Positions 1 to 64,000 of a DNA stretch of 64,000 bases are shown here, one piece after another. Positions within the stretch are counted from its first letter, which is position 1. Every line of letters begins with the position of its first letter. Position numbers and translations under genes: made by a program. The stretch spans positions 1,069,819 through 1,133,818 of the forward strand of contig NZ_FO538765.1 of the NCBI RefSeq assembly GCF_000968135.1. The letters run 5' to 3'. The DNA is from Magnetospira sp. QH-2 (GTDB lineage: Bacteria > Pseudomonadota > Alphaproteobacteria > Rhodospirillales > Magnetospiraceae). The notes below the pieces were generated by a model, which did no database searches, was not told the origin of the DNA, and saw nothing but the letters and a program-made list of their open reading frames with translations.

Positions 1-15
1 ATCGGGTTTAGGGAC

Positions 16-633
16 TTGGAAGCCAGAAGGACATACCGGAGCGTTGCTCGGTTTTTCAAGTGGAGCGCCGTTCTTTTGATGGTTGCTGCACTGATATCGC
101 CGCCGGTGTTTGCCCAAGAGTCCGGCTCAAAAACAACGACGCTGCTTAATGTGTTGGCGCTCACTTGCCTCAAGCACATGGGGAATCCGGAGAAACTGGC
201 CGATTTTCTGTCCAGCGATGATGGGCTTCTCCCCCGGCTCCATCAGAAAGGCGAAAAGGCACTATTGGGTGGGAGGGCCGGTAAGGCATGGTTGCTGCCA
301 CCTCAATTGGGGAATGCCGCCCTGGTATCGCTGGATGTCGGGCTCTGTACGATTTACGTTGAATCATGGAAGGAGCCCGGCTTTCCTCAAACGCTGGAAG
401 CTTTTTTTCGCGACACGATCGAATGGTTCCATTTGCGAGAAGTCAGCCATCGGGACGGCGACCTCAGGTCCACGCTGTATGATATTGTGCCGGTCGGCGA
501 ACACCGGGAGCGTCTCCTTTCGAAGGGTATGAGAACGGATTCCATTAGCCATCTGGTTTTGTCCATGAGCAGCCAACCCGAGGCGAACTTTCAGTTGGCT
601 ATTTCGGTTGGATTCAAACCGAATCGTGATTGA
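16..633 (+). CDS. Secreted protein of unknown function
   Basis: 205 codons read from a TTG start. The first ~34 residues form a signal peptide: Arg/Lys-rich start, a hydrophobic run around residues 18-30, then a PVFA-QE type cleavage site, so the mature protein is probably periplasmic. An in-frame ATG at 79 would remove the positively charged N-region and is less likely; the gene could also start upstream of the window. The mature part has two Cys (about residues 51 and 112) that could form a disulphide. I do not recognise the family. It lies 73 nt upstream of the P-type ATPase gene on the same strand, with promoter-like AT-rich sequence between them, so co-transcription is uncertain. Confidence 0.6.
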   Translation: MEARRTYRSVARFFKWSAVLLMVAALISPPVFAQESGSKTTTLLNVLALTCLKHMGNPEKLADFLSSDDGLLPRLHQKGEKALLGGRAGKAWLLPPQLGNAALVSLDVGLCTIYVESWKEPGFPQTLEAFFRDTIEWFHLREVSHRDGDLRSTLYDIVPVGEHRERLLSKGMRTDSISHLVLSMSSQPEANFQLAISVGFKPNRD

Positions 634-706
634 CTGGTCCGGCTAACGGTCCCTATCCGGCTCGTTTAATGCTATACTATTCGGTACCCAACAGGGAGCC
701 GCGACC

Positions 707-3430
707 ATGGATGGATCGGATCGGCAACCCAACGGGTTGCCGCCTGTGCGCGTGCCTTGGCATGCGTTGGACATGGGGCGGGTGCAACAGCTTCTGGATT
801 GCGGGCCCGATGGCCTGAGTGATCTTCAGGCCCAAGAGCGTCTAACCAGATTTGGCCCCAATCAGCTTCCGGAAGCGAGGCCCGTCAGCGCTTTTGTGCG
901 TTTCCTGCGGCAGTTCCATAATGTGCTGATTTACGTGCTGCTGGCGGCGGCGGGGATGACCGCCGCGCTGGAACACTGGATCGACACCGGGGTCATTGTC
1001 GCCGTGGTGCTGATCAACGTGATCATCGGATTCTTGCAAGAGGGCAAGGCCGAGGATGCCTTGCGCGCCATCCGCAATATGCTGTCGCCCCAGGCCATGG
1101 TCCTGCGGGACGGACGGCGAACCGTCATTGAGGCGCGGGATCTGGTGCCCGGGGATCTGGTACTGCTGCAATCGGGCGACAAGGTGCCCGCCGACCTGCG
1201 GCTGCTCAGCGGACGGGAACTGCGTCTTCAGGAAGCGGTGCTGACAGGCGAATCCGTCGCCGTGAGCAAGACCATCGAACCACGACCGGAGGAAACGGTG
1301 CTCGCCGATCGCCGCTGCATGGCCTATTCGGGCACCTTGGTGACCGCCGGACAAGGGGCGGGATTGGTCATCGCCACGGGCAAGGAAACGGAAATCGGTC
1401 GCATCAGTGCCCTGGTCGCCCGGGTGGAACAACTGACCACGCCGCTGCTGCGTCAGATGGCCCAGTTCGGTCGCTGGCTGACGGCGGGCATTCTCGCCAT
1501 CACCATGTTTACCTTCCTGTTCGGGGTCTTGGTGCAGGGCTATTCGGCGGTTCAGATGTTCCTGGCCGGGGTCGGGCTGGCGGTAGCGGCGATTCCCGAA
1601 GGCCTGCCCGCCATCATGACCATCACCCTGGCCATCGGGGTTCAGCGCATGGCCAAACGCAACGCCATCATCCGGCGTCTGCCGGCGGTGGAGACCCTGG
1701 GTGCGGTGACCACCATCTGTTCCGACAAGACCGGCACCCTGACCTGCAACGAGATGACCGTGCGCGGACTGGTCACCGCCGATGGGCGATTCGAAACCTC
1801 CGGTACCGGCTACGACCCCCACGGGGGATTCCATGCCGATGGCACGGAGTTGCTGGCGCCCTTGGATTTCGCTCTGATCCAGGCGGCGGAGGCGGCCTGC
1901 CTGTGCAACGATGCCTCGTTGGAACAAAAGGACGGCGACTGGCGGGTCAATGGCGATCCCATGGAAGGGGCGCTGCTGGTGGCCGGGATCAAGGCCGGAC
2001 TGGAGCCCGACTTGCTGGCCCGTCAGTATCCGCGCACGGATCTGATTCCATTCGAATCCGAGCATCGCTTCATGGCTACCTTGCACCATAGCCACGCGGG
2101 TGAAGCTTTCGTCTTCGTCAAGGGGGCGCCGGAGCGGTTGTTGGAGATGTGCCGCACCCAACGGACCCGGGACGGCGATGGTCTTCTCGACCGGGACTAT
2201 TGGTCCCGCATGACCGAGACCCTGGCCGATAGCGGGCAGCGGGTGCTGGCGGTGGCCGTACAGGAGGTTCCGGGAGATCGCTTGGAATTGGAATTCGACG
2301 ACATCGACGGGGACTTGGTGATGCTGGCCCTGTTCGGCCTGATCGATCCACCGAGGGAGGAAGCGGTGACGGCGGTGGGGACCTGTCGCGGGGCCGGGAT
2401 CCGGGTCAAGATGATCACCGGCGATCATGCTCTGACCGCCCGGGCCATCGCCCGGCAGCTGGATCTGGCCCATGCCGACGGCGCCCTGACCGGGGCTGAA
2501 CTGGATGACCTGGACGACGAAGAGCTTTCGGCGCGGCTGTCCCAGGTGGATGTGTTCGCCCGGGTGAGTCCAGAACATAAGCTGCGGCTGGTCAGTCTGA
2601 TGCAAGGCCAGGGCGGCATCGTCGCCATGACCGGCGACGGGGTCAACGATGCCCCGGCGCTCAAACGGGCCGATGTGGGGGTGGCCATGGGCCGCAACGG
2701 CACCGAGGCGGCCAAGGACGCCGCCGAAATGGTGCTGGCCGACGACAACTTCGCCTCTATCTCCCATGCGGTGGAGGAGGGGCGGACGGTGGACGACAAC
2801 ATCAAGAAGTCGATCCTGTTCATTCTGCCCACCAATGGCGGCGAGGCGCTGACCATTCTGGCCGCCGTGCTGTTTGGTTTCGCCGACTTGCCGCTGACCC
2901 CGGTACAGATTCTGTGGGTCAATATGATCACTGCCGTGACCTTGGCGCTGGCCTTGGCTTTCGAGCCGCCGGAACCGCATGTGATGGCGCGCCCGCCCCG
3001 CGAGCCGGACGAGCCTATCCTGACCCGGCTTTTCATCTGGCGCATTACCTATGTGTCGCTGATCCTGGTGACCGGGGTCTTCGGTCTATACCTGTGGGAG
3101 ACCGCCCAAGGGGCCAGCCTGGCCGAGGCCCGCACGGTGGCGGTCAATACCCTGATCCTGTTTGAGATCTTTTATCTGTTCAATTCGCGGTCCATTATCG
3201 GGCCTGTGCTCAACCGGCGCGGCCTGCTGGGCAGCCCGGTGGCGCTCTATGCGGTCGGGTTGCTGATCATCATCCAGATCGGCTTCACCTACCTGGGATT
3301 CATGCAGACCCTGTTCGGGGTTGCCGCCATCGGCCCGGAGACCTGGCTTCGAATCGTCCTGGTGGCCTCGTCGGTCCTGTTCCTGGTTGAATTGGAAAAA
3401 GCCCTGCGGCGCAAAAGTTCGCGCGGTTAG
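707..3430 (+). CDS. P-type cation-transporting ATPase (P2 type, Ca2+/CtpF-like)
   Basis: ATP-driven inner-membrane cation pump of 907 aa, the usual length for P2-type ATPases. All signature motifs are visible: an N-terminal cation-ATPase domain; actuator TGES at 180-183; PEGLP in the ion-binding M4 helix at 297-301; phosphorylation motif DKTGTLT with Asp340; a KGAPE nucleotide-binding motif; and hinge motif TGDGVNDAP at 642-650. Four C-terminal membrane helices follow. PEGLP plus the long C-terminal membrane part points to the Ca2+/Mg2+ or PMR1/CtpF group rather than heavy-metal CPx pumps, which carry CPC. Exact ion unknown. ATG at 707 is preceded by AGGGAG at 692-697. It stands just upstream of the feo operon, but a Fur-like box and a gap of about 180 nt separate them. 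Confidence 0.93.
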   Translation: MDGSDRQPNGLPPVRVPWHALDMGRVQQLLDCGPDGLSDLQAQERLTRFGPNQLPEARPVSAFVRFLRQFHNVLIYVLLAAAGMTAALEHWIDTGVIVAVVLINVIIGFLQEGKAEDALRAIRNMLSPQAMVLRDGRRTVIEARDLVPGDLVLLQSGDKVPADLRLLSGRELRLQEAVLTGESVAVSKTIEPRPEETVLADRRCMAYSGTLVTAGQGAGLVIATGKETEIGRISALVARVEQLTTPLLRQMAQFGRWLTAGILAITMFTFLFGVLVQGYSAVQMFLAGVGLAVAAIPEGLPAIMTITLAIGVQRMAKRNAIIRRLPAVETLGAVTTICSDKTGTLTCNEMTVRGLVTADGRFETSGTGYDPHGGFHADGTELLAPLDFALIQAAEAACLCNDASLEQKDGDWRVNGDPMEGALLVAGIKAGLEPDLLARQYPRTDLIPFESEHRFMATLHHSHAGEAFVFVKGAPERLLEMCRTQRTRDGDGLLDRDYWSRMTETLADSGQRVLAVAVQEVPGDRLELEFDDIDGDLVMLALFGLIDPPREEAVTAVGTCRGAGIRVKMITGDHALTARAIARQLDLAHADGALTGAELDDLDDEELSARLSQVDVFARVSPEHKLRLVSLMQGQGGIVAMTGDGVNDAPALKRADVGVAMGRNGTEAAKDAAEMVLADDNFASISHAVEEGRTVDDNIKKSILFILPTNGGEALTILAAVLFGFADLPLTPVQILWVNMITAVTLALALAFEPPEPHVMARPPREPDEPILTRLFIWRITYVSLILVTGVFGLYLWETAQGASLAEARTVAVNTLILFEIFYLFNSRSIIGPVLNRRGLLGSPVALYAVGLLIIIQIGFTYLGFMQTLFGVAAIGPETWLRIVLVASSVLFLVELEKALRRKSSRG

Positions 3431-3537
3431 GCCGATTCACCCCCCCCCCAAGAAAAAAACCGGATAATTATTATGGTTTTTCAGGGGTCTGAGCCGTCGA
3501 TTCTCGACGAGAGGAAGGAAAGGCGTTTTTTTCGCTT

Positions 3538-3556
3538 GGTAATGATACTCAGAATC
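3538..3556 (+). promoter_or_regulatory. Fur-like box upstream of feoA
   Basis: The sequence GGTAATGATACTCAGAATC matches the 19-bp consensus GATAATGATAATCATTATC at 15 of 19 positions and contains the dyad TGATnCTnAGnATCA at 3543-3557. It lies about 55 nt before the chosen feoA start, where a Fur operator would repress ferrous-iron uptake in iron-replete cells. The match is seen in the sequence; regulation is inferred. Confidence 0.6.
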
Positions 3557-3610
3557 AATAGTATTGCGCCGCTATTGCGAATGAGACGCAACAAATATAT
3601 CGGGGGCGAT

Positions 3611-3877
3611 ATGATCGACGACTGTAATGATTGCTGTGGCGACACCAAGAACGACAAGACACTGGCCGACCTGAAAGCGGGTGAGCAGAGCACGATTATC
3701 TGCATCTCCGGCGATGATTCGCTGAAGCGCCGTCTGTCCTCCATGGGCGTGGTCAAGGGAACGCAGATTTCCTTGGATCGCAAAGCCCCCCTGGGCGATC
3801 CCCGGGCTTACGAGCTGATGGGCTACAAGCTGAGCCTACGGCAGGCGGAAGCCAAGCAGATCGTCATCGAAGGCTGA
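3611..3877 (+). CDS. feoA: Ferrous iron transport protein A
   Basis: Small cytoplasmic SH3-like partner of FeoB, 88 aa from the ATG at 3611. A longer reading frame opens at 3473, but that start lies upstream of the Fur-like box, and the 88-aa product has the normal FeoA length. The core shows the FeoA pattern: LADLKAGEQSTI, then RRLSSMGVVKGTQI, and a C-terminal LSLRQAEAKQIVI strand. The first 12 residues hold three Cys (DCNDCCGD), an addition to the usual FeoA core that could bind metal or sense redox. feoB follows after 57 nt, so the two probably form one iron-regulated operon. Confidence 0.9.
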   Translation: MIDDCNDCCGDTKNDKTLADLKAGEQSTIICISGDDSLKRRLSSMGVVKGTQISLDRKAPLGDPRAYELMGYKLSLRQAEAKQIVIEG

Positions 3878-3934
3878 TGCGCGGCAACCCTTGAGGTTGC
3901 CATTCGAGACACATAAATTTTCCGAGGGAAGATA

Positions 3935-6070
3935 ATGAACCTTCACGAGCGTAGGGTGACGGTTGCCCTGGTGGGCAACCCCAATTGCGGCAAGACGTCG
4001 CTGTCGAACAAGCTGACCGGATCGCATGATTCCGTGGGTAACTATCCCCGGGTCACGGTGGCCAAGAAGATGCGCGCCGTCGAACACAAGGGCTGGACCC
4101 TGGAGTTCGTCGACCTGCCGGGGGTTTATTCCCTGACCTCCCAATCGCCGGAAGAACGCATCGCCCGTGACTACATTCAAGACACCCGCCCCGACATTGT
4201 CCTTAACGTACTGGACGCGGGCAATCTGCAACGCAGCTTGTTCCTGACCACTCAGCTCATCGAGATGGGCGCCCCTCGGGTCTATTGCCTTAACATGGCC
4301 GACGAGATGCGGTCCAAGGGACGGACCATCAACATCGGTGATTTTGGCTCCATGCTCGGTGGCCCCGTGGTGGAAACCGTGGCCAAAAACGGCGAAGGGG
4401 TCGAGGCTCTGCTGGATGCGGTGGTCACGGTCGCCGAGGGCCTGCCCTCGGAGCATCCGTTGCGGGTGCCCTATGACAGCCATCTGGAAGAAGCCATCGA
4501 GCGGGCCGAGAAACAGGTCGCCGATCTGCATCCCGGCATGCTGAAGGAAACCCAGAGCCGCTGGCTGGCTATCAAGCTTCTCGAAGGCGATGACGAAGTG
4601 CTGCGGCGCGAGGCCGAGCATGATGAATTGGTGGGGCTGGTGACCAGCGACCGTGAAGAGCTGGTGCGGACCCACGGCGAAAGCGTCGAGGCCATGTTCG
4701 CCACCGCGCGCTACGGCTTCATCCACGGTCTTTTGATGGAAGTGGGCGGCGAGGTCGATGACATGGCCAAGCGCATGGACATGACCCGCTTTATCGATTC
4801 CCTGACCCTGCACCCGGTCCTTGGGCTGCCCATTTTCCTGGGCTTCCTGTGGCTGATGTTCGAAACCACCTTTACCGTCGGCGCCATTCCCATGGACTGG
4901 ATTGATGCCGGGGTCGGCTGGATTTCAGAGGTCGTTTCCGGAATCCTCCCGGCGGGCATGGTGCATGACTTGGTGGTGGACGGCATCATCGCCGGCATGG
5001 GCGGAACGATCATCTTCCTGCCCAACATCGTCATTTTGTTCTTCTTCATGGCCATTTTCAGCGAGACCGGCTACCTGTCGCGCTCGGCCTTCCTGCTCGA
5101 CCGGATCATGCATAGCTTCGGTATGCACGGCAAAGCCTTCATTCCGCTGGTCATGGGCTTCGGCTGCAACGTGCCCGCCATCATGGCCACCCGGACCATC
5201 GAGAGCGACCGGTCGCGGATGATTGCCATTTTGGTCAATCCCTACATCACCTGTTCGGCCCGGCTGCCGGTGTTCGTGTTGTTCGCCGGTGCGTTCTTTG
5301 CCGAGAGCGCGGGCACGGTGGTGTTCGGCATGTACATGCTGTCCATCGTCATGGCGGTGCTGGCGGCGGTGCTTTTGGACAAGTTCGTGTTCAAGGGCGA
5401 ATCCGAACCCTTTGTCATGGAACTGCCGCCCTACCGCATGCCGACGGCCGCCGCGGTCATGCATCACATGGGTGAAAAGGCCCTGGGCTTCTTGAAAAAG
5501 GTCGCGGGCGTCATCCTGGTGGGCTCGATCATCATCTGGTTCCTGCAGGCCTTCCCGCAGAACATTCAATACTCGCAGGACTACGATTCGCAGATTTCCG
5601 TGCTGGAAACCCAGCCCGAGAGCGAAGCCCGCGACACGCAGCTTGCCGTCCTGCAAAGCAAGAAGTCGGGCGAGGAACTGCAAAAGAGCTATCTGGGCAG
5701 GATCGCCGGTGGCTTTGCGCCGATCGTCGAACCCATCGGCTTTACCTGGATGGATACGGTGGCCATCCTCACTGGCTTCGTGGCCAAGGAAGTGGTGGTC
5801 GCCTCCTATGCGGTCATGTACGCCCAGGGCGAGGAGGCGGACGAGGAATCCACCGGCCTGAGACAGGCCCTGGCTGGGTCCATGACACCGCTGGTGGCCT
5901 TTGCCTTCATGGTCTTCATTCTGCTCTATGCGCCCTGTTTGGCCACCATCGCGGTGATCAAGCGGGAAGCGGGCGGCTGGAAGTGGGCTGGGTTCTCGGT
6001 GGCTTTCTCGCTGGTGCTGGCCTATACCATGGCCTTCGGCATCGTCACCATCGGGGCGATCATCATCTAG
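3935..6070 (+). CDS. feoB: Ferrous iron transporter B (GTPase-permease)
   Basis: Inner-membrane Fe(II) importer of 711 aa. The N-terminal G domain has G1 GNPNCGKTS (14-22), G3 DLPG (60-63) and G4 NMAD (120-123). A helical GDI-like spacer runs to about residue 285, then the membrane part with the two inverted gate regions (near FGCNVPAIMATRTI and FVAKEVVVASY). A ribosome site GAGGGAAG sits just before ATG 3935. It follows feoA and is followed 13 nt later by a small Cys-rich membrane protein that often accompanies FeoB. In magnetotactic bacteria FeoB paralogues help supply iron for magnetite; whether this copy does so is inference from the Mms6-like gene downstream. Confidence 0.96.
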   Translation: MNLHERRVTVALVGNPNCGKTSLSNKLTGSHDSVGNYPRVTVAKKMRAVEHKGWTLEFVDLPGVYSLTSQSPEERIARDYIQDTRPDIVLNVLDAGNLQRSLFLTTQLIEMGAPRVYCLNMADEMRSKGRTINIGDFGSMLGGPVVETVAKNGEGVEALLDAVVTVAEGLPSEHPLRVPYDSHLEEAIERAEKQVADLHPGMLKETQSRWLAIKLLEGDDEVLRREAEHDELVGLVTSDREELVRTHGESVEAMFATARYGFIHGLLMEVGGEVDDMAKRMDMTRFIDSLTLHPVLGLPIFLGFLWLMFETTFTVGAIPMDWIDAGVGWISEVVSGILPAGMVHDLVVDGIIAGMGGTIIFLPNIVILFFFMAIFSETGYLSRSAFLLDRIMHSFGMHGKAFIPLVMGFGCNVPAIMATRTIESDRSRMIAILVNPYITCSARLPVFVLFAGAFFAESAGTVVFGMYMLSIVMAVLAAVLLDKFVFKGESEPFVMELPPYRMPTAAAVMHHMGEKALGFLKKVAGVILVGSIIIWFLQAFPQNIQYSQDYDSQISVLETQPESEARDTQLAVLQSKKSGEELQKSYLGRIAGGFAPIVEPIGFTWMDTVAILTGFVAKEVVVASYAVMYAQGEEADEESTGLRQALAGSMTPLVAFAFMVFILLYAPCLATIAVIKREAGGWKWAGFSVAFSLVLAYTMAFGIVTIGAIII

Positions 6071-6083
6071 CTGGGAGACCCTA

Positions 6084-6248
6084 ATGATCGAAGCTCTGCT
6101 GCTGGCCGTTGTGGTCGGATTCGGGTTCTACTACGTGATCAATCGGATCGCCGCGAAGATCTTCGGTAACGGCTGCCACAAGTGCGACAAGGCCGACAGC
6201 TGTACCAAGATCAAGGAATTCGACCGAAAGTCCGGTCAACTGCGCTGA
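6084..6248 (+). CDS. FeoB-associated Cys-rich membrane protein
   Basis: 54-aa protein starting at ATG 6084 with GGGAGA upstream, 13 nt after feoB. One N-terminal membrane helix (residues 3-19) is followed by a basic linker and a CHKCDKADSC cluster (Cys31, Cys34, Cys40), then a charged tail. This is the arrangement of the FeoB_associated family, found directly after feoB in many bacteria. The role is not settled; binding Fe(II) at the cytoplasmic mouth of FeoB or assisting FeoB assembly is plausible. It replaces the FeoC position in this operon. Confidence 0.85.
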   Translation: MIEALLLAVVVGFGFYYVINRIAAKIFGNGCHKCDKADSCTKIKEFDRKSGQLR

Positions 6249-6316
6249 AGAACCTTGCGGCGGCCCTCGGGTCGCCGTAAGTCTATCCGTAATGCTGTTG
6301 CGGAGCGGAGTGAAGC

Positions 6317-6976
6317 GTGGCCAGAAAGCCCGAGGAATACCAACGTAGCCGTCTGTTTGATTTGTTTGGTGGCAAGAAACAGCAAGCCTTCGAGGAATTC
6401 GAACTGCTCGCCGAGGATCTGCCGCCGGAGCCCCGCCGACGTTCGAGGAGCCGGGATGACCGGGAAAAGCTCGACCCCGGCGAACCCATCGACATGCCAC
6501 CGCCGCAAATGCATCCCGATCCCCTGGAAAAGCCTCGGCGCGACCGCGAGCCGGGACCCGACGATCGCCCGGTACCCCGGGCCAAACCCCGTGCGCGCAG
6601 CGCGGAGGGCGAATCCAAGGAGCGTCGAGCGGAAATGCTGCGTTGGCTCCGACACGAGGAGGAAAGCACCCATATCCTCAATCAGGTGGAACGGGTCATG
6701 CTGGCCTTGGAGAGGCACGACCGCCGCCGCCGCAATGTATTTCTCAAAATGATCGCCGCCTGGCTGATCGCCTATACCCTGACCATCGGCGAGATTCCCT
6801 GGTTCATTAAAGAAGGCTGGGTTGTGGGCTATGACCTGCTGGCCAACTGGACCGAGTTCTTCGCCATGCCGTCGCCGGAGGTGGCGCCATTGCCTGACTC
6901 CACCCCGGCACCCGCCGTGACTCCGGTTACGCCGGAACCACCGCCTCTTCCGCCGCAGGCACCAAACCTTAAGTAA
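6317..6976 (+). CDS. Pro/Arg-rich single-pass membrane protein, unknown
   Basis: 219 aa from a GTG start, 68 nt after the Cys-rich FeoB partner and on the same strand, so possibly the last gene of the feo operon. Residues 1-100 are charged and disordered-looking (Arg, Glu, Pro). A helical charged stretch at about 100-143 precedes one membrane segment (about 144-165), then a Pro/Ala-rich tail ends the protein. I do not recognise a family. The lack of a signal peptide and the cluster of Arg before the helix suggest that the large N-terminal part is cytoplasmic. A linker or scaffold role next to FeoB or a magnetosome membrane is speculative. Confidence 0.65.
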   Translation: MARKPEEYQRSRLFDLFGGKKQQAFEEFELLAEDLPPEPRRRSRSRDDREKLDPGEPIDMPPPQMHPDPLEKPRRDREPGPDDRPVPRAKPRARSAEGESKERRAEMLRWLRHEEESTHILNQVERVMLALERHDRRRRNVFLKMIAAWLIAYTLTIGEIPWFIKEGWVVGYDLLANWTEFFAMPSPEVAPLPDSTPAPAVTPVTPEPPPLPPQAPNLK

Positions 6977-7161
6977 CGATTCGGCGTGGATACCCAAAAT
7001 AGAGGGTATTTCGGCTGCGAAACGGAACCTTCGCCATGGTTTTTTCAACAGGACGAAGTAACGTCCCATACGTTATTTGCGCTTGACCTAGGTGTGAAAT
7101 TGAGGGGGGGGGCTTGCTTCCCGAGCTAACATGGTAAAATCGGGAGATAAATTCAGTAATT

Positions 7162-7180
7162 GATAATAATTCTCATTTAT
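7162..7180 (+). promoter_or_regulatory. Fur-like box upstream of the Mms6/MamD-like gene
   Basis: GATAATAATTCTCATTTAT matches the Fur 19-bp consensus at 13 of 19 positions, inside an unusually AT-rich patch (7140-7205) of an otherwise GC-rich region. It lies in the 383-nt space 6977-7359, about 180 nt before the start codon of the LG-repeat gene. Apart from this patch I see no gene in that space. Confidence 0.5.
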
Positions 7181-7359
7181 ATATTGAATGTAATAATATA
7201 ACTGTCTAGGTTTTGTTTTGAGTTACTCGGAAGGATAGAGGCTTTTACTTGCAATTACAGTGCTTGCGTTTTCTGTGCTGTACAGGTATCAATTTCGCTA
7301 TGGGGCCAGTTCGATTGCATGCCCGATTGATGGAATAACCAGATTTAACGAGGTTCGAT

Positions 7360-8067
7360 ATGCCTATCACCGACGCCACCTTGACCCTCGGCGCCAAAGA
7401 AACCCTGAACATCACCGGGCCGGCGACCGTGGATCTCACCAATATTCAGCTCAACGGCATGACCGGCAAGGCTGCAGGGGTCAAAGCCGCCGCCGCCAAG
7501 AAGGGTGGCGCGGCCACCGTGGCCAAGGTCGACGTGGCCGGCACGAAAGCTGGTGGCGCCAAGGCCGCCATGGCCAAGGGAGCCGCCGCACGCGAAGTCG
7601 AAAACGAAGGCGCCGCCGCCATGGGCAAGGCCGCCGCTGGCAAGGGTGCCGCGGGTGGCAAGGCTGCCGCCATGAAGGGCGGTGCCGCGAAAGCCGCCGC
7701 TGCTCGCGAGATTGAAAACGAAGGTGCCGCCGCCATGGCCAAGGGTGCCATGGGCAAAGGCGCCGCTGCCAAGGGTGGCGCTGGTGGCGCCAAGTGTTTG
7801 GCCGGAACCAAGGCTGCCGCCGGAGCCGGTAAGGCTGCCGCCACGCAGGCCGGTGCCGCCAAGGGCATGGTCGTTGCCAACACCACGGGAACCGCCGCGA
7901 CGGGAACCACTGTCGCCACGGGTGGCGCCAAGGGTCTGAGCCTGGGTCTCGGCCTGGGTCTGGGCATCTGGGGGCCGATCGCTCTTGGGACCGTCGGCGT
8001 GCTCGGCGCCATTGCCGCCTATGGCTACTACAAGCGCTCCAAGGGCGGCGAAGAAGCCACTGCCTAA
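7360..8067 (+). CDS. Mms6/MamD-like magnetosome membrane protein with LG repeat
   Basis: 235 aa. The C-terminal part carries the signature of magnetosome proteins Mms6 and MamD: a Leu-Gly repeat LGLGLGLGIWGP (195-206), a following hydrophobic segment (about 206-223), then YYKRSKGGEE. In Mms6 this part sits in the magnetosome membrane and the acidic tail after it binds iron and shapes magnetite; here the acidic tail is only GGEEATA. The N-terminal 40 residues look like a small beta domain. Residues 40-180 are an Ala/Gly/Lys-rich linker with a 38-residue tandem repeat built around AAAREVENEGAAAM (Arg78) and AAAREIENEGAAAM (Arg116). The length is between Mms6 and MamD. It lies downstream of the feo genes behind a Fur-like box. 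The family assignment is good; its role in biomineralisation here is inferred. Confidence 0.82.
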   Translation: MPITDATLTLGAKETLNITGPATVDLTNIQLNGMTGKAAGVKAAAAKKGGAATVAKVDVAGTKAGGAKAAMAKGAAAREVENEGAAAMGKAAAGKGAAGGKAAAMKGGAAKAAAAREIENEGAAAMAKGAMGKGAAAKGGAGGAKCLAGTKAAAGAGKAAATQAGAAKGMVVANTTGTAATGTTVATGGAKGLSLGLGLGLGIWGPIALGTVGVLGAIAAYGYYKRSKGGEEATA

Positions 8068-8093
8068 ATCACGGCGCCCTCTATAGAATGGCA

Positions 8094-8130
8094 ACGGGCC
8101 GGATCCTCGAAGATCCGGCCCGTTTCGTTT
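8094..8130 (+). terminator. Rho-independent terminator after the Mms6/MamD-like gene
   Basis: Perfect 12-bp stem, ACGGGCCGGATC (8094-8105) against GATCCGGCCCGT (8112-8123), with a 6-nt loop and a T-rich tail. It begins 26 nt after the stop codon, so the magnetosome-type gene probably has its own transcript end. Confidence 0.88.
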
Positions 8131-8168
8131 GTTCGCCGTTTCGGGTTCTGGCTTGGATTTCAGGCTTG

Positions 8169-8313
8169 GCGCGGGTCGGATTCAATTGGACCCGACACGC
8201 GCTAAGGGGAGCGTCGCGACCCTTGACCGTAGCCCCGCTACGCCCTGCGCGCCACTCCTGCCCCTAAGGCAAAATGAGTCAGTCACAATGGGTCATATGT
8301 AACGCGAAAGACT
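8169..8313 (+). repeat. Intergenic palindromic repeat, copy A (right part only)
   Basis: This 145-nt stretch is nearly identical to 16814-16962. It starts with a decayed hairpin of the GCGCGTGTCGGGTCC type (8169-8202), continues through a conserved module beginning CTAAGGGGAGCGTCGCGACC, and ends with an arm related to the terminal inverted repeat of the 16.6-kb element (8283-8313). The first hairpin module seen at 16755 and 59972 is missing here. No gene lies in it. Confidence 0.8.
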
Positions 8314-8347
8314 TGTCTTATGAAGAAAGTGTCCAAGGGCTGTAAGC

Positions 8348-8527
8348 TCAAGGATGCCAGGGGGGCTTGGCCAAGCCCCCCTGGCGGGTCTCGGGGGTCA
8401 TCAACTGCATCTGCTGTTTGATGGCCTGGGGAATGCCTTGCATGGGATCGGCCGCCCGGGCCGGTTGGGTCGACAGGGGTAGGAGGAGGGCGAGCAGTGG
8501 TAAGATCATGGCAATGCGGCGGGGCAT
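8348..8527 (-). CDS. Small secreted protein, 59 aa, unknown
   Basis: Starts at ATG 8527 (reading leftward) with CGGAGAC just upstream. Residues 1-25 form a convincing signal peptide (MPRR, a Leu/Ile-rich core, then QPARA-ADP). The mature part is only ~33 residues (DPMQGIPQAIKQQMQ and a TPETRQGGLAKPPWHP tail). A GC-rich hairpin (GGGGGGCTTGGCCAAGCCCCCC type, 8361-8382) lies inside the last codons and may act as its terminator. A palindromic operator-like site lies 73 nt upstream. No family recognised; reality is moderately supported by signal peptide, ribosome site and operator. Confidence 0.45.
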   Translation of the reverse strand: MPRRIAMILPLLALLLPLSTQPARAADPMQGIPQAIKQQMQLMTPETRQGGLAKPPWHP

Positions 8528-8599
8528 GGCGTGTCTCCGTTTCCTGAAACGAGAGGAACTCCGCGCGGCCTCACGGAGGCCGGCCCGTCATCGACCCTA

Positions 8600-8621
8600 T
8601 TAGTAAGTGAGCAATTACTAA
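8600..8621. promoter_or_regulatory. Palindromic operator-like site
   Basis: TTAGTAA (8600-8606) and TTACTAA (8615-8621) are perfect inverted half-sites 8 nt apart, AT-rich in a GC-rich background. The form is typical of TetR/MarR/HxlR-type operators. It sits upstream of the small secreted protein gene and downstream of the dioxygenase gene. No regulator gene is adjacent. Confidence 0.4.
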
Positions 8622-8706
8622 CAAGTCATGGGGCGTGGAGCAGGATGGAGGGGCCGTGATGAGCAAGGGCTAAGGGGCTGGGCGTCGGGTGGTGATGGCG
8701 CGCGCT

Positions 8707-9504
8707 TCAGTCCCCGGGCCGATCTCCAAAGGCATAGGCGGCGAGACTCAGGGCGCCACCGGAGAAGGCCCAGTGGATGCGGGTTCGAGGTTCTTCCGGG
8801 CTGGCCGCGCCGAGGGCGTAATAGAGTGGCAGCAGGTGTTCCTCGGTGGGATGGTTCTTTGCTGCGTGAGGCGCACGGCGGCGATAGTCGAACAGCTCAT
8901 CATGGTGGCCACTGATCAAGTTTTCGTGGAGCCACGTATCGAAGTCACTGACCCAGTCTGGTGGTGGGGCATCGGGGATGGCGCGGACGAACTGGTGCAG
9001 GTTGTGGGTCGCGCCGCCGGAGCCGATGATCAACACGCCCTCGTCCCGCAAGGGCCGCAGCAGGCTGCCGATGTTGTGATGGGTTTCGGGCGGTTGTCGG
9101 GGATCCAGGGACAATTGAACCACGGGCACATCCGCTTCGGGGAACATCCGACCGATTGGCACCCAGGTGCCATGGTCGAAACCGCGTAGCGGGTCCATGT
9201 GCGTCGGGACCCCGGCCTTGGCCAAGAGGTCGGCCACCCGTTGTGCGAGGACCGGGTCTCCCTGCGCCGGGTAGTCGATGTCATAGAGCGCGTCGGGAAA
9301 GCCGTAAAAGTCATGGATGGTGGCGGGCGCCCCGCCGCTGGACAGGGTTGGCTCGGCAGCCAGATAGTGGGCCGAAATACACAGTACGGCCTTTGGCCGC
9401 GCCAACTGATTCCCAAGCTTATCCAGAAACCGTTCCGTCGGTCCGTCGGTGAGGGCCATGGTCGGCGATCCGTGGGACAGGAACAGGCTGGGCAGACGGG
9501 ACAT
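8707..9504 (-). CDS. DODA-type extradiol ring-cleavage dioxygenase (YgiD/LigB-like)
   Basis: Class III extradiol dioxygenase family, 265 aa from the ATG at 9504; a longer frame continues upstream but MSRLPSLFLSHGSPTMAL is the normal family N-terminus. Family metal-ligand regions are visible: LSHGSP near residue 10, ISAHY near 45, FDHGTWVP near 110 and GSGGATHNL near 165. Relatives are plant DOPA dioxygenase-like enzymes and E. coli YgiD, which open DOPA-like catechols with a bound metal. The natural substrate in bacteria of this type is unknown. It is followed on the same strand by nothing close; the gene upstream (PEP-CTERM) is separated by a hairpin. Confidence 0.88.
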   Translation of the reverse strand: MSRLPSLFLSHGSPTMALTDGPTERFLDKLGNQLARPKAVLCISAHYLAAEPTLSSGGAPATIHDFYGFPDALYDIDYPAQGDPVLAQRVADLLAKAGVPTHMDPLRGFDHGTWVPIGRMFPEADVPVVQLSLDPRQPPETHHNIGSLLRPLRDEGVLIIGSGGATHNLHQFVRAIPDAPPPDWVSDFDTWLHENLISGHHDELFDYRRRAPHAAKNHPTEEHLLPLYYALGAASPEEPRTRIHWAFSGGALSLAAYAFGDRPGD

Positions 9505-9616
9505 GGGGCATTGTCTCCGGGCATTGTCGCTGGGCAAGGTCGATCGTCGCCAGCATGGTGACCGCCGGTCAAAAACGGAAATTAAAAAGGGGGCGGGGCT
9601 ATTCACGGAGGGTATA

Positions 9617-9645
9617 TCCCGGCGCGCCATATGGACGCGCCGGGA
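9617..9645 (-). terminator. Hairpin after the PEP-CTERM gene
   Basis: TCCCGGCGCG (9617-9626) pairs perfectly with CGCGCCGGGA (9636-9645) across a 9-nt loop, 16 nt beyond the stop of the PEP-CTERM gene. There is no long T-run, so it may be a weak terminator or an mRNA 3' stabiliser. Confidence 0.5.
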
Positions 9646-9660
9646 TGAAAAAGGAAGAGC

Positions 9661-10446
9661 TCAGGCCTTGCCGGGGTTCCTTCTCCGCAGGCGGGTCAGC
9701 CCGAAAAGCCCGGTGGCGAACAACGCCAGACTGCCCGGTTCCGGCACGCCCACCGGGGTGCCGGTGATTACCAGATCGTCAATCCAGCCCATGATCGGCG
9801 TGTAGTGATAGGACTCGGCGTTGATGTACTGATAAAGGGACAGGCTCGTGGCCGTGGACAGGTCCATCAGCGGAATGGCGGCGGTGACGTCATGAATGAC
9901 GGCCCCGGATTCCAGGTCCTGAACCAGCATGTTGAGGCTGCCATCCTGGAGCGTATGGGTCCAACGGTAGGTGCCCGGGTCGTTGGGCACGGCGCCAATG
10001 GTGTCGGCGTAGGTATGGAGATTGCCGAACCGGTCATCGCCTTCGAAGATATCGGCGCGCATGCGGTTACTGCCGTAGTTGTAGGAGGCCATGCGGCTGC
10101 GGCTGACGAAGGCTCCCCCGTCGGTCTCCACGCGTAGCCAATTGCTATTGCCCCAGTAGATGCTCTCCATGGAGCCGATGTAGGTCATGGTCAAGCTGTC
10201 ATATGATTCACCGTTCAGGTCATAGGTCAGGTAGCCGCCCCCATCGATGTTGTGGACCTGAAAACGCTGGTTCTCGATGGCGCCATAGCCGTTGCGTGGG
10301 GACCAGGAGGTAAAGCTCCAGCCATCGGGCACCTGATTATCGTTGAAATCATAGGTGCCGATGATCTCGGCCCGGGCCGTGGTGGTGGCGCATAGCAAGG
10401 CGGCCGCCAGGGCGATGGCCGTTTTCTTGGATACGGTCATGGTCAT
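9661..10446 (-). CDS. PEP-CTERM sorting domain protein
   Basis: 261 aa secreted protein: signal peptide MTMTVSKKTAIALAAALLCATTTARA, a beta-rich, Tyr/Asn/Asp/Gly-rich extracellular body, and a C-terminal VPEPGSLALFATGLFGLTRLRRR-type signal (written here with its key parts VPEP, hydrophobic helix, RRR). This tripartite tail is the PEP-CTERM signal recognised by exosortase, which anchors or exports proteins along with exopolysaccharide. The body (NGYGAIENQRFQVH, GGGYLTYDLNG) looks like a jelly-roll or lectin-type fold without a known active site. AAGGAGAAA precedes ATG 10446. No exosortase gene lies in the window. Confidence 0.85.
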   Translation of the reverse strand: MTMTVSKKTAIALAAALLCATTTARAEIIGTYDFNDNQVPDGWSFTSWSPRNGYGAIENQRFQVHNIDGGGYLTYDLNGESYDSLTMTYIGSMESIYWGNSNWLRVETDGGAFVSRSRMASYNYGSNRMRADIFEGDDRFGNLHTYADTIGAVPNDPGTYRWTHTLQDGSLNMLVQDLESGAVIHDVTAAIPLMDLSTATSLSLYQYINAESYHYTPIMGWIDDLVITGTPVGVPEPGSLALFATGLFGLTRLRRRNPGKA

Positions 10447-10644
10447 TTTCTCCTTAAAGGTTCGCGCTCAACCGTTGGGCTTGTCGAGCCAATGGATTAC
10501 CCGGTAAGGAGAAGCAGATTCTGTGCCAGAGTAAAATGTTATTCAATCATAAGTAGTTTAATCAGAGACTTGGATGCGCAAGCCTGTTTTTCCCGCCACG
10601 CGCCACCCGCATTCATATGAGAAAAGTGTAATAGATACCGACAG

Positions 10645-10674
10645 AATGAGCGTTGTCGGGCGCTCATTTTTTTA
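10645..10674 (+). terminator. Rho-independent terminator, plus strand, no annotated gene upstream
   Basis: AATGAGCG (10645-10652) pairs with CGCTCATT (10661-10668), 8-nt loop, followed by a T-run. The T-run is on the plus strand, yet no plus-strand gene is seen between 8.6 and 10.6 kb, so it may end a small RNA from 10450-10640. Confidence 0.6.
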
Positions 10675-10698
10675 CAGCAGGAACCAAAGGAAGGGGAG

Positions 10699-10785
10699 TG
10701 GTGCGGGCGGCCGGACTTGAACCGGCAGGGCGTTTCCGCCGTCAGATTTTAAGTCTGATGTGTTTACCAATTTCACCACGCCCGC
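10699..10785 (-). tRNA. tRNA-Leu (anticodon UAA)
   Basis: The minus strand folds as a class II tRNA: 7-bp acceptor stem GCGGGCG/CGCCCGC, D-arm with GAAATTGGTA, anticodon stem TCAGA/TCTGA enclosing loop CTTAAAA (anticodon TAA), a long variable arm (CGGCGGAAACGCC), and T-arm GGTTCAAGTCC. Discriminator A and the 3' CCA are encoded (10702-10699). Length 87 nt fits leucine tRNAs. Confidence 0.95.
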
Positions 10786-10832
10786 GGTGAGGGTGACTCA
10801 CGCGGGCATATTAATGGCATCAAGGGGCTGGG

Positions 10833-11618
10833 TCACCCCCTGTGCAGGAAAAATGGTTTGTCGTGGACCAGGATGTGATCGATGAGCCAGAAGCGGACGA
10901 AATCACGCATCAAGATGCGGGCATCGTCCATGTCCGTTTCCTTGCGCAGATTTTCAATGGTATGGCGCAGTTCCGACAGCAATCGAGCGTGATCCCGGGC
11001 ATGGGCCTGGGCTTCCGCCGAGTGAATGGTGGCGAATTCGGATTCCTCGTGCTCAAAGTGGACCTTGGTAAAGCTGTAGATTTGGGCGAAGTTTTCCAGG
11101 AAAACCTCTTCCTCGACCCCGTTCATGATCCAGCCATAGAGCCGATTGAGATAGTTCACCAAAGCCTTGTGGTGCTCGTCAATGATCTCGTCATGGACCA
11201 GCAATGAGTCGTCCCAGGTAATCAGGTGCTCGGTCGGAGTCTGGGCCAACACTTCCCAGTATTCCTGATCGCCCAGCAACTCGTGCTCGAATACCGTGCG
11301 TTCCGCTTCGTCAATGAAGCGGTACATATAGTCCTCACCCTTGCCGTCGGCGAGCTTGCGCAGCTTGCGGATGATATGGGCATGGTCTTCGTTGTGCCGT
11401 TGCCAACCGGCGAATCCGGCGGCGCGCACGATGGTCATCTCGGTCTGGAAATGGTCATCCAAATTGGCGAGAAAGCTGTCGATGACTGCGTCGCAGGCAT
11501 TCGGATCCTGTTCCATAATCCAGGCATGGGCCAGCTTGCTGACCAGCCGAGTCAGGTCCGCGTGGTGCTTGTCGATGATTTCATTGCCGCTCTGGGGGAA
11601 ATTCTGGCTCATATTCAA
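10833..11618 (-). CDS. Tandem bacteriohemerythrin (two diiron domains)
   Basis: 261 aa made of two hemerythrin folds in one chain. Domain 1 has the complete ligand set His19, His56, Glu60, His75, His79, His112, Asp117. Domain 2 repeats it as His150, His187, Glu191, His206, His210, His248, Asp253. Hemerythrins bind O2 at a carboxylate-bridged diiron centre and serve in oxygen storage, delivery or sensing. There is no signal peptide or membrane segment, so the protein is cytoplasmic. Most bacterial single-domain forms are ~130 aa; this is a clean duplication. Microaerophilic magnetotactic bacteria are rich in hemerythrins, which fits the proposed host. The start at 11618 has an alternative Met two codons downstream. 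Confidence 0.93.
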   Translation of the reverse strand: MNMSQNFPQSGNEIIDKHHADLTRLVSKLAHAWIMEQDPNACDAVIDSFLANLDDHFQTEMTIVRAAGFAGWQRHNEDHAHIIRKLRKLADGKGEDYMYRFIDEAERTVFEHELLGDQEYWEVLAQTPTEHLITWDDSLLVHDEIIDEHHKALVNYLNRLYGWIMNGVEEEVFLENFAQIYSFTKVHFEHEESEFATIHSAEAQAHARDHARLLSELRHTIENLRKETDMDDARILMRDFVRFWLIDHILVHDKPFFLHRG

Positions 11619-11914
11619 TGCGTTCGGCCTCCGGACAATACAACAACGGCCCGTTCTTTAAATGGGCTGCCCCAACGTTCCCCTGACAACATATCCGAAA
11701 GAATACAGGAATGTCGTAAGAATTGCCGCAGGAAAATGCTCATATTGGAATGATTCCGGAATGCGTCTAACCCAGATCATTGCCCGGACCCCCAGACTTG
11801 GGATACAAAGGCCGCTCGAACAATGATCCCGAGGCCCAATGCGAGGCACCGGGGAGTTGGTGGGAGGAGGCCGGACCGGATTGATTCGGGTCCGCGAAAT
11901 ATGGGAAGGGAACC

Positions 11915-12415
11915 ATGAACGGAGCATTGAAACTGATTTTCGCCCTGGTGCTGTTGGCGGCAGGTGCGGCGGGTGGTCTTTTGATCGCCATGAATTCCTT
12001 CGAGATCAAGCAGACCGTGGTCATGCAGCAGGTGGCCGAAGGGCTGACCGCCGAAGACGTGCGCGAGTCCATGATGTCCAAGGCGGCGGAACTGAACATG
12101 AAGTTCGTCGGGCATCAGCCCCTGTCCACCGAACTCAACAATCGCGGCGTCAAGTCGGCGCAGTTGGATATCTACCAGTTCTGCAATCCGGAAGATGCGC
12201 GGAAAATGGTCGATGTGGACATGAGCTTCGCCGCCTATATGCCTTGCCGGATCATCCTGGTGGAAGACCCCGAAGGCCGCTTGTGGCTCGAGATGCTGGA
12301 TCTGGACTTGATGATCCAGTTTGCCAAGCTCGAAGGCGAAGTGTTGGATATCGCCATCCGGGTCCGAGACACACTGGTGGAGATCATGGATTCAGCCGCA
12401 AAGGGTGATTTCTAG
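11915..12415 (+). CDS. DUF302 domain protein, membrane-anchored
   Basis: 166 aa, ATG after AAGGGAA. Residues 5-26 form a membrane helix or uncleaved signal anchor. The remainder matches the DUF302 family: CNPEDARKMVD, then FAAYMPCRIILVEDPEGRLWLEMLDLDLMIQ and a C-terminal helix ending in KGDF, here given as landmarks. DUF302 proteins have a small alpha/beta fold, often periplasmic and often next to sulfur, heme or metal genes, with no agreed function. Two conserved Cys (about residues 90 and 109) are present. The gene stands alone and is closed by a strong terminator. Confidence 0.85.
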   Translation: MNGALKLIFALVLLAAGAAGGLLIAMNSFEIKQTVVMQQVAEGLTAEDVRESMMSKAAELNMKFVGHQPLSTELNNRGVKSAQLDIYQFCNPEDARKMVDVDMSFAAYMPCRIILVEDPEGRLWLEMLDLDLMIQFAKLEGEVLDIAIRVRDTLVEIMDSAAKGDF

Positions 12416-12460
12416 AATTCTCCAAGGTCAATGACCTGAAATAAAACAATTTTACACGAA

Positions 12461-12494
12461 AGAGGGCCTTCCATTGGCGGAGGCCCTCTTTTTC
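12461..12494 (+). terminator. Rho-independent terminator after the DUF302 gene
   Basis: AGAGGGCCT (12461-12469) pairs with AGGCCCTCT (12481-12489) and is followed by TTTTT. Confidence 0.9.
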
Positions 12495-12575
12495 ATGCTA
12501 CACTTGCGCTGTTCGGAGGAGTGCCTACATAAAAATAATACAGTAATACCGACATAAATTAGGAGGTTTTACGTT

Positions 12576-13019
12576 ATGCACAGGAAGATCATACCGGATA
12601 TTGTTCAATTCCAAACTGCCTGCGCTCTCAGCCCGTCGGACTCGGCTCGCGCCGCCGCCGAATGCATGGCCGAGCGCAACGTCGCCGCTTCGGTGGTTCT
12701 TGAAGATGGCAATCTGGTCGGAATCGTCACCGAACGGGATCTTACCCGCAAGGTCGTCGCCACCGGCAATACCCCCGATGCAACCACTTTAGCCGAGATT
12801 ATGACGCCCAACCCGGACACCTTGTCCCCGGATGATACAGCCTATAGCGCCTTGAGGCTCATGCAGACCCGTCACGTGCGCCACCTGCCGGTGGTTGACA
12901 ACGGTCAGGTGGTCAGCATGGTGTCCATTCGTGACCTCTATGCCTCCATCACCGATGAATTGGAACACGACATCAAGGAAACCGAGGCCTTTGTGTTCGG
13001 CGACCGTTACGGTGCCTGA
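12576..13019 (+). CDS. Two-CBS-domain protein
   Basis: 147 aa consisting of a CBS pair (about residues 10-65 and 75-130): AAECMAERNVAASVVLEDGN / IVTERDLTRKVV and IMTPNPDTLSPDDTA / RHLPVVDNGQVVSMVSIRDL. CBS pairs bind adenosyl ligands such as AMP, ATP or SAM and act as energy-state sensors; free-standing ones usually regulate a partner enzyme or channel. It is preceded by a very strong AGGAGG ribosome site and an AT-rich promoter region (12520-12560). Its last 13 nt overlap the convergent meaB-like gene, so the transcripts meet tail to tail. Confidence 0.9.
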   Translation: MHRKIIPDIVQFQTACALSPSDSARAAAECMAERNVAASVVLEDGNLVGIVTERDLTRKVVATGNTPDATTLAEIMTPNPDTLSPDDTAYSALRLMQTRHVRHLPVVDNGQVVSMVSIRDLYASITDELEHDIKETEAFVFGDRYGA

Positions 13020-13957
13020 CTCATTAGCTTAAGGGCTTCCCGCGCGGCGGAATCGAAGTCGGTTTCGCCACGCGCGACCCGGGCTAAAAGGTCTTCAAGA
13101 GCTCTGTCCCCGCTTTCCAGCAGGGCATCGGTCAGTCTTTGCCCGGCCAACGTGGCGACCAACTGCCTCGTGCGCCCTTGCGGGTCCAACCCGCGCGGAT
13201 GCTCGGCCAGCCAACGGCCATGGGCGTCGATGGCTTGGGCCAATTCAGGGATGCCCTCTCCGGTGACCGCCGTGGTGATGATCACCGGCGGCGACCAGGC
13301 ACCGCCTGTTGTCCCATTGGCCGTCATGGATACCATATCGCCCAGTTGCGCCGCCGAGGCCTGAGCCAGGGGCTGGTCCCCCTTGTTGACCACCAGGATA
13401 TCGGCGATTTCCAGGATGCCCGCCTTGACCGCCTGAATGTCGTCACCCATGCCTGGCGCCACCACCACAATGCGGGTCTGGGCCAGCCCGGCAATCTCCA
13501 CTTCCGACTGCCCGGCGCCGACGGTTTCCACCACCACCCGGTCGCGCCCCGCCGCGTCCATCACATCCACCACCCGCGCCGCGGTGCGTGACAGACCACC
13601 CACATGCCCCCGCGAGGCCAGGCTGCGCACGAACACGCCCGGGTCTCCGGCATGGTCGGACATGCGCACCCGGTCCCCGAGGATGGCGCCGCCGGTGAGG
13701 GGGCTGCTGGGATCCACGGCCACCACGCCGACGCTCAGATCCTGCTCCCGAAAGGCCGCCACCAGGGCCGAGACCAGGGTGGATTTCCCGGCCCCCGGCG
13801 ACCCGGTCAAGCCAATCACCCGGGCACACCCGAGGCGCGGCTGGACCTCTGCCAGGACAGCCTGGGCATCGGCGGTTTCATTTTCCACGGCGGTGATGGC
13901 GCGGGCCAGGGCACCCCGGTTCCCTTCGGCCAGCTTAGGCAGCCAATCGAGACTCAT
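13007..13957 (-). CDS. meaB: MeaB-type G3E GTPase (methylmalonyl-CoA mutase chaperone)
   Basis: 316 aa GTPase that gates cofactor loading and protects adenosylcobalamin-dependent acyl-CoA mutases. P-loop GSPGAGKST at 52-60, switch region DPSSPLTGGAILGDR, VVETVGAGQSEVEIA (Walker B region) and base-recognition NKGD in place of the usual NKAD. The C-terminal dimerisation helices are present and length is normal for MeaB/ArgK. It overlaps by 4 nt (ATGA) with the upstream mini B12-binding-like gene, so both are translated together. No mutase subunit gene is in the window. Confidence 0.92.
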   Translation of the reverse strand: MSLDWLPKLAEGNRGALARAITAVENETADAQAVLAEVQPRLGCARVIGLTGSPGAGKSTLVSALVAAFREQDLSVGVVAVDPSSPLTGGAILGDRVRMSDHAGDPGVFVRSLASRGHVGGLSRTAARVVDVMDAAGRDRVVVETVGAGQSEVEIAGLAQTRIVVVAPGMGDDIQAVKAGILEIADILVVNKGDQPLAQASAAQLGDMVSMTANGTTGGAWSPPVIITTAVTGEGIPELAQAIDAHGRWLAEHPRGLDPQGRTRQLVATLAGQRLTDALLESGDRALEDLLARVARGETDFDSAAREALKLMSQAP

Positions 13958-14244
13958 GAAAGATTCTCCAATAGTTGGCGCAGGGCCTCGGCGCCGCCAT
14001 CCTCGCTGTCTGGGTCAATGCTCGCCACCGGGACATCGGGTATATCGACCCTTTCGACGCCTACGAGGACGATGCCTCGGGCATCCTCTTGCAAGGCCAC
14101 GTCGGCCAGCACCGTTGCCGCGGGTGCTTTGCCCAAATAGACCACTTCCATCCCCCCATCGCGCAAGGCCGAGGCCAAGGCCTGCAAAGCGGGGTCGTGA
14201 TCGTCACGTCCGGCGAGAATCAGTTTCAAGGGGAGAGGGGGCAT
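13954..14244 (-). CDS. Mini cobalamin-binding-domain-like protein
   Basis: 96 aa. LKLILAGRDDHDPALQALASALRDGGMEVVYLG, followed by LQEDARGIVLVGVE, resembles the Rossmann-like B12-binding domain of methylmalonyl-CoA mutase (family motif DxHxxG). Here the motif reads DDHDPA, so the histidine that replaces dimethylbenzimidazole could be present but the glycine after it is not. It is about 35 residues shorter than a full domain. Coupling to meaB by a 4-nt overlap supports a role with a cobalamin enzyme, perhaps as a docking or B12-handing adaptor. The name is an inference from this pattern and context. Confidence 0.65.
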   Translation of the reverse strand: MPPLPLKLILAGRDDHDPALQALASALRDGGMEVVYLGKAPAATVLADVALQEDARGIVLVGVERVDIPDVPVASIDPDSEDGGAEALRQLLENLS

Positions 14245-14412
14245 GGGGGACTCCGCTGCGGGTACAAGCCACCATTCTACTCGGCGCGAGGGGATGGTGA
14301 ACAGAGAGGAGTTCTGTTATGGTGCGCCGCTTGACGGTCGTCGCGGAGAGTTTCGCTTAAGGCTTGATCAGTCTGGAATAGACCGCACGCTCACCACTCC
14401 GAAAGAAGAAAA

Positions 14413-16593
14413 ATGACAGAATTCGAAGGCGTCGCCGAGACGCTGGGCCAGGCTTTGACGAAGCGTGGCTACACCCATTTGACCCCGGTACAAGAGGCCA
14501 TGCTGCGTCCTGACCTGCTGGACTCCGATGCCTTGGTGTCTGCGCAGACCGGATCGGGCAAAACCGTCGCCTTTGGCATGGCCCTGGCGCGGACCCTGCT
14601 CAATGACAATGGCCGCTTTGCCTTCGCTCAGGCCCCTTTGGCCTTGGCCGTTGCGCCAACCCGCGAGCTGGCTTTGCAGGTCAAGCGGGAGCTGGAATGG
14701 CTGTTTGAAATGACCGGCGCCACCGTGGCTTCCTGTGTTGGCGGCATGGATATGCGCACCGAGCGCCGGGTCTTGGAGCGGGGAGCCCATATGGTCGTCG
14801 GCACTCCAGGACGTCTGCGCGATCACATCGAGCGCGGTTCCTTGGATACGGCGGGCCTGCGCGCCGTGGTGCTGGACGAAGCCGATGAGATGCTCGATCT
14901 GGGATTCCGCGACGACTTGGAATACATCCTCGACGCGGCACCCGCCGAGCGCCGGACCTTGATGTTTTCCGCCACCGTGCCCCGATCCATCGCCAATCTG
15001 GCTAAGCGCTACCAGCGCGACGCGGTGCGGGTCAGCACCGTGGCTGAGCAGTCGCAGCATCTCGATATAGATTATCGCGCTTTGACCGTGGCGCCCAATG
15101 ATCGGGAAAACGCCATCATCAACCTGCTGCGCTTCTATGATGCCAAGAATGCCTTGGTGTTCTGTTCCACCCGGGCCACGGTCAATCATATGACCAGCCG
15201 CTTCGCCAATCGCGGTTTTTCCGTGGTAGCGCTATCCGGGGAACTGAGCCAGAACGAGCGCAGTCATGCCCTGCAGGCCATGCGCGACGCCCGGGCCCGG
15301 GTCTGTATCGCCACCGACGTGGCGGCACGGGGCATTGATCTGCCCGGCCTGGAGCTGGTCATCCATGCGGATCTGCCCAAAAATCGCGAGGGACTGCTGC
15401 ATCGTAGCGGCCGTACCGGGCGGGCGGGGCGAAAGGGTGTCAGCGCGCTGATCGTGCCGCATAACTGGCGCTCGCGCACGGAACGCATGTTGCGCGCGGC
15501 CAATATCGAGGCCACCTGGGCCAACCCACCGTCGGTGGAGGATATTCAAGCCCGGGACCGCGAACGCATTCTCGCCGACCCCATGCTCACCGAAGCCCTC
15601 TCCGAGGACGAACAAGCCTTTGCCCAGGAGCTATTGGATCAGCATTCCCCCGAACAGGTTGCCGCCGCCTTTCTCCGCCTGCGCCGGGCCGAACAGCCGG
15701 CACCCGAGGAACTGCTGAATACCGCGCCGGTGGAGCGCCCCAAAAGGCAGCGTGACGACTTCAAGAACGGGGTGTGGATCTCCTTGTCCGTGGGCCGTGA
15801 GCATACCGCCGAGCCGCGCTGGCTGCTGCCCATGCTCTGTCGCGCCGGTCATGTGACCAAACACGAAATCGGCGCCATCCGCATTCATGCCAAGGAAACC
15901 CATGTGGAATTGGCGCCCGACAGCATCGAGCGATTCATGGAGGCCCTGGGACCGGGACAGAAAGTGGAAAAGACCATTTCCGTGACCCGGCTGGAAGGCA
16001 TCCCGGAACCGCCGAAAGATGCCGGTCCGCGCAAGCCTTATGCCCGCAAGAAACCCTACGCGGATAAAAAGCCCTATGAGGGGCCGAAAACCGACGCTCA
16101 TACGCCTCCCGAGAAACCCAAGGCGAAACCGGTCGAGGCACCCGCCAAGCCATCCCCCAAGCCAAAGCCGAATCCGAAATCCAACTCCTGGTCCAAGAAG
16201 ATTGTTGATCAGGCGGACAAGCCTGTAGAAAAACCTAAACGCGACCCGTGGAAAAAGAAGCCGGAACGGGCCGCCAAGCCCGAGCGCCCGACCAAGACAG
16301 CGCCCAAGGCTAAACAGGCGCAGGCTGAAACGGACGCCAGGCCGACCGTGCGCGGCGTACCGCAACCGGGCTCGCGACCCAAGCTGGGGCTTAATTTCAA
16401 AGGCGGTGAAGCGAAATCGGATGGCCCCGGCGGCAAGCCACGGACCAAGCCAAAATCCAAGGCCAAGGGCAAACCCAAGGGCAAGAAAGACTTCAAGCCC
16501 AAGTTCCCCAAGGGGGGCAGAAAGCAACGCACACAGGATGACCCCGGGTCTCGGCCCTTGATGCGCAAGCGGGTGGCGAAGAAGGGGGGGTAG
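14413..16593 (+). CDS. DEAD-box RNA helicase with DbpA-type domain and long basic tail
   Basis: 726 aa. Helicase core: Q-motif region YTHLTPVQEAM, motif I AQTGSGKT (44-51), PTRELA, TPGR, motif II DEAD (155-158), motif III SAT, and motif VI HRSGRTGRAGR. A DbpA-like RNA-binding domain (GVWISLSVGREHTAEPRWLL to about residue 520) follows, as in DeaD/CsdA and DbpA, which remodel rRNA and mRNA during ribosome assembly and cold growth. The last ~200 residues are a Lys/Pro/Arg-rich disordered tail (KPYARKKPYADKKPYEGP and similar), probably nonspecific RNA binding. Immediately after the stop codon begins the 369-nt inverted-repeat element. Confidence 0.93.
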   Translation: MTEFEGVAETLGQALTKRGYTHLTPVQEAMLRPDLLDSDALVSAQTGSGKTVAFGMALARTLLNDNGRFAFAQAPLALAVAPTRELALQVKRELEWLFEMTGATVASCVGGMDMRTERRVLERGAHMVVGTPGRLRDHIERGSLDTAGLRAVVLDEADEMLDLGFRDDLEYILDAAPAERRTLMFSATVPRSIANLAKRYQRDAVRVSTVAEQSQHLDIDYRALTVAPNDRENAIINLLRFYDAKNALVFCSTRATVNHMTSRFANRGFSVVALSGELSQNERSHALQAMRDARARVCIATDVAARGIDLPGLELVIHADLPKNREGLLHRSGRTGRAGRKGVSALIVPHNWRSRTERMLRAANIEATWANPPSVEDIQARDRERILADPMLTEALSEDEQAFAQELLDQHSPEQVAAAFLRLRRAEQPAPEELLNTAPVERPKRQRDDFKNGVWISLSVGREHTAEPRWLLPMLCRAGHVTKHEIGAIRIHAKETHVELAPDSIERFMEALGPGQKVEKTISVTRLEGIPEPPKDAGPRKPYARKKPYADKKPYEGPKTDAHTPPEKPKAKPVEAPAKPSPKPKPNPKSNSWSKKIVDQADKPVEKPKRDPWKKKPERAAKPERPTKTAPKAKQAQAETDARPTVRGVPQPGSRPKLGLNFKGGEAKSDGPGGKPRTKPKSKAKGKPKGKKDFKPKFPKGGRKQRTQDDPGSRPLMRKRVAKKGG

Positions 16594-16962
16594 AGCCTTT
16601 CGCGTTTCATATGCCCCATTGTGATGGTCTCCGGTGAGTCGAACCGCCAGGAAAGATCCCGAAAGCGATGCGGCGCATCGGTGAGGGACTTTGACGCCGC
16701 GGGCGGCCACCGGAGGCCACCGGAGACCACCCTGCGGGCCGATCCTTTTGCCTAGATCACGTCGTGTTTGATCGGTTTCGATCAAACACGACGTGATCGA
16801 TTCCAATAAGGTCGCGCGTGTCTAGCGGGTCCGATTGGACCCGACACGCGCTAAGGGGAGCGTCGCGACCCTTGACCGTAGCCCCGCTACGCCCTGCGCG
16901 CCGCTCCTGCCCCTAAGGCAAAATAATTCGGTCACAATGGGTCATATTATACGCGAAAGACT
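16594..16962. mobile_element. Non-coding 369-nt element with terminal inverted repeats (MITE-like)
   Basis: The ends 16594-16624 and 16932-16962 are inverted repeats of 31 nt matching at 27 positions (key part CTTTCGCGT, then CCCATTGTGA). Inside are three strong hairpins: TGGTCTCCGGTG (16625-16636) with CACCGGAGACCA (16718-16729); a perfect 20-bp stem at 16755-16774/16779-16798; and the GCGCGTGTC...GACACGCGC stem at 16814-16851. No open frame of note. The right portion recurs at 8169-8313 and the middle hairpin pair at 59968-60068. No clear target-site duplication is visible. Confidence 0.7.
16755..16798. repeat. Perfect 20-bp hairpin of the repeat family (copy B)
   Basis: Arms GATCACGTCGTGTTTGATCG (16755-16774) and its exact reverse complement (16779-16798) with loop GTTT. 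A half-copy of the second arm recurs after the ClpP-like gene at 18719-18738 and an imperfect version at 59972-60019. Confidence 0.9.
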
Positions 16963-17172
16963 TTAGGCCGGCAGCTAGGAAAATCACCCAATCCATGCCC
17001 GCCAGGTTCGCCCCTTTCACCAGAAGGCGGCCCGTGATGGCGCGCGTAAAACCAAACGCCGCGACGGCTATCTTAGAGAGAGTTATTTATTTAAATAGAT
17101 TCAAAATGGTGTATGAGTGACCCGTAGACCTGAATAACCTCAACGGTCGTTTTGGCATACGAAGGGAGACTC

Positions 17173-18717
17173 ATGACCTGGTTTTCTCAATCCTGGCTGG
17201 GGCGTCATTGGCGTGGCGACCTTTCCCTTGGTGTCTCCTATTGGTTCAATGGGGTCGTGCTCACCTTTCTCTTTGCGATCGTCGTTGAAGGGCTGGCCGG
17301 CGTTCCGGAGCAATACGATCCTTTTTGGGGGTTGGTAACGATTGTCTTTATCTGGACCAGCGTGTCGGTATTGTCTGTCTGGCAATTGGTGGGGATTTGG
17401 CGGTCGGCCAGTCGGCACAAAGAGCGGGGTGGATCCGGATTTTGGGCGATCCTGGCGCAGGTAATGGTGGTCATCGGTGTCTTTAGGTCCGTCGTTCCCG
17501 TGGTAACGTCGGGCGTGCCGCAGATAGTGGAATCAATGGACATCCTCCTCGGTGACGAGGAAATGGGGGAGCACAGTTTCCGGGTTTTGAACGCCGGTAC
17601 CGAAGTCGAGGTGAAGGGAGGGATTACTTTTGGCCTGACTGAAAAGCTGGAGGAGGTTGTGCGGGCCAACCCCAAGATCCGCGTTGTGCATTTATCCAGT
17701 CATGGCGGGCGCATTGGCGAGGCCATTCGACTTCGCAATTATATCCGGGCGGCAAAGCTGGATACGTATGTGGGGGCATCGTGTGAATCCGCTTGCACCA
17801 TTGCTTTTTCCGGGGGCGTGACGCGATATCTGCATCGATGGACCGGGCAGCTCGGATTTCATCAAGCCTCTATCGTTGGTTTGGAAACCTCCGAATTCGA
17901 TGAAACCAGCCAGGAAATTGTCGATGACGCGGTTGTTTCCGGTATTGACCGCGACTTCATGATGAAAGCCTACCATACACCGAATAGCTCCATGTGGTAT
18001 CCAACGCACGAAGAAGTCATCAAGGCTCGCTTTGCGACGGAGTATTCCAATGGGCAATTCGCCTTGTCCGGTTACGAAGAATCGACCGCCACTGAAACAA
18101 TCACGAAAAGCCTTCTGGATCTGCCATTGTATGTATTGATAAAGCAGGTGGATGAAGAAGCCTTTTCGGCCATTGTTGATACTTTCGCCGCGGGGATGAT
18201 GAATGGCGAATCCGAGAAGGATGTATTAATCCTCATCAAGGCCATTGTTAGAAGCGTCACGGAAAAATACCTTTATCAGGCATCGGATCAAGCGATCTGG
18301 GAGGGTGGCCGCTACCTTCTAAATGTGATGAGTAAGATCGACGCCGTGGATCCGATCGCATGCCACTATTATATCTTCCCGGATGGTGAGCACTTCACGG
18401 ATTTAAGAGACTATTTGTCCGAAGAGGAATTGCAGAGGGATCTTGAGATTTCCGAAATGGTCATTGCCTCCGCGCTTGATCTCGCGCACGCGGGCGTGGG
18501 GGAAGATGAGGTTTTGCCTTACCTCGAAGCCGTTTTCACAAAACTGAGTGAACGATTTGGCCAAGATTTTGTTGAAAAATACCAACAAGCGGAAAACGGC
18601 GGGGTTGTCGGAGAGGGGTGTCGTTTGTTCATTGAGCTCTATCGTGAGGTCTTAACGCTCCCCAAGGATAAAGCGGTAAAAACCCTTCGGTACATGTTTG
18701 AACCGGGCGTTTCCTGA
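17173..18717 (+). CDS. Membrane protein with ClpP/crotonase-like serine protease domain
   Basis: 514 aa from ATG 17173, chosen because GAAGGGAG precedes it; a TTG 21 nt upstream is an alternative. Three membrane segments lie at about residues 21-43, 52-76 and 92-115. A soluble ClpP-like domain follows: a VVHLSSHGGRIGEA oxyanion-type loop (Ser176-His177-Gly-Gly), then CESAC with Ser206, then GFHQAS with His230. The Ser-His spacing of 24 is like ClpP (Ser98/His123). This is the pattern of membrane-tethered SDH/ClpP-fold proteins (COG3904-like). The C-terminal ~250 residues are acidic, helical and unrecognised. Codon use is more AT-rich than the neighbours and repeat arms lie on both sides, suggesting acquisition by transfer. 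Substrate unknown. Confidence 0.72.
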   Translation: MTWFSQSWLGRHWRGDLSLGVSYWFNGVVLTFLFAIVVEGLAGVPEQYDPFWGLVTIVFIWTSVSVLSVWQLVGIWRSASRHKERGGSGFWAILAQVMVVIGVFRSVVPVVTSGVPQIVESMDILLGDEEMGEHSFRVLNAGTEVEVKGGITFGLTEKLEEVVRANPKIRVVHLSSHGGRIGEAIRLRNYIRAAKLDTYVGASCESACTIAFSGGVTRYLHRWTGQLGFHQASIVGLETSEFDETSQEIVDDAVVSGIDRDFMMKAYHTPNSSMWYPTHEEVIKARFATEYSNGQFALSGYEESTATETITKSLLDLPLYVLIKQVDEEAFSAIVDTFAAGMMNGESEKDVLILIKAIVRSVTEKYLYQASDQAIWEGGRYLLNVMSKIDAVDPIACHYYIFPDGEHFTDLRDYLSEEELQRDLEISEMVIASALDLAHAGVGEDEVLPYLEAVFTKLSERFGQDFVEKYQQAENGGVVGEGCRLFIELYREVLTLPKDKAVKTLRYMFEPGVS

Positions 18718-18718
18718 C

Positions 18719-18738
18719 GATCAAACACGACGTGATCA
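18719..18738 (+). repeat. Half-arm of the 20-bp hairpin repeat
   Basis: CGATCAAACACGACGTGATC is identical to the right arm at 16779-16798. It sits 1 nt after the stop codon of the ClpP-like gene. Confidence 0.85.
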
Positions 18739-18748
18739 AGACGCATGG

Positions 18749-20218
18749 TCAGCCCGGATAGTCGTAGGTCACGATATCCTTGGCCCGGCGGCAGATCTCG
18801 CGGCCATAATCGGTCCATTGCCCCTGGCCCCAGTAGCGGTAGCAACTGGTCTGGCTGCTCATCAGGTGGAACAGGGCCTTGCGGTAGCGGTTCTCGTTGG
18901 TGGGCATGTTGTTGGCCAGCACCCGTTCGTTAAAGGCGCTGCTGGCTTCTTCCATGGGGCCGAGCACGTTGTCATAGCCCTGCACCCAGGACAGGTCATT
19001 GGTCCAGGAGCCACCATCCATGTGGAAGCGGTGGTCCTCTTTCTTACACTCCTCGATCACCTGGGCCAGCTTGTCCGGGCCGTCGCCGGGCTTCATGCGC
19101 TCCCAGATCATGTTCTGGAACACCGGTTGCAGGGCGGGCAGATCGGCCTCGCCGATGCCGATGGAGGCCAGGTACTCGATATATTCCGAGGCATTGACCA
19201 TGGGTGTCTGGGAACCCGAGGCCTCGCGGGCCACGTCCATGAACTTGCCGGGGAATTCATTCATCATCACGCCGCCATTCTCGCCGTCGGCGATTTGAGT
19301 GACGATGGGCGGCACCGACTGCCCGGCCAGCTCCCAGCGGTCCAGGCTCAGGGCCTCGTAATAGGGCTGCATCTGCGCCACCAGCTTGGTGTCCGAGCCC
19401 TGGGTCTTGATCACCGCGATGATGCTCGCCGTCTCGCCTTTCGAATTGGTGCAGACCAGGCGGTGGGGCAGGTGCTTGAGTTCCGGGCCCCAACCATTGT
19501 CCGGTTGTTGGACGGAATGCTCCTGCACCAAAACCCATTGATAGCCGCAGTCCTTCAGGGTCTTGACGAATTCATAGGCCACGTCGGGATGGTTGGGCAG
19601 GGCCATCTCCGAGGGCGAGAAGCCGCGCAAACGTTTCAGGGCATCCAAGCCGAATAGGGCGGCGAAATGGTGCTGGAAGGCCTTCACATGCAGACGGAAA
19701 TCCTGCACCGGGGTCGACGGCGCCACCGCGTGTCCCCAGGGCATGCCCAGCCACTCGACACAACGGGCATAGTCCGGATTGACGGTGATATTCTTCAGCG
19801 CGTCCAATACGTCATGGGCGCCCATCTGCCGCAGGCCATGGAAAAGGGTGCCGGAATACTCCAGCATCACGCGCGGATTATGGCCCTCGCCGACCAGTTG
19901 CGGGATAAACTCGCCGATGCGTTTGTAGCACCACTGGAAGCCGGGGGCGTTGTGGTTGTCGCCGATGTCTTGATGCCACATCATGTCTTGCAGGTTGCCG
20001 ATGATCTCGGCGGTTTGCAGGTCGCCACCGCCCGCCGGGATCAACGGCTGATGCATGTGCAGGGCATTGGCACAGCAGGATTTGGCGGCACCGAAATCAA
20101 TATGGCTATGGGGAAGGAACAGTTGTTCGTCGCGGCTGTCGGCGATGACCTTGTCGATCAGATCTTCACGACCGGCGATGTTGGGCAGACCATCCACATA
20201 TTCGGGCAGGGTATCCAT
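18749..20218 (-). CDS. Glycoside hydrolase family 57 protein
   Basis: 489 aa cytoplasmic protein of the GH57 alpha-glucan family. Landmarks are ALHMHQP (conserved region 1), GFSPSEMALP (region 3, candidate nucleophile Glu) and QIADGENGG (region 4, candidate acid/base Asp). The C-terminal helical part ends in SCYRYWGQGQWTDY. GH57 enzymes are alpha-amylases, amylopullulanases, 4-alpha-glucanotransferases or branching enzymes that act on glycogen-like polymers by a retaining mechanism. It is the last gene of a glucan cassette with glgA and another GH57, spaced 21 nt from glgA. Which activity it has cannot be told from the motifs. Confidence 0.85.
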   Translation of the reverse strand: MDTLPEYVDGLPNIAGREDLIDKVIADSRDEQLFLPHSHIDFGAAKSCCANALHMHQPLIPAGGGDLQTAEIIGNLQDMMWHQDIGDNHNAPGFQWCYKRIGEFIPQLVGEGHNPRVMLEYSGTLFHGLRQMGAHDVLDALKNITVNPDYARCVEWLGMPWGHAVAPSTPVQDFRLHVKAFQHHFAALFGLDALKRLRGFSPSEMALPNHPDVAYEFVKTLKDCGYQWVLVQEHSVQQPDNGWGPELKHLPHRLVCTNSKGETASIIAVIKTQGSDTKLVAQMQPYYEALSLDRWELAGQSVPPIVTQIADGENGGVMMNEFPGKFMDVAREASGSQTPMVNASEYIEYLASIGIGEADLPALQPVFQNMIWERMKPGDGPDKLAQVIEECKKEDHRFHMDGGSWTNDLSWVQGYDNVLGPMEEASSAFNERVLANNMPTNENRYRKALFHLMSSQTSCYRYWGQGQWTDYGREICRRAKDIVTYDYPG

Positions 20219-20239
20219 GGGACTCGATCCTTCGTGAGG

Positions 20240-21853
20240 CTACTTATGGCGGATGTACTGATAAACGTCGACATAATGACCGGCAGGGCCGCTCCAGGAT
20301 AGATCCTGTTTCATGCCGTTTTCGATCATCCAGCGAAAGGCCCTGGGATGATGGTTCCACAGGGCGATGGCCCGGTTCAAGGCCGATTCAATGCCCGGCA
20401 GGTCGGCATTGTGGAATGTATAACCGTTTCGGTCGTCCTGAGGAATATCCGAGTAATCCCAGTCGAACACCGTGTCGGCCAACCCGCCCACCGCGCGCAC
20501 GATGGGCACAGTGCCATAACGCAGGGCAATCATCTGGGTCAGGCCGCAGGGCTCGAACACGCTGGGCACCACCATCATGTCGGCTCCGGCATAGATCAGG
20601 TGTGCCGCTTCCTCGTCGAAGGCGAGCTCCATATGGCAGTCTTCGTTGTCGTTGAATTGCCATTTCAGCTGCTCGAACTCTTTCTGGATGGCCGGGTCGG
20701 GACTCGATCCAAGCAGCACGAATTGCGCCCCGTGGGCCAGGGAGTGGTAAAGGGCATGGCGGATCAGCGGCAGGCCTTTCTGGGCGTCCAGTCTGCCGAC
20801 GAAGGCGACAATGGGGCGATAGCTTTCCTGCAACAGGAAGCGTTGCCGCAGGGCCTTCTTGTTACCGTACTTGCCGTCCACGTCGCGGCTGTCATAGGGG
20901 CAATGGATCAAAGGATCGGCGGCCGGATTCCACATGTCGTAGTCGAGACCGTTGAGGATGCCGCCGAAGCGATCCTGGTGGATATGCAGCACCTGCCCCA
21001 GACCGAAACTCTGGTCCGTATGGCGCACTTCCCAGGCGTGGTTGGGCGACACGGTGGCAGTGAAGTTGGCGTAGACAATGCCGCCCTTAAGGAAATTGAT
21101 GAAGGCGGGATTGATATCGCCCATACGCTGAGGATCGAAATAGTATTCGGGTCGTCCCAGCCCGGTGGCATGCAGGATTCCGGCGTCTTCGGTACCTTGG
21201 TGCTTGAAGTTGTGGATGGTCAGGCAGACCCGCAGCTTATCCAGGCCATTGTGGGCATAGACCTCATACAGCAGCACCGGTACCAGGGCCGTCTGCCAGT
21301 CATGCACATGCAAGACGTCCGGGCGACGACCGCTTTGCAACAGAAATTCCAGCACCGCCTTGGAGAAAAACGCCCAGCGATAGGGCTCGTCGTCAAAGCC
21401 GTAAAAGGCGCCGCGGAAGAAGAAGTTCTCGTCCGAATGGGGCTCGATAAACAGGCAGTCCCGTCCGTGAACGCTTCCGGCCAGCACCGAGCAATGGATC
21501 GCGCCTTCGTACCAGGGCACCCAGAGCTCTTCCATCTCCATGCGCAAGTCGTCGATATGGTCGGTGCGCAGGCAGTCATACTTGGGCAGGATGATTTCGA
21601 CGTTGTGGCCTTGGGATTGTAGGGCGCCAGAAAGGCCGTAAACCACATCGGCCAGCCCGCCGACCTTGGCAATAGGCGCGCATTCCGACGCCGCCATGAC
21701 GATGTCGAGTACCGGCTTGCTTTTCGGCTTCGGGACAGCCTTTTTCCTGGGCGCGGGCTTCTTCTTTGGCGGGGGGGCGGCCTTTGCCGTGCGCTTGGCT
21801 TTGACCGGGACCTTGGGCGCGGCCTTCTTGCGAGGGGACGGAGCCTTGGTCAT
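20240..21853 (-). CDS. glgA: Glycogen synthase (GT5)
   Basis: 537 aa retaining glucosyltransferase that elongates alpha-1,4-glucan from ADP-glucose. The GT5 N-terminus SECAPIAKVGGLADVVYGL (Lys63-Val-Gly-Gly-Leu) and the C-terminal VPSVFEPCGLTQMIALRYGT sugar-nucleotide motif are clear. Unusually there is a 47-residue Lys/Pro/Ala-rich extension before the catalytic domain, whereas typical GlgA starts near the KxGGL loop. The gene sits between two GH57 genes in the same orientation with gaps of 4 and 21 nt. No glgC (ADP-glucose pyrophosphorylase) is present in the window, so substrate supply must come from elsewhere. Confidence 0.93.
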   Translation of the reverse strand: MTKAPSPRKKAAPKVPVKAKRTAKAAPPPKKKPAPRKKAVPKPKSKPVLDIVMAASECAPIAKVGGLADVVYGLSGALQSQGHNVEIILPKYDCLRTDHIDDLRMEMEELWVPWYEGAIHCSVLAGSVHGRDCLFIEPHSDENFFFRGAFYGFDDEPYRWAFFSKAVLEFLLQSGRRPDVLHVHDWQTALVPVLLYEVYAHNGLDKLRVCLTIHNFKHQGTEDAGILHATGLGRPEYYFDPQRMGDINPAFINFLKGGIVYANFTATVSPNHAWEVRHTDQSFGLGQVLHIHQDRFGGILNGLDYDMWNPAADPLIHCPYDSRDVDGKYGNKKALRQRFLLQESYRPIVAFVGRLDAQKGLPLIRHALYHSLAHGAQFVLLGSSPDPAIQKEFEQLKWQFNDNEDCHMELAFDEEAAHLIYAGADMMVVPSVFEPCGLTQMIALRYGTVPIVRAVGGLADTVFDWDYSDIPQDDRNGYTFHNADLPGIESALNRAIALWNHHPRAFRWMIENGMKQDLSWSGPAGHYVDVYQYIRHK

Positions 21854-21857
21854 GATC

Positions 21858-23051
21858 TCAGTCGGACCCCATTAGTGCCTGCGCCCGGGCCAGATGAACC
21901 AGGGATTCTTCCAGGTCCGCCTCGCAGCGATCCACCCAGGCTTCGCCCCAGTAGACGTTGCAGCTGGTTTCAGCCCGCAACAGCCGCCACATGGATTCTT
22001 CCAGTTCGTGATGCAAGGCGGGATCGTGCAGGCCTTGTTCATAGGCGGTCCAGCGGGCGTCATGGACACTCTTGCTGATGTCCGGCAGCCGCGCCAGGGC
22101 GGCTTTTTGCAGGTCCGATCCGGTCCATTGGGTAAAGCCATGACCATGATGCCAGCCGGTGTTCCAGGCGCCGGTGCCGACGGTCACTTCGCCGAAAGTA
22201 CCGAAGCGGTCGAGATAGTCATCGATGAAGGTCGGGCGGATGGGGCCGGTATCATCGCGGGCGGCGGTGAGCAGTGGTTCATAGAAAGCGCCCCAGAAAT
22301 TGGACTGCCAATTGGTATTGCGGAACCAACCGCCGTTGTCGCCATCGGTGCAGGTGGTGACCAAGGGCTCGAAATCGCACCAACGGGTACGCTCGACCAG
22401 TTCGTTTTCGAACCAGCCGAAGTCCATGCCCGATTCCTGGGCGTCGGACAGTTCCCGGTCGCGCACCACGACGACGATCTCGTCGCCTTCATGGCGGGCG
22501 ATATGGGGGCGATAGCGCAAATCCTGCCATTCCATGGACCCGTTGGCCGGCGCCACGTGATCGCTGTCCACCAGTACATAGCGATAGCCGAGACTCTTCA
22601 GCAGCGGAATCAGCTCCATGGAGAAGCCCATCTCCGGCGGCCAGAAACCGTTAAAGCCGTCACGCCAGAACAGGTGGCTGGCCAGGCCCTTCCACCGTTC
22701 AAGATGTTCCTTGCGGTCCGATTGAGGAATCAGCGGCAGAACCGGGTGATAAAAACCGGTGCCGAGGATATTGATGATCTTGTCGTTCTGTAGATGCCAG
22801 AGCAGAGCGCCGCAATCGACGGTCCCATAGACCCGTTCCTGAAATGCATTGTTGGACAAGGTTTCCAGCAAGGTGCCGGACATGGAAAGGTGCACCCGGC
22901 CAAGGTCTTCCCAGCCCCACAGGGCGCGCGGGATGCGGTCCATGGCGAACAGGATTTCGCGGGCTTCCCAGTTGGCTTCGTCCAACAGGTTTTCAAGGTT
23001 GCCGGACGGCTGGTGCAGATTGAGCACCAACGCGTGGTGTATGGCGGTCAT
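21858..23051 (-). CDS. Glycoside hydrolase family 57 protein
   Basis: 397 aa, first gene of the glucan cassette. GH57 regions: LNLHQPSG (about 11-17), GFWPPEMGFS with candidate nucleophile Glu140, and TDGDNGGWF with candidate acid/base Asp236. A helical C-terminal part ends in SCNVYWGEAWVDRCEADL. It is about 90 aa shorter than the downstream GH57 gene and clearly a different paralogue, so the two probably play distinct roles such as trimming or branching. glgA begins 4 nt after its stop. Divergent transcription with the PPi-type phosphofructokinase gene across 247 nt suggests coordinated carbon storage and glycolysis. Confidence 0.87.
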   Translation of the reverse strand: MTAIHHALVLNLHQPSGNLENLLDEANWEAREILFAMDRIPRALWGWEDLGRVHLSMSGTLLETLSNNAFQERVYGTVDCGALLWHLQNDKIINILGTGFYHPVLPLIPQSDRKEHLERWKGLASHLFWRDGFNGFWPPEMGFSMELIPLLKSLGYRYVLVDSDHVAPANGSMEWQDLRYRPHIARHEGDEIVVVVRDRELSDAQESGMDFGWFENELVERTRWCDFEPLVTTCTDGDNGGWFRNTNWQSNFWGAFYEPLLTAARDDTGPIRPTFIDDYLDRFGTFGEVTVGTGAWNTGWHHGHGFTQWTGSDLQKAALARLPDISKSVHDARWTAYEQGLHDPALHHELEESMWRLLRAETSCNVYWGEAWVDRCEADLEESLVHLARAQALMGSD

Positions 23052-23298
23052 GGCTCCCCCTTTAAGTTCCCCGGATCCGTGACGACAGGGAATACTGGCA
23101 CGATTCCATCTGTTAGGACATTACATAATTTTCGGTGGCGGGGATGCTGTCATGAAAAACTCATCCACCGGTGCCAAGGGTTTTCCGTTCTCGGCTGGAC
23201 GGCGATACCCCGGATAGCTTATAACAGCAAATCCTAATCAAGGCCGTTCGAAAGGCCTGACCCATTTCGTATCTCTCACAGGGGAGGAGATCCAAAGC

Positions 23299-24513
23299 AT
23301 GTTGAAGGGTAAAGTACTGGTCGCCCAAGGTGGCGGCCCGACCGCAGTGATCAATCAGTCCATGGTTGGCGTTGTGCAAGAAGCCCGCAAAATCCCGTCC
23401 GTTGAGCGCGTCTATGGCGCCCTGCATGGGGTGAGCGGCATTGTTAACGAGAACTTCGTCGATCTGACTCAGGAAACCGACGCCAATCTGGAAATGGTTG
23501 CCGCGACCCCGTCCTCCGCGCTGGGCTCGACCCGCGACAAGCCGGACCTGGAGTACTGCAAGAACATCTTCAAGGTCTGCCAGGCGCACGGCATCGAGTC
23601 GTTCTTCTATTGCGGCGGCAATGACAGTTCCGACACCTGCCGGATCGTTGCCGAGGAAGCCGAGAAGGTGAACTACAACCTGCGCTGCGTCCATGTGCCG
23701 AAGACCATCGACAATGACCTGGTGATCAACGACCATACCCCGGGCTTCCCGTCGGCGGCGCGCTACGTGGCCTCGGCCTTCGCCGGTCTGAACCTGGACA
23801 ACAAGGCGCTGCCGGGTGTTTTCCTGGGCATCGTCATGGGCCGCCACGCGGGCTTCATGACCGCCGCTGCCGCCGGTCTGACTCAGAACTCCGCCGATGG
23901 GCCTCACCTGATCTACCTGCCGGAGCGTACCTTCGACATGGATAGTTTCGTCACCGACGTGAAGACCACCTACGACAAGTATGGTCGTTGCGTGATCGCC
24001 GTGTCCGAAGGCATCCACGACGCTTCGGGAAACCCGATCATCACTCAGTTGATGAGCGAAATCGAAAAGGATGCCCACGGCAACGTGCAACTGTCCGGCA
24101 CCGGCGCTTTGGGCGACCTGCTGTCCGACGCGGTGAAGGAAAAGACCGGCATCAAGCGTGTGCGCGCCGATACCCTGGGCTACATGCAGCGCTCGTTCCT
24201 GGGCTGTGTGTCCGATGTGGATCAGCGCGAAGCCCGTCAGGTTGGCCAGCGGGCGGTGAACTTCGCCCACTACCTGGACAAGAGCGGCACTGTGACCATC
24301 CGCCGTGTTGGCGAATATCGAGTCGACTTCGTTCTCGACAAGCTCACCGACGTGGCCGCCAAGACCAAGGTCATGCCCGATGAGTTCATCAATGCCGCCG
24401 GGAATGGCGTCACCGAGGACTTCATGCGCTATATCAAGCCGCTGTTGGGCTCCGACATCACGCCGGTAGCCTATTTGTCCGACCAGAACAAGGTCGACAA
24501 GATCATCGGCTAA
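23299..24513 (+). CDS. Pyrophosphate-dependent 6-phosphofructokinase
   Basis: 404 aa. The PFK fold is shown by QGGGPTAVINQS (phosphate donor site), GGNDSS and PKTIDND. The two diagnostic positions are of the PPi type: Asp109 in GGNDS, where ATP enzymes have Gly, and Lys135 in PKTIDND, where ATP enzymes have Gly. It therefore should use pyrophosphate to make fructose-1,6-bisphosphate reversibly, saving ATP. A strong GGGGAGGAG ribosome site precedes ATG 23299. It is divergent from the glycogen cassette. PPi-PFK is common in Rhodospirillales and methylotrophs. Confidence 0.92.
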   Translation: MLKGKVLVAQGGGPTAVINQSMVGVVQEARKIPSVERVYGALHGVSGIVNENFVDLTQETDANLEMVAATPSSALGSTRDKPDLEYCKNIFKVCQAHGIESFFYCGGNDSSDTCRIVAEEAEKVNYNLRCVHVPKTIDNDLVINDHTPGFPSAARYVASAFAGLNLDNKALPGVFLGIVMGRHAGFMTAAAAGLTQNSADGPHLIYLPERTFDMDSFVTDVKTTYDKYGRCVIAVSEGIHDASGNPIITQLMSEIEKDAHGNVQLSGTGALGDLLSDAVKEKTGIKRVRADTLGYMQRSFLGCVSDVDQREARQVGQRAVNFAHYLDKSGTVTIRRVGEYRVDFVLDKLTDVAAKTKVMPDEFINAAGNGVTEDFMRYIKPLLGSDITPVAYLSDQNKVDKIIG

Positions 24514-24533
24514 GCGTTTGCTTGCCCGTTACC

Positions 24534-24566
24534 GACGCCCCGTCCCCAATCAGGGGGCGGGGCGTC
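24534..24566 (+). terminator. GC-rich hairpin after the phosphofructokinase gene
   Basis: GACGCCCCG (24534-24542) pairs with CGGGGCGTC (24558-24566), extended by inner TCCCC/GGGG pairs around AATCA. No T-run follows, so it may need Rho or act as an RNA stabiliser. Confidence 0.6.
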
Positions 24567-24639
24567 GTGCGTTGCAGGACTTGATTTCACCGCTGCCCTG
24601 TGGTCTATGCGCGGAGCAATTCCTTAAGGAGACCCGGGT

Positions 24640-25518
24640 ATGAACAGCGACAGCCGCAACGGCAATGGCCATCAGCATCTGGTGCTGCGCCTGTCCTGCG
24701 AGAACAAGGTCGGCATTGTCGCCGCTGTGGCCAAGTTGATCGCCGACGTGGAAGGCAATATCCTCGACTCCTCGCAGTTCGATGACCGCTCCACCGGCAA
24801 GTTCTTCATGCGTACCGAGTTCGAGTTGGTCGGCGAGCAGGGCCTGCCCGCTTTCCAGAACCGCTTCGCCCGCGACGTGGCCAAGCCGTTCGATATGTTT
24901 TGGTCGCTGCACGACAAGGGGGAGAAGGTTCGGGCCCTGGTGCTGGTCTCCAAGGGCGACCATTGCCTGGAAGATCTGCTCTATCGCAGCGGCAAGGGGA
25001 CCCTGCCCATCGAGGTGACGGCGGTGGCATCGAACCATCAGTCCCTGCGCCCCAACGCCCAATCCCGGGGTATCCCTTTTCATTATCTGCCCATCGTCGA
25101 TGGCGACAAGGCGGCCCAGGAAGCGCAGGTTCTCGGCCTGATGAAGGAAACGGGCGCGGAACTATTGATCCTGGCGCGCTACATGCAAATTCTGTCGCCG
25201 GAGCTCTGCCGTCAGCTGCGCGGGCGGGCGATCAATATCCATCATTCCTTTTTGCCCGGTTTCAAGGGCGCCAAGCCCTATCACCGGGCCCATGATCGCG
25301 GCGTCAAGCTGATCGGTGCCACGGCCCATTATGTCACCGAGGATCTGGATGAAGGTCCGATCATCGAACAGGCCGTCGAACCGGTGAGCCATCGCGACTA
25401 TCCCGAGGACCTGATCGCCCTGGGCCGCGACATCGAAAGCAAGGTATTGTCCCGGGCCGTGCGCCTGCATGCGGAACATCGGGTTTTCCTCAACGGCATC
25501 AAGACCGTGGTTCTGTAG
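24640..25518 (+). CDS. purU: Formyltetrahydrofolate deformylase
   Basis: 292 aa enzyme that hydrolyses 10-formyl-THF to formate and THF, balancing one-carbon units and feeding formate to purine synthesis. An N-terminal ACT-type regulatory domain (LRLSCENKVGIVAAVAKLIADVEGNI region, residues 12-85) precedes the formyltransferase catalytic domain, with the INIHHSFLPGFKGAKPYHRA loop and VTEDLDEGPIIEQ containing the Asn-His-Asp catalytic set. Normal length. ATG 24640 follows AAGGAGA. The next gene, an NlpD-like protein, begins 52 nt after its stop. Confidence 0.94.
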   Translation: MNSDSRNGNGHQHLVLRLSCENKVGIVAAVAKLIADVEGNILDSSQFDDRSTGKFFMRTEFELVGEQGLPAFQNRFARDVAKPFDMFWSLHDKGEKVRALVLVSKGDHCLEDLLYRSGKGTLPIEVTAVASNHQSLRPNAQSRGIPFHYLPIVDGDKAAQEAQVLGLMKETGAELLILARYMQILSPELCRQLRGRAINIHHSFLPGFKGAKPYHRAHDRGVKLIGATAHYVTEDLDEGPIIEQAVEPVSHRDYPEDLIALGRDIESKVLSRAVRLHAEHRVFLNGIKTVVL

Positions 25519-25570
25519 CGCCCTCCTTCGAATTATTGCGATGCGGCGAAGGCGGGGGCATACTGCGCCC

Positions 25571-26596
25571 ATGCGATTCGCCCCACTCATAAGCCTGATG
25601 GCTCTGTTGCTGCTCGGTGCCTGTGGCACCGTCGATATGGAGCCCAGCCGCTCGTCGCGCGGCCCCTCCGCCGCCCAGGCCGGAAGCGCGGGCTTTTTCC
25701 ATGCCACCGAGGTCAAGGTGGCGCGCGGCGATACGGTCTATGCCATCTCGCGCCGTCACAAGGTCCCCATGCGGGCGATCATCGATGCCAACAAACTCAA
25801 GCCGCCCTATGCTCTGCGCATCGGCCAGTGGCTGAAGCTGCCCCGGGTGGCGGTGCATACGGTGGTGCGCGGCGATACCCTGGGCCGCATTGCCCGGCAG
25901 TACAACGCCGAGCTGGCCACCGTGGCCCGGCTCAACGGTTTGAGGTCGCCCTATGTGATCTATCCCGGTCAACGGCTGGCCCTGCCCGGCGGCAGTGCCA
26001 TGCCGCAGGTGGCCGCGCAGCCCGTCCGGAAAACCGCCAAGCCCACCACCTCCCGTACCAGCCGCGAGCCGAGTATCCGCAAGGCCCCGGTGGCGCGACC
26101 CCAGCCCGGGCAAAAGGTCACCATCACCAAGCGTGCCCCCAGCGCCCCCAAGGCGGTCACCGCGGCCCCGCCCCGGCGCTCGGGCAATTTCGTCTGGCCG
26201 GTGCGAGGGCAGTTGCTGTCGGGCTTCGGCACCAAGGGCAAGGGTCTGCACAATGACGGTATCAATATCTCCGCCAAGCGTGGCGCCCCGGTCAAGGCGG
26301 CGGAAAACGGCGTGGTGGTCTATGCGGGCAACGAGCTCAAGGGCTTTGGCAACCTTTTGCTGATCAAGCATGCCAAGGGCTGGGTCACCGCCTATGCCCA
26401 CAATCAGGATCTGCTGGTCAAGCGCGGCGAAAAGGTCAAGAAAGGCCAGCGCATCGCTCGCGTCGGCTCGTCCGGCGGCGTCACCCAGCCGCAACTGCAC
26501 TTCGAACTGCGCAAAGGCAAAACGGCCATCGATCCATTGAAGTATCTGCCCCGGGCGGTGGCGAAGCGCGGTCACCCTTCGGCAGGGACCGGGTGA
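25571..26596 (+). CDS. NlpD-like LysM/M23 lipoprotein
   Basis: 341 aa from ATG 25571. Lipoprotein signal with lipobox LGAC. Two LysM peptidoglycan-binding repeats follow (about residues 52-95 and 99-142: GDTVYAISRRHKVPM and GDTLGRIARQYNAEL), then a Pro/Lys/Arg-rich linker and a C-terminal LytM/M23 domain (HNDGINISAKRGAPV, LLIKHAKGWVTAYAHN, QLHFELRKG). The zinc-ligand Asp of the HxxxD motif is Asn, so the peptidase site is probably dead, as in NlpD and EnvC, which activate amidases for septal wall splitting. A longer frame upstream overlaps purU and lacks a signal peptide, so was not used. Confidence 0.88.
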   Translation: MRFAPLISLMALLLLGACGTVDMEPSRSSRGPSAAQAGSAGFFHATEVKVARGDTVYAISRRHKVPMRAIIDANKLKPPYALRIGQWLKLPRVAVHTVVRGDTLGRIARQYNAELATVARLNGLRSPYVIYPGQRLALPGGSAMPQVAAQPVRKTAKPTTSRTSREPSIRKAPVARPQPGQKVTITKRAPSAPKAVTAAPPRRSGNFVWPVRGQLLSGFGTKGKGLHNDGINISAKRGAPVKAAENGVVVYAGNELKGFGNLLLIKHAKGWVTAYAHNQDLLVKRGEKVKKGQRIARVGSSGGVTQPQLHFELRKGKTAIDPLKYLPRAVAKRGHPSAGTG

Positions 26597-26738
26597 AATC
26601 AGAGCCGAGATCCTGCACTCGGTTCATTGCGATCCCAACCGGCGGGAATTCTTCGACATGATCCGTTCCGTGCCCGCACTCGCCCGTGCCGCCCGTAGAT
26701 CCGGGCATGGATTGCCCCATGGCTGTCGGGACATCGCC

Positions 26739-27965
26739 CTACCAGCGAATTCTGACCTTTTCGACCCGGCGGCCATCGGCCTTTTCGATGATGAATTCAT
26801 AGCCTTGGTAGTTCAAATGACTCCCCTGGTCGGGGATCTCGCCGGTGATCTGGAGCAACAAGCCCGCCAGGGACTCGTAATCACCTTCGGGGAGGGTGAC
26901 GGCGGCTTCATCGGCCAAGGTCGGCAGAGGGATCCGGGCATCGACGAGCACTTCCTTTTCGCCGATCCGCCGGATCAACGGGGTTTCGGTGTCATATTCG
27001 TCTTCCAGTTCACCGACCACCTCTTCGAGGATATCCTCGACCGAGACAATGCCTTCAGCCCCGCCGAATTCATCGACCACCACCGCGATAACGTCGCCTT
27101 CGCGGCGGAACGAAAGCAATAGGTCTTCGATGCTTTTGGTCTTGGGCACGTAGCGCACGCTGCGGATGAAAGGGGTAATCGATTGATCCGCTTCTTCGCA
27201 GAGCAGTTCAAGGGCATTGAGGCATCCGGTCACCCTGTCGATCCGTTCGTCATAGACCGGCAGGCGCTTATGCGCCGTGTCGATGGCCAGACGCCGAGCA
27301 TCGCCGCAACTCGCGCCGCATTCGATGGCCGCGACTTCGATCAGCGGCATCATGACATCGCCAACCGTGGTCTCGCCGAAATTAAAAACCCGGCGGATCA
27401 TGTTTTTCTCATCGGGCAGAATATCGCCTTCCGCGGCAGACATCTCCATCATGGTGACGATCTCTTCGCGCAGGGTAAATGGGTTGAGCGTCTTGCCGCC
27501 ACCCAAGACCCGGGCCACAATCTTGGTCACACCGGTGAATACCAAAAGCAGCGGGTAAAACAGATATGATGCCGCGCGCAGCACAAAAATGGCGCGCGGC
27601 GTAATGGCATCGGCGCGTTGCTGAAAGATGCTTTTGGCGACGATCTCACCAAAGATCCAGATCAAGGGTGCGACGATGACGATCGCAAGCCAGCTATAAC
27701 GCTCGCCGACCATATCAATGACCAGGGCCGTGGCGATTGTGGTATTGGAGACCACGGCGATATTGGTGCCCACGAGGGTGGTGGAAAGCAACCACTCAGG
27801 TTTCTTGAGCATCTCCAGCGCCAATTGAGCGCCGCGCGAGCCTTGGGCGGCTTCGTGGCGAAGCTTCATGCGATCAGCGCTAATGATGCCGATCTCGGAG
27901 CCTGAAAAGAAGGCTTCCAACGCCAGACAAAGAATCATGGTCAGGATGCCGGGGAGGAGTTCCAT
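26739..27965 (-). CDS. CNNM/CorC-family membrane protein (HlyC/CorC type)
   Basis: 408 aa: DUF21/CNNM transmembrane domain (about 1-180, starting MELLPGILTMILCLALEAFFSGSE in part), a CBS pair (about 200-310) and a C-terminal CorC_HlyC domain ending in RVEKVRIRW. Family members are Mg2+/Co2+ transporters or Mg2+ efflux regulators in the inner membrane. It follows 3 nt after the stop of a second paralogue, so the two are coexpressed and may form a heterodimer. It is convergent with the NlpD-like gene. Confidence 0.9.
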   Translation of the reverse strand: MELLPGILTMILCLALEAFFSGSEIGIISADRMKLRHEAAQGSRGAQLALEMLKKPEWLLSTTLVGTNIAVVSNTTIATALVIDMVGERYSWLAIVIVAPLIWIFGEIVAKSIFQQRADAITPRAIFVLRAASYLFYPLLLVFTGVTKIVARVLGGGKTLNPFTLREEIVTMMEMSAAEGDILPDEKNMIRRVFNFGETTVGDVMMPLIEVAAIECGASCGDARRLAIDTAHKRLPVYDERIDRVTGCLNALELLCEEADQSITPFIRSVRYVPKTKSIEDLLLSFRREGDVIAVVVDEFGGAEGIVSVEDILEEVVGELEDEYDTETPLIRRIGEKEVLVDARIPLPTLADEAAVTLPEGDYESLAGLLLQITGEIPDQGSHLNYQGYEFIIEKADGRRVEKVRIRW

Positions 27966-27968
27966 GGC

Positions 27969-29342
27969 TCAGGCCTCCTTTTCACTGGTAGCGTCGGCAA
28001 GAACTTCGACATTGTCGGGTTCGCTGGTGGCGTCGGCAAAAGCTTCGATATTGTCGGGATCGAGGGGCGTGATCATCGCTTCGATTTCGGCGATGCGTTG
28101 GTGGGAGACCGCCAGGATTTTGAACTCACAGGTCCCCAAGGTCATGCGTGCGCCGACCTTGGGAAGTTCACCAAAGGCATTGAACAACAGACCGCCGACG
28201 GTCTCGACACGGCTATCTTGAAGCTGCAGGCCAGTCAAACGATCAAATAGGTGCAGGGTCATGGTTCCATCCACGCGGTAGTGGTTGGTTCCAAGCTGCT
28301 TGAAACCCATCTCGCGCTCTTTGAGTATTTCCGACCGGCTGGGGATTTCGCCGAAAATACATTCCAGCAGGTCTTCCATGGTGACCATGCCGGTCACGCC
28401 GCCATATTCATCGACGGTGAGAGCCACCGATAGCTTACGCAGCCGGAAGGTATGGAACAGGTCGGCGGCGAGGCGGGAGTCGGGCACGAGATAGGGCGTG
28501 CGCAGAAAAGGGGCGAGGTTTTCCGCATTCAAGGGCTCGGGGTAATGGTCCAACTCGACCTCCAACAGGTCGCGGGTAAACAGCATGCCAAGCACGGTCT
28601 CGCGGTCATGGGCATAGACCGGAACCTTGGTATGGCCGGTGCGGGTCAATTCGGCGGCCATCTCGGCTAGAGTAAGGGATTGGTCCAGGGTAAACAGGCG
28701 CGAGCGCGGAGTCATGATTTCGCGCAGGGCCTTGTCTCCGAAATCAAAGATCTGATTGATGAACTTGGCTTCTTGATGGTCCAGCGCGCCTTCGCCAACC
28801 GCCTCGCGGGCCAAGGAACGTACCATGTCCTCGGTCAGAAGGTTAGCCCGCGAGCGCTCGCTGCCGACGACCATGGTGATGAAATAGTCCGCGATGTGAC
28901 GAACCACCCAGCGCAACGGCGTAATCATCTTGGCGAAAAACTCGATGGGACGACACTGGGCCGTGGCAAAGGCCATATTGTTGCGAATAGCCAGGGTCTT
29001 GGGGGTAATCTCCCCCACCACCAGCAGGATCGGCACCATGACGATAAGGTTGATCCACTTGCTTTCAGGCCCGAACAGGGCGATCACCACCGAAGCCGAA
29101 ATCACGGAGGCCGCGACATTGACGAGTTCGTTGCCGATCAGAATGGTGACGATTAGGCGTCGGGGTTGGTTGAGCAGGTGTCGGATCAGGGTAATCTTGG
29201 GATTCCCCTCGCGCTCCATCTGCTCGAGTTTGACCCGGTCCAGGGAGAACAGGCTGGTTTCGGAACTTGAGAAAAACGCCGAGAGTCCCATCAACAGAAT
29301 GAAAGCTGTAACTTGGAGCCAAAGTAGGTAATCCCATGCCAT
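27969..29342 (-). CDS. CNNM/CorC-family membrane protein (second paralogue)
   Basis: 457 aa with the same architecture: DUF21 membrane domain with MGLSAFFSSSETSLFSLDR and VVGEITPKTLAIRNN landmarks, CBS pair, CorC_HlyC domain. The C-terminus carries a 13-residue tandem repeat, EPDNIEAFADATS then EPDNVEVLADATS, followed by EKEA. At DNA level this is a 39-nt direct repeat near 27980-28058. The repeat looks recent, since most positions still match. First gene of the pair; promoter probably in 29343-29771. Confidence 0.9.
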   Translation of the reverse strand: MAWDYLLWLQVTAFILLMGLSAFFSSSETSLFSLDRVKLEQMEREGNPKITLIRHLLNQPRRLIVTILIGNELVNVAASVISASVVIALFGPESKWINLIVMVPILLVVGEITPKTLAIRNNMAFATAQCRPIEFFAKMITPLRWVVRHIADYFITMVVGSERSRANLLTEDMVRSLAREAVGEGALDHQEAKFINQIFDFGDKALREIMTPRSRLFTLDQSLTLAEMAAELTRTGHTKVPVYAHDRETVLGMLFTRDLLEVELDHYPEPLNAENLAPFLRTPYLVPDSRLAADLFHTFRLRKLSVALTVDEYGGVTGMVTMEDLLECIFGEIPSRSEILKEREMGFKQLGTNHYRVDGTMTLHLFDRLTGLQLQDSRVETVGGLLFNAFGELPKVGARMTLGTCEFKILAVSHQRIAEIEAMITPLDPDNIEAFADATSEPDNVEVLADATSEKEA

Positions 29343-29771
29343 TATTCTTACTTATCCTTTCAATTGACCCGTCTAACCTAATAAATCCAGGTCTCACCAC
29401 ATTCCGTTTGGCCGAAACAATCCAAATGGCTCTCAGGCCTTGGCAACCAAAAACCCATTCGGCGCCTGCTGAAAAGCGTTGAATCGGGAAACACCATGGT
29501 CTGAAGTCTCCCGTTTCGATGAAGTTGAGTAGCGTGACGTGCGGCATCACGACGTCAATCGGCGTTACACGTTCCAGCGAACCGGCATTCCCCGGATCCC
29601 TCCCAAAACCAGCCTGAAAGTTAGCCGAAAACGCGGTTTCTGGGAAATTTAAACTGCTTTCTTGCCTGTTCAGACGAAGATCTGGCGACCAAGTCGGCTG
29701 AACAACTCGATTGCGAGGACGCTGCCTGACCTGTCGGGATTGGTATTGCCGCCACTCCCATTCTCCCCCCC
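29343..29771. other. 429-nt intergenic region, nothing recognised
   Basis: Lies between the start of the CNNM gene pair and the stop of the DUF2189 gene, both on the minus strand. It is less GC-rich near the CNNM start (29343-29390), consistent with a promoter. I found no convincing open frame, tRNA, terminator or member of the repeat family in it. Confidence 0.6.
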
Positions 29772-30584
29772 TTATCCCTCCGGGGTTTTCGGCCAGGCTT
29801 CCGCATCCACGCAGGCCCGGTAGGCGTGCCAGGACGCGTGGCCGATGAGGGGCAGGGTGACGGCGAGGCCGATGTAGGCGGTGGCGAGGCCGGCGCCGGT
29901 GAAGATGACGATCAATCCGGCCCAGGTGAGCATGGCGCCTTTGTTCTTGGCGATGACCATGAAGCTGACCCCGGCGGCGGCAAACACGTCCACTTTGCGA
30001 TCGAGCATCATGGGCAGGGTGATCACGCCGAACAAAAAGGCGATCCCGGCCAGGATGCCGCCGATGAAGGTGCCGGTGGCCAAAAAGATCCAGCCATCCA
30101 TGGTGAACAAGATGCGGTCGATGACCGTCTCCAGGCTGCCGCCCACATGGGGAAACGACAGGGCAAAGGTGAGAACGGCGAAGCGGCTCCAGATGATGGC
30201 GAACAGCATCAGCACCAGCCCGGCGGTGAGAATGTGATAGGTGTTATGGCGCCCGGCGGTCAGGCATTTACCAGGACGCGGCAGCAATCCGGCTTCGTAC
30301 TTGCGGCTGATGTCATAGAGCCCAAAGGCCAGGAACGGTCCACCGATGAGAAAGGCGGCGGTAAGTGGATAAATCAGGTAGTCCATTCCCGCCAAACGCA
30401 GTCCGACGCTTAAGCCCAGGCCCGTCACGGTAAAGATCACCCCATGGGCCAGGCTCATGCGCGGCGACCGGCAGAGATCGTTCCAGCCCTTGCCCAGCCA
30501 GACGAACGGCTCACCCATGTCGATGACGCGGATACGGTCTGCCAGACGCCCGGCCTTGGCCGGTGCTGTCGCTTGTTCCGTCAT
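29772..30584 (-). CDS. DUF2189 multi-pass membrane protein
   Basis: 270 aa from ATG 30584 (GGGGAGG upstream). The N-terminal DRIRVIDMGEPFVWLGKGWNDL motif and about six membrane helices match DUF2189, a family of predicted inner-membrane proteins common in alphaproteobacteria, often encoded near cytochrome oxidase genes and of unknown role. Landmarks include AFGLYDISRKYEAG after the second helix and MMLDRKVDVFAA between helices 4 and 5. It appears monocistronic: repeat-like DNA lies upstream and the CNNM pair is 429 nt downstream. Confidence 0.87.
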   Translation of the reverse strand: MTEQATAPAKAGRLADRIRVIDMGEPFVWLGKGWNDLCRSPRMSLAHGVIFTVTGLGLSVGLRLAGMDYLIYPLTAAFLIGGPFLAFGLYDISRKYEAGLLPRPGKCLTAGRHNTYHILTAGLVLMLFAIIWSRFAVLTFALSFPHVGGSLETVIDRILFTMDGWIFLATGTFIGGILAGIAFLFGVITLPMMLDRKVDVFAAAGVSFMVIAKNKGAMLTWAGLIVIFTGAGLATAYIGLAVTLPLIGHASWHAYRACVDAEAWPKTPEG

Positions 30585-30635
30585 GATGTTGCCTCCCCAG
30601 GCTTGCAACGGCTTTGCCGCGAACTTGTTGCCTCA

Positions 30636-30736
30636 ATCACACCGCATCTGATCAGATGTGATCCAACGCAAATAACGTGATCGATATCAATTGGGCCGCG
30701 CGGATTTACCGGGATCAATTGAACGCGGCCTGCGCT
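30636..30736. repeat. Diverged member of the palindromic repeat family
   Basis: AACGTGATCGATATCAATTG, then a GGCCGCG/CGCGGCC stem and TGCGCTAG, follow the same order as copy C at 60011-60070 (AACGTGATCGATTCCAATAAGG, stem, CGCGCTAG), but with many changes in which stems are kept by paired substitutions. An ATCTGATCAGAT palindrome (about 30645-30656) replaces the first hairpin. Confidence 0.45.
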
Positions 30737-30789
30737 AGACGCTAACGGGAAGACCCTGAAGCGGCAAGGGAGAATCGAGGGAGGATAAA

Positions 30790-30844
30790 AAAGGGCAGGG
30801 CTTCCTATGGCCTATCCAAACATTGGATAGACCCGGGGAAGCCC
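30790..30844 (-). terminator. Rho-independent terminator after the 67-aa protein gene
   Basis: GGGCTTCC and CTATCCA on one side pair with TGGATAG and GGGGAAGCCC on the other around AACAT; on the minus strand the stem is followed by CCCTTTTTT. It lies 30-85 nt past the stop of the small minus-strand gene. Confidence 0.8.
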
Positions 30845-30874
30845 AACAGCCGTCACGGCTCTCTGATCAGGCGA

Positions 30875-31078
30875 TCAGGCGGCGACGTTCATTCCGTCAA
30901 CCAGCAGGCTCAGACGCTCGCGCGCGATGTCCACGGCGGGACCGGTGTATTCGGCCAGATCCTCTTCTAGTTCCTTGGCGATGCGGGCGGCTTCCATTTG
31001 CGGGCCGTAGGCGAGGAATGCGGCAACACTTTCCAGCTTCTCGTTCCATTCCGGCTTCATTTCAATCAAGGATTCCAT
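30875..31078 (-). CDS. Small acidic helical protein, 67 aa, unknown
   Basis: ATG 31078 with AAGGAGCG upstream, and a good terminator downstream, make this a real independent gene. The sequence (MESLIEMKPEWNEKLESVAA, then EAARIAKELEEDLAEYTGPA) is predicted all-helical, acidic, without Cys, signal or membrane segment. I do not recognise it. A 16-bp palindrome ATTAGAA-TT-TTCTAAT lies about 80 nt upstream in an AT-rich promoter region. Confidence 0.7.
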   Translation of the reverse strand: MESLIEMKPEWNEKLESVAAFLAYGPQMEAARIAKELEEDLAEYTGPAVDIARERLSLLVDGMNVAA

Positions 31079-31159
31079 GTTCTTTTCGCTCCTTCATTGC
31101 ATTGTGCACCCGCGCGATTTCCGAATCGGGAATCGGCCCCATGCCTAAAGGACTATTGT

Positions 31160-31175
31160 ATTAGAATTTTCTAAT
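31160..31175. promoter_or_regulatory. Palindrome ATTAGAATTTTCTAAT, ICE-like
   Basis: Perfect 7-bp arms ATTAGAA/TTCTAAT with a 2-nt centre, in the AT-rich gap between the divergent 67-aa and 71-aa genes. The half-sites resemble the iron control element bound by Irr in alphaproteobacteria (TTAGAA...TTCTAA), although the usual centre spacing may differ. Confidence 0.4.
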
Positions 31176-31286
31176 CAGATAAAGTTATATCGTACGTTTT
31201 TTTTGCGGTGCAATATGGGGTGGGCTGGTTTCGGCTCCAATTTTGAGCTATTCTAAAACCCACACCCAGGCCGAAGGGGGCGCCTC

Positions 31287-31502
31287 ATGACAACGGAATT
31301 CGACCAAAGCGAGATGCTGAATATGCTGTCGGCTTGCAATGAGTTGACCGAGGACTACAAGCGCGACGCGGTGAACGGAAACCCTCGGGCGCTGAAGGTC
31401 GCCTATGAACGGATCAACAGCTGCGTGCAGACCCACACCTGCCCCAACACGGTCATGTGTTCCATGGTATTGAAAGTATTCCAAGGGGAATTGTCGCGGT
31501 AG
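31287..31502 (+). CDS. Small protein, 71 aa, unknown
   Basis: ATG 31287 after AAGGGGGC. Sequence MTTEFDQSEMLNMLSACNEL to QGELSR is polar and helical with four Cys-type positions (Cys17, Cys46, Cys52, Cys58 approximately), the last three in the segment NSCVQTHTCPNTVMCS, where a CX5CX5C spacing could bind a metal or form disulphides. No signal peptide. Family not recognised. Divergent from the 67-aa gene, sharing the palindrome-bearing intergenic region. Confidence 0.6.
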   Translation: MTTEFDQSEMLNMLSACNELTEDYKRDAVNGNPRALKVAYERINSCVQTHTCPNTVMCSMVLKVFQGELSR

Positions 31503-31628
31503 GCGCGCGCGGGCAAGCTTTGGGGGGCGGCTTGTCAACCTGAAGGGGATACAAGAGCCCGTCGTGTTTGACCGGATAGGGTCCAATGCGAAAAACGGGT
31601 TCGGTTTCAATATGTTCCCGGTGTGGCC

Positions 31629-32489
31629 TCAGCCATCGATCCGTTGCCCAAGCTCACCGGCCAGGTCCTGGATAAACTGCCAGGCGACGCGGCCCGACCG
31701 GGCCCCTCGGGTCATGGACCATTCCACCGCCCGGGCCCGCAACGCCTCCCGGTCCACCGACAGCCCGTATTGATCCGCATAGCCTTCGATGATGGCAAAG
31801 AAGGTGTCTTGATCGATATTGTGAAAGCCGATCCACAAGCCGAAGCGGTCAGACAGGGAAACTTTTTCCTCGACCGCTTCCGAGGCATGGATGGCCGTTG
31901 AGCGTTCATTTTCGATCATATCCCGGGCCATGAGGTGGCGCCGGTTGGAGGTGGCATAGAATAAGACATTCTCCGGCCGTCCTTCGATACCACCTTCCAG
32001 CACGGCTTTCAGGGATTTGTAGCTGGTGTCATCGGCGTCAAAGGATAGATCGTCACAGAAAACCAGACAGCGCCGTTGGCTATGGCGCAGGGCGGTGAGC
32101 AGTTGAGGCAGGGTGGGGATGTCCTCGCGGTGAATCTCCACCAAGGCCAAGCCGCCGGGGTTATCCGCCACCAGGGATCCATGGACCGCCTTGATCACCG
32201 AGCTTTTGCCGGTGCCCCGGGCGCCCCACAGCAACGCGTTATTGGCGGGCAGTCCTTCGGCGAAGCGGCGGGTATTGGCCAGCAGGGTCTCGATCTGCCG
32301 CTCAATGCCCTTGAGCAGAGCCAAGGGCAGCCGATTGACCCGGGGGACAGGCACCAATCGAGGCGCGTCCGCCTGCCAGACAAAGGCGTCGCCTTCGGGC
32401 AGAGTGAGGCCATCGGTGGCAGGCGGTGCCAGCCGGTCCAGGGCATCGGCGATGCGGTTCAGAAGGGCCATGGTCTCGTTGTCGGTCAT
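31629..32489 (-). CDS. DUF815 family AAA+ ATPase
   Basis: 286 aa from ATG 32489; a further in-frame ATG at 32528 is possible. P-loop GARGTGKSS (89-97), Walker B LVFCDDLSF, sensor-like FYATSNRRHLM, and SLSDRFGLWIGF followed by the small helical domain identify DUF815 (COG2607), predicted AAA+ proteins widespread in proteobacteria with no established function. The N-terminal 75 residues are a helical adaptor region. It is convergent with the small Cys protein and divergent from yajC. Confidence 0.88.
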   Translation of the reverse strand: MTDNETMALLNRIADALDRLAPPATDGLTLPEGDAFVWQADAPRLVPVPRVNRLPLALLKGIERQIETLLANTRRFAEGLPANNALLWGARGTGKSSVIKAVHGSLVADNPGGLALVEIHREDIPTLPQLLTALRHSQRRCLVFCDDLSFDADDTSYKSLKAVLEGGIEGRPENVLFYATSNRRHLMARDMIENERSTAIHASEAVEEKVSLSDRFGLWIGFHNIDQDTFFAIIEGYADQYGLSVDREALRARAVEWSMTRGARSGRVAWQFIQDLAGELGQRIDG

Positions 32490-32615
32490 GCCGGAACGGT
32501 AGTCGCCCTGGCAGCGAGCGTCAATCATACTACATTAGATTTGCATTGGCCGTCCGGGTCGCTATAGTCCGGCCAGCCAAAAACGCGCGTGATGTGATAG
32601 GAATTGGAGTTTCTG

Positions 32616-33032
32616 ATGTTCTTTAGCCCTGCTTATGCCCAGGCCGCCCCGGCGGCGGGAGGCGGCGACCTGATTTCCGGCCTGCTGCCGATGGTGCTGA
32701 TCTTCGCGGTCTTCTACTTCCTGCTGATCCGCCCGCAGCAGAAGCGGGCCAAGGAACACAAAGGAATGCTGGCGGCCCTGCGTCGCGGCGACAAGATCGT
32801 CACCAACGGCGGTATCATCGGTACCATCTCCAAGGTGGTCAGTGACGAAGAAGTCACCGTCGAGATCGCCGAGGGCATTAAAGTCCGGATCATGCGGGCG
32901 ATGATCGCCCAGGTCATGGCCAAGACCGAACCGGCGGCCAATGATGACACTGGTGCCGCCGATGACAATAAGGATGGTGGCGACGGCAAAGGCAAAGGCG
33001 GCGGCTTGAAGAAGCTGCTCGGCGGCAAGTAG
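32616..33032 (+). CDS. yajC: Preprotein translocase auxiliary subunit YajC
   Basis: 138 aa from ATG 32616, chosen over a TTG at 32604 because GGAG then sits at ribosome-site distance. One membrane helix (about 24-42, ending in LIRPQQKRAKEH) and a small beta domain with LRRGDKIVTNGGIIGTIS are the family hallmarks. The C-terminal tail is extended, acidic and Gly/Lys-rich (NDDTGAADDNKDGGDGKGKG). YajC joins SecDF in the holotranslocon; secD follows 44 nt later in the same operon. Confidence 0.95.
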   Translation: MFFSPAYAQAAPAAGGGDLISGLLPMVLIFAVFYFLLIRPQQKRAKEHKGMLAALRRGDKIVTNGGIIGTISKVVSDEEVTVEIAEGIKVRIMRAMIAQVMAKTEPAANDDTGAADDNKDGGDGKGKGGGLKKLLGGK

Positions 33033-33076
33033 TCGTCTTCAAACGAAGCATATAGCGAGATTTCAAGGGGGGCCGC

Positions 33077-34660
33077 ATGGTCTACATGGCCAAATGGAAG
33101 GTGATCCTGATCATCGTGGTCGGGCTATTGGGGTTGTCATTTGCTCTGCCCAACCTGGTGGATCGGCAAACGGCGGAAGGGCTGCCGTCCTTCATTCCCA
33201 GTCAACAGGTGAACCTGGGCCTGGATCTGCAGGGCGGTTCGCACATGTTGCTGGAGGTGGATCTCAAAACGGTCATCCGTGAGCGCATGGACTCCATCGT
33301 CGATAGCGCCCGGGCGGAACTGCGCAAGGCCAAAATCCGATATGACGATCTGAACAACGGCGGCGACAAGGTCACCCTGCGCATCAAGGACCTGGAAAGA
33401 ATGGAGCAGGCCCATGACCTGATCTATGCGGCCGACAGGGAAACCCTCGTCACCGATGGCGACAACGGTTTGATCACAGTGGTCCTCACCGAGCAAGCGG
33501 CCAAGGCACGCATTACCTCGGCGGTGGAACAGTCCATCGAGATCGTGCGGCGGCGTATTGATGAAACCGGCACCCGTGAGCCGACCATTCAGCGTCAAGG
33601 GGAAGACCGGATCCTGGTGCAATTGCCCGGCGTCAAGGATCCCGAGCGGATCAAGGCCCTGCTCGGACAGACCGCCAAGATGACCTTCCACCTGGTGGAC
33701 ATCAAGACCGACCTCAACGAGGCGTTGAGCGGTCGGGTTCCGCCGCGGTCCATGTTGGTTCCTTCGGCCGATGAGATTGATCCGGCCAGTGGCCAGCCGC
33801 GCATGTATGTGGTCCATAAACGGGTGCAGTTGTCCGGCGAAAACCTAGAGGGTAGCCAGCCGACCTTCGATCAGCAGAACCGCCCGGTGGTGTCGTTCAG
33901 TTTTGACGGCATCGGCGGGCGCAAGTTCGCCAAGATCACCACGGAAAACACCGGCAAACCCTTTGCCATCGTGCTCGACGGAAAAGTGATCAGCGCGCCG
34001 CGCATCAACGAGCCGATCCTGGGTGGGTCGGGGATCATCACCGGCGGTTTTTCGGTACAGGAAGCCAGCGATCTGGCCCTGCTGCTGCGCGCTGGCGCGC
34101 TGCCCGCACCGCTGACCATCCTTGAGGAACGCACCGTTGGCCCGGGGCTCGGCGCGGATTCCATCGCCGCCGGTAAGATCGCCTCGATCATTGGCCTGGT
34201 GCTGGTGATTGTCTTCATGGGCGCTGCCTATGGCCTGTTCGGGTTGATGGCCAATGTGGCTTTGCTGGTCAATCTGGTACTCATCGTCGGTGCCCTGTCG
34301 GCTTTGCAGGCAACCCTGACCCTGCCCGGTATCGCCGGAATCGTGCTGACCATCGGTATGGCGGTGGATGCCAACGTGCTGATCTTCGAGCGGATCCGCG
34401 AGGAAGGCCGCATCGGGCGAACGCCCATTGCCGCCATCGACGCCGGATATCAGCGCGCGCTGACCACCATCATCGATGCCAACGTGACCACCTTGATCGC
34501 GGCCATGCTGCTGTTCTCCTTCGGGTCCGGGCCGGTGAAGGGCTTCGCCGTCACTCTGGCCATCGGCATCGTGACCTCCATGTTTACCGCCATCATGGTG
34601 ACCCGCTTGATGGTGGTCACCTGGTTGCGTAGCAAGCGCCCTTCGGCGCTGCCCATTTAA
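33077..34660 (+). CDS. secD: Protein translocase subunit SecD
   Basis: 527 aa inner-membrane protein that uses the proton gradient to pull exported proteins through SecYEG. First helix at 8-26, then the large periplasmic P1 domain (with GLDLQGGSHMLLEVD) and a five-helix RND-like membrane domain with the conserved IGMAVDANVLIFERIREE segment in which the Asp and Arg take part in proton transfer. Normal bacterial length. ATG 33077 follows AAGGGGG. secF begins 13 nt after its stop. Confidence 0.97.
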   Translation: MVYMAKWKVILIIVVGLLGLSFALPNLVDRQTAEGLPSFIPSQQVNLGLDLQGGSHMLLEVDLKTVIRERMDSIVDSARAELRKAKIRYDDLNNGGDKVTLRIKDLERMEQAHDLIYAADRETLVTDGDNGLITVVLTEQAAKARITSAVEQSIEIVRRRIDETGTREPTIQRQGEDRILVQLPGVKDPERIKALLGQTAKMTFHLVDIKTDLNEALSGRVPPRSMLVPSADEIDPASGQPRMYVVHKRVQLSGENLEGSQPTFDQQNRPVVSFSFDGIGGRKFAKITTENTGKPFAIVLDGKVISAPRINEPILGGSGIITGGFSVQEASDLALLLRAGALPAPLTILEERTVGPGLGADSIAAGKIASIIGLVLVIVFMGAAYGLFGLMANVALLVNLVLIVGALSALQATLTLPGIAGIVLTIGMAVDANVLIFERIREEGRIGRTPIAAIDAGYQRALTTIIDANVTTLIAAMLLFSFGSGPVKGFAVTLAIGIVTSMFTAIMVTRLMVVTWLRSKRPSALPI

Positions 34661-34673
34661 GGGGAGAGGGACC

Positions 34674-35609
34674 ATGAAAGGCTTCAACCTTATCAAGCCG
34701 GGAACCAACATTCCGTTCGTTTCCGTGCACCGGCCGTTCTTCCTGATTTCGCTGTTGTTGGTCATTGGCTCGGTGGCACTGTTCAGCCTGCGTGGCATGA
34801 ATTTTGGTATCGACTTCCAAGGCGGCATCGTCATCGAGGTGCGCTCCGAGAAGGCCGCCGACATCGGCCATATGCGCTCGGTTCTGGGCGACCTGGGCCT
34901 GGGCGAGGTCTCCTTGCAGGAGTTCGGCGCGCCCACCGACGTGATGATCCGCGTCCAACGTCAAGAAGGCGGCGAAAAGGCGCAACAGATTGCCGTGGCC
35001 AAGGTCAAGGAAACCCTGGGTGACGGCTTTGAATATCGACGCACGGAGTTCGTCGGTCCGAAGGTGTCCGAGGAGCTGTTCTGGTCCGGGTTACAGGCGG
35101 TGGGCTTCGCCATCCTGGCCATCTTGATCTATATCTGGTTCCGTTTCGAATGGCAGTTCGGCATGGGCGCCGTGGTGGCCCTGGTCCATGACATTCTTTC
35201 CACCATCGGCCTGTTCGCCATCACCCAGATGGAATTCAACCTGTCCACCGTGGCCGCCGTGCTAACCATCGCGGGCTATTCCATCAACGATACGGTGGTG
35301 GTCTATGACCGGGTGCGCGAGAACCTGCGACGCTACAAGTCCAGGCCGCTGCCCGAGGTGCTCAACATCTCCATCAACGAGACCCTGTCGCGCACGGTGA
35401 TGACCTCGGTCACCACCCTGCTGGCCTTGCTGGCTCTGTACTTCCTTGGCGGCGAGGTCATTCGCGGCTTCTCCATCGCCTTGATCTGGGGCATCGTGAT
35501 CGGCACCTATTCGTCGATCTTCCTGGCGGTTCCGCTGATGCTCTACATGAACCTGCCCCGGCGCAGCGGCGACAAGGCCGATGGCCAGGCGGCAACTGAG
35601 GGAGCCTGA
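34674..35609 (+). CDS. secF: Protein translocase subunit SecF
   Basis: 311 aa partner of SecD. First helix about 18-36, FGIDFQGGIVIEVR periplasmic start, and the six-helix membrane domain with AGYSINDTVVVYDRVREN, the SecF counterpart of the SecD proton relay. ATG 34674 follows GGGGAGAGG. Its 3' end overlaps the next gene by 29 nt. Confidence 0.97.
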   Translation: MKGFNLIKPGTNIPFVSVHRPFFLISLLLVIGSVALFSLRGMNFGIDFQGGIVIEVRSEKAADIGHMRSVLGDLGLGEVSLQEFGAPTDVMIRVQRQEGGEKAQQIAVAKVKETLGDGFEYRRTEFVGPKVSEELFWSGLQAVGFAILAILIYIWFRFEWQFGMGAVVALVHDILSTIGLFAITQMEFNLSTVAAVLTIAGYSINDTVVVYDRVRENLRRYKSRPLPEVLNISINETLSRTVMTSVTTLLALLALYFLGGEVIRGFSIALIWGIVIGTYSSIFLAVPLMLYMNLPRRSGDKADGQAATEGA

Positions 35610-35994
35610 CATTTCCCTCGACATTACCCCGCTGATCCCCGCCGGACGCCAACTCATCCGAGGCTATGGCGACGGCAAGTTTCGCATCGCCGAAACGCAA
35701 CATGATGGATCGGTGCTGGTGTTTGCCGACGAGACACTGGCCTGGCCGGTGGCCCGCTGGGAAGACGTGACCATGGATAGTCTGACCCCCATCCTCGACC
35801 GGGCGGCGGAAGCCCGCCTGCTGCTGATCGGCTGCGGCCCGGCTTTCGTGCTGCCGCCCCGGGGCCTGAAAAAGGCCCTCAAGGACGACCACGGCATTGT
35901 CCTGGAATGGATGGATACCGGCGCCGCCTGCCGCACCTTCAACGTCCTGCTGGCCGAGGAACGGGCGGCGGCGGCGGCATTGGTCGCCGTGTGA
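35581..35994 (+). CDS. Mth938-like domain protein
   Basis: 137 aa with the Mth938/DUF498 alpha-beta fold: YGDGKFRIAETQHDGSVLVF, then LLIGCGPAFVLPPRGLKKAL and a C-terminal MDTGAACRTFNVLLAE. Homologues include mitochondrial NDUFAF3, a complex I assembly factor; in alphaproteobacteria the gene commonly follows secF, as here with a 29-nt overlap of reading frames. The bacterial role is not firmly known. An internal start (MDSLTP region) is too far in, so the start at 35581 is kept, although the first ~10 residues may be untranslated. Confidence 0.85.
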   Translation: MARRQLREPDISLDITPLIPAGRQLIRGYGDGKFRIAETQHDGSVLVFADETLAWPVARWEDVTMDSLTPILDRAAEARLLLIGCGPAFVLPPRGLKKALKDDHGIVLEWMDTGAACRTFNVLLAEERAAAAALVAV

Positions 35995-36052
35995 AGGAAA
36001 GCCGGACCATAGGGCGCGAAAATCTGCTACACTCTCCCCCGGGGGAAGCCAC

Positions 36053-37186
36053 ATGAGTATCCGTTTTCATCTGACCTTGTTGGCGGTGATTGCCGCTTTG
36101 GTGGTGGGGGCCTGGGAATACCGGGCCGACCTGCGGCGGGTGTTCGATGCGCTGCTGGTGGTGCAGGACATGGTGCCGGCGGTGGAGCAAAGCTGGCTCG
36201 ACCAGGAGACTCCCGCGCCGACCTTCAAGCCCATCGCCTATCAGGCCCGGGGGCGGACCTATCAAGGGGAACTGGTCGAACCGGGCACGCCGCCCAAGGG
36301 CGCGTTGGTGCTGATCCCCGGCGCCGACCAGGCCGGGCGCACCCATCCGGCATTCCGCGACTTGGCCGAAACCCTGGCCCGGGCCGGGTTCACCATCTTG
36401 ATGCCCGAGGTCCCGGGGCTGCGCGGTCTGGAACTGCGCGCCGACGGTGCCCAAGCCATCGCCGACGCGGCCATTTACCTGGGCCAGGCCAGCGATGGCA
36501 CGGTGGGCATGCTGGCGGTGTCCTATGCGGTGGGGCCGATGATGCTGGCGGCTTTGGATGCCGACGTGGCGGCACGGGTGGATTGGCTGCTGGGCATCGG
36601 CGGCTATCATGACAGCACGGCGGTGATTACCTTCCTGACCACCGGCTTTCATCGCAACATCAATGGCGCCTGGTACCACCGGGAGCCCGCCCCCTACGCC
36701 AAATGGGCCTTCCTCAAGGCCAATGCCGCCCTGCTGCCCGATCCCCAGGACGGGCAATACCTTGCCTCTCTGGCGGCCAGCGGCGGCGCGCCCGATGGTC
36801 TGGCCATGGGCCTGCCCCTGGGATTGGGCGGCGGCGCGCGGGCGGTGATGGCACTGTTGGACAACAAACAGCCGGAAAAGGTCCCCGCGCTGATGGCCGA
36901 GTTGCCCATCACGGTGAGCAAGGAGATCGCCGCCTTGAATCTGGCCCAGCGCGATTTTTCCGCTCTGAAACCGAAACTGATTTTGGTGCATGGCCGCGAC
37001 GATCCATTGATCCCGGCGACCCAGAGCCAGGCCCTGGCTGCCGCCGTGCCCGAAGATCGGGTGGATCTGACCATCCTTCAAAGCCTCAAACACGTCACTT
37101 TCGACGCCTTCAGTGTCGGTGATGCCTATCGGCTCTGGCGAGTGGTATATATGCTGCTCCATGAGCGGGATCGCACCACACCATAG
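36053..37186 (+). CDS. Alpha/beta hydrolase, membrane-anchored
   Basis: 377 aa from ATG 36053 (GGGGGAAG upstream); the frame is open further left but that part overlaps the Mth938 gene. One N-terminal anchor helix (about 5-22) precedes a hydrolase fold: strand and oxyanion loop GALVLIPGADQAGRTHP, nucleophile elbow LAVSYAVG, acid in LVHGRDDPLIP and base in SLKHVTF. The elbow reads AVSYA rather than GxSxG, so the Gly positions are lost although the Ser remains. Substrate unknown. It lies 58 nt downstream of the Mth938 gene and 11 nt upstream of a methyltransferase. Confidence 0.78.
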   Translation: MSIRFHLTLLAVIAALVVGAWEYRADLRRVFDALLVVQDMVPAVEQSWLDQETPAPTFKPIAYQARGRTYQGELVEPGTPPKGALVLIPGADQAGRTHPAFRDLAETLARAGFTILMPEVPGLRGLELRADGAQAIADAAIYLGQASDGTVGMLAVSYAVGPMMLAALDADVAARVDWLLGIGGYHDSTAVITFLTTGFHRNINGAWYHREPAPYAKWAFLKANAALLPDPQDGQYLASLAASGGAPDGLAMGLPLGLGGGARAVMALLDNKQPEKVPALMAELPITVSKEIAALNLAQRDFSALKPKLILVHGRDDPLIPATQSQALAAAVPEDRVDLTILQSLKHVTFDAFSVGDAYRLWRVVYMLLHERDRTTP

Positions 37187-37197
37187 GGTTTTCCATC

Positions 37198-37956
37198 ATG
37201 ACCAAAGATCTGAAGGCGGGGCTGCCCGCCGAGCTGTTCACCTTCTTTGAAGCCATGCCTCGCCAGGGCCCCGGTTCGGAAGCCGTTACCGAATGCCTGT
37301 ACGAGCGCTTTTCCTCGCTCATGCCCGCACGTCCAAAGTCCGCCGATATGGGGTGTGGCACGGGGGCCGCCGGGATTGTGCTGGCGGAACAGGGCGCCTC
37401 GGTGGTGGGGATCGACATTCATGAACCGTTTTTGGAGGCCTTCGAGGCGGAAGCGGTGGTGCGTGGTGTCGATGATCAGGTCGAGACCCGGTTGGCCTCC
37501 TTGGCCGAGAGTGGCTTGGACGATGAAAGCCTCGATCTGGTCTGGTCCGAGGGCGCGGTCTTTACCGTCGGCTTCGACATTGCTTTGGCGGAGTTCATGC
37601 GAGTCTTGAAGCCTGGGGGGCTGGCCGTCATCTCTGAGTGTTCCTGGTTCCAAAAAGACGTTCCCGACGAGCTTCGGACCTTCTGGGCAGGCAACTACGC
37701 GGGCATGCGATCGGTGGGCGAAAACATCGTCGCCGCCGAACAGGCCGGATGGCGGTTTCTGCATACGGAACGCCTGTCCTCGAAGGTCTGGGAGTTGGAG
37801 TTCAACGCGCCCATGGCGCGGCTGGTGGAATCCTATCGAAAGGTAAGCGACCCGGCGATGGTCGCCTTGGCCGAGGACACGGCCCGAGAGATCGTCTTGT
37901 TCCGCCGCCATCACGCTCTTTATGGCTATGCCTTCTTTGTGCTGATGAAACCCTGA
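37198..37956 (+). CDS. Class I SAM-dependent methyltransferase
   Basis: 252 aa. Motif I ADMGCGTGAAGIVLAEQG, acidic loop VVGIDIHEPF, motif II-like SLDLVWSEGAVFTVG and motif III LKPGGLAVISECSWF show a Rossmann-type SAM methyltransferase of the Methyltransf_11/25 kind. Four aromatic residues in the C-terminal part (FRRHHALYGYAFFV) may shape a small-molecule pocket. Substrate unknown. Starts 11 nt after the hydrolase, so probably the same operon. It meets the flagellar operon tail to tail: both stop codons abut at 37956/37957. Confidence 0.85.
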   Translation: MTKDLKAGLPAELFTFFEAMPRQGPGSEAVTECLYERFSSLMPARPKSADMGCGTGAAGIVLAEQGASVVGIDIHEPFLEAFEAEAVVRGVDDQVETRLASLAESGLDDESLDLVWSEGAVFTVGFDIALAEFMRVLKPGGLAVISECSWFQKDVPDELRTFWAGNYAGMRSVGENIVAAEQAGWRFLHTERLSSKVWELEFNAPMARLVESYRKVSDPAMVALAEDTAREIVLFRRHHALYGYAFFVLMKP

Positions 37957-38346
37957 TCACACCCGTTTCAGGTGAGACAGCAAATCACGGTTGTCCCACT
38001 TGGGCTGGCGTTCCTCCAGCATCACCGAATGGCTGGCAATGCCTGGCTGGCGGGCCGGGTCCGAGGTGACGATGACCTGAACCCAGCGGGGCACCAGTTC
38101 GTTGTTCAGATCATGCAAGATGGTCACCGCCGCCTGTTCCAGGTTGGGCCAGTCCATGGTCGAGATTTCATGTAAATAGGCCGACAGGGTCTGCGCCTGG
38201 GCAATCAGCTTGTCGGGGACATAACGGATCGAGACCCGGGCATTGGCGAAATTGGCCAGATCGCCGGATAAATCGACCACGTAGTCCAGGCGCCCGTCCG
38301 GGTTGACGACACATTCGAGCAGGGCACGGCGTTCGTTGGGTTCCAT
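37957..38346 (-). CDS. QueF-like (T-fold) protein lacking the catalytic cysteine
   Basis: 129 aa, last gene of the flagellar run. The pattern NPDGRLDYVVDL, then FANARVSIRYVPDKLIAQAQ, TLSAYLHEIS and LNNELVPRWVQVIVTS follows the order of the 7-cyano-7-deazaguanine reductase QueF (there NP..DY, DFATLHIDYVPDK, LKLYLWSYRNE, DDLV..PRRMRV). The QueF CPVTGQPD segment with its catalytic Cys is replaced by SGDLANFA, and the only Cys is Cys12, so it should not reduce preQ0. Genes in front are flhG and a FliK-like protein with 3-nt spacing. A structural or regulatory job in flagellar assembly is a guess from position. Similarity is by eye. Confidence 0.6.
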   Translation of the reverse strand: MEPNERRALLECVVNPDGRLDYVVDLSGDLANFANARVSIRYVPDKLIAQAQTLSAYLHEISTMDWPNLEQAAVTILHDLNNELVPRWVQVIVTSDPARQPGIASHSVMLEERQPKWDNRDLLSHLKRV

Positions 38347-38349
38347 GAG

Positions 38350-40002
38350 CTATACATCCAAACCAAGGCTGCGGGGATCGGTGCTATGGCGGGCTTCGCT
38401 GGGCGGTTCGACAAAGCCACCGCCAATCTGGAAGCTGATGCCGCCAATGAAGCCGGTGATCTCGGCGGATTCCTTGAACAGACCGCGGATATGATCGCGC
38501 ATCTCCGCCGATAGGGGATCGACTGTGCGCAAGATCAAATCAAAGCGCTTGTCCGAGGGCTTTACCAAGCCGTCCATTTGCAAACGGCCCATGCGGGTCA
38601 GATCCACATCGACGATGAAACGGGTTTCCTCGTCGGTCTCGCCTTCTTCGGCGGCTTCATCACCGGAAGGATGGTCTCGGACCATTAGGCGGACCTGGGC
38701 CAGTTCCTGGCCGTCGTAAAGGGGCAGGCCATACAATCGCCAGTCACCGGACTGGGATGGAGAGGCGGCTCGGCCCATGGCCTTGACGTCTTCGCCCAAT
38801 CGTTCGAGCACGTCAGGCCGACGTCCCGCCAGGCCCCGGCTGGCGTCGCCTCCCATCCATTGCCGTAGGTCGCCGCCGCGCAAAGCCGACATGAAAAACA
38901 ACAACTGGGCCCCCAACCGGGCCGTCGGTTTTGGCATGGCTCCGTCGAGCAGCCGCTGGGCGGCACCGGGATCCACTTGTTGCAAGGCCTCGATGGCCTG
39001 TTTGAGGGCAGGCCATTCCCGTCCTAGCGGATCCAATGGGGGCGGGGTCCCGGCGGCCCGAGAGGACTGCGGGCGCCCGGAGGCCGCCAGATCCAGGGCT
39101 TCCAGACGCACCTGCGTGCCTTGAGGCAAAGGAATACGGGTATCCAGGGCCAATTGTCCTTGCGCCGTGGAAACAATGGGCTGACCGGCGGCGGTAGTGC
39201 CGGTGACCGTGCCGGTGAGCGGCGTGGTGCCGGGCGTGGCAGGTGCGGAAGGGGCGGCGCTGCCCGGTCGGGCGGTGGCGACTATGCGGACCTGTACCTG
39301 AGTGCCTGGCGCTAGAGGCGGACTGGCGGGCGTTGTCGAGCTTGGAGTCGGGGGTGCCGAGGCAGCAGGAGTGGGGGCTGTCCCACCGGGAATCACCGGA
39401 GCGGCGGTTTGTTTGCTCCCTGGAAATAGCGGGCCTGGCGATGGGGCGGCGGCGGCTTGGAGCGGGGCGGGTGAGACCGGAGATTGAGCGGTATTGGCGG
39501 CCGGGCTGCCTGGCGCCGCGGGCTTCAGGACCGTGGCAAGAATGGCATTGCCTCGGGCAACCACCACCGGTCCGGATAGGGGGGTGGGAGCGGTGACACC
39601 CTGGGTTTGGGTACCACCCGGTTGCGCGGCGAACGGGCCGCCTTGCGCTGTCCCCGTGGCTTTGCCTTGGATCAATTGCGCCATCATGGCCGGGGTGGCC
39701 GGTTTGCCGTTGACACTGACCAAGCGCAAGACGGTGGTCGGTTGATGGCTTTCAATGGCGAAAGTCAGCTGGCTCTTCGGCGGCAGCGGCCAGGCGGCGG
39801 TGATGTTGACCGAACCCGTCGGCAATTGCAGCTGAATGTTGGCCCCGGGGGCGCCGGCCTTGGGCAGGTTCAAAGCTTGCAACAAGGTGCCGATTGGCAG
39901 CTTGAGCAGCGCGGGCGGCGGTTGCGGCAGTACGAGGGTTGGTAGCGGCGGCGGCGGCGGCGGTGGCGGGGTGCCACTGGGCGGAGGAACGGCGGTGCTC
40001 AT
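38350..40002 (-). CDS. FliK-like flagellar hook-length control protein (second copy)
   Basis: 550 aa. The N-terminal part is Pro/Ala/Thr-rich, low complexity and disordered (long Pro runs at 6-20; about 130-290). The C-terminal ~200 residues are folded: LDPLGREWPALKQAIEALQQ, then RFIVDVDLTRMGRLQMDGLVK and a terminal ESAEITGFIGGISFQIGG, resembling the FliK Flg_hook domain, which interacts with FlhB to switch export from hook to filament. A clear FliK is also encoded at 53642-55474, so this is a paralogue or another ruler-type protein. Gap to flhG 12 nt, to the QueF-like gene 3 nt. Confidence 0.65.
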   Translation of the reverse strand: MSTAVPPPSGTPPPPPPPPLPTLVLPQPPPALLKLPIGTLLQALNLPKAGAPGANIQLQLPTGSVNITAAWPLPPKSQLTFAIESHQPTTVLRLVSVNGKPATPAMMAQLIQGKATGTAQGGPFAAQPGGTQTQGVTAPTPLSGPVVVARGNAILATVLKPAAPGSPAANTAQSPVSPAPLQAAAAPSPGPLFPGSKQTAAPVIPGGTAPTPAASAPPTPSSTTPASPPLAPGTQVQVRIVATARPGSAAPSAPATPGTTPLTGTVTGTTAAGQPIVSTAQGQLALDTRIPLPQGTQVRLEALDLAASGRPQSSRAAGTPPPLDPLGREWPALKQAIEALQQVDPGAAQRLLDGAMPKPTARLGAQLLFFMSALRGGDLRQWMGGDASRGLAGRRPDVLERLGEDVKAMGRAASPSQSGDWRLYGLPLYDGQELAQVRLMVRDHPSGDEAAEEGETDEETRFIVDVDLTRMGRLQMDGLVKPSDKRFDLILRTVDPLSAEMRDHIRGLFKESAEITGFIGGISFQIGGGFVEPPSEARHSTDPRSLGLDV

Positions 40003-40014
40003 GGCCTGCGCCCC

Positions 40015-40800
40015 TTAGTCCAGGAGGTTTTTCGCGATGGTCTCCACGTCCTGGGCCGCTTCACTATTGGGGTGCCGGGTGATCAGCGGCATTTGGGCGC
40101 GGATTGAATCGGGAATCTTGGGATCGCGGCGGATGACACCGGCCAAGGGTGGCGAGATCTTCAAAAAGCCCTCGCAGGCCTTGAGCAGGGTGTTGTAGGT
40201 GCGCTCCCCTTCCTTGCGGGAATTGGCCATGTTGACCACGATTTTGATGTTGGTGGCCGGGCGCTCCATGTGCAGCACCTTGATAAAGGCATAGGCATCG
40301 GTGAGGGATGTGGGTTCGTCGGTGCTGACCACCAGACAGGTTCCGGCCAGTTCGGCCATTTGCCGCACCGTGCGCTCGACCCCGGCGCCCAGGTCCATGA
40401 CCACCCAGTCATAGGTTGCCGACAGCATGCGCAGATCCTCGGTGAGAATCTGCAAACGGCTGGCTGGGATATTGGCCAGGCTGCCCGATCCGGAGCGACC
40501 AGCGATAATGTCCAGGCCGGTTTCCTCGTGATGAACCGTGGCTTGATTGAGAGCCATGCGACCGGAGATGACCCCGCCCAGATCATGCTTGGGCATCAAG
40601 CCCAATTGGATATCCACGTTGGCGAGGCCCAAATCCCCGTCGAACAGCAAAGTGTGATAGTCGCGCACAGCCAAGGCGTGGGTCAGGGTGATGGCAAACC
40701 AGGTCTTGCCCACGCCCCCCTTGCCCGATGCGACGGCAATCATATTCTTACCCCGACCGGGCGGGGTCTGTTGGGTCGGATTGGAGGTCGGTGTGTTCAT
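40015..40800 (-). CDS. flhG: MinD/ParA-like ATPase FlhG
   Basis: 261 aa from ATG 40800, which overlaps the flhF stop by 4 nt (ATGA); the frame extends upstream but that part is inside flhF. Deviant Walker A GKGGVGKT (26-33), LLFDGDLGLANVDIQLGL and VVMDLGAGVE are typical. FlhG (YlxH/FleN) is the partner ATPase of FlhF that counts flagella and places them, and can bind the sigma-54 activator. The order flhF-flhG matches polar flagellates. Confidence 0.93.
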   Translation of the reverse strand: MNTPTSNPTQQTPPGRGKNMIAVASGKGGVGKTWFAITLTHALAVRDYHTLLFDGDLGLANVDIQLGLMPKHDLGGVISGRMALNQATVHHEETGLDIIAGRSGSGSLANIPASRLQILTEDLRMLSATYDWVVMDLGAGVERTVRQMAELAGTCLVVSTDEPTSLTDAYAFIKVLHMERPATNIKIVVNMANSRKEGERTYNTLLKACEGFLKISPPLAGVIRRDPKIPDSIRAQMPLITRHPNSEAAQDVETIAKNLLD

Positions 40801-41786
40801 GAGGCGCTCGCGATCATCGGACCTGAGTCCTGGGTAGCGTGAAAAGGAGGAACGATCAATCGTGCCAGTGCCATCGGGTTCAGCGCGCTGAGCCCGTCCG
40901 CTACCTGCGGCGTGGTACTGACGTTGGAGAATTTCAATCGACCGCCTTGGGCGGCGGAAATCAGACTGCCTAAACGACGGGTCATGTCCAGGCGCGTGAC
41001 CAGCAGTCGGTCGCATTCCAATGGGGCATAGGCCGCGGCCATGTCGGCGGCCTCCAGGGCATCGCCCCCTCCGGCCAGGACCAACACCGGATGGCAGTGG
41101 GCGGCCTGAACCAGCCCGCTAAGGCGTTCCATGTCGCTGTCCCCATAGGGATTGCAGCCCGGCGTGTCGATAATTGTCGTGAGATCGATCTCGGAGGCCA
41201 GAACCTCCCCGAGGGCTTCGGGGCTGTCGGCAATGGCAAGGGGCAGACCGAGGATGCGGGTAAAGGCCTCCAACTGCTCGATGCCTCCGGCCCGCTTGGT
41301 ATCGGTGGTGATCACCCGGAGCGGCATTTGATTCATGGAGGCCCGAGTGGCCAACTTGGCGGTGGCCAGGGTTTTTCCGGCGCCGGGGGGGCCAACCAGC
41401 ATCAGGGTATGCGGCGGGGGTCGATCCGCCGGGTCGGGCAGGGGATCGAAAACAAAGGATGCGTCAAGGGCGGCGGCCAGGGCGCCAACCGGTTCGTCAT
41501 GATGCCCCGCCTGAAGATCGCGCAGGACCTGTTCTGTCAGAGGCACCGGTAGGCCGTGACGGATCAGGATCTGGCGGAGAGTTTCGGGAATGTCCACCGC
41601 TTCGGCTTCCGGCGCAAAGGCCAGGTCCGATTCATAGTCGGGGGCCTCCAGGGCCGCGGTGATTCGAACACCGCTGTCTCCCACGCCTTTCTGGCTGGCG
41701 ACGACAATGGCCGCCTCACCCAACTCGCGATGGACCAATTCCATGGCTTCGGCGGTGGTCGGCGCGGTGAAGGTTTTCAGGCGCAA
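40797..41786 (-). CDS. flhF: SRP-type GTPase FlhF
   Basis: 329 aa GTPase that fixes the polar site of flagellar assembly. N-terminal B domain (MRLKTFTAPTTAEAMELVHR), N domain helices, then a G domain with P-loop GPPGAGKT (132-139), TTDTKRAGGIEQLEAF, IIDTPGCNPYGD and VTRLDMTRRLG. Short but complete compared with FlhF of polar flagellates. It lies between flhA (10-nt gap) and flhG (4-nt overlap). A polar or bipolar flagellum, usual in magnetotactic spirilla, is the likely phenotype. Confidence 0.94.
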   Translation of the reverse strand: MRLKTFTAPTTAEAMELVHRELGEAAIVVASQKGVGDSGVRITAALEAPDYESDLAFAPEAEAVDIPETLRQILIRHGLPVPLTEQVLRDLQAGHHDEPVGALAAALDASFVFDPLPDPADRPPPHTLMLVGPPGAGKTLATAKLATRASMNQMPLRVITTDTKRAGGIEQLEAFTRILGLPLAIADSPEALGEVLASEIDLTTIIDTPGCNPYGDSDMERLSGLVQAAHCHPVLVLAGGGDALEAADMAAAYAPLECDRLLVTRLDMTRRLGSLISAAQGGRLKFSNVSTTPQVADGLSALNPMALARLIVPPFHATQDSGPMIASAS

Positions 41787-41796
41787 CGGGCGGTTC

Positions 41797-43962
41797 CTAT
41801 ATCTGGCCGACGGTCTTGATGCGGGCCTTGGGGTGAATCTCGTTTTGTGACAACACCGGAGTCATGGGCCGGAAGCGTTCAACGATGGAGCGCACATAAG
41901 GGCGATTGGCCGGACTGGTCAGCAACACCGGCATTTCGCCCATCATGGCCTGACGTTCGAAGCTATCACGCAATTGGTTGATGAATTCCTGCAATTGGGA
42001 GGGCGGCATGGCCAATTGCTTGTCGTCGCCGTTGCCCACCAGATTGTCCGAGAAAGCCTGCTCCCACATGGGAGACAGAGTGATCAACGACAACACGCCT
42101 TCGTCATCCACATAGGTGTCGCTGATTTGCCGCGCCACGCGCGAGCGCACATGCTCGGTGATCAGCAGGATGTTGCGGGTATAGCCACAGGCTTCGGAGA
42201 TGCCTTCGAGGATGGTCGGCAAGTCGCGAATGGAGATGCGCTCGTTGAGCAGATTCTGCAATGTCCGTTGAATGCCGCCCACCGAGATCTGTGCCGGGAC
42301 CATGTCGGCCACCAGTTTCTGATGGTCCTTGTCCATCTCGTCCATGATCTTCTGGGTCTCGGCATAGGACAGCAATTCCGGCATGTTGTCCTTGATCACC
42401 TCGGTCAGGTGGGTGGTGACCACGGTCGAGGGGTCAACCACCGTGTAACCTCGGAACAGAGCCTCTTCCCGATGGGTCGATTCCACCCACATGGCGGGCA
42501 GGCCGAAGGTTGGCTCCTTGGTCTGTTCACCGGGCAGAGTCAGGTCTTCGCCGCGCGGATCCATGACCAGCAGCATGTTGGGCCGCAGATCGCCGCGCCC
42601 GGCTTCGATTTCCTTGACCCGAATGACATAGGTATTGGCGGGTAGCTGCATGTTGTCCTGAATGCGCACACTCGGCATGATGAAGCCCATGTCCTGGGCG
42701 ATTTGGCGGCGCAGGGCCTTGATTTGGTCGGTGATCCGCTGGCCTTCGGTGCCGGTGTTGATCAGGCCCAGCAGGCCATAGCCCAGTTCCAGGCGGAGAT
42801 AGTCGATCTTCAAGGCATTGGCGATGGGCTCTTCCGCCGGGGCCGCGGCGGCCTCGATGCGTTCGCGCTCCGAGGCAATCCGATCTGCCTCGGCCTTGCG
42901 TTTTTGGGCCTGTTGCAGGTACCAGGCACTGCCACCGGCGGCGATGGATAGAATAAGGAAGGGTGTTGTCGGCATGGCGGTCAACAGACCCAATGCCGCC
43001 AACAACGCCGAGACCATGCCCAGCGCCCGAGGCTGTGAGCCCAACTGGGTGAACAGCGCTTTTTCCGTTGCCCCCGTCAGGCCGGATTTGGTCACCACCA
43101 TACCGGCGGCGGTGGACACGATCAGCGCCGGGATCTGTGAAACCAGGCCATCACCGACGGTGAGCCGGGTATAGGATTCTGCAGCCTCGCCCCAGCTCAG
43201 GTCCATCTGCGCCACACCGATCACCATGCCGCCGATCACGTTGATGGCGGTGATCAGCAAACCGGCCACGGCATCGCCGCGGACGAACTTGGCAGCGCCG
43301 TCCATGGAGCCAAAGAAGTTGGATTCATCTTCCACTTCCTTGCGGCGGCGGCGGGCTTCTTCTTCATCAATCATGCCCGAGGACAAATCAGCGTCGATGG
43401 CCATCTGTTTGCCCGGCATGCCGTCCAAGGTAAAGCGGGCGGCCACTTCGGCGATACGACCGGAACCCTTGGTGATGACGACGAAGTTCACAATCACCAG
43501 GATGCCAAAGACGATGATACCAATGACGAAATTGCCCTGCATGACGAAGCCGCCAAAGGCCTCGATGACCGCGCCCGCGGCCCCGGTTCCCTCGTGACCA
43601 TTGGCCAAGATCAATCGTGTCGAGGCGAGGTTTAGCGAAAGCCGTATCATCGTCGCCAATAGCAAAACCGTTGGAAAAGCGCTGAATTCCAACGGCTTTT
43701 CGATGAACAAGGCGGTCATCAATATGAGCACCGAGAAGGTGATCGAAAAGGCCAGAGCAATGTCCAGCAACCAACGCGGCATGGGCAGGATCAGCACCGC
43801 AAGGATGATGGTGACGCCCAGGGCGAGCATGATGTCGCCACGGTGGGCGGCGGCGTTGAGGAATCTCTGAGCGGGCCCTAGAAACGTACCTCCCCCGCCC
43901 CCTTCGGCGGGAGTTGCCCCTTCATTGGTGGGCACAGGTGGCGTGGCGTTGGGTTCTGCCAT
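41797..43962 (-). CDS. flhA: Flagellar export gate protein FlhA
   Basis: 721 aa from ATG 43962; a TTG one codon earlier is possible. N-terminal membrane domain of about eight helices with the FHIPEP region signature (here around ATMIRLSLNLASTRLIL and FVMQGNFVIGIIVF), then the cytoplasmic nonameric-ring domain from about residue 380 (KIDYLRLELGYGLLGLIN) to the end. It forms the export gate of the flagellar type III system and couples proton flow to secretion. A 20-nt gap to the sigma-54 activator gene upstream and 10 nt to flhF downstream support one transcript. Confidence 0.97.
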   Translation of the reverse strand: MAEPNATPPVPTNEGATPAEGGGGGTFLGPAQRFLNAAAHRGDIMLALGVTIILAVLILPMPRWLLDIALAFSITFSVLILMTALFIEKPLEFSAFPTVLLLATMIRLSLNLASTRLILANGHEGTGAAGAVIEAFGGFVMQGNFVIGIIVFGILVIVNFVVITKGSGRIAEVAARFTLDGMPGKQMAIDADLSSGMIDEEEARRRRKEVEDESNFFGSMDGAAKFVRGDAVAGLLITAINVIGGMVIGVAQMDLSWGEAAESYTRLTVGDGLVSQIPALIVSTAAGMVVTKSGLTGATEKALFTQLGSQPRALGMVSALLAALGLLTAMPTTPFLILSIAAGGSAWYLQQAQKRKAEADRIASERERIEAAAAPAEEPIANALKIDYLRLELGYGLLGLINTGTEGQRITDQIKALRRQIAQDMGFIMPSVRIQDNMQLPANTYVIRVKEIEAGRGDLRPNMLLVMDPRGEDLTLPGEQTKEPTFGLPAMWVESTHREEALFRGYTVVDPSTVVTTHLTEVIKDNMPELLSYAETQKIMDEMDKDHQKLVADMVPAQISVGGIQRTLQNLLNERISIRDLPTILEGISEACGYTRNILLITEHVRSRVARQISDTYVDDEGVLSLITLSPMWEQAFSDNLVGNGDDKQLAMPPSQLQEFINQLRDSFERQAMMGEMPVLLTSPANRPYVRSIVERFRPMTPVLSQNEIHPKARIKTVGQI

Positions 43963-43982
43963 CAATCAGGGTCCGTCGCGAC

Positions 43983-45347
43983 TCAATAGGCTTTTTGACC
44001 GGCAGGGTCGAGGCCGCCGGAACCGGGCATGGGAACAGGAATCCCCTCGTCGGTATACTGGCGCAGCTTGTTGCGCAGGGTACGGATGGAGATGCCGAGG
44101 ATGTTGGCCGCATGGGTGCGGTTGCCCAGACAATGTTGCAGTGTATCGATGATCAGATCCCGCTCGACTTCGGCCACGGTGCGTCCGACCAATCCCCGGG
44201 CATCGCCATCGGCTGCCATTGTGCCGCCTTGTGCGGCGGGCGCGCCGGTCGAGCCGGACAACATGATGGCGTCGGAGCCGATGTCCTTGCCCTGGGCCAA
44301 AAGAACGGCGCGATGCATGGTGTTTTCCAGCTCCCGCACGTTGCCGGGCCAGGCATGGGCGCGCAGGGCGGTAATCGCTTCGTCGGCCAGGGGGCGCTCG
44401 GCAATTTCATTGGCTTCGGAATACTTGCGGATGAAGTGCTCGGCCAGGGGGGCAATATCCTCGGGCCGTTCGGTAAGCGAGGGCAGATTTACCGTGACCA
44501 CGTTGATCCGGAAATAGAGGTCCTCGCGGAACTGTCCGGCGGCAACGGCTTCTTCCATGTTGCGGTTGGAAGTGGCGATGATGCGCACATCCACTTTGAC
44601 CGGCTTGGTGCCGCCGACCCGGTCGATTTCTCGTTCCTGAATGGCGCGCAGCAATTTGGCCTGCAAGCGGACATCCATTTCAGAAATCTCGTCCAGCAGC
44701 AATGTGCCGCCGTCGGCTTCCTCGAATTTGCCGATCCGACGCGCCACCGCCCCGGTAAAGGAACCTTTTTCATGGCCGAACAGTTCGCTTTCCAGCAGGT
44801 TTTCCGGAATGGCGGCGCAGTTAACGGCGACAAAGAGTTTATCGGCTCGACGGCTGTTTTTATGGATATGGCGCGCCATGAGTTCCTTGCCGGTGCCCGA
44901 GGCGCCGGTGATCATGATGCTGGCCTCGCTCTTGGCCACTTGATCCGCCAATTTCAGGGTCTGCGCCATGGCTGAACCCTTGTGGACAATGGCACTGGCT
45001 TCCTCGGTAACCGCAGCCAGCACGCCCGCGATGAGTTCGGCATCCGGCGGGAGAGGGATGTACTCCTTGGCGCCCGCTTTGATGGCCATGACGGCAGCCT
45101 GGCTATCGGTACCGACGCCGCAGGCGACCACCGGCAGATGAAAACGTTCTTTTTCGATCTGGATGATGAAGGAGGCCACGTCCACCGCCACATCAATCAT
45201 TACCAGATCGGCGCCTTTGCCCGATCGCAGGGAATCCAGGGCTTTCTCAACGGTCTCCGCATGGGTGACCTTGGCGCCGCGTTGGATCGCGATCTGGCTG
45301 GCCGCGCCGATCTGCCCTTCGAGGGTTCCGACGATCAACAATCGCAT
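43983..45347 (-). CDS. flbD: Sigma-54-dependent flagellar transcriptional activator (FlbD-like)
   Basis: 454 aa: N-terminal receiver-like domain, AAA+ domain, Fis-type HTH (NRTHAANILGISIRTLRNKL). Walker A GASGTGKE near 145; sigma-54 contact loop reads GSFTGA (about 195-200), with Ser in place of the second-position Ala of canonical GAFTGA. The receiver lacks the acidic pair (MRLLIVGTLEG) and the phosphate-switch Lys (YIPLPP) but keeps Asp52, so phosphorylation is doubtful, as for Caulobacter FlbD, which relies on a partner (FliX). It sits between motA-like and flhA and presumably activates sigma-54 promoters such as the one upstream of fliK. Confidence 0.92.
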   Translation of the reverse strand: MRLLIVGTLEGQIGAASQIAIQRGAKVTHAETVEKALDSLRSGKGADLVMIDVAVDVASFIIQIEKERFHLPVVACGVGTDSQAAVMAIKAGAKEYIPLPPDAELIAGVLAAVTEEASAIVHKGSAMAQTLKLADQVAKSEASIMITGASGTGKELMARHIHKNSRRADKLFVAVNCAAIPENLLESELFGHEKGSFTGAVARRIGKFEEADGGTLLLDEISEMDVRLQAKLLRAIQEREIDRVGGTKPVKVDVRIIATSNRNMEEAVAAGQFREDLYFRINVVTVNLPSLTERPEDIAPLAEHFIRKYSEANEIAERPLADEAITALRAHAWPGNVRELENTMHRAVLLAQGKDIGSDAIMLSGSTGAPAAQGGTMAADGDARGLVGRTVAEVERDLIIDTLQHCLGNRTHAANILGISIRTLRNKLRQYTDEGIPVPMPGSGGLDPAGQKAY

Positions 45348-45361
45348 GACGATGGTACTCC

Positions 45362-46174
45362 CTAATCAAAATACTGCACGCGCTTCGAAGGCGGCAGGGC
45401 ACTGTTGACAAGCATTTCGAGACGGCGCGGGTTTTCCTGGCGGCCGATGGAGGCGGCGCCCATCATGTAGACTTGATGCACCATGATCTCTTCGGCGGAA
45501 TTGCGCTCCAGCTTGGCGGCCAACGGCAGAAAGACCATGTTGGCCAATACCGCGCCATAAAAGGTGGTCAAAAGGGCGACGGCCATGCTCGGCCCGATGG
45601 TCGAGGGGTCGTCCAGATTCCCCAGCATCTGTACAAGGCCGATCAACGTTCCGATCAGGCCCATGGCCGGGGAGTATTCCGCCGCCTTGCGCAATATGCT
45701 GGCGCTGCGGGCATGGCGCTGTTCGGTTGAAGAGATATCCTTGCGCAGGATGGCTTCCACTTCCTCGCCGGGAGTGCCATCCACCACCATCATCAAACCT
45801 TTGTGCAAAAAAGGTTCGGAGGCGAGGGAATCAAGCATGCCCTGAAGGGAGAGAACCCCTTGTTTTCGTGAAGTTTCCGCCAGATGCAGCATTTGTTCGG
45901 CCGCCGCCGAGGGGTCCCGGCTGGAATAGACAATAGCACGCATGATGACCCGGACGCTTTGAATCATTTCGCCCAGCGAAAAGCTGGCGGTGGTCACGGC
46001 CAGGGTGCCGCCAATGACGATCAGGATCGACGGCGGATTGACGAAGGTTCCGGGCGATCCGCCAAGGAAGATCGCGGCCACCACCAACCCGAAGCCGGAC
46101 AGAATGCCGACGATCGTCGCGAAGTCGACGGTCGTGCGCCGGTCGTCGGAATCGAAATCGTCACCGTTGGCCAT
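45362..46174 (-). CDS. MotA/PomA-type flagellar stator protein
   Basis: 270 aa with four membrane helices: about 20-41 and 47-65 at the N-terminus (VDFATIVGILSGFGLVVAAI; NPPSILIVIGGTLAV), and two later around 160-215 (SPAMGLIGTLIGLVQML; MAVALLTTFYGAVLANMVF). The cytoplasmic loop between helices 2 and 3 would touch FliG. NPPSILIVIGGT and MGLIGTLIGL are MotA/PomA hallmarks. A MotB/PomB partner gene is not next to it, which is unusual, since stator subunits are usually paired. Ion (H+ or Na+) not decidable from MotA alone. It lies between fliN and flbD. Confidence 0.92.
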   Translation of the reverse strand: MANGDDFDSDDRRTTVDFATIVGILSGFGLVVAAIFLGGSPGTFVNPPSILIVIGGTLAVTTASFSLGEMIQSVRVIMRAIVYSSRDPSAAAEQMLHLAETSRKQGVLSLQGMLDSLASEPFLHKGLMMVVDGTPGEEVEAILRKDISSTEQRHARSASILRKAAEYSPAMGLIGTLIGLVQMLGNLDDPSTIGPSMAVALLTTFYGAVLANMVFLPLAAKLERNSAEEIMVHQVYMMGAASIGRQENPRRLEMLVNSALPPSKRVQYFD

Positions 46175-46199
46175 CGGGCCCTTCTCCTCGCTGCCGAGC

Positions 46200-46556
46200 C
46201 TAGGTCCGGTCGGATTTGATGATTTCCGTCATGGTGATGCCCAAGCGGTCTTCCACCACCACCACTTCGCCACGGGCCACCAGCCGGTTGTTCACATAGA
46301 TGTCGATGGCCTCGCCGACCTTGCGGTCCAGTTCCACCACGGCGCCACGACCCAGTTTCAACAATTGGCTGACCTGCATGGTCGCCTTGCCGAGAACCGC
46401 CGATACCTGAACCGGGATGTCGTAAACGGCCTCCAGGTCCCGGGCGGAGCGGGGAAGGTCGTCTTCTCCCTCGACCATTTCGTCCGCTGGCATCGCGCCG
46501 CCACTGGTGGCATCGCCATCCAGTTCATTCAGTTCGAAGTTTTCTTCGTCAGCCAT
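46200..46556 (-). CDS. fliN: Flagellar switch protein FliN
   Basis: 118 aa. An acidic N-terminal extension (residues 1-38) precedes a SpoA domain (about 40-112) with VYDIPVQVSAVLGKATM, LLKLGRGAVVELDRKVGE and VVVEDRLGITMTEI, the standard FliN core of the C-ring that binds CheY-P and FliH. It starts 15 nt downstream of the fliH stop in the same transcript. Confidence 0.95.
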   Translation of the reverse strand: MADEENFELNELDGDATSGGAMPADEMVEGEDDLPRSARDLEAVYDIPVQVSAVLGKATMQVSQLLKLGRGAVVELDRKVGEAIDIYVNNRLVARGEVVVVEDRLGITMTEIIKSDRT

Positions 46557-46571
46557 GCTGCTTGCCCTCCA

Positions 46572-47438
46572 TTAGGGGTTCACGTCCACCGGCGGCAAAT
46601 CCGGCGCCGCTGGGTCGGTTGTCGGTTGAAGCTCCGGGGACTCATCCGCGGGGGGGGCCGCTGGAGCCTCTTCGGGAGCGGGATCGGCGGTAGCCTTGGG
46701 GGATTCGGTCAGTGCCATGTCCGCCGGTTCTTGTTCATCCATTTCGCCATCGGTCTCGGCTTCATCCGCTTCGTCCGCTTCTTCTGCGGCGGCTTCGGCC
46801 TCCGACAGGTAGCGCTCGACGATTTCGTCGATTTCACGCCACATCTCGCCGGAATTGCGTTCGGCGCCCCCTTCGGCCCATTCGATGCGGCAATCGCCGA
46901 TGGTCATGGTTTCGTCGGTCAATACGGTCAGACGGCCTTCGAAGCCGATGCCTTCGGCCAATTCCTCGATGCGGTCGACCAGATCGTCGGATTTCTCCTC
47001 GGCGATGCGGATGATGACTTTCGGCTCTTCCCTCAGGCGGTCCAGGGTATCGGCGACCAAGTGGATGATCTCGTCGATCCCATGGGTGCGGTTGAGGCCG
47101 GGAAACATCTTCACGGCGATGGCGGCGGCCACGGCGACGGCGTCGCGCATGGCTTCCTCGACTGTATTGCGTTCTTCTTCGAACAGCGCCTTGACGTGCT
47201 CGGCCAATTGCTCGAGCGACACCGTCATGCGGGCGTCGAGCCCTTCTTGAGTCTCGCCGACGCCGCGCTTATAGCCTTCCGCCTCGCCCTCGCGCCGGGC
47301 CTCGGCCAATTCCTCTTCGGAAAAGGTCGGCGGCGGCGGCGGTTCGGGTTCCGCAGTTTCCTTTTTGGCCTTTTCGACCTCTTCCTCGGAGGGTTCCCCG
47401 AAGTTGGTGTCGAAAAGAAACTTGTTGGCGGTGGTCAT
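46572..47438 (-). CDS. fliH: Flagellar assembly protein FliH
   Basis: 288 aa from ATG 47438, just after the fliG stop; an open frame continues into fliG but MTTANKFLFDTNFGEP is the typical start. The N-terminal helical stalk contains AEARREGEAEGYKRGVGE, followed by the alpha/beta domain that holds the FliI ATPase (VIIRIAEEKSDDLVDRIEEL to EWAEGGAERNSGEMW). The last ~85 residues are an acidic Glu/Ala/Pro/Asp tail, longer than in most FliH proteins. fliI is not in the window. Confidence 0.88.
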   Translation of the reverse strand: MTTANKFLFDTNFGEPSEEEVEKAKKETAEPEPPPPPTFSEEELAEARREGEAEGYKRGVGETQEGLDARMTVSLEQLAEHVKALFEEERNTVEEAMRDAVAVAAAIAVKMFPGLNRTHGIDEIIHLVADTLDRLREEPKVIIRIAEEKSDDLVDRIEELAEGIGFEGRLTVLTDETMTIGDCRIEWAEGGAERNSGEMWREIDEIVERYLSEAEAAAEEADEADEAETDGEMDEQEPADMALTESPKATADPAPEEAPAAPPADESPELQPTTDPAAPDLPPVDVNP

Positions 47439-47457
47439 GGCGGTCAAAAAGCCTCGA

Positions 47458-48477
47458 TCAGTAAACCAGTTCGTCTTCCTCGCTGGAGCCGGCGATGACG
47501 ATCTCGCCGGATTCCGCAAGCTGTTTGGCGACGGTGACGATTTCGGCCTGTGCTTCGTCCACTTCCTTCAGGCGGACAGGCCCCATGGACTCCATGTCTT
47601 CCTTCATCATCTTGCCTGCGCGTTCGGACATGTTGCGGAAGAACATGTCCTTGGCGTCATCGGAGGCACCCTTGAGGGCCATGGCCAGACGGTCTTTTTC
47701 CACATGGCGCAAGAGCTGCTGAACACCCGAAGAATCGACGCGGGTCAGATCCTCGAAGGTGAACATCAAAGCCTTGATGCGCTCGGCGGATTCGCGGTTG
47801 CGTTCTTCCAGAGCCGACATGAACCGGTTTTCCGTGTTGCGGTCCAAGTTGTTGAAGATATCGGCCATGAGCTCGTGGGCATCGCGTCGCGCCGTACGGG
47901 CCAGGTTGGTCATGAATTCGTTCCGCAAGGTGCGTTCCACATGGTCCAAAATCTCCTTTTGCACCGCTTCCATGCGCAGCATACGCGTGACGCATTCCAT
48001 GGCATAGTTTTCTGGCAGCAGGGACAGCACACGGGCGGCGTGGTCGGGTTTGATCTTGGTCAGAACCACGGCCACGGTCTGTGGATATTCGTTCTTCAGA
48101 TAGTTGGCGAGCACCGCCTCGTTCACGTTGCCCAGCTTATCCCACATGGTTCGACCCGCCGGACCGCGGATTTCCTCCATGATCAGATCGACGCGTTCCT
48201 TGGACAGGCTACCGGCAAGCAGGCGTTCGGTGCTGTCCATGGTGCCGACCAGAGAGCCGGTGGTGGACAAATGGTCGGCGAATTCAACGAATAGCCGTTC
48301 GACGATGTTGGAGTTTACGCTGCCCAGACCGGCCATGGCCTGGGATAGTTCGCGGATCTCGTCGTCGTCCATCATCTCGAACAGACGACCGGCATGATCG
48401 TCGCCCAGCGATAGCATGAAGATAGCCGCCTTCTGCGTGCCTGATAGACTTCGATAGTCGTCTTTGACTCGTCCCAC
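47458..48477 (-). CDS. fliG: Flagellar motor switch protein FliG
   Basis: 339 aa, three armadillo-like domains. Landmarks are [15 protein letters not shown] at the N-terminus (FliF-binding), [28 protein letters not shown] (middle), and the C-terminal torque helix [27 protein letters not shown] with charged residues that face MotA. Normal length. It starts 21 nt after the fliF stop. Confidence 0.97.
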
Positions 48478-48498
48478 CTTGGTGCCTCGCTAAACCGA

Positions 48499-50115
48499 TT
48501 AGCTTTCCTGGTACATCCAGTTGCGGATAATGGAAAGTGCCTCTTCCGGATGCTTTTCCACGATCTCGTTGATTTTCTTGACCGAGGACGCCTTCACACG
48601 GCCTTCCACCCGATCGATATCGATGAGTTCTTCCAATTCCTCCGGCGCGATGCGGTCGTCGGCGACCACCGGCGGGCCACCCGGCGCGGCCAGGGCGGGG
48701 GCGCCGGCGCCTTCCAGCGCGGCCTGGGCCTCGGCCTCGGCACGGCTCTCGAACAAACGGGAGACCACGGGGCGGACCACCAGCAAGACGAACAGGGCAA
48801 AGACCAGCACCAGGGCCAAATTTTTGCCCATTTGCATGATTTCTTCCTTGCTCATGCCGAGGAAGACGCCTTCGGCCAGTTCATCCATTTCCAGTTCGGC
48901 GAAGCGCATGTTGATGACATCCACGTTATCACCACGCTTGATGTCAAAGCCAATGGCACTGCGAACCAGGCTTGCCAGTTGCTCCATTTCCGCTTGCGGG
49001 CGCGCCTGATAGACCCGGTCGCCCTCTTCATTGGTCGTGTAGGTGCCATCGACCACCACGGCCACGGACAGCTTTTCCACCTCGCCGATCTCGCGGACCC
49101 GGCTGGTCACGGTCTTGGAGATTTCATAGTTGACCGTTTCCTCGGTGCGGGATTCGGAAGTCTGGCTACGCGCGCCCTCGTTGCCTCCACCGCCGGTCGG
49201 GTCGGGGAGATTGTTGCCGACAGTCACCGGCTGGGTCTCGGAATCCTGAGCATTGGCACTTTGTTCAACGGTCTGGGTGGAGCGCACCACTTGACCATCT
49301 GGGTCATAAGACTCTTCGGTGGAAGTGATGCGGTCGAAGTTCATCAACACATTGACTTCGGCGCGGACCTTGCCGAAGCCGACGGTATTGGCGAGCAGAT
49401 CCTCGATTTCCCGGGCCAGACGAATTTCGTAGTCCAGACGCCGTTCCTCCATGGTCTCCATTTCGGTGCCATCGTCCTCAAAACCGCGGGCGAGCAGAGA
49501 GCCCTTCTCGTCGACGATGGATACGCGGCTGGGATTGAGCGACGGCACGGCGGAGGCCACCATCTGTTGAATGGCCGAGATCTGTTCCTTGGTCAGGCGG
49601 TTGGGGCCACGCATTTTGAGCATGACCGAGGCACTGGGCTCGCGGGCTTTGCGGCTGAACAGCTCACGTTTGGGGAGCACCAGATGCACCCGGGCGGCCT
49701 TGATGATTTGCAGGCTGGCAATAGTCCGCGACAGTTCGCCTTCCAAGGCCCGCAGATGGTTCATGTTCTGCAAGAAATTGGTGGTGCCGAGGGAATCCGC
49801 GTTGTCAAATAGCTCATAGCCCACCGAGCCGCCCGAGGGAACGCCCTGTTCAGCAAGCTTCATGCGTAGGCCGAGAACCTTGTCCTGGGGCACCGAGATG
49901 GAGGTGCCGTCCTTGGAGATTTGATAGGGGATGCCCTGGGCTTCCAGCTCGGTGATGATGCGCCCGGAATCCTGATCGCCCAGTTCCTGATATAGCAGCG
50001 ACATGTCCTGGGAACTAAACTGGGTGATGATGTAGATCAAGAACCCGACGGTCGCCACGGAGACGCCACCGATCACGGCCAACCGCATCGGTCCCAGGTT
50101 CTTTAGGGTGTCCAT
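48499..50115 (-). CDS. fliF: Flagellar MS-ring protein FliF
   Basis: 538 aa from ATG 50115 (the frame opens 23 codons earlier at a TTG). Two membrane helices (about 12-32 and 440-460) bracket the periplasmic ring-building domains: YQELGDQDSGRIITELEAQG, RVHLVLPKRELFSRKAREPSASVML. The cytoplasmic C-terminus EELEELIDIDRVEGRVKASS to NWMYQES is the FliG-binding tail. It is the first gene of the fliF-fliG-fliH-fliN block after a 236-nt gap from flgE. Confidence 0.95.
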   Translation of the reverse strand: MDTLKNLGPMRLAVIGGVSVATVGFLIYIITQFSSQDMSLLYQELGDQDSGRIITELEAQGIPYQISKDGTSISVPQDKVLGLRMKLAEQGVPSGGSVGYELFDNADSLGTTNFLQNMNHLRALEGELSRTIASLQIIKAARVHLVLPKRELFSRKAREPSASVMLKMRGPNRLTKEQISAIQQMVASAVPSLNPSRVSIVDEKGSLLARGFEDDGTEMETMEERRLDYEIRLAREIEDLLANTVGFGKVRAEVNVLMNFDRITSTEESYDPDGQVVRSTQTVEQSANAQDSETQPVTVGNNLPDPTGGGGNEGARSQTSESRTEETVNYEISKTVTSRVREIGEVEKLSVAVVVDGTYTTNEEGDRVYQARPQAEMEQLASLVRSAIGFDIKRGDNVDVINMRFAELEMDELAEGVFLGMSKEEIMQMGKNLALVLVFALFVLLVVRPVVSRLFESRAEAEAQAALEGAGAPALAAPGGPPVVADDRIAPEELEELIDIDRVEGRVKASSVKKINEIVEKHPEEALSIIRNWMYQES

Positions 50116-50290
50116 AAACGTGCCCAAGGCGTCACCTCGTTGCGTGCCGGGTGTTCGTCCGCCCCCTGCGGGCGGCAGATACAACCCCTACCAATCTAGC
50201 CCACAGAGTAGAGGGCCATGGTGAACAAGAGGTTAAGGCCCGGCAAATTTTGCCCACCATCCATATACTTAATCCGAAATCCCTAAATGT

Positions 50291-50322
50291 CGAGCCCGAC
50301 ACCGTTTCCGGGGCCGGGCTCG
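50291..50322 (-). terminator. Hairpin downstream of flgE
   Basis: CGAGCCCG (50291-50298) pairs with CGGGCTCG (50315-50322), 30 nt past the flgE stop on the minus strand. No long T-run. It may separate the fliK-flgD-flgE transcript from fliF. Confidence 0.5.
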
Positions 50323-50351
50323 CAAGAGAGGAAGCATGAAGATCAATCGGA

Positions 50352-52844
50352 CTAGCGTTTGACCCGCATCAGTTCTTCGAGCATCTCGTCCGCCGTAGTG
50401 ATGATCTTGGTGGAAGCGGAATAGGCCCGTTGGGTGGTGATCATGGAGGTGAATTCTTCACCAAGGTCGACGGTGGAGGCTTCCAGGGAGGCCGAGGCCA
50501 CCTGACCGGCGCCACCGTCGCCCGCTTCGCGCACCGTCGGCTGACCGGACTGATCGGTCTCGATCCAGACGTTGCCGCTCATGGATTCCATGCCGTTCGG
50601 ATTGACCAGGGTGGCCACCGGAACCATGAACACCGGCTTGGTCACGCCGTTGTCGAACAGGGCAGTGACAACCCCGTCTTCACCGATGGAGATACCGGCG
50701 TAGTTACCGAAAGACGCACCGTTTTGAGAAATGTAGTTGATCTGGTAGGACCCGGCGAACTGGGTCAGACCGTCAGACGTGTTGTAGTTGCCCAATCCCA
50801 CCGACAGCGCCGGGGTAGTCGAGCCATCCATGTCGTCGGCGCCGTTGGCCCAGGCGACTTGATACTGGGCGCGTGGGTCGGCGGCGGTCGCTTCGTCGGC
50901 GCCAAAGAACTTGTCCGGCGTGCCGTCACCGTTGAATTCAACGGCGTAGTTGGTGGCTGTCGTCCAGGCAACGGAAGCATCCAAGGAGTCGACGGAGAAG
51001 GAGGTATTCTGCATCACCGATGAAACACCATTGGTGGTCAGGTTCGAGGCATCGACCGTGATGGCGTTGGCGGCGGAGCCCTGAATAAAGTAGACCGAGC
51101 TTTCGCCGGCCAGCCGCGTGGCCCAGGCATCCGGCGGAGATTTCGGGGTGCCGCCATATTCATAGTGCATGGCGCCCTGCAGGCGATCGGCCACTTCATC
51201 CATGATCTGAGACAAGGACCGCCCCGTGATATCGATGTTGAGGCTGGTATTGGGGGCACCCGCACCGCCCGCGGTGACCACGCCCGCGCCGCCACCGCTG
51301 TCCACGGAGTTGGCCAACGAGATGACTTCGGCGGTGGTATTGTAAAGGGTCTGCTTGATGCTGATGGTGGTGCCGTTGACCGTTGCCCATTGTTGTCCGG
51401 CGGTGCCCAGGTCGGTGGTGAGCTGGGTGTTGATCGCCGAGGCCAGATTGGCGGTGGTCGAGTTGGTGTTCGGGCCGATGGTGACCGGTGTGCGGCCCGA
51501 GGTGAACTCGGTGGTGGTCACGTCACCGCCGGTGCCGTCCGAGAATACGACCTTGGTGGCGCCGGGGATGTTGGTGAAGGAAATGACGCCAGCTGCCGAG
51601 TTGGCGTAATCGGTGGTGACACCCGCGCCGACCACGGTGACGACATCGGTACCGATCAGGGCCGCCAGATTGTTGCCAATCGCCGTGACCGTACCGCCAT
51701 TGACATCCCGGTTGCCAGCGGAAACACCGTCGCCGGATGGATCGAATTCGTAGGTGTAAGGCGTGCCGCCAATGGTGAGGGTAATGGTCTCGCCGTCGGT
51801 GGGCACTGAACCGACGGTCATGCTATTGGGAGAGCCGTTATTGAATTCGAAAGTCGTTGCGGTACCGTTGGCGGTAACGACAATGGTTTCCCCATCTTCC
51901 GGCTGGCTGGCCAGCGCCAGGGTTTCATCATCCACGGTCGATGTGTCCGAAGTCGTGAACAGCACGGTATAGGTGGAGCTGTTGATGGACACGGTCATAG
52001 ACGTGCCGGAATCCGGAATTGTATCGAAGTCCAGCCGTCCCGCAGAGTAGTAATTGTTGCGGGCAGACGTTTGGTCTTCGATCAGCAACCGTTCGGAGCC
52101 CTTGGGCGGAATAGCGGTATAATCCCAAGCATTGGAGGCCCGCTTCACCCAGGTATGATTGATATTGTGGGAGTTGCCCAGGGAGTCATAGATCAGGATA
52201 TCGGTCTTGTGACTGTCGCCGGGTTCGTCGGAAGACGGCAGGTTGGCGCCCATGGAGATGGTGGTGGTCGCCGTGGCGGTGCCGCCGATGGTGTTCAAGT
52301 TGAGAGGCTTCAGGTTGGTGTTGTCAACGATGTTGTCGTTGATATAGACCGTGTCGCCCGCATCGTTCTTATAGGCCTTCATATAGACGTCCGACCCGAT
52401 GGTCTTGACCACTGCCTGGGTGGAGTTGTCCCAGGTCTGGATCGGCCAGCCTTGCAGGTACCACCCGGAGGTGTTCTGCAAGTAGCCAGCCTCATCGACG
52501 CGGAACGAACCGGCTCGGCTGTAGGCGAAGATATCGCCGGTGCTCGGGGTCGAGGCCTCGTTGACGATGAACATGCCCTGACCCGACAAGGCGATGTCGG
52601 TGGCCGAGGAGGTGGCCTGAAGAAGGCCCTGCACATCAATGCCCGCCAGCGGTTTGGACTGCACGCCGCCTGCTGCGTACTTGGTGAGCGAGACCTGCTT
52701 GGTGATCAGGGTCTGGAATTGCACTTCCGTGCGCTTGTATCCAACCGTGTTCACGTTGGTCACGTTGTCGGCGATGGCGCCCATGGAGCTCGATTGCGAC
52801 TGGAGGCCTGAAACGCCGGAAAACAATGCACCATACAAAGACAT
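50352..52844 (-). CDS. flgE: Flagellar hook protein FlgE (unusually long)
   Basis: 830 aa. The N-terminal rod/hook helix MSLYGALFSGVSGLQSQSSS with NVNTVGYKR and the C-terminal SLEASTVDLGEEFTSMITTQRAYSAS to RVKR are diagnostic. Typical FlgE proteins are about 400-600 aa; here a central insert of about 250 residues (about 270-520) contains beta-rich repeats of the form DGETI-V-T-GT-TFEF, two clear copies near DGETIVVTANGT and DGETITLTIGGT. These would be surface-exposed D2/D3-type additions on the hook. The gene is preceded 90 nt upstream by flgD on the same strand. Confidence 0.95.
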   Translation of the reverse strand: MSLYGALFSGVSGLQSQSSSMGAIADNVTNVNTVGYKRTEVQFQTLITKQVSLTKYAAGGVQSKPLAGIDVQGLLQATSSATDIALSGQGMFIVNEASTPSTGDIFAYSRAGSFRVDEAGYLQNTSGWYLQGWPIQTWDNSTQAVVKTIGSDVYMKAYKNDAGDTVYINDNIVDNTNLKPLNLNTIGGTATATTTISMGANLPSSDEPGDSHKTDILIYDSLGNSHNINHTWVKRASNAWDYTAIPPKGSERLLIEDQTSARNNYYSAGRLDFDTIPDSGTSMTVSINSSTYTVLFTTSDTSTVDDETLALASQPEDGETIVVTANGTATTFEFNNGSPNSMTVGSVPTDGETITLTIGGTPYTYEFDPSGDGVSAGNRDVNGGTVTAIGNNLAALIGTDVVTVVGAGVTTDYANSAAGVISFTNIPGATKVVFSDGTGGDVTTTEFTSGRTPVTIGPNTNSTTANLASAINTQLTTDLGTAGQQWATVNGTTISIKQTLYNTTAEVISLANSVDSGGGAGVVTAGGAGAPNTSLNIDITGRSLSQIMDEVADRLQGAMHYEYGGTPKSPPDAWATRLAGESSVYFIQGSAANAITVDASNLTTNGVSSVMQNTSFSVDSLDASVAWTTATNYAVEFNGDGTPDKFFGADEATAADPRAQYQVAWANGADDMDGSTTPALSVGLGNYNTSDGLTQFAGSYQINYISQNGASFGNYAGISIGEDGVVTALFDNGVTKPVFMVPVATLVNPNGMESMSGNVWIETDQSGQPTVREAGDGGAGQVASASLEASTVDLGEEFTSMITTQRAYSASTKIITTADEMLEELMRVKR

Positions 52845-52934
52845 GCTGTCCTCCTCTTCCTTTCTTAAACTTCTCTTCTATGTCCGCGTCTGGCCTCGTG
52901 CCGTCTGCGAGGGAATATCGATTATGTCACGTCG

Positions 52935-53630
52935 TTAGTTAACCAAGTCCTCATCACCGCCCGGGGGTTCGGCGACCGAGAGGACGCCGTCGAGGGAGAC
53001 GAAGTGGCCGTTGCTCAGTTCGAGATAAGCGTCACCGTTATCCGTGCGCACGCCCTGGACCTGGCCGAAGGTGGTGTAGCCCACCTCGATCGGAACCTCG
53101 TCGGGGCCGGTGGCGGAAACGGTGATCTGATAGATCCCATCGGGATGCTGGACGCCCTGGCCGTCGATCCCGTCCCATTCCATATAATGGGTGCCGGCCG
53201 AGGTCTCGCCTTGCTCATAGTGGACCACGGTGCCGCTTTCATTGCGCACGGTGACCTGGGTCTGAGAGGCATTGTCAAACAGGGTATAGGACATCTTGGA
53301 GGCCCCATTCTCGAGCGGCATCTGATCGGAGATGACTTCGGCGTACTTACCGATGTAACTGACTACCGAACCCAGGTTGCTGAGCTGTTGGGCCTGTAGG
53401 ATCTCTTCAAGATTGGCGTTCTGCTGGATTTGTTGTTCCACCTGGGCGAACTCCACCAACTGGCTGGTGAACTCGTTGGCATCCATGGGATCCAACGGGT
53501 CCTGGTTTTTCAGCTGCGTGACCAGCAAGGTCAGGAAGCTGTCCAGATCTTCCGCCAGCTTGGCCTTCGCGATATCGGAATCGGTGGCGTTGGCTGATGA
53601 GGCGGTGGCAGCGACGATGGAGTCGACCAT
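52935..53630 (-). CDS. flgD: Flagellar hook capping protein FlgD
   Basis: 231 aa scaffold that caps the growing hook. N-terminal export region and the conserved FLTLLVTQLKNQDPLDPMDANEFTSQLVEFAQVEQ segment (given as landmarks FLTLLVTQLKNQDP and DANEFTSQL), then the FlgD Ig/Tudor-like domains with MEWDGIDGQGVQHPDGIY. A C-terminal extension (FGQVQGVRTDNGDAYLELSNG) sets the internal domain. It begins 11 nt after the fliK stop. Confidence 0.95.
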   Translation of the reverse strand: MVDSIVAATASSANATDSDIAKAKLAEDLDSFLTLLVTQLKNQDPLDPMDANEFTSQLVEFAQVEQQIQQNANLEEILQAQQLSNLGSVVSYIGKYAEVISDQMPLENGASKMSYTLFDNASQTQVTVRNESGTVVHYEQGETSAGTHYMEWDGIDGQGVQHPDGIYQITVSATGPDEVPIEVGYTTFGQVQGVRTDNGDAYLELSNGHFVSLDGVLSVAEPPGGDEDLVN

Positions 53631-53641
53631 GGGTGCTCTCC

Positions 53642-55474
53642 TTAGGCCCGAATGTCCAGCTTGCCCTGGGCCGCGAGGCGCGCGGCGGGGCTGCTGTCTG
53701 GATCGGTAAGGGCGGCCATGACCTCTTCAAGTTCAGGGTCGTCCAACAAAGTTTCATCATCGACGGGCAAGTCATTTGCGTCCTTGCGTCCGCCTTCTTC
53801 GGCCTGCTGCTGTTCATCGCGTAGGCTGAAATTCATCGAGCCGGAGTCCGTATCGAGACCGGCATCCTGCAACGCCTTTTCAAGGCTGCGGGAGTCGTTG
53901 CGCAGCATGTCCAGGGTTTCCGGGCGGTCTGCAATCACGGTGACCTGCACCCGGCCATCGGACATTTCCAACCGCACATCGACGCGGCCCAGGTCGGCCG
54001 GGTTGAGGCGGATGGAGATCTTGTCCATGCCCTCGGCAACGGCCTTGCTGATCTGTACCGACACCTGCTCGGCGACCGGGGTTTGTGGGGCCGGACGGGC
54101 CGTTTGGGCAGCGGCCTTGGCTTGTGCCGTCTGTTGGGTCTGTTGAGTCTGTTGGGTGGCGACGGTCTGGGTATTGTTGCTCTCGCCACCGGCGGTGGTG
54201 GTGGTCTGCTGTGTGGTGGCCGCCTGTTGTGTGGTGGTGGCAGCGCCCCGGGCCTCGGAGACCGCATTGTTCATCGCCTGGCCTTGATTGCCTTGGGCAT
54301 TCTGGGCCTGGGCGTTGGTCTGGGTCTGGCTTGCGGCTTGGGCGTTGGCCTGCATCATGGCCTGGTTGGCGTTGTTCTGGCTGTTGCCGGTCCCGCTTTG
54401 GCTGTTCTGGCCGGAAGAGGCGACAGGATTGCCGGAAGCCCGGCCTTCATCGCTCAGGGCGGCCAAGGTGGCGCCGGACAGACGCGGCTGGCCGGATCCG
54501 GCTTCGGAGTCTTGGGTCACGGATACATTGACCTGGACCTGACGACCGGGGTCGACCCGGCGGGACAAATCGGCGGCCTGCTGATTTTGCAGGTTTGATT
54601 GTCCATTGTTCTGTTGCGCCTGGGTCTGGGCATTGGATGCCGTCTTGGCGGTATTTTGCTGGGATTCGCCGGTGTTGGCTTGGGCCTGGGTGTTGGCCTG
54701 CTGTTGGCCACGACCCTGACGGAGGGCGCTGTCCGGCGTGGCATCGGCCACCTGAACCTGTTCCACGCCCGCCTTTTGGGTGGTCTGGGCCTGGGCGTTT
54801 TGCTGACCATTACGGGCGGCGGCGGCCAGATCGGTCACGGCACCGTTCATGGCTTCATGACTGGCCAGAGCGGCCTGCTGGGCGTCGGGAGCAAGATTTT
54901 GTCCTTGCTGTCCGTTGTCATCGCCATCGGCGGCAGCCTGTTGGCCGGTATTGGCGTCATCGGATTGGCTCTCGGCATTCTGGTTTGCCGTGCCGTCGTC
55001 GGGGTTCTGATCTTGGTCCGTATCCCGGTCGGCCCGCTGCTCATTGCCGCCGTCGTCGCGGTCATCGGTCTGGCGCGGGGCTTCATCGCCGTCGTCGCGG
55101 GCCGCGCGGCTATCATCGTCGCGATGGTCGCCGGAGCGGTCCCGGGCCTCGACCCGGTCGCCATCGTCGCGGTCGTCGCGCCGGTCGCCGTCGGCTGCGG
55201 AAGGACGGTCCCGTTCGACCGGAGCGGCTTCTTGACGATCACTGTCGTCGCGCGGCTCGTGGTCGGAGGGGCGGGGACGATCCGTGGTCAGTATGTCCTT
55301 GTGGCTGGAGAGACTGGTGCTCGAGGTTCCGAGGGTAGAGGTCACATCGGCGACCAGCATTGAAAATGCCTGGGCCGTGGCGGAGGCACCGGCCTGACCG
55401 GCGTTTCTTGCTGCCGCAGCGGTACCTTGCAGGACGGGGTCGACGGGCTTGTTGTCGAGGCTCGTAACGGGCAT
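53642..55474 (-). CDS. fliK: Flagellar hook-length control protein FliK
   Basis: 610 aa. The C-terminal Flg_hook domain is clear: ISIRLNPADLGRVDVRLEMS, GRVQVTVIADRPETLDMLR and SLEKALQDAGLD, near residues 460-545. The N-terminal and central ruler region is low complexity: an Asp/Arg-dense stretch (about 65-165) followed by Gln/Asn/Ala/Thr-rich sequence (about 165-450). First gene after a perfect sigma-54 promoter match, with flgD and flgE behind it. FliK measures hook length and switches FlhB substrate choice; the long disordered ruler fits the very long FlgE subunits. Confidence 0.9.
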   Translation of the reverse strand: MPVTSLDNKPVDPVLQGTAAAARNAGQAGASATAQAFSMLVADVTSTLGTSSTSLSSHKDILTTDRPRPSDHEPRDDSDRQEAAPVERDRPSAADGDRRDDRDDGDRVEARDRSGDHRDDDSRAARDDGDEAPRQTDDRDDGGNEQRADRDTDQDQNPDDGTANQNAESQSDDANTGQQAAADGDDNGQQGQNLAPDAQQAALASHEAMNGAVTDLAAAARNGQQNAQAQTTQKAGVEQVQVADATPDSALRQGRGQQQANTQAQANTGESQQNTAKTASNAQTQAQQNNGQSNLQNQQAADLSRRVDPGRQVQVNVSVTQDSEAGSGQPRLSGATLAALSDEGRASGNPVASSGQNSQSGTGNSQNNANQAMMQANAQAASQTQTNAQAQNAQGNQGQAMNNAVSEARGAATTTQQAATTQQTTTTAGGESNNTQTVATQQTQQTQQTAQAKAAAQTARPAPQTPVAEQVSVQISKAVAEGMDKISIRLNPADLGRVDVRLEMSDGRVQVTVIADRPETLDMLRNDSRSLEKALQDAGLDTDSGSMNFSLRDEQQQAEEGGRKDANDLPVDDETLLDDPELEEVMAALTDPDSSPAARLAAQGKLDIRA

Positions 55475-55513
55475 GGCTCACCTTCCACTTAGAAATAAAT
55501 CCGCCTCAACCGG

Positions 55514-55530
55514 AGCAATCGCCGTGCCAA
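55514..55530 (-). promoter_or_regulatory. Sigma-54 promoter of the fliK-flgD-flgE operon
   Basis: On the minus strand the sequence is TTGGCACGGCGATTGCT, an exact match to the -24/-12 consensus TTGGCACG-N4-TTGCT. It lies 40 nt upstream of the fliK start, leaving a leader of about 25-30 nt. A FlbD-like sigma-54 activator is encoded 10 kb away in the same window. Confidence 0.88.
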
Positions 55531-55735
55531 TATATTAAGTGACTGAAAATAAAAGAGTAATTATGGTGGGGTGTCTCCGCGACCCGGCAAGCTCCGGGTC
55601 AGAGCGGTAAAGGATGCCTGGAATGGGGAAAAATATGCCGATCAAGGAAGGCATCGACCGGGTGCCGCCAGCACGATCACGGATCGATCGCGCGGTCTCT
55701 GTCAATGACAGGGATGGCTCGATGAGGGGGCATCC

Positions 55736-56764
55736 CTATGGGAGTTCCTCGAACTTCCGCTGCTTGATCATCGACATGCAATGCGCTTCGTAGAGTTTCC
55801 GCGGTACGCGCAAACCATTGATCCTTGGAATCAAAGGAGACAGGAGTTCATCGAGATCTATCCCGGCTTCATCGGTCAACCGGGCTTTGTACTTGTCGGC
55901 CAATTCAACGGCGCAATCAGCCAGACCGCACATGTCGAAAAGGGCCAACAATTTATAGATCCTTTGTAGATTGACCTGGAATTCCGGCCAATTGGCTTCA
56001 AATTTGGGCGCGGCCATATCACGCAGGTATAAAGCCTCGGCCCAAAGAACCTGGCCTCGATAGGTTTGTCCGGGGATGGGAAGCACGAACTTCTGAGGGA
56101 GACTGGCACGACTGTAGCGCCAGGGATCCATATCAAACAAAGCGAACCCGTTTTCTCTCAAAAACCGATCGATGTTGGAGAAGATATTGGCATTGTCGTC
56201 AACAGGGCCATGAAACTGGGCTTCAATTTGGATACCAAGGATGCTCTGAGAGGCTAGAAGGTCTTTCATTCCCATAAGCACTTCATAGTCTCCCCCATCC
56301 GTGTCGATCTTGACGAAATCGACTTGGGAAAGGTTATGGGCCCGCGCATAGTCATCAAGCGTGATGCGTTGGTCCTCCTGGACATATTGCTCCGCCGCGC
56401 CACCTTTTCCCTCTTCCCGCAAGAAACGGGTCGCCCAAGAGGCGGAAGTGCGGCTGAAGCTATCCGTGCTTTTATATCCGTTGGCCGTGCGGCGTTCCGC
56501 GGGCACTTCTTGTCTGAACGCCGGACAGCCAACGAAATTGGCGCTGTAAACATGATTGGGCCGCTTAAGCTGATTCAGCCGGTCAATTTCGGAAATCTTG
56601 GGATCGAAACCATGAACGTGAAGGCGAGACCCAAAGCAATTCCATTCCTTGTCGATACCGCCGGAAACACCCACATCAAAAAGCACGAAAGGTTCAGTGA
56701 GAAGGCCACTGGCGATGATGTGGTTTGGAATGTGGGGTTGCGTGTTCCAGTGAGTCATAGGCAT
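55736..56764 (-). CDS. FkbM-family methyltransferase
   Basis: 342 aa. FkbM fold: FVLFDVGVSGGIDKEW (SAM-binding glycine region), VHGFDPKISEI (acidic loop), and the diagnostic ITLDDYARAHNLSQVDFVKIDTDGGDYEVLMG, written here as landmarks ITLDDYARAH and VDFVKIDTDGGDYEVL. FkbM enzymes O-methylate sugars or polyketides and are common in surface-polysaccharide and flagellin-glycan clusters. A C-terminal helical domain of about 110 aa follows. It is divergent from the radical SAM gene across 185 nt of AT-rich DNA. Confidence 0.87.
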   Translation of the reverse strand: MPMTHWNTQPHIPNHIIASGLLTEPFVLFDVGVSGGIDKEWNCFGSRLHVHGFDPKISEIDRLNQLKRPNHVYSANFVGCPAFRQEVPAERRTANGYKSTDSFSRTSASWATRFLREEGKGGAAEQYVQEDQRITLDDYARAHNLSQVDFVKIDTDGGDYEVLMGMKDLLASQSILGIQIEAQFHGPVDDNANIFSNIDRFLRENGFALFDMDPWRYSRASLPQKFVLPIPGQTYRGQVLWAEALYLRDMAAPKFEANWPEFQVNLQRIYKLLALFDMCGLADCAVELADKYKARLTDEAGIDLDELLSPLIPRINGLRVPRKLYEAHCMSMIKQRKFEELP

Positions 56765-56949
56765 GGTAAAAACCCCGGTGTCGGTAAGCTTGATGGTGTC
56801 TGATGGCGCGGTTATGATGGGACGAAAGCATATAAGTATTGAGTTTTTATTAATAGTTTATTGTTATGGCGTGTGAACTTGAAATTTATTTATTTCTATA
56901 TGATCATATTTGTTTATTTGTTTGATTGCCATTGTGAGAGTGCTTTTGG

Positions 56950-58509
56950 ATGAGCAGATTTCGTTGTTCCGCCCCGTGGTATGAGCTGAATATCCAGGCC
57001 CCGGAGAACAGGGTATCCGCCTGCTGCTACTACTATGGCAAGATGCCGGCTTGGCAGGAGTTTTCAGGCGATATGTCTGCTGTTCCGCGTTTGTGGAATC
57101 ATTCAGATATCCAACACATTCGGGAGATCCAGACGGGGCAGACCTATGGCCGATCTGGTTGCGATGACTGCGCCTATCAATCATCGGGCCCCTATCAAGG
57201 AAAACCCTATTTCACGTTTAGCTCGGCTGTGGAACTTTCGGAAAAGCAGACCTGGAATCTTGAACTGGCAAAGGAGGAATTCGAAAAAGGCATCGTAAAG
57301 GTGCGTTCGCTCCCCCTGCGTTATTTCATATTCTTCGGATACAACTGCAATCTGGAATGCAAGATGTGTATTCAGGTTCCAAAGCGAAAGCTTCTAGACG
57401 AGGAAATAGAAACCCAGCTGTTCAGCCATTGGAAAGCATGGTTTCCCTTCGCCCTTACGGTCGATTGCATAGGTGGAGAGCCTTTTTCGATCCCCTCGGC
57501 GATTCAGTTCATGCGGGAATTTGTCGAGGATCCGGAACTGGATATGGTCCGATTGGGTATCTTCACCAACGGCATCATGGTCGACAAGCATCTGGACTGG
57601 TTGCGAAAAAAGGAACGGGTTTCGTTCAAGGTCAGTCTCGATTCCGTTGGCGACAGCTACGAGGCCATCCGGTTTCGGGGCGATTGGGAGCGGGTCAGCG
57701 AGAATCTGGTGACCATCCGCAAATTGATTGACGATGAAAAGCCCCAATGGGGCGTGTCCACCAATGCCTTGATGATGCTGTCCGGTATCGAAAGCCTGCC
57801 AGAGTTTGCGGCCTTCCATGTGCAGCATCGGATCCGAACCTCTTTCTACAGCTTGAGCTATGAAAGAGGAAACGAAGAGATCCTCTATAGCGAGGATATC
57901 GTGCAGTTTCCGTATCTCACCGATCGTGTCCCCCTTTGGCGGGAACGGTTCGATGAAGCAATCGAGATTTTTGCCTCTGGAGACTATTCCAGCGAGGCGG
58001 AAGGCTTGCGGGTTTATCGGGACATGATCGTCGAGGCCCGATCGCAGGTGGGCGACGTTCACAAGCCGACACGGACTGCGGCCTCCCATGACCGGGACGG
58101 AATCCGAGACCGAATCACGGCCTATCGGACCATTCGTCCCGAGGATTTGGTGGTTTCCGAAAAAGGATTCGGTTTTGATGCCCCCGACAATGATTCGGGG
58201 GTCCTTCTTGAATTGGATACGGCGGAGCTGGACCCGATGAACGGGTTTCTGACGATCCGCATGACCTGGCAAGGGGCCATAATACCCAAGCATGTGATCC
58301 GCTGTCAGCCGGTGGTGCATGAGGCGCCAGGGTATGACTTCTTAGGACTTGAAAAGCGCCAAGAGGGCGACACCATCATCAAGGATGTTTATCTGCGGGC
58401 CAGCGGCGGGGAGGATACGGCAGCCCAATCGTTGCAGTTCCGCATTACGTCCGTTCGGCCAGATGAGTTCAGTCTGCTTCCTGACCGCCTGGATATCCTG
58501 GTCGCTTAA
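56950..58509 (+). CDS. Radical SAM protein with N-terminal SPASM/twitch-like Cys region
   Basis: 519 aa. Radical SAM motif CxxxCxxC is Cys133-Cys137-Cys140 (CNLECKMC), followed by IGGEPFSIPSAIQFM and a beta/alpha barrel. Ahead of it, Cys6 (FRCSAPWYELN), Cys25/26 (ACCYYY) and Cys71/Cys74 (CDDC) resemble the auxiliary Fe-S cluster ligands of twitch/SPASM domains, here placed N-terminally. The C-terminal ~130 residues are beta-rich (GVLLELDTAELDPMNGFLTIRM) and resemble a sugar-binding or accessory domain. The substrate is unknown; context suggests sugar, lipid or peptide modification. Confidence 0.85.
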   Translation: MSRFRCSAPWYELNIQAPENRVSACCYYYGKMPAWQEFSGDMSAVPRLWNHSDIQHIREIQTGQTYGRSGCDDCAYQSSGPYQGKPYFTFSSAVELSEKQTWNLELAKEEFEKGIVKVRSLPLRYFIFFGYNCNLECKMCIQVPKRKLLDEEIETQLFSHWKAWFPFALTVDCIGGEPFSIPSAIQFMREFVEDPELDMVRLGIFTNGIMVDKHLDWLRKKERVSFKVSLDSVGDSYEAIRFRGDWERVSENLVTIRKLIDDEKPQWGVSTNALMMLSGIESLPEFAAFHVQHRIRTSFYSLSYERGNEEILYSEDIVQFPYLTDRVPLWRERFDEAIEIFASGDYSSEAEGLRVYRDMIVEARSQVGDVHKPTRTAASHDRDGIRDRITAYRTIRPEDLVVSEKGFGFDAPDNDSGVLLELDTAELDPMNGFLTIRMTWQGAIIPKHVIRCQPVVHEAPGYDFLGLEKRQEGDTIIKDVYLRASGGEDTAAQSLQFRITSVRPDEFSLLPDRLDILVA

Positions 58510-58528
58510 ACGAACAGGCCCGAAAAGG

Positions 58529-59833
58529 TCAGTTAATGGGTGCCGTCATGGCTTTCATGAATTCCGCCGGGCTGTGGTCTCGCTGCCACTGGGGGCCGTA
58601 TTCCCGCGCCTGTCGGCCAAAGGTTTCGTAGTTTTCAACCGCCGATACAATGCCGTCGTAGAGGCTGTCCACCGTCGGGATCTCCATGATCGCCGTTTCG
58701 CCTTTCAGGGATTGTATTTCGCGCAGCATATAGCTTGATTTCGGCACGACCAGAACCTTGCCCATGGCCAAGCATTCAAAAAACAGGCCCGATCCCGAGT
58801 AGATATAGCGTCCCAGATAGGGCAGGAGGTGGATATGGGCGGCATCAAGTTGGTTATAGAATTCTTGGATCTGGAGCTCACCGGTCAGCAGGGTCACACC
58901 CTCGCGATTGCGCAGCGCATTGACCTCTTCACGGATGGTCGGTGCCCGGAATTCCCAGGTGTTTACGTGCTGCAAATTCGCTTGAAAGGTAAACCGGACC
59001 CGCCCCGGCATCTCCTTGAGCGCCCGTTCGATGACACCGGGGATCAGATGCGTGCCTCTTTCGTATCGGCTATGGCCGAAATAGCCGATATTCAACGGGC
59101 CGTCGGGAACTTGGAAGTCCCCTTTGGGCAAAAGATCATTGATCAGACTTTCCGGCTTGAAATGGGCGGACACACCCACGGGGACCCGCTTGCCCGATAG
59201 GGAATGCATGTGATCGGCTATTTCCGGGGTTTCGGCGGTCACCACCAATCGGTCCGGCGGAACCTGCGCCATGTTGTTGAGCATGACTTGGTAGGCGGAG
59301 GCCTTCCAGTTCATTTTCATGGTTGAAAACGTGATGTAGTCCGTTGCCATGAACAAGACCGCGACCCGGATCGGAATATGCGGCACGACCCGCTGAATCC
59401 AATGTCCCACCGCGTGGCTGATCCGGGCATTGAGCGAGTGAAAGACCACCATGTCGCCATCCTGAACCAGAGGCGTCAAAAGGCTCTCGAAAACTCCCAG
59501 GAAATACTGGTTCATCAAAGCGCAAAAGACACGCTCTTCGTGGTCTTCGGTGGCATTGTCGCCCCCGGTTAGTTGCTTAAGCAATGCTTCCCCGGCACTA
59601 CCAGCGTCTTCGAGAATGGATCGGTATATGTCGCTGGGGGCGTACTGGTTGTATCGAAAGGCCGGTACCGCATTGGTGCGATTTCGCAAACTCGCGTCAA
59701 TCAGGGATGTGCTGGCGATCACGGAGCATTCGATCCCTAGGGGTTCGAACTGCTCGAGGATCGAAACATTGTAGTTGAGATGGTGGCCGGCTCTGCTCAC
59801 CAAAGCGGGATCGACAATGATCAGTCTGGGCAT
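58529..59833 (-). CDS. Glycosyltransferase, GT-B fold (GT4-like)
   Basis: 434 aa from ATG 59833; the frame extends 19 codons further left. N-terminal half: MPRLIIVDPALVSRAGHHLNYN with a Gly-His pair near the acceptor site. C-terminal half: PLNIGYFGHSRYERGTHLIPGVI, HIHLLPYLGRYIYSGSGLFFECLAMGKVLVVP with the donor-binding Glu in an FFECLAMG motif. Soluble. Donor sugar and acceptor unknown. It is convergent with the radical SAM gene and lies in the modification cluster. Confidence 0.82.
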   Translation of the reverse strand: MPRLIIVDPALVSRAGHHLNYNVSILEQFEPLGIECSVIASTSLIDASLRNRTNAVPAFRYNQYAPSDIYRSILEDAGSAGEALLKQLTGGDNATEDHEERVFCALMNQYFLGVFESLLTPLVQDGDMVVFHSLNARISHAVGHWIQRVVPHIPIRVAVLFMATDYITFSTMKMNWKASAYQVMLNNMAQVPPDRLVVTAETPEIADHMHSLSGKRVPVGVSAHFKPESLINDLLPKGDFQVPDGPLNIGYFGHSRYERGTHLIPGVIERALKEMPGRVRFTFQANLQHVNTWEFRAPTIREEVNALRNREGVTLLTGELQIQEFYNQLDAAHIHLLPYLGRYIYSGSGLFFECLAMGKVLVVPKSSYMLREIQSLKGETAIMEIPTVDSLYDGIVSAVENYETFGRQAREYGPQWQRDHSPAEFMKAMTAPIN

Positions 59834-59967
59834 GCTTTGCTCTAAATGGCCTGGGCAAAATCCTTGTGCCACCCTAGTGGAGATATCCATTGGGGTAAAG
59901 CGCCCCGATCAGTTCCGAAGATCACCAACCGGCAGTCTCGTCGTGCGGAGAATGCCAGGTTTGGGGT

Positions 59968-60068
59968 CCTAGATCACGTCGAGTTTGATCGGATTCGATC
60001 AAACATGAAAAACGTGATCGATTCCAATAAGGTCGCGCGTGTCGGGTCCGATTGGACCCGACACGCGC
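59968..60068. repeat. Palindromic repeat family, copy C (two hairpins)
   Basis: Hairpin 1, 59972-60019, is an imperfect form of the 20-bp stem at 16755. After the identical linker ATTCCAATAAGGTC comes hairpin 2: arms GCGCGTGTCGGGTCC (60035-60049) and the exact complement (60054-60068), loop GATT. The right edge runs into the stop codon of the E1 beta gene. Confidence 0.88.
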
Positions 60069-61111
60069 TAGAAAGGCCCTCGGAACTCGGCGATGTCCCA
60101 ATTCTCGGGTTCGCCATCCAACCCCTCGATCGGCACTCCGGCCACCATTTCGTATGCCTTGGCGGCGATGCGGTTGAGGTCCGGATAGAAAGCGTTTTCC
60201 AAGGGTTTGGTGGTTGGGCAGGGAACCGCGGCGGTGGTTAGACGCGCCAGTTGGGGCGGTGTCTCGTACTGAAGACCTTCGGCCACCTGGGCGATGATTT
60301 CCGAAGCGGCACCGCAAAGGGGCCAGGCCACATCCACCACCAGCAGGCGCCCGGTTTTGCGCACTGATCGGAGAATGGTTTCCATATCCAGCGGCGAGAG
60401 GCTCACCGGATCAATCAGTTCCGCTTCGATGCCCTTTTGGGCCAGGATTTGGCGTGCGCGGGCGGCTTCCACCGCCATGTGGCTGATGGCAACGATTGTG
60501 ACGTCCTTGCCTTTGGCCAGAACGCGGGCCTTGCCCATATCTCCGGCAAATGATTCCTCCGGCACAAGGCCTGAATGGTAGTGCAGCATCCGGTGCTCAA
60601 CGAAAATCACCGGGTTGTTGTCTTGAATGGCCGCAATGAGCATGCCCTTGGCATCATGGGGCGTCGTCGGTGCCAGGACTTTCAGGCCGGGCACATGCAT
60701 GAACAGGGAATGCAGTGCCTGCGAGTGTTGGGCTCCCTGACCCCAGCTTCTGCCGATCACGCAGCGGACCACCAGGGGCACCGACACCTCGCCTGCGAAC
60801 ACGTAATGAGTCTTGGCGGCGATATTGACCAGCTGATTCATGCACAGCAGCAGGAAATCCATGCGTTGATGCACATGGACCGGTCGCATCCCAGCCATGG
60901 CGGCGCCGATGGCCACCCCGGTCATGCCGTCTTCAGCCAGCGGGGTGTCAAAACAGCGATCCGCGCCGAAGTCTTTGTGCAGGTCCAAGGTGGTGCCGAA
61001 AATACCCTTGGGGTCATCCACGCCAAGGCCGAGTACAAAAACGTTGGGGTCGGCCTGCATGGCTTGTGCGGTGGCTTCGCGAATGGCTTGGCCATAAGTG
61101 ATTTCGCGCAT
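60068..61111 (-). CDS. 2-oxoacid dehydrogenase-type E1 beta subunit
   Basis: 347 aa transketolase-family beta subunit. ITYGQAIREATAQAMQADPNVFVLG, FDTPLAEDGMTGVAIGAAMAG, QHSQALHSLFMHVPGLKVLAP and AVPCPTTKPLENAFYPD are landmarks of the PDH/AcoB type. With the alpha subunit it forms a thiamine diphosphate enzyme that decarboxylates a 2-oxoacid. No E2 or E3 genes are adjacent, and the pair lies in a glycan-type cluster, so it may make a C2 or C4 precursor for sugar modification rather than acetyl-CoA. Starts 6 nt after the alpha stop. Confidence 0.88.
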   Translation of the reverse strand: MREITYGQAIREATAQAMQADPNVFVLGLGVDDPKGIFGTTLDLHKDFGADRCFDTPLAEDGMTGVAIGAAMAGMRPVHVHQRMDFLLLCMNQLVNIAAKTHYVFAGEVSVPLVVRCVIGRSWGQGAQHSQALHSLFMHVPGLKVLAPTTPHDAKGMLIAAIQDNNPVIFVEHRMLHYHSGLVPEESFAGDMGKARVLAKGKDVTIVAISHMAVEAARARQILAQKGIEAELIDPVSLSPLDMETILRSVRKTGRLLVVDVAWPLCGAASEIIAQVAEGLQYETPPQLARLTTAAVPCPTTKPLENAFYPDLNRIAAKAYEMVAGVPIEGLDGEPENWDIAEFRGPF

Positions 61112-61117
61112 GTCCGG

Positions 61118-62086
61118 TCAGTCCCTGAATAGGTGGTCGGTAAGCTCGGACAGGTCCGCAAAGGGGCTTTGTTCCGCATGATCGATGGCGGCGGCGATTT
61201 CTGAATTGACCCGGCTCTCGATGGCCGACCGGCTGTCGCTCGAAATCATGGCTGCGAGGTGCACCAAGGAGTCCTTGTGCTTCCAGGGCTCAACTTCGGA
61301 TTCACGCCGATACCCGAGGTCAAAATCCTCGCCGGGGCCCACATGATCGCGCCACCGGCTGGTGGCCACATCGACGAAAACCGGTCCGGATTCACCACGA
61401 CGGATCTTGTTCACGGCCTCGGCGATCACGCCGTACAGGTCGAGGATGTCTCCGGAGTCCACCGCGTGGGCGGTCATGCCATAGACGCGGGCCCGTTCGC
61501 ACATATCCACTTTGGCCATCCGCGCTTCGGTGCGGCTGTAGATGGCCAGCCCATTGTTTTCGCATATGAACAGAATGGGGACGCGTTTCAGGGCGGCAAA
61601 ATTCAAGGCTTCGTGAAAGGCACCTTCGTCCGTAGCGCCTTCGCCGAAAAATGAGGCGACGATGGCGGGTTTGTTCTGTTGTTGCAGGGCCCAGGCATAG
61701 CCGACGGCATTGGGTAGGGTGGTGCCGACAATGGCGCTGGTTCCCATCATCCCGACGGACTGATCGATCAGATGCATGGATCCGGCCTTGCCGCGCGCGC
61801 ATCCGTCCCGTTTGCCATAGAGTTCGGCCCACATGGCTTTCAGGTCCCCGCCTTTGGCAATATAGGCGGCGTGACTGCGATAGGTGGCGAAAACCGTGTC
61901 ATCGGGCATCAAGGCCGCGCAGACCGCCGCCGACACGAACTCCTGGCCGATGGAAAGATGGACCGGGCTTTTGATCTTGTCAGTGGGATACAGCCGGATG
62001 ATCTCCTCTTCCACCCGCCGAATACGGAGGCAAGTTTCAAAAAGGGATCGTGTCAGATCTGCGCTGTTTTCGAAGTCGCTGTGCAT
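61118..62086 (-). CDS. 2-oxoacid dehydrogenase-type E1 alpha subunit
   Basis: 322 aa from ATG 62086. The thiamine diphosphate motif GEGATDEG (near residue 148) to NN of CENN, and the E1 alpha signature YRSHAAYIAKGGDLKAMWAELYGKRDG (shown as landmarks YRSHAAYIAKGG and AGSMHLID) are clear. A TTG 48 nt further upstream extends the frame without similarity. Divergent from the epimerase gene with 87 nt between starts. Function as for the beta subunit. Pathway uncertain. Confidence 0.88.
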   Translation of the reverse strand: MHSDFENSADLTRSLFETCLRIRRVEEEIIRLYPTDKIKSPVHLSIGQEFVSAAVCAALMPDDTVFATYRSHAAYIAKGGDLKAMWAELYGKRDGCARGKAGSMHLIDQSVGMMGTSAIVGTTLPNAVGYAWALQQQNKPAIVASFFGEGATDEGAFHEALNFAALKRVPILFICENNGLAIYSRTEARMAKVDMCERARVYGMTAHAVDSGDILDLYGVIAEAVNKIRRGESGPVFVDVATSRWRDHVGPGEDFDLGYRRESEVEPWKHKDSLVHLAAMISSDSRSAIESRVNSEIAAAIDHAEQSPFADLSELTDHLFRD

Positions 62087-62173
62087 GCGCAAGTTTTCCA
62101 CGACAAAGGTCAAGGAACGGTTACCGCCGCCCAAAGGGCCATGCTACCGTGTGGGCGGGAGGAAAGGATCGGT

Positions 62174-63133
62174 ATGCAAACGGCCCTGATCTGTGGCGCA
62201 ACAGGTTTTATCGGACGCAATGTCACCCAAACCCTGGCCCGACGGGGCGAGGTACAGGTGCGTGCCGTCTATCACCGCAAGCCGCCCTTTTCCTGCCCCG
62301 GCGTGGAATGGGTCAAAGCCGACCTGCGCGACCCGGATGCGGTGGCGCGGGTCGTGGAGGGAGCGGACGTGATGATTCAGGCGGCGGCAACCACCTCCGG
62401 CGCCGGCGATATCCTCACCCAACCTCATATCCATGTGACCGACAACGCCGTGATGAATTCCCTGTTGTTTCGGGCCGCCCATGACCAGGGAGTTGGCCAT
62501 ACCATATTCTTCAGTTGCACGCTGATGTATGCCTCCAGCCCCGATCCGGTTCGGGAATCAGACTTCGATGCCAACCGGGATTTTCACCCGGCCTATTTCG
62601 GGGCGGGCTGGACCAAGGTCTATTTGGAGAAAATGGCAGCATTTTATGCGGGTCTGGGACGGACACGCCATACGGTCATTCGCCATTCCAACGTCTATGG
62701 ACCTCACGACAAGTTCGACCTGGCCCATTCCCACGTCTTTGGCGCGACCCTGACCAAGGCCATGACCGCGAAGGATGGACGATTGGTGGTCTGGGGAAGT
62801 GGGGAAGAGGCCCGAGATCTGGTTTATGTGGATGATCTGGTGGCTTTCATCGATGCGGCAAGGGGAGGCCAGAAAACCGCCTTCGAAATTTATAACTGCG
62901 GGAGCGGTGAAGCGGTCAGCGTCAATGATCTGGTGGCACGGATAATCGCCGCGTCGGGTCGCGAGTTGCGCATTGAACACGACCTGACCAAGCCCACCAT
63001 CAAGACTTCTTTGGCCCTTGATTGCTCCAAGGCCCGCGAACAACTGGGGTGGCAGCCGCAGGTTGGCCTTGACGAAGGCATTCGCTCCACGCTTGGCTGG
63101 TGGCGGGAAAATGTCGGGAACAACGGTTCATGA
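62174..63133 (+). CDS. NAD-dependent epimerase/dehydratase-like protein
   Basis: 319 aa from ATG 62174 (GAGGAAAGG upstream). Extended-SDR fold: NAD-binding GATGFIG (8-14), ADLRDPDAV, FFSCTLMYASS, RHSNVYGPHDKFD, RDLVYVDDLVAFI and a C-terminal QLGWQPQVGLDEGI. The catalytic YxxxK seems absent: Lys148 (GWTK) is preceded at the Tyr position by Ala144, with the nearest Tyr at 141. So it may belong to a subfamily using another base, or bind rather than convert a nucleotide sugar. Its stop codon overlaps the TPR gene start by 4 nt. Confidence 0.85.
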   Translation: MQTALICGATGFIGRNVTQTLARRGEVQVRAVYHRKPPFSCPGVEWVKADLRDPDAVARVVEGADVMIQAAATTSGAGDILTQPHIHVTDNAVMNSLLFRAAHDQGVGHTIFFSCTLMYASSPDPVRESDFDANRDFHPAYFGAGWTKVYLEKMAAFYAGLGRTRHTVIRHSNVYGPHDKFDLAHSHVFGATLTKAMTAKDGRLVVWGSGEEARDLVYVDDLVAFIDAARGGQKTAFEIYNCGSGEAVSVNDLVARIIAASGRELRIEHDLTKPTIKTSLALDCSKAREQLGWQPQVGLDEGIRSTLGWWRENVGNNGS

Positions 63134-63825
63134 ATGATTTTCGCGTGTGTCTGGAAAAAGGGGCCGTGTTGCATGGCCAGGGTAAACTGCGCGAGGCTGA
63201 AACCCTTTATCGGCGGGCGCTGGAGATTCAGGCCACGAGTCCCGATGCCTTGCATCTGCTCGGTGTTTTGTGCCGTCAGACAGGCCGGGCCGACGAAGCC
63301 CTGAGCTTGATTGGCAAGGCGCTGGTGCTGCGCCCCGGCTTTGCGGCTGCGATGGTCAGCCTTGCCCAAACTCTCCGGGTGCAAGGACGTCTGGAAGCGG
63401 CATTGGGGATGCTGGACCGCGCGATGCAGGCAAACCCGAATCTCGCCCATGCGTACCAGACCCGGGCCTTGATTTTGATCGATCTGGAGCGGATCGACGA
63501 GGCGGAACAGGCCTATCAATCCGCCTTGGCACAGGATCCGGATGATGTGCAGAGCTTGAACGGCATGGGGCAGTTGCTGGAAACCCAGGCGCGATTCGAC
63601 GAAGCCGCCGCTGTCTATCGGCACGCCGCCACGAATAACCCCGACTATGCCCCGAGCCTGATTGCCGCAGCGGACCTGGCATTTCGGCGGGGCACGATTG
63701 AAGAAAGCAAATCTTGGCTGGAACAGGCTATTGCCGCATCGCCCGGGCCGCCGGAGCCGACGGACCCCAAGCTGCTGGATTTGGTCAATCGCATGGTGGC
63801 CGCCGAAAAGAGAGGCCAGGTGTGA
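63130..63825 (+). CDS. TPR-repeat protein
   Basis: 231 aa from ATG 63130, overlapping the epimerase stop (ATGA). About five tetratricopeptide repeats from residue 2 to 190: [89 protein letters not shown], each with the TPR Ala/Tyr positions. Cytoplasmic. Such TPR proteins often act as scaffolds of glycosyltransferase modules; some continue into an OGT-like domain but this one does not. Overlaps the next gene by 4 nt. Confidence 0.88.
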
Positions 63826-64000
63826 ATAGGCGGCTTTTGGGGCAGACCGGGATCGCCGTGTCGGAAATCGGCTTCGGTGCCTGGGGGATCGGGGGCAAGA
63901 CCGAGGGAGCAACCTCCTATGGCGCCACCGATGATCCGACGTCGCTGGCCGCCTTGGATCGGGCCATGGACCTGGGGATCAATTTTTTCGATACCGCAAG
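63822..64000 (+). CDS. Aldo/keto reductase, 5' part (cut by window end)
   Basis: GTG at 63822 overlaps the TPR stop (GTGA). The 59 visible residues, [20 protein letters not shown] to [15 protein letters not shown], are the typical N-terminus of aldo/keto reductases, including the LGRTG-like strand and the catalytic Asp of FDTA. The remainder lies beyond the window. Translational coupling with the epimerase-like and TPR genes suggests one pathway, perhaps deoxysugar or sugar-alcohol formation. Confidence 0.85.

Follow-up and report, generated by a model that had tools for sequence, protein, structure and literature searches.

What kind of protein is encoded beside the feo genes of Magnetospira sp. 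QH-2? The window analysed here is a 64,000-nucleotide stretch (C1:1069819-1133818) of a genome of 4,052,370 bases on two contigs. An ORF on its + strand, starting at C1:1077178, encodes P0001, a 235-aa Ala/Gly/Lys-rich protein. A first-pass annotation proposed a new LG-repeat magnetosome protein coupled to ferrous-iron uptake, with a body and tail unlike those of known members and with ENE repeats that might supply iron-binding acid groups. Feature coordinates are listed in Table 1.

Table 1. Features of the P0001 gene and its feo neighbourhood (window positions)
Feature	Position	Strand	Basis
Fur-like sites by feoA	3462-3476 (11/14); 3537-3551 (2 mismatches)		Pattern match
feoA	3611..3877	+	Pfam FeoA 9.2e-20; ORF 3473-3877, start 3611 the likely reading
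feoB	3935..6070	+	TIGR00437 599 bits, above cut-off
219-aa ORF between feoB and LG gene	6317..6976	+	Unknown family
Fur-family-like 7-1-7 box TGATAATAATTCTCA	7161..7175	+	0 mismatches to TGATAATNATTNTCA; 184 bp ahead of start codon
Sigma-70-like promoter match, overlaps box	7170..7197	+	1 found vs 0.6 expected in shuffles; weak alone
GAGG, probable ribosome-binding site	7350..7353	+	Sequence
LG-repeat protein CDS (P0001, 235 aa)	7360..8067	+	ORF; sub-threshold NCBIfam MamD, Mms6 and MamG matches
N-terminal module, residues 1-29	7360..7446	+	Weakly related to GE(T/S)-x4-GP(G/A) module of distant-set LG proteins
38-aa repeat copy 1, residues 59-96, with REVENEGAAAM	7534..7647	+	Sequence
38-aa repeat copy 2, residues 97-134, with REIENEGAAAM	7648..7761	+	Sequence
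LG run and membrane segment, residues 193-224	7936..8031	+	Sequence
Tail KRSKGGEEATA, residues 225-235, two acidic residues	8032..8064	+	Sequence
Terminator-like hairpin, 13 pairs, T-rich tail	8093..8124	+	2 in region scanned vs 1.9 expected in shuffles; weak

Locus and protein architecture

For Magnetospira sp. QH-2, published descriptions give a genome of 4.0 Mb that contains a 45-kb island (PMC4306944) and place a feoAB cluster among its magnetosome genes (PMC3934378). The genome does carry magnetosome genes outside the locus, as a magnetosome reading of P0001 presupposes. Eight of the ten ORFs scanned at C1:1047913-1064965 scored above curated NCBIfam cut-offs (mamH, mamK, mamM, mamO, mamP, mamA, mamQ and mamB), among them MamK with 540 bits, MamM 479, MamO 986, MamB 483 and MamH 647 (C1:1047913-1063522); MamS and MamT were marginally under theirs. 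Upstream ORFs resembling mamZ, mamX, mamI, mamE, mamL, mamN and mamR were named by gene order and by eye. The mamH-mamT genes are 12-30 kb upstream of the P0001 gene, which starts ~12 kb past mamT. A true MamD is encoded at C1:3875435 (370 bits). The genome has four LG genes: those of P0001 and MamD, and two more at C1:1047014 and C1:1484771.

The placement in a feo locus was borne out. Both feoA and feoB are upstream of the P0001 gene on the same strand, and the FeoB match is 1293 bp away with one ORF between. This 219-aa ORF has a hydrophobic segment and a Pro-rich end; Pfam and NCBIfam had nothing for it up to E 1, and tblastn at 1e-3 matched it in none of 20 loci. Downstream, the ORF at 9661-10446 has a PEP-CTERM-like end by eye, and the ORF between mamT and feoA (C1:1065541-1066131) looked like the former at its start only. 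The ORF at 10833-11618 has, by eye, the appearance of a double hemerythrin domain; bacteriohemerythrins are mentioned in the magnetosome island in PMC9549626.

A gap of 383 bp separates the P0001 gene from the preceding ORF and, together with the promoter-like and terminator-like matches, weakly suggests that the gene is transcribed as a unit of its own. Because two antisense ORFs (188 and 249 aa) overlap it, the open frame alone proves little; coding on the + strand is supported by homology.

P0001 has a ~36-residue N-terminal stretch, an Ala/Gly/Lys linker with two repeats, LSLGLGLGLGIWGP, a hydrophobic segment and a short tail. In the C-terminal half, LSLGLGLGLGIWGP and the hydrophobic stretch (19-aa Kyte-Doolittle mean of up to 1.76, at residue 201) are followed by YYKRSKGGEEATA. 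The ENE triplets start at residues 81 and 119, a spacing of 38, and the two repeat copies are identical at 25/38 amino acids and 76/114 nucleotides. Among non-overlapping 38-mers of the linker, the best pair agrees at 26/38 positions, a value matched by none of 2000 linker shuffles (mean 16.5, maximum 22). The 38-aa repeat is real. The features first reported, namely repeat, LG run, membrane segment and two-acid tail, were all confirmed. Net charge amounts to +13 in the 150 residues preceding the LG run, and residues 37-192 include 21 Lys and 2 Arg against 7 acids.

Relationship to magnetosome LG proteins

P0001 matched the NCBIfam models of MamD (1.2e-9), Mms6 (1.9e-9) and MamG (1.1e-8), all far under curated cut-offs: 37.9 bits against 200 for Mms6 (NF040917), 37.8 against 100 for MamD (NF040916) and 35.2 against 100 for MamG (NF040985). 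The matches are confined to the C-terminal part, residues 108-235 at most. The likeness to MamD/Mms7 is limited to the C-terminal module (profile positions 203-306 of 318), with no match to the N-terminal MamD part. Pfam gave no match up to E 1. Four group models scored P0001 at 61 bits (Mms6), 47 (Mms5, a model built on only six sequences very similar to one another), 30 (MamD) and 18 (MamG), and 200 shuffled copies reached at best -16 bits on the same models, which places the similarity beyond Gly/Leu low complexity. At 1e-6, the Mms6 model matched 37/317 genomes of the order and 0/14 control genomes. P0001 has a GLGLGLGxWGP run followed by a membrane helix and a family-model E below 1e-5, in a genome with magnetosome genes. 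Its identification as a magnetosome-type LG protein therefore holds in a broad sense.

P0001 was compared within a set of 75 distinct LG proteins, drawn from loci round most, not all, Mms6-model matches and from relatives found in a contig pattern scan. Simple rules of our own (tail pattern, length, neighbours) divided the set into P0001, 6 Mms5-type, 22 Mms6-type, 12 MamD, 7 MamG and 27 other proteins. The pattern scan confirmed 8 of 212 stretches as relatives; FeoB was on none of these 8, some of which are short contigs. By C-terminal module, five of the six Mms5-type proteins are the closest to P0001 (ranks 1-5 of 74, each identical at 29-30 of 43 positions) and the sixth is at rank 8. In a tree of 45 C-terminal columns, P0001 falls on the side of a split (82/89) that also contains the Mms6 group, and its neighbours are mms6-type genes from two MAGs of Gammaproteobacteria (92/64). 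These columns do not reject a clade of P0001 with Mms5 (p-AU 0.296), and the best tree places P0001 elsewhere.

The body and the tail do not depart from known members as had been supposed. The ENE repeat is a doubled E(I/V/M)ExE(G/A)A-or-close motif, present twice as E(V/I)ENEGA. Such motifs are found in 6/6 Mms5-type proteins, which are the feoAB-linked LG proteins of Magnetospirillum, in 3/22 Mms6-type proteins, where the form is GEMEREGA(A/T)AK, and in 5/27 others, but in 0/12 MamD and 0/7 MamG proteins. Among 200,000 linker shuffles, a regular expression found at least one copy in 112 and two copies in none. The two-acid tail is likewise shared with 6/6 Mms5-type proteins. Mms6-type proteins instead have 4 to 10 acids in an acidic C-terminal tail (n=22), a comparison to which the partly tail-based definition of that group contributes.

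P0001 thus shares both sequence marks of the Mms5 set, the E(I/V)ExEGA-type motif and the two-acid tail, along with an Ala-rich domain, G(V/L)SLGLGLGLGxWGP plus GAxAxYGYYK, adjacency to feoAB and a Fur-like box upstream. It differs from the set in an additional module at its N-terminus, a more basic body (+13 against +8 to +9 ahead of the LG run), two clear 38-aa copies of the motif, a gene on the same strand as feoAB and not convergent to it, and no MamF-like neighbour seen. On the NCBIfam MamG model, one Mms5-type protein is accepted (107.7 bits) and another is near the cut-off of 100 (99.7), well above P0001. The LG run and membrane helix are shared with Mms6, which gave the best of the four group models.

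An mms5-mmxF operon is described in M. gryphiswaldense (PMC9549626, PMC7908775, PMC11628618), and in MSR-1 feoAB1 and mmxF share one region (PMC5920173). From this literature, the feoAB-linked LG genes of Magnetospirillum are inferred to be mms5. In 10 loci of 9 Magnetospirillum-type genomes, less than ~1 kb separates an LG gene from FeoB, and a MamF-like gene lies in this interval. The synteny check therefore upheld the linkage of LG genes with feoAB and failed for the MamF-like neighbour: none was found near P0001 by tblastn above 60 bits within 8 kb in the window, and the only MamF-like gene in the stretches of this genome examined adjoins the mms6-like gene. The earlier proposal of a new magnetosome protein coupled to ferrous-iron uptake likewise stands for the magnetosome-type and feo setting, and its newness is reduced by the published mms5-mmxF near feoAB1 (PMC9549626, PMC5920173, PMC11628618).

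In a FeoB tree of 29 rows, the window FeoB falls together with the FeoB of G002 (98/93), a genome of the same family in which the Mms6 model has no match; its grouping with G254/G256 is less certain (85/77). It is not sister to Magnetospirillum FeoB1. FeoBs that have an LG gene no more than 2 kb away are scattered over at least four distinct parts of this tree, so the linkage is recurrent and not a single shared inheritance; one inherited feoAB-LG module was not upheld. G120 has a second LG gene (L061:13634-14140, 168 aa) ~1.9 kb from FeoB on the feoA side, and L077 and L117 have proteins similar to its product. G142 has two very similar FeoB copies (C1:2396863 and 3812780), with LG matches ~0.9 and 4 kb away.

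The first 29 residues of P0001, and also the start of the paralogue at C1:1484771, resemble a GE(T/S)-x4-GP(G/A) module. A module profile made without the own genome finds P0001 among 10,873 ORF segments with E 0.012 for a shortened stretch and 0.069 for the full ORF, which weakly suggests a link to LG proteins of a distant set from the same phylum but another class. In that set, GE(T/S)-x4-GPG near the start is followed by an LG C-terminus on 16/20 stretches, 11 of the 16 with mam-like genes; the genomes are presumably those of magnetotactic cocci. The distant-set LG proteins are shorter than P0001, several have basic WPF-type tails, and none of 30 has the ExEGA motif; FeoB is on 1/20 stretches. 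The combination of this module, a doubled ExEGA motif and the LG anchor was in no other LG protein examined. With P0001 as the query, only its own genome was matched among the genomes of the genus (of 1), of the family (of 3) and of a class-wide sample of 385, and a plasmid collection gave no match.

Judged from its sequence, P0001 is a genuine LG-family magnetosome-type protein in a feo neighbourhood of known type. It belongs to a known family as a mosaic member and is not a new kind of protein. The most interesting part of the locus is the iron-regulator-like site before the gene.

Fur-like boxes upstream of LG genes

Eight distinct sites in the genome have at most one mismatch to TGATAATNATTNTCA, and the reversed-pattern control has 0. 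Of the seven sites beyond that of P0001, one is 143 bp before the mms6-like gene (start of our choice) and another precedes mamD by 197 bp and, in the other direction, a divergent ORF by 37 bp. The chance of two of seven sites falling in the ~900 bp concerned is of the order of 1e-6, by arithmetic done after the sites were seen. The genes that follow other sites look, by eye, like a cation-efflux gene and a cytochrome gene and not like classical iron-uptake genes. No site within one mismatch of the degenerate form accompanies the second feoB of the genome. Against the classical 19-bp Fur consensus, the box before P0001 scores 14/19 and two other places in the window, including one before feoA, score 15/19. 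Three Fur-family genes are present in the genome.

Two features near these sites were observed in passing. The divergent ORF by mamD is one of two Ala/Gly-rich ORFs (L001:324-605 and 640-1245, C1 ~3874258-3875179) on the strand opposite mamD, which gave no NCBIfam match up to 0.01. Elsewhere, two boxes exact to the degenerate pattern are 336 bp apart (L194:2710-2724 and 3046-3060; C1:3104209 and 3104545) with no clear gene between, possibly marking a short gene or small RNA.

Across the order, at least 11/14 of TGATAATNATTATCA is found in 22/54 upstream regions of operon-leading LG genes against 17/339 controls (Fisher 1.5e-11). With G+C under 0.55, the counts are 21/39 against 17/125 (1e-6), and at 12/14 or more they are 7/39 against 4/125 (0.004). 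The 54 leading regions are those of 76 without a same-strand gene within 100 bp. Nearly all are from the order of P0001; two gammaproteobacterial MAG loci are among them, as are several near-identical genomes. Related genomes are counted repeatedly, so the enrichment values overstate the case. The motif was also first noticed before the P0001 gene itself, and the order-wide counts are not independent. Controls were mechanically called ORFs, and 19 that overlap LG upstream regions were kept in the TGATAATNATTATCA test and dropped in the degenerate-pattern test, which makes the former stricter. The degenerate pattern gave 20/54 against 4/292 at one mismatch or fewer and 40 against 17 at two or fewer, counts that are circular because the pattern was partly drawn from the same regions. 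LG genes of the distant set have no box enrichment (2/18 against 2/21 controls), and Fur-like boxes before LG genes outside the order were not upheld. Nine Magnetospirillum-type feoA upstream regions scored only 7-10 of 14.

MSR-1 Fur binds the feoAB1 operator, an atypical Fur box, and a Pseudomonas Fur box (PMC4506495). In an M. gryphiswaldense fur mutant, Mms6 alone among island proteins reportedly changed (cited in PMC3251581). Under anoxia, mms5op and mms6op are up and feoB1 is down in this species (PMC9549626), and a common iron switch alone is insufficient for these opposite responses. The portions of the literature on Fur boxes and magnetosome genes that were covered hold no account of boxes before LG genes; novelty is not claimed. 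A Fur-family regulon of LG crystal-growth genes (mms5, mms6 and mamG operons, and P0001) with feoAB in this order is a tentative reading, somewhat more doubtful than not.

Proposed role and alternative explanations

We consider it reasonably probable that P0001 is a magnetosome-membrane LG protein of the MamD/Mms6/MamG/Mms5 kind that tunes crystal growth and shares a Fur-family regulator with feoAB, the mms6-like gene and mamD. The family relationship, the island context, the Fur-like box and the weak signs of an own transcription unit are read directly from the sequence; the role is extended from relatives. The basic Ala/Gly/Lys domain would lie outside the membrane, and the LG run and the helix after it would insert in the magnetosome membrane. 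In Mms6, the GL region is required for membrane localisation and the N-terminal domain affects conditional localisation (PMC11332177). Delivery may involve a MamF-like protein, as published for M. gryphiswaldense MamD and Mms5, crystal-growth mediators whose targeting depends on MamF-like proteins and of which Mms5 is depleted 12-fold without them (PMC11628618). By analogy, P0001 would tune magnetite crystal growth and not bind iron through its ENE repeats. A Fur-family regulator, as repressor or activator, would probably set P0001 expression jointly with feoAB, the mms6-like gene and mamD, so that the supply of crystal-growth protein follows iron status.

The neighbourhood could also suggest an accessory of Feo uptake at the cytoplasmic membrane without a direct magnetosome role, given Fur-like sites before both the feo and P0001 genes and the LG genes recurrently placed within 2 kb of FeoB. 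This is unlikely, since the relatives that have been described are proteins of the magnetosome membrane (PMC11628618, PMC11332177), many LG loci are set among mam genes and have no FeoB, and none of the four LG matches of the genome is near its second feoB. With four LG genes present, and with mamGFDC transposon insertions causing no magnetic defect in an M. gryphiswaldense screen (PMC7676999), P0001 might instead be a redundant or decaying paralogue of no present function; an intact frame, a doubled conserved motif, a complete LG module, the Fur-like box and the weak promoter and terminator matches make this quite unlikely.

The view of P0001 as an iron-binding nucleator, with ENE repeats in place of the acidic tail of Mms6, draws on the iron binding of the Mms6 acidic region (PMC11332177) and on the placement of four of the nine Glu within the two ENE motifs, with two more directly before them. 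The strongly basic character of the repeat region makes an acid patch for iron binding unlikely there, and three Mms6-type proteins carry such a motif besides an acidic tail, so the motif is no replacement. The stand-in role first suggested for the repeats was rejected on these grounds, and a nucleator is very unlikely. Least credible is a histone-H1-like or other low-complexity Ala/Lys protein with compositional LG likeness, despite a weak NCBIfam histone-H1-like match (E 0.0071) and sub-cut-off matches of the MamD model to 4/14 control genomes at a lax E of up to 1: the scores of shuffled copies, the absence of Mms6-model matches from control genomes, the membrane segment and the magnetosome context all count against it, and a purely compositional resemblance was rejected.

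P0001 as a crystal-growth protein under Fur-family control would bear on the coupling of iron supply and crystal growth in magnetotactic bacteria, about which little is understood; in M. gryphiswaldense, regulation of most magnetosome genes is reported to be weak (PMC9549626). The mosaic of an N-terminal GE-GP module, an Mms5/Mms6 motif and an LG anchor illustrates how such low-complexity proteins are assembled, and its modules mark protein parts missed by curated models. A Fur-like box before feoAB and LG crystal-growth genes, if shared, would be a directly testable link. If the regulon is real, crystal-growth proteins would be made to match iron status, and the gene of the mosaic P0001 carries an exact box.
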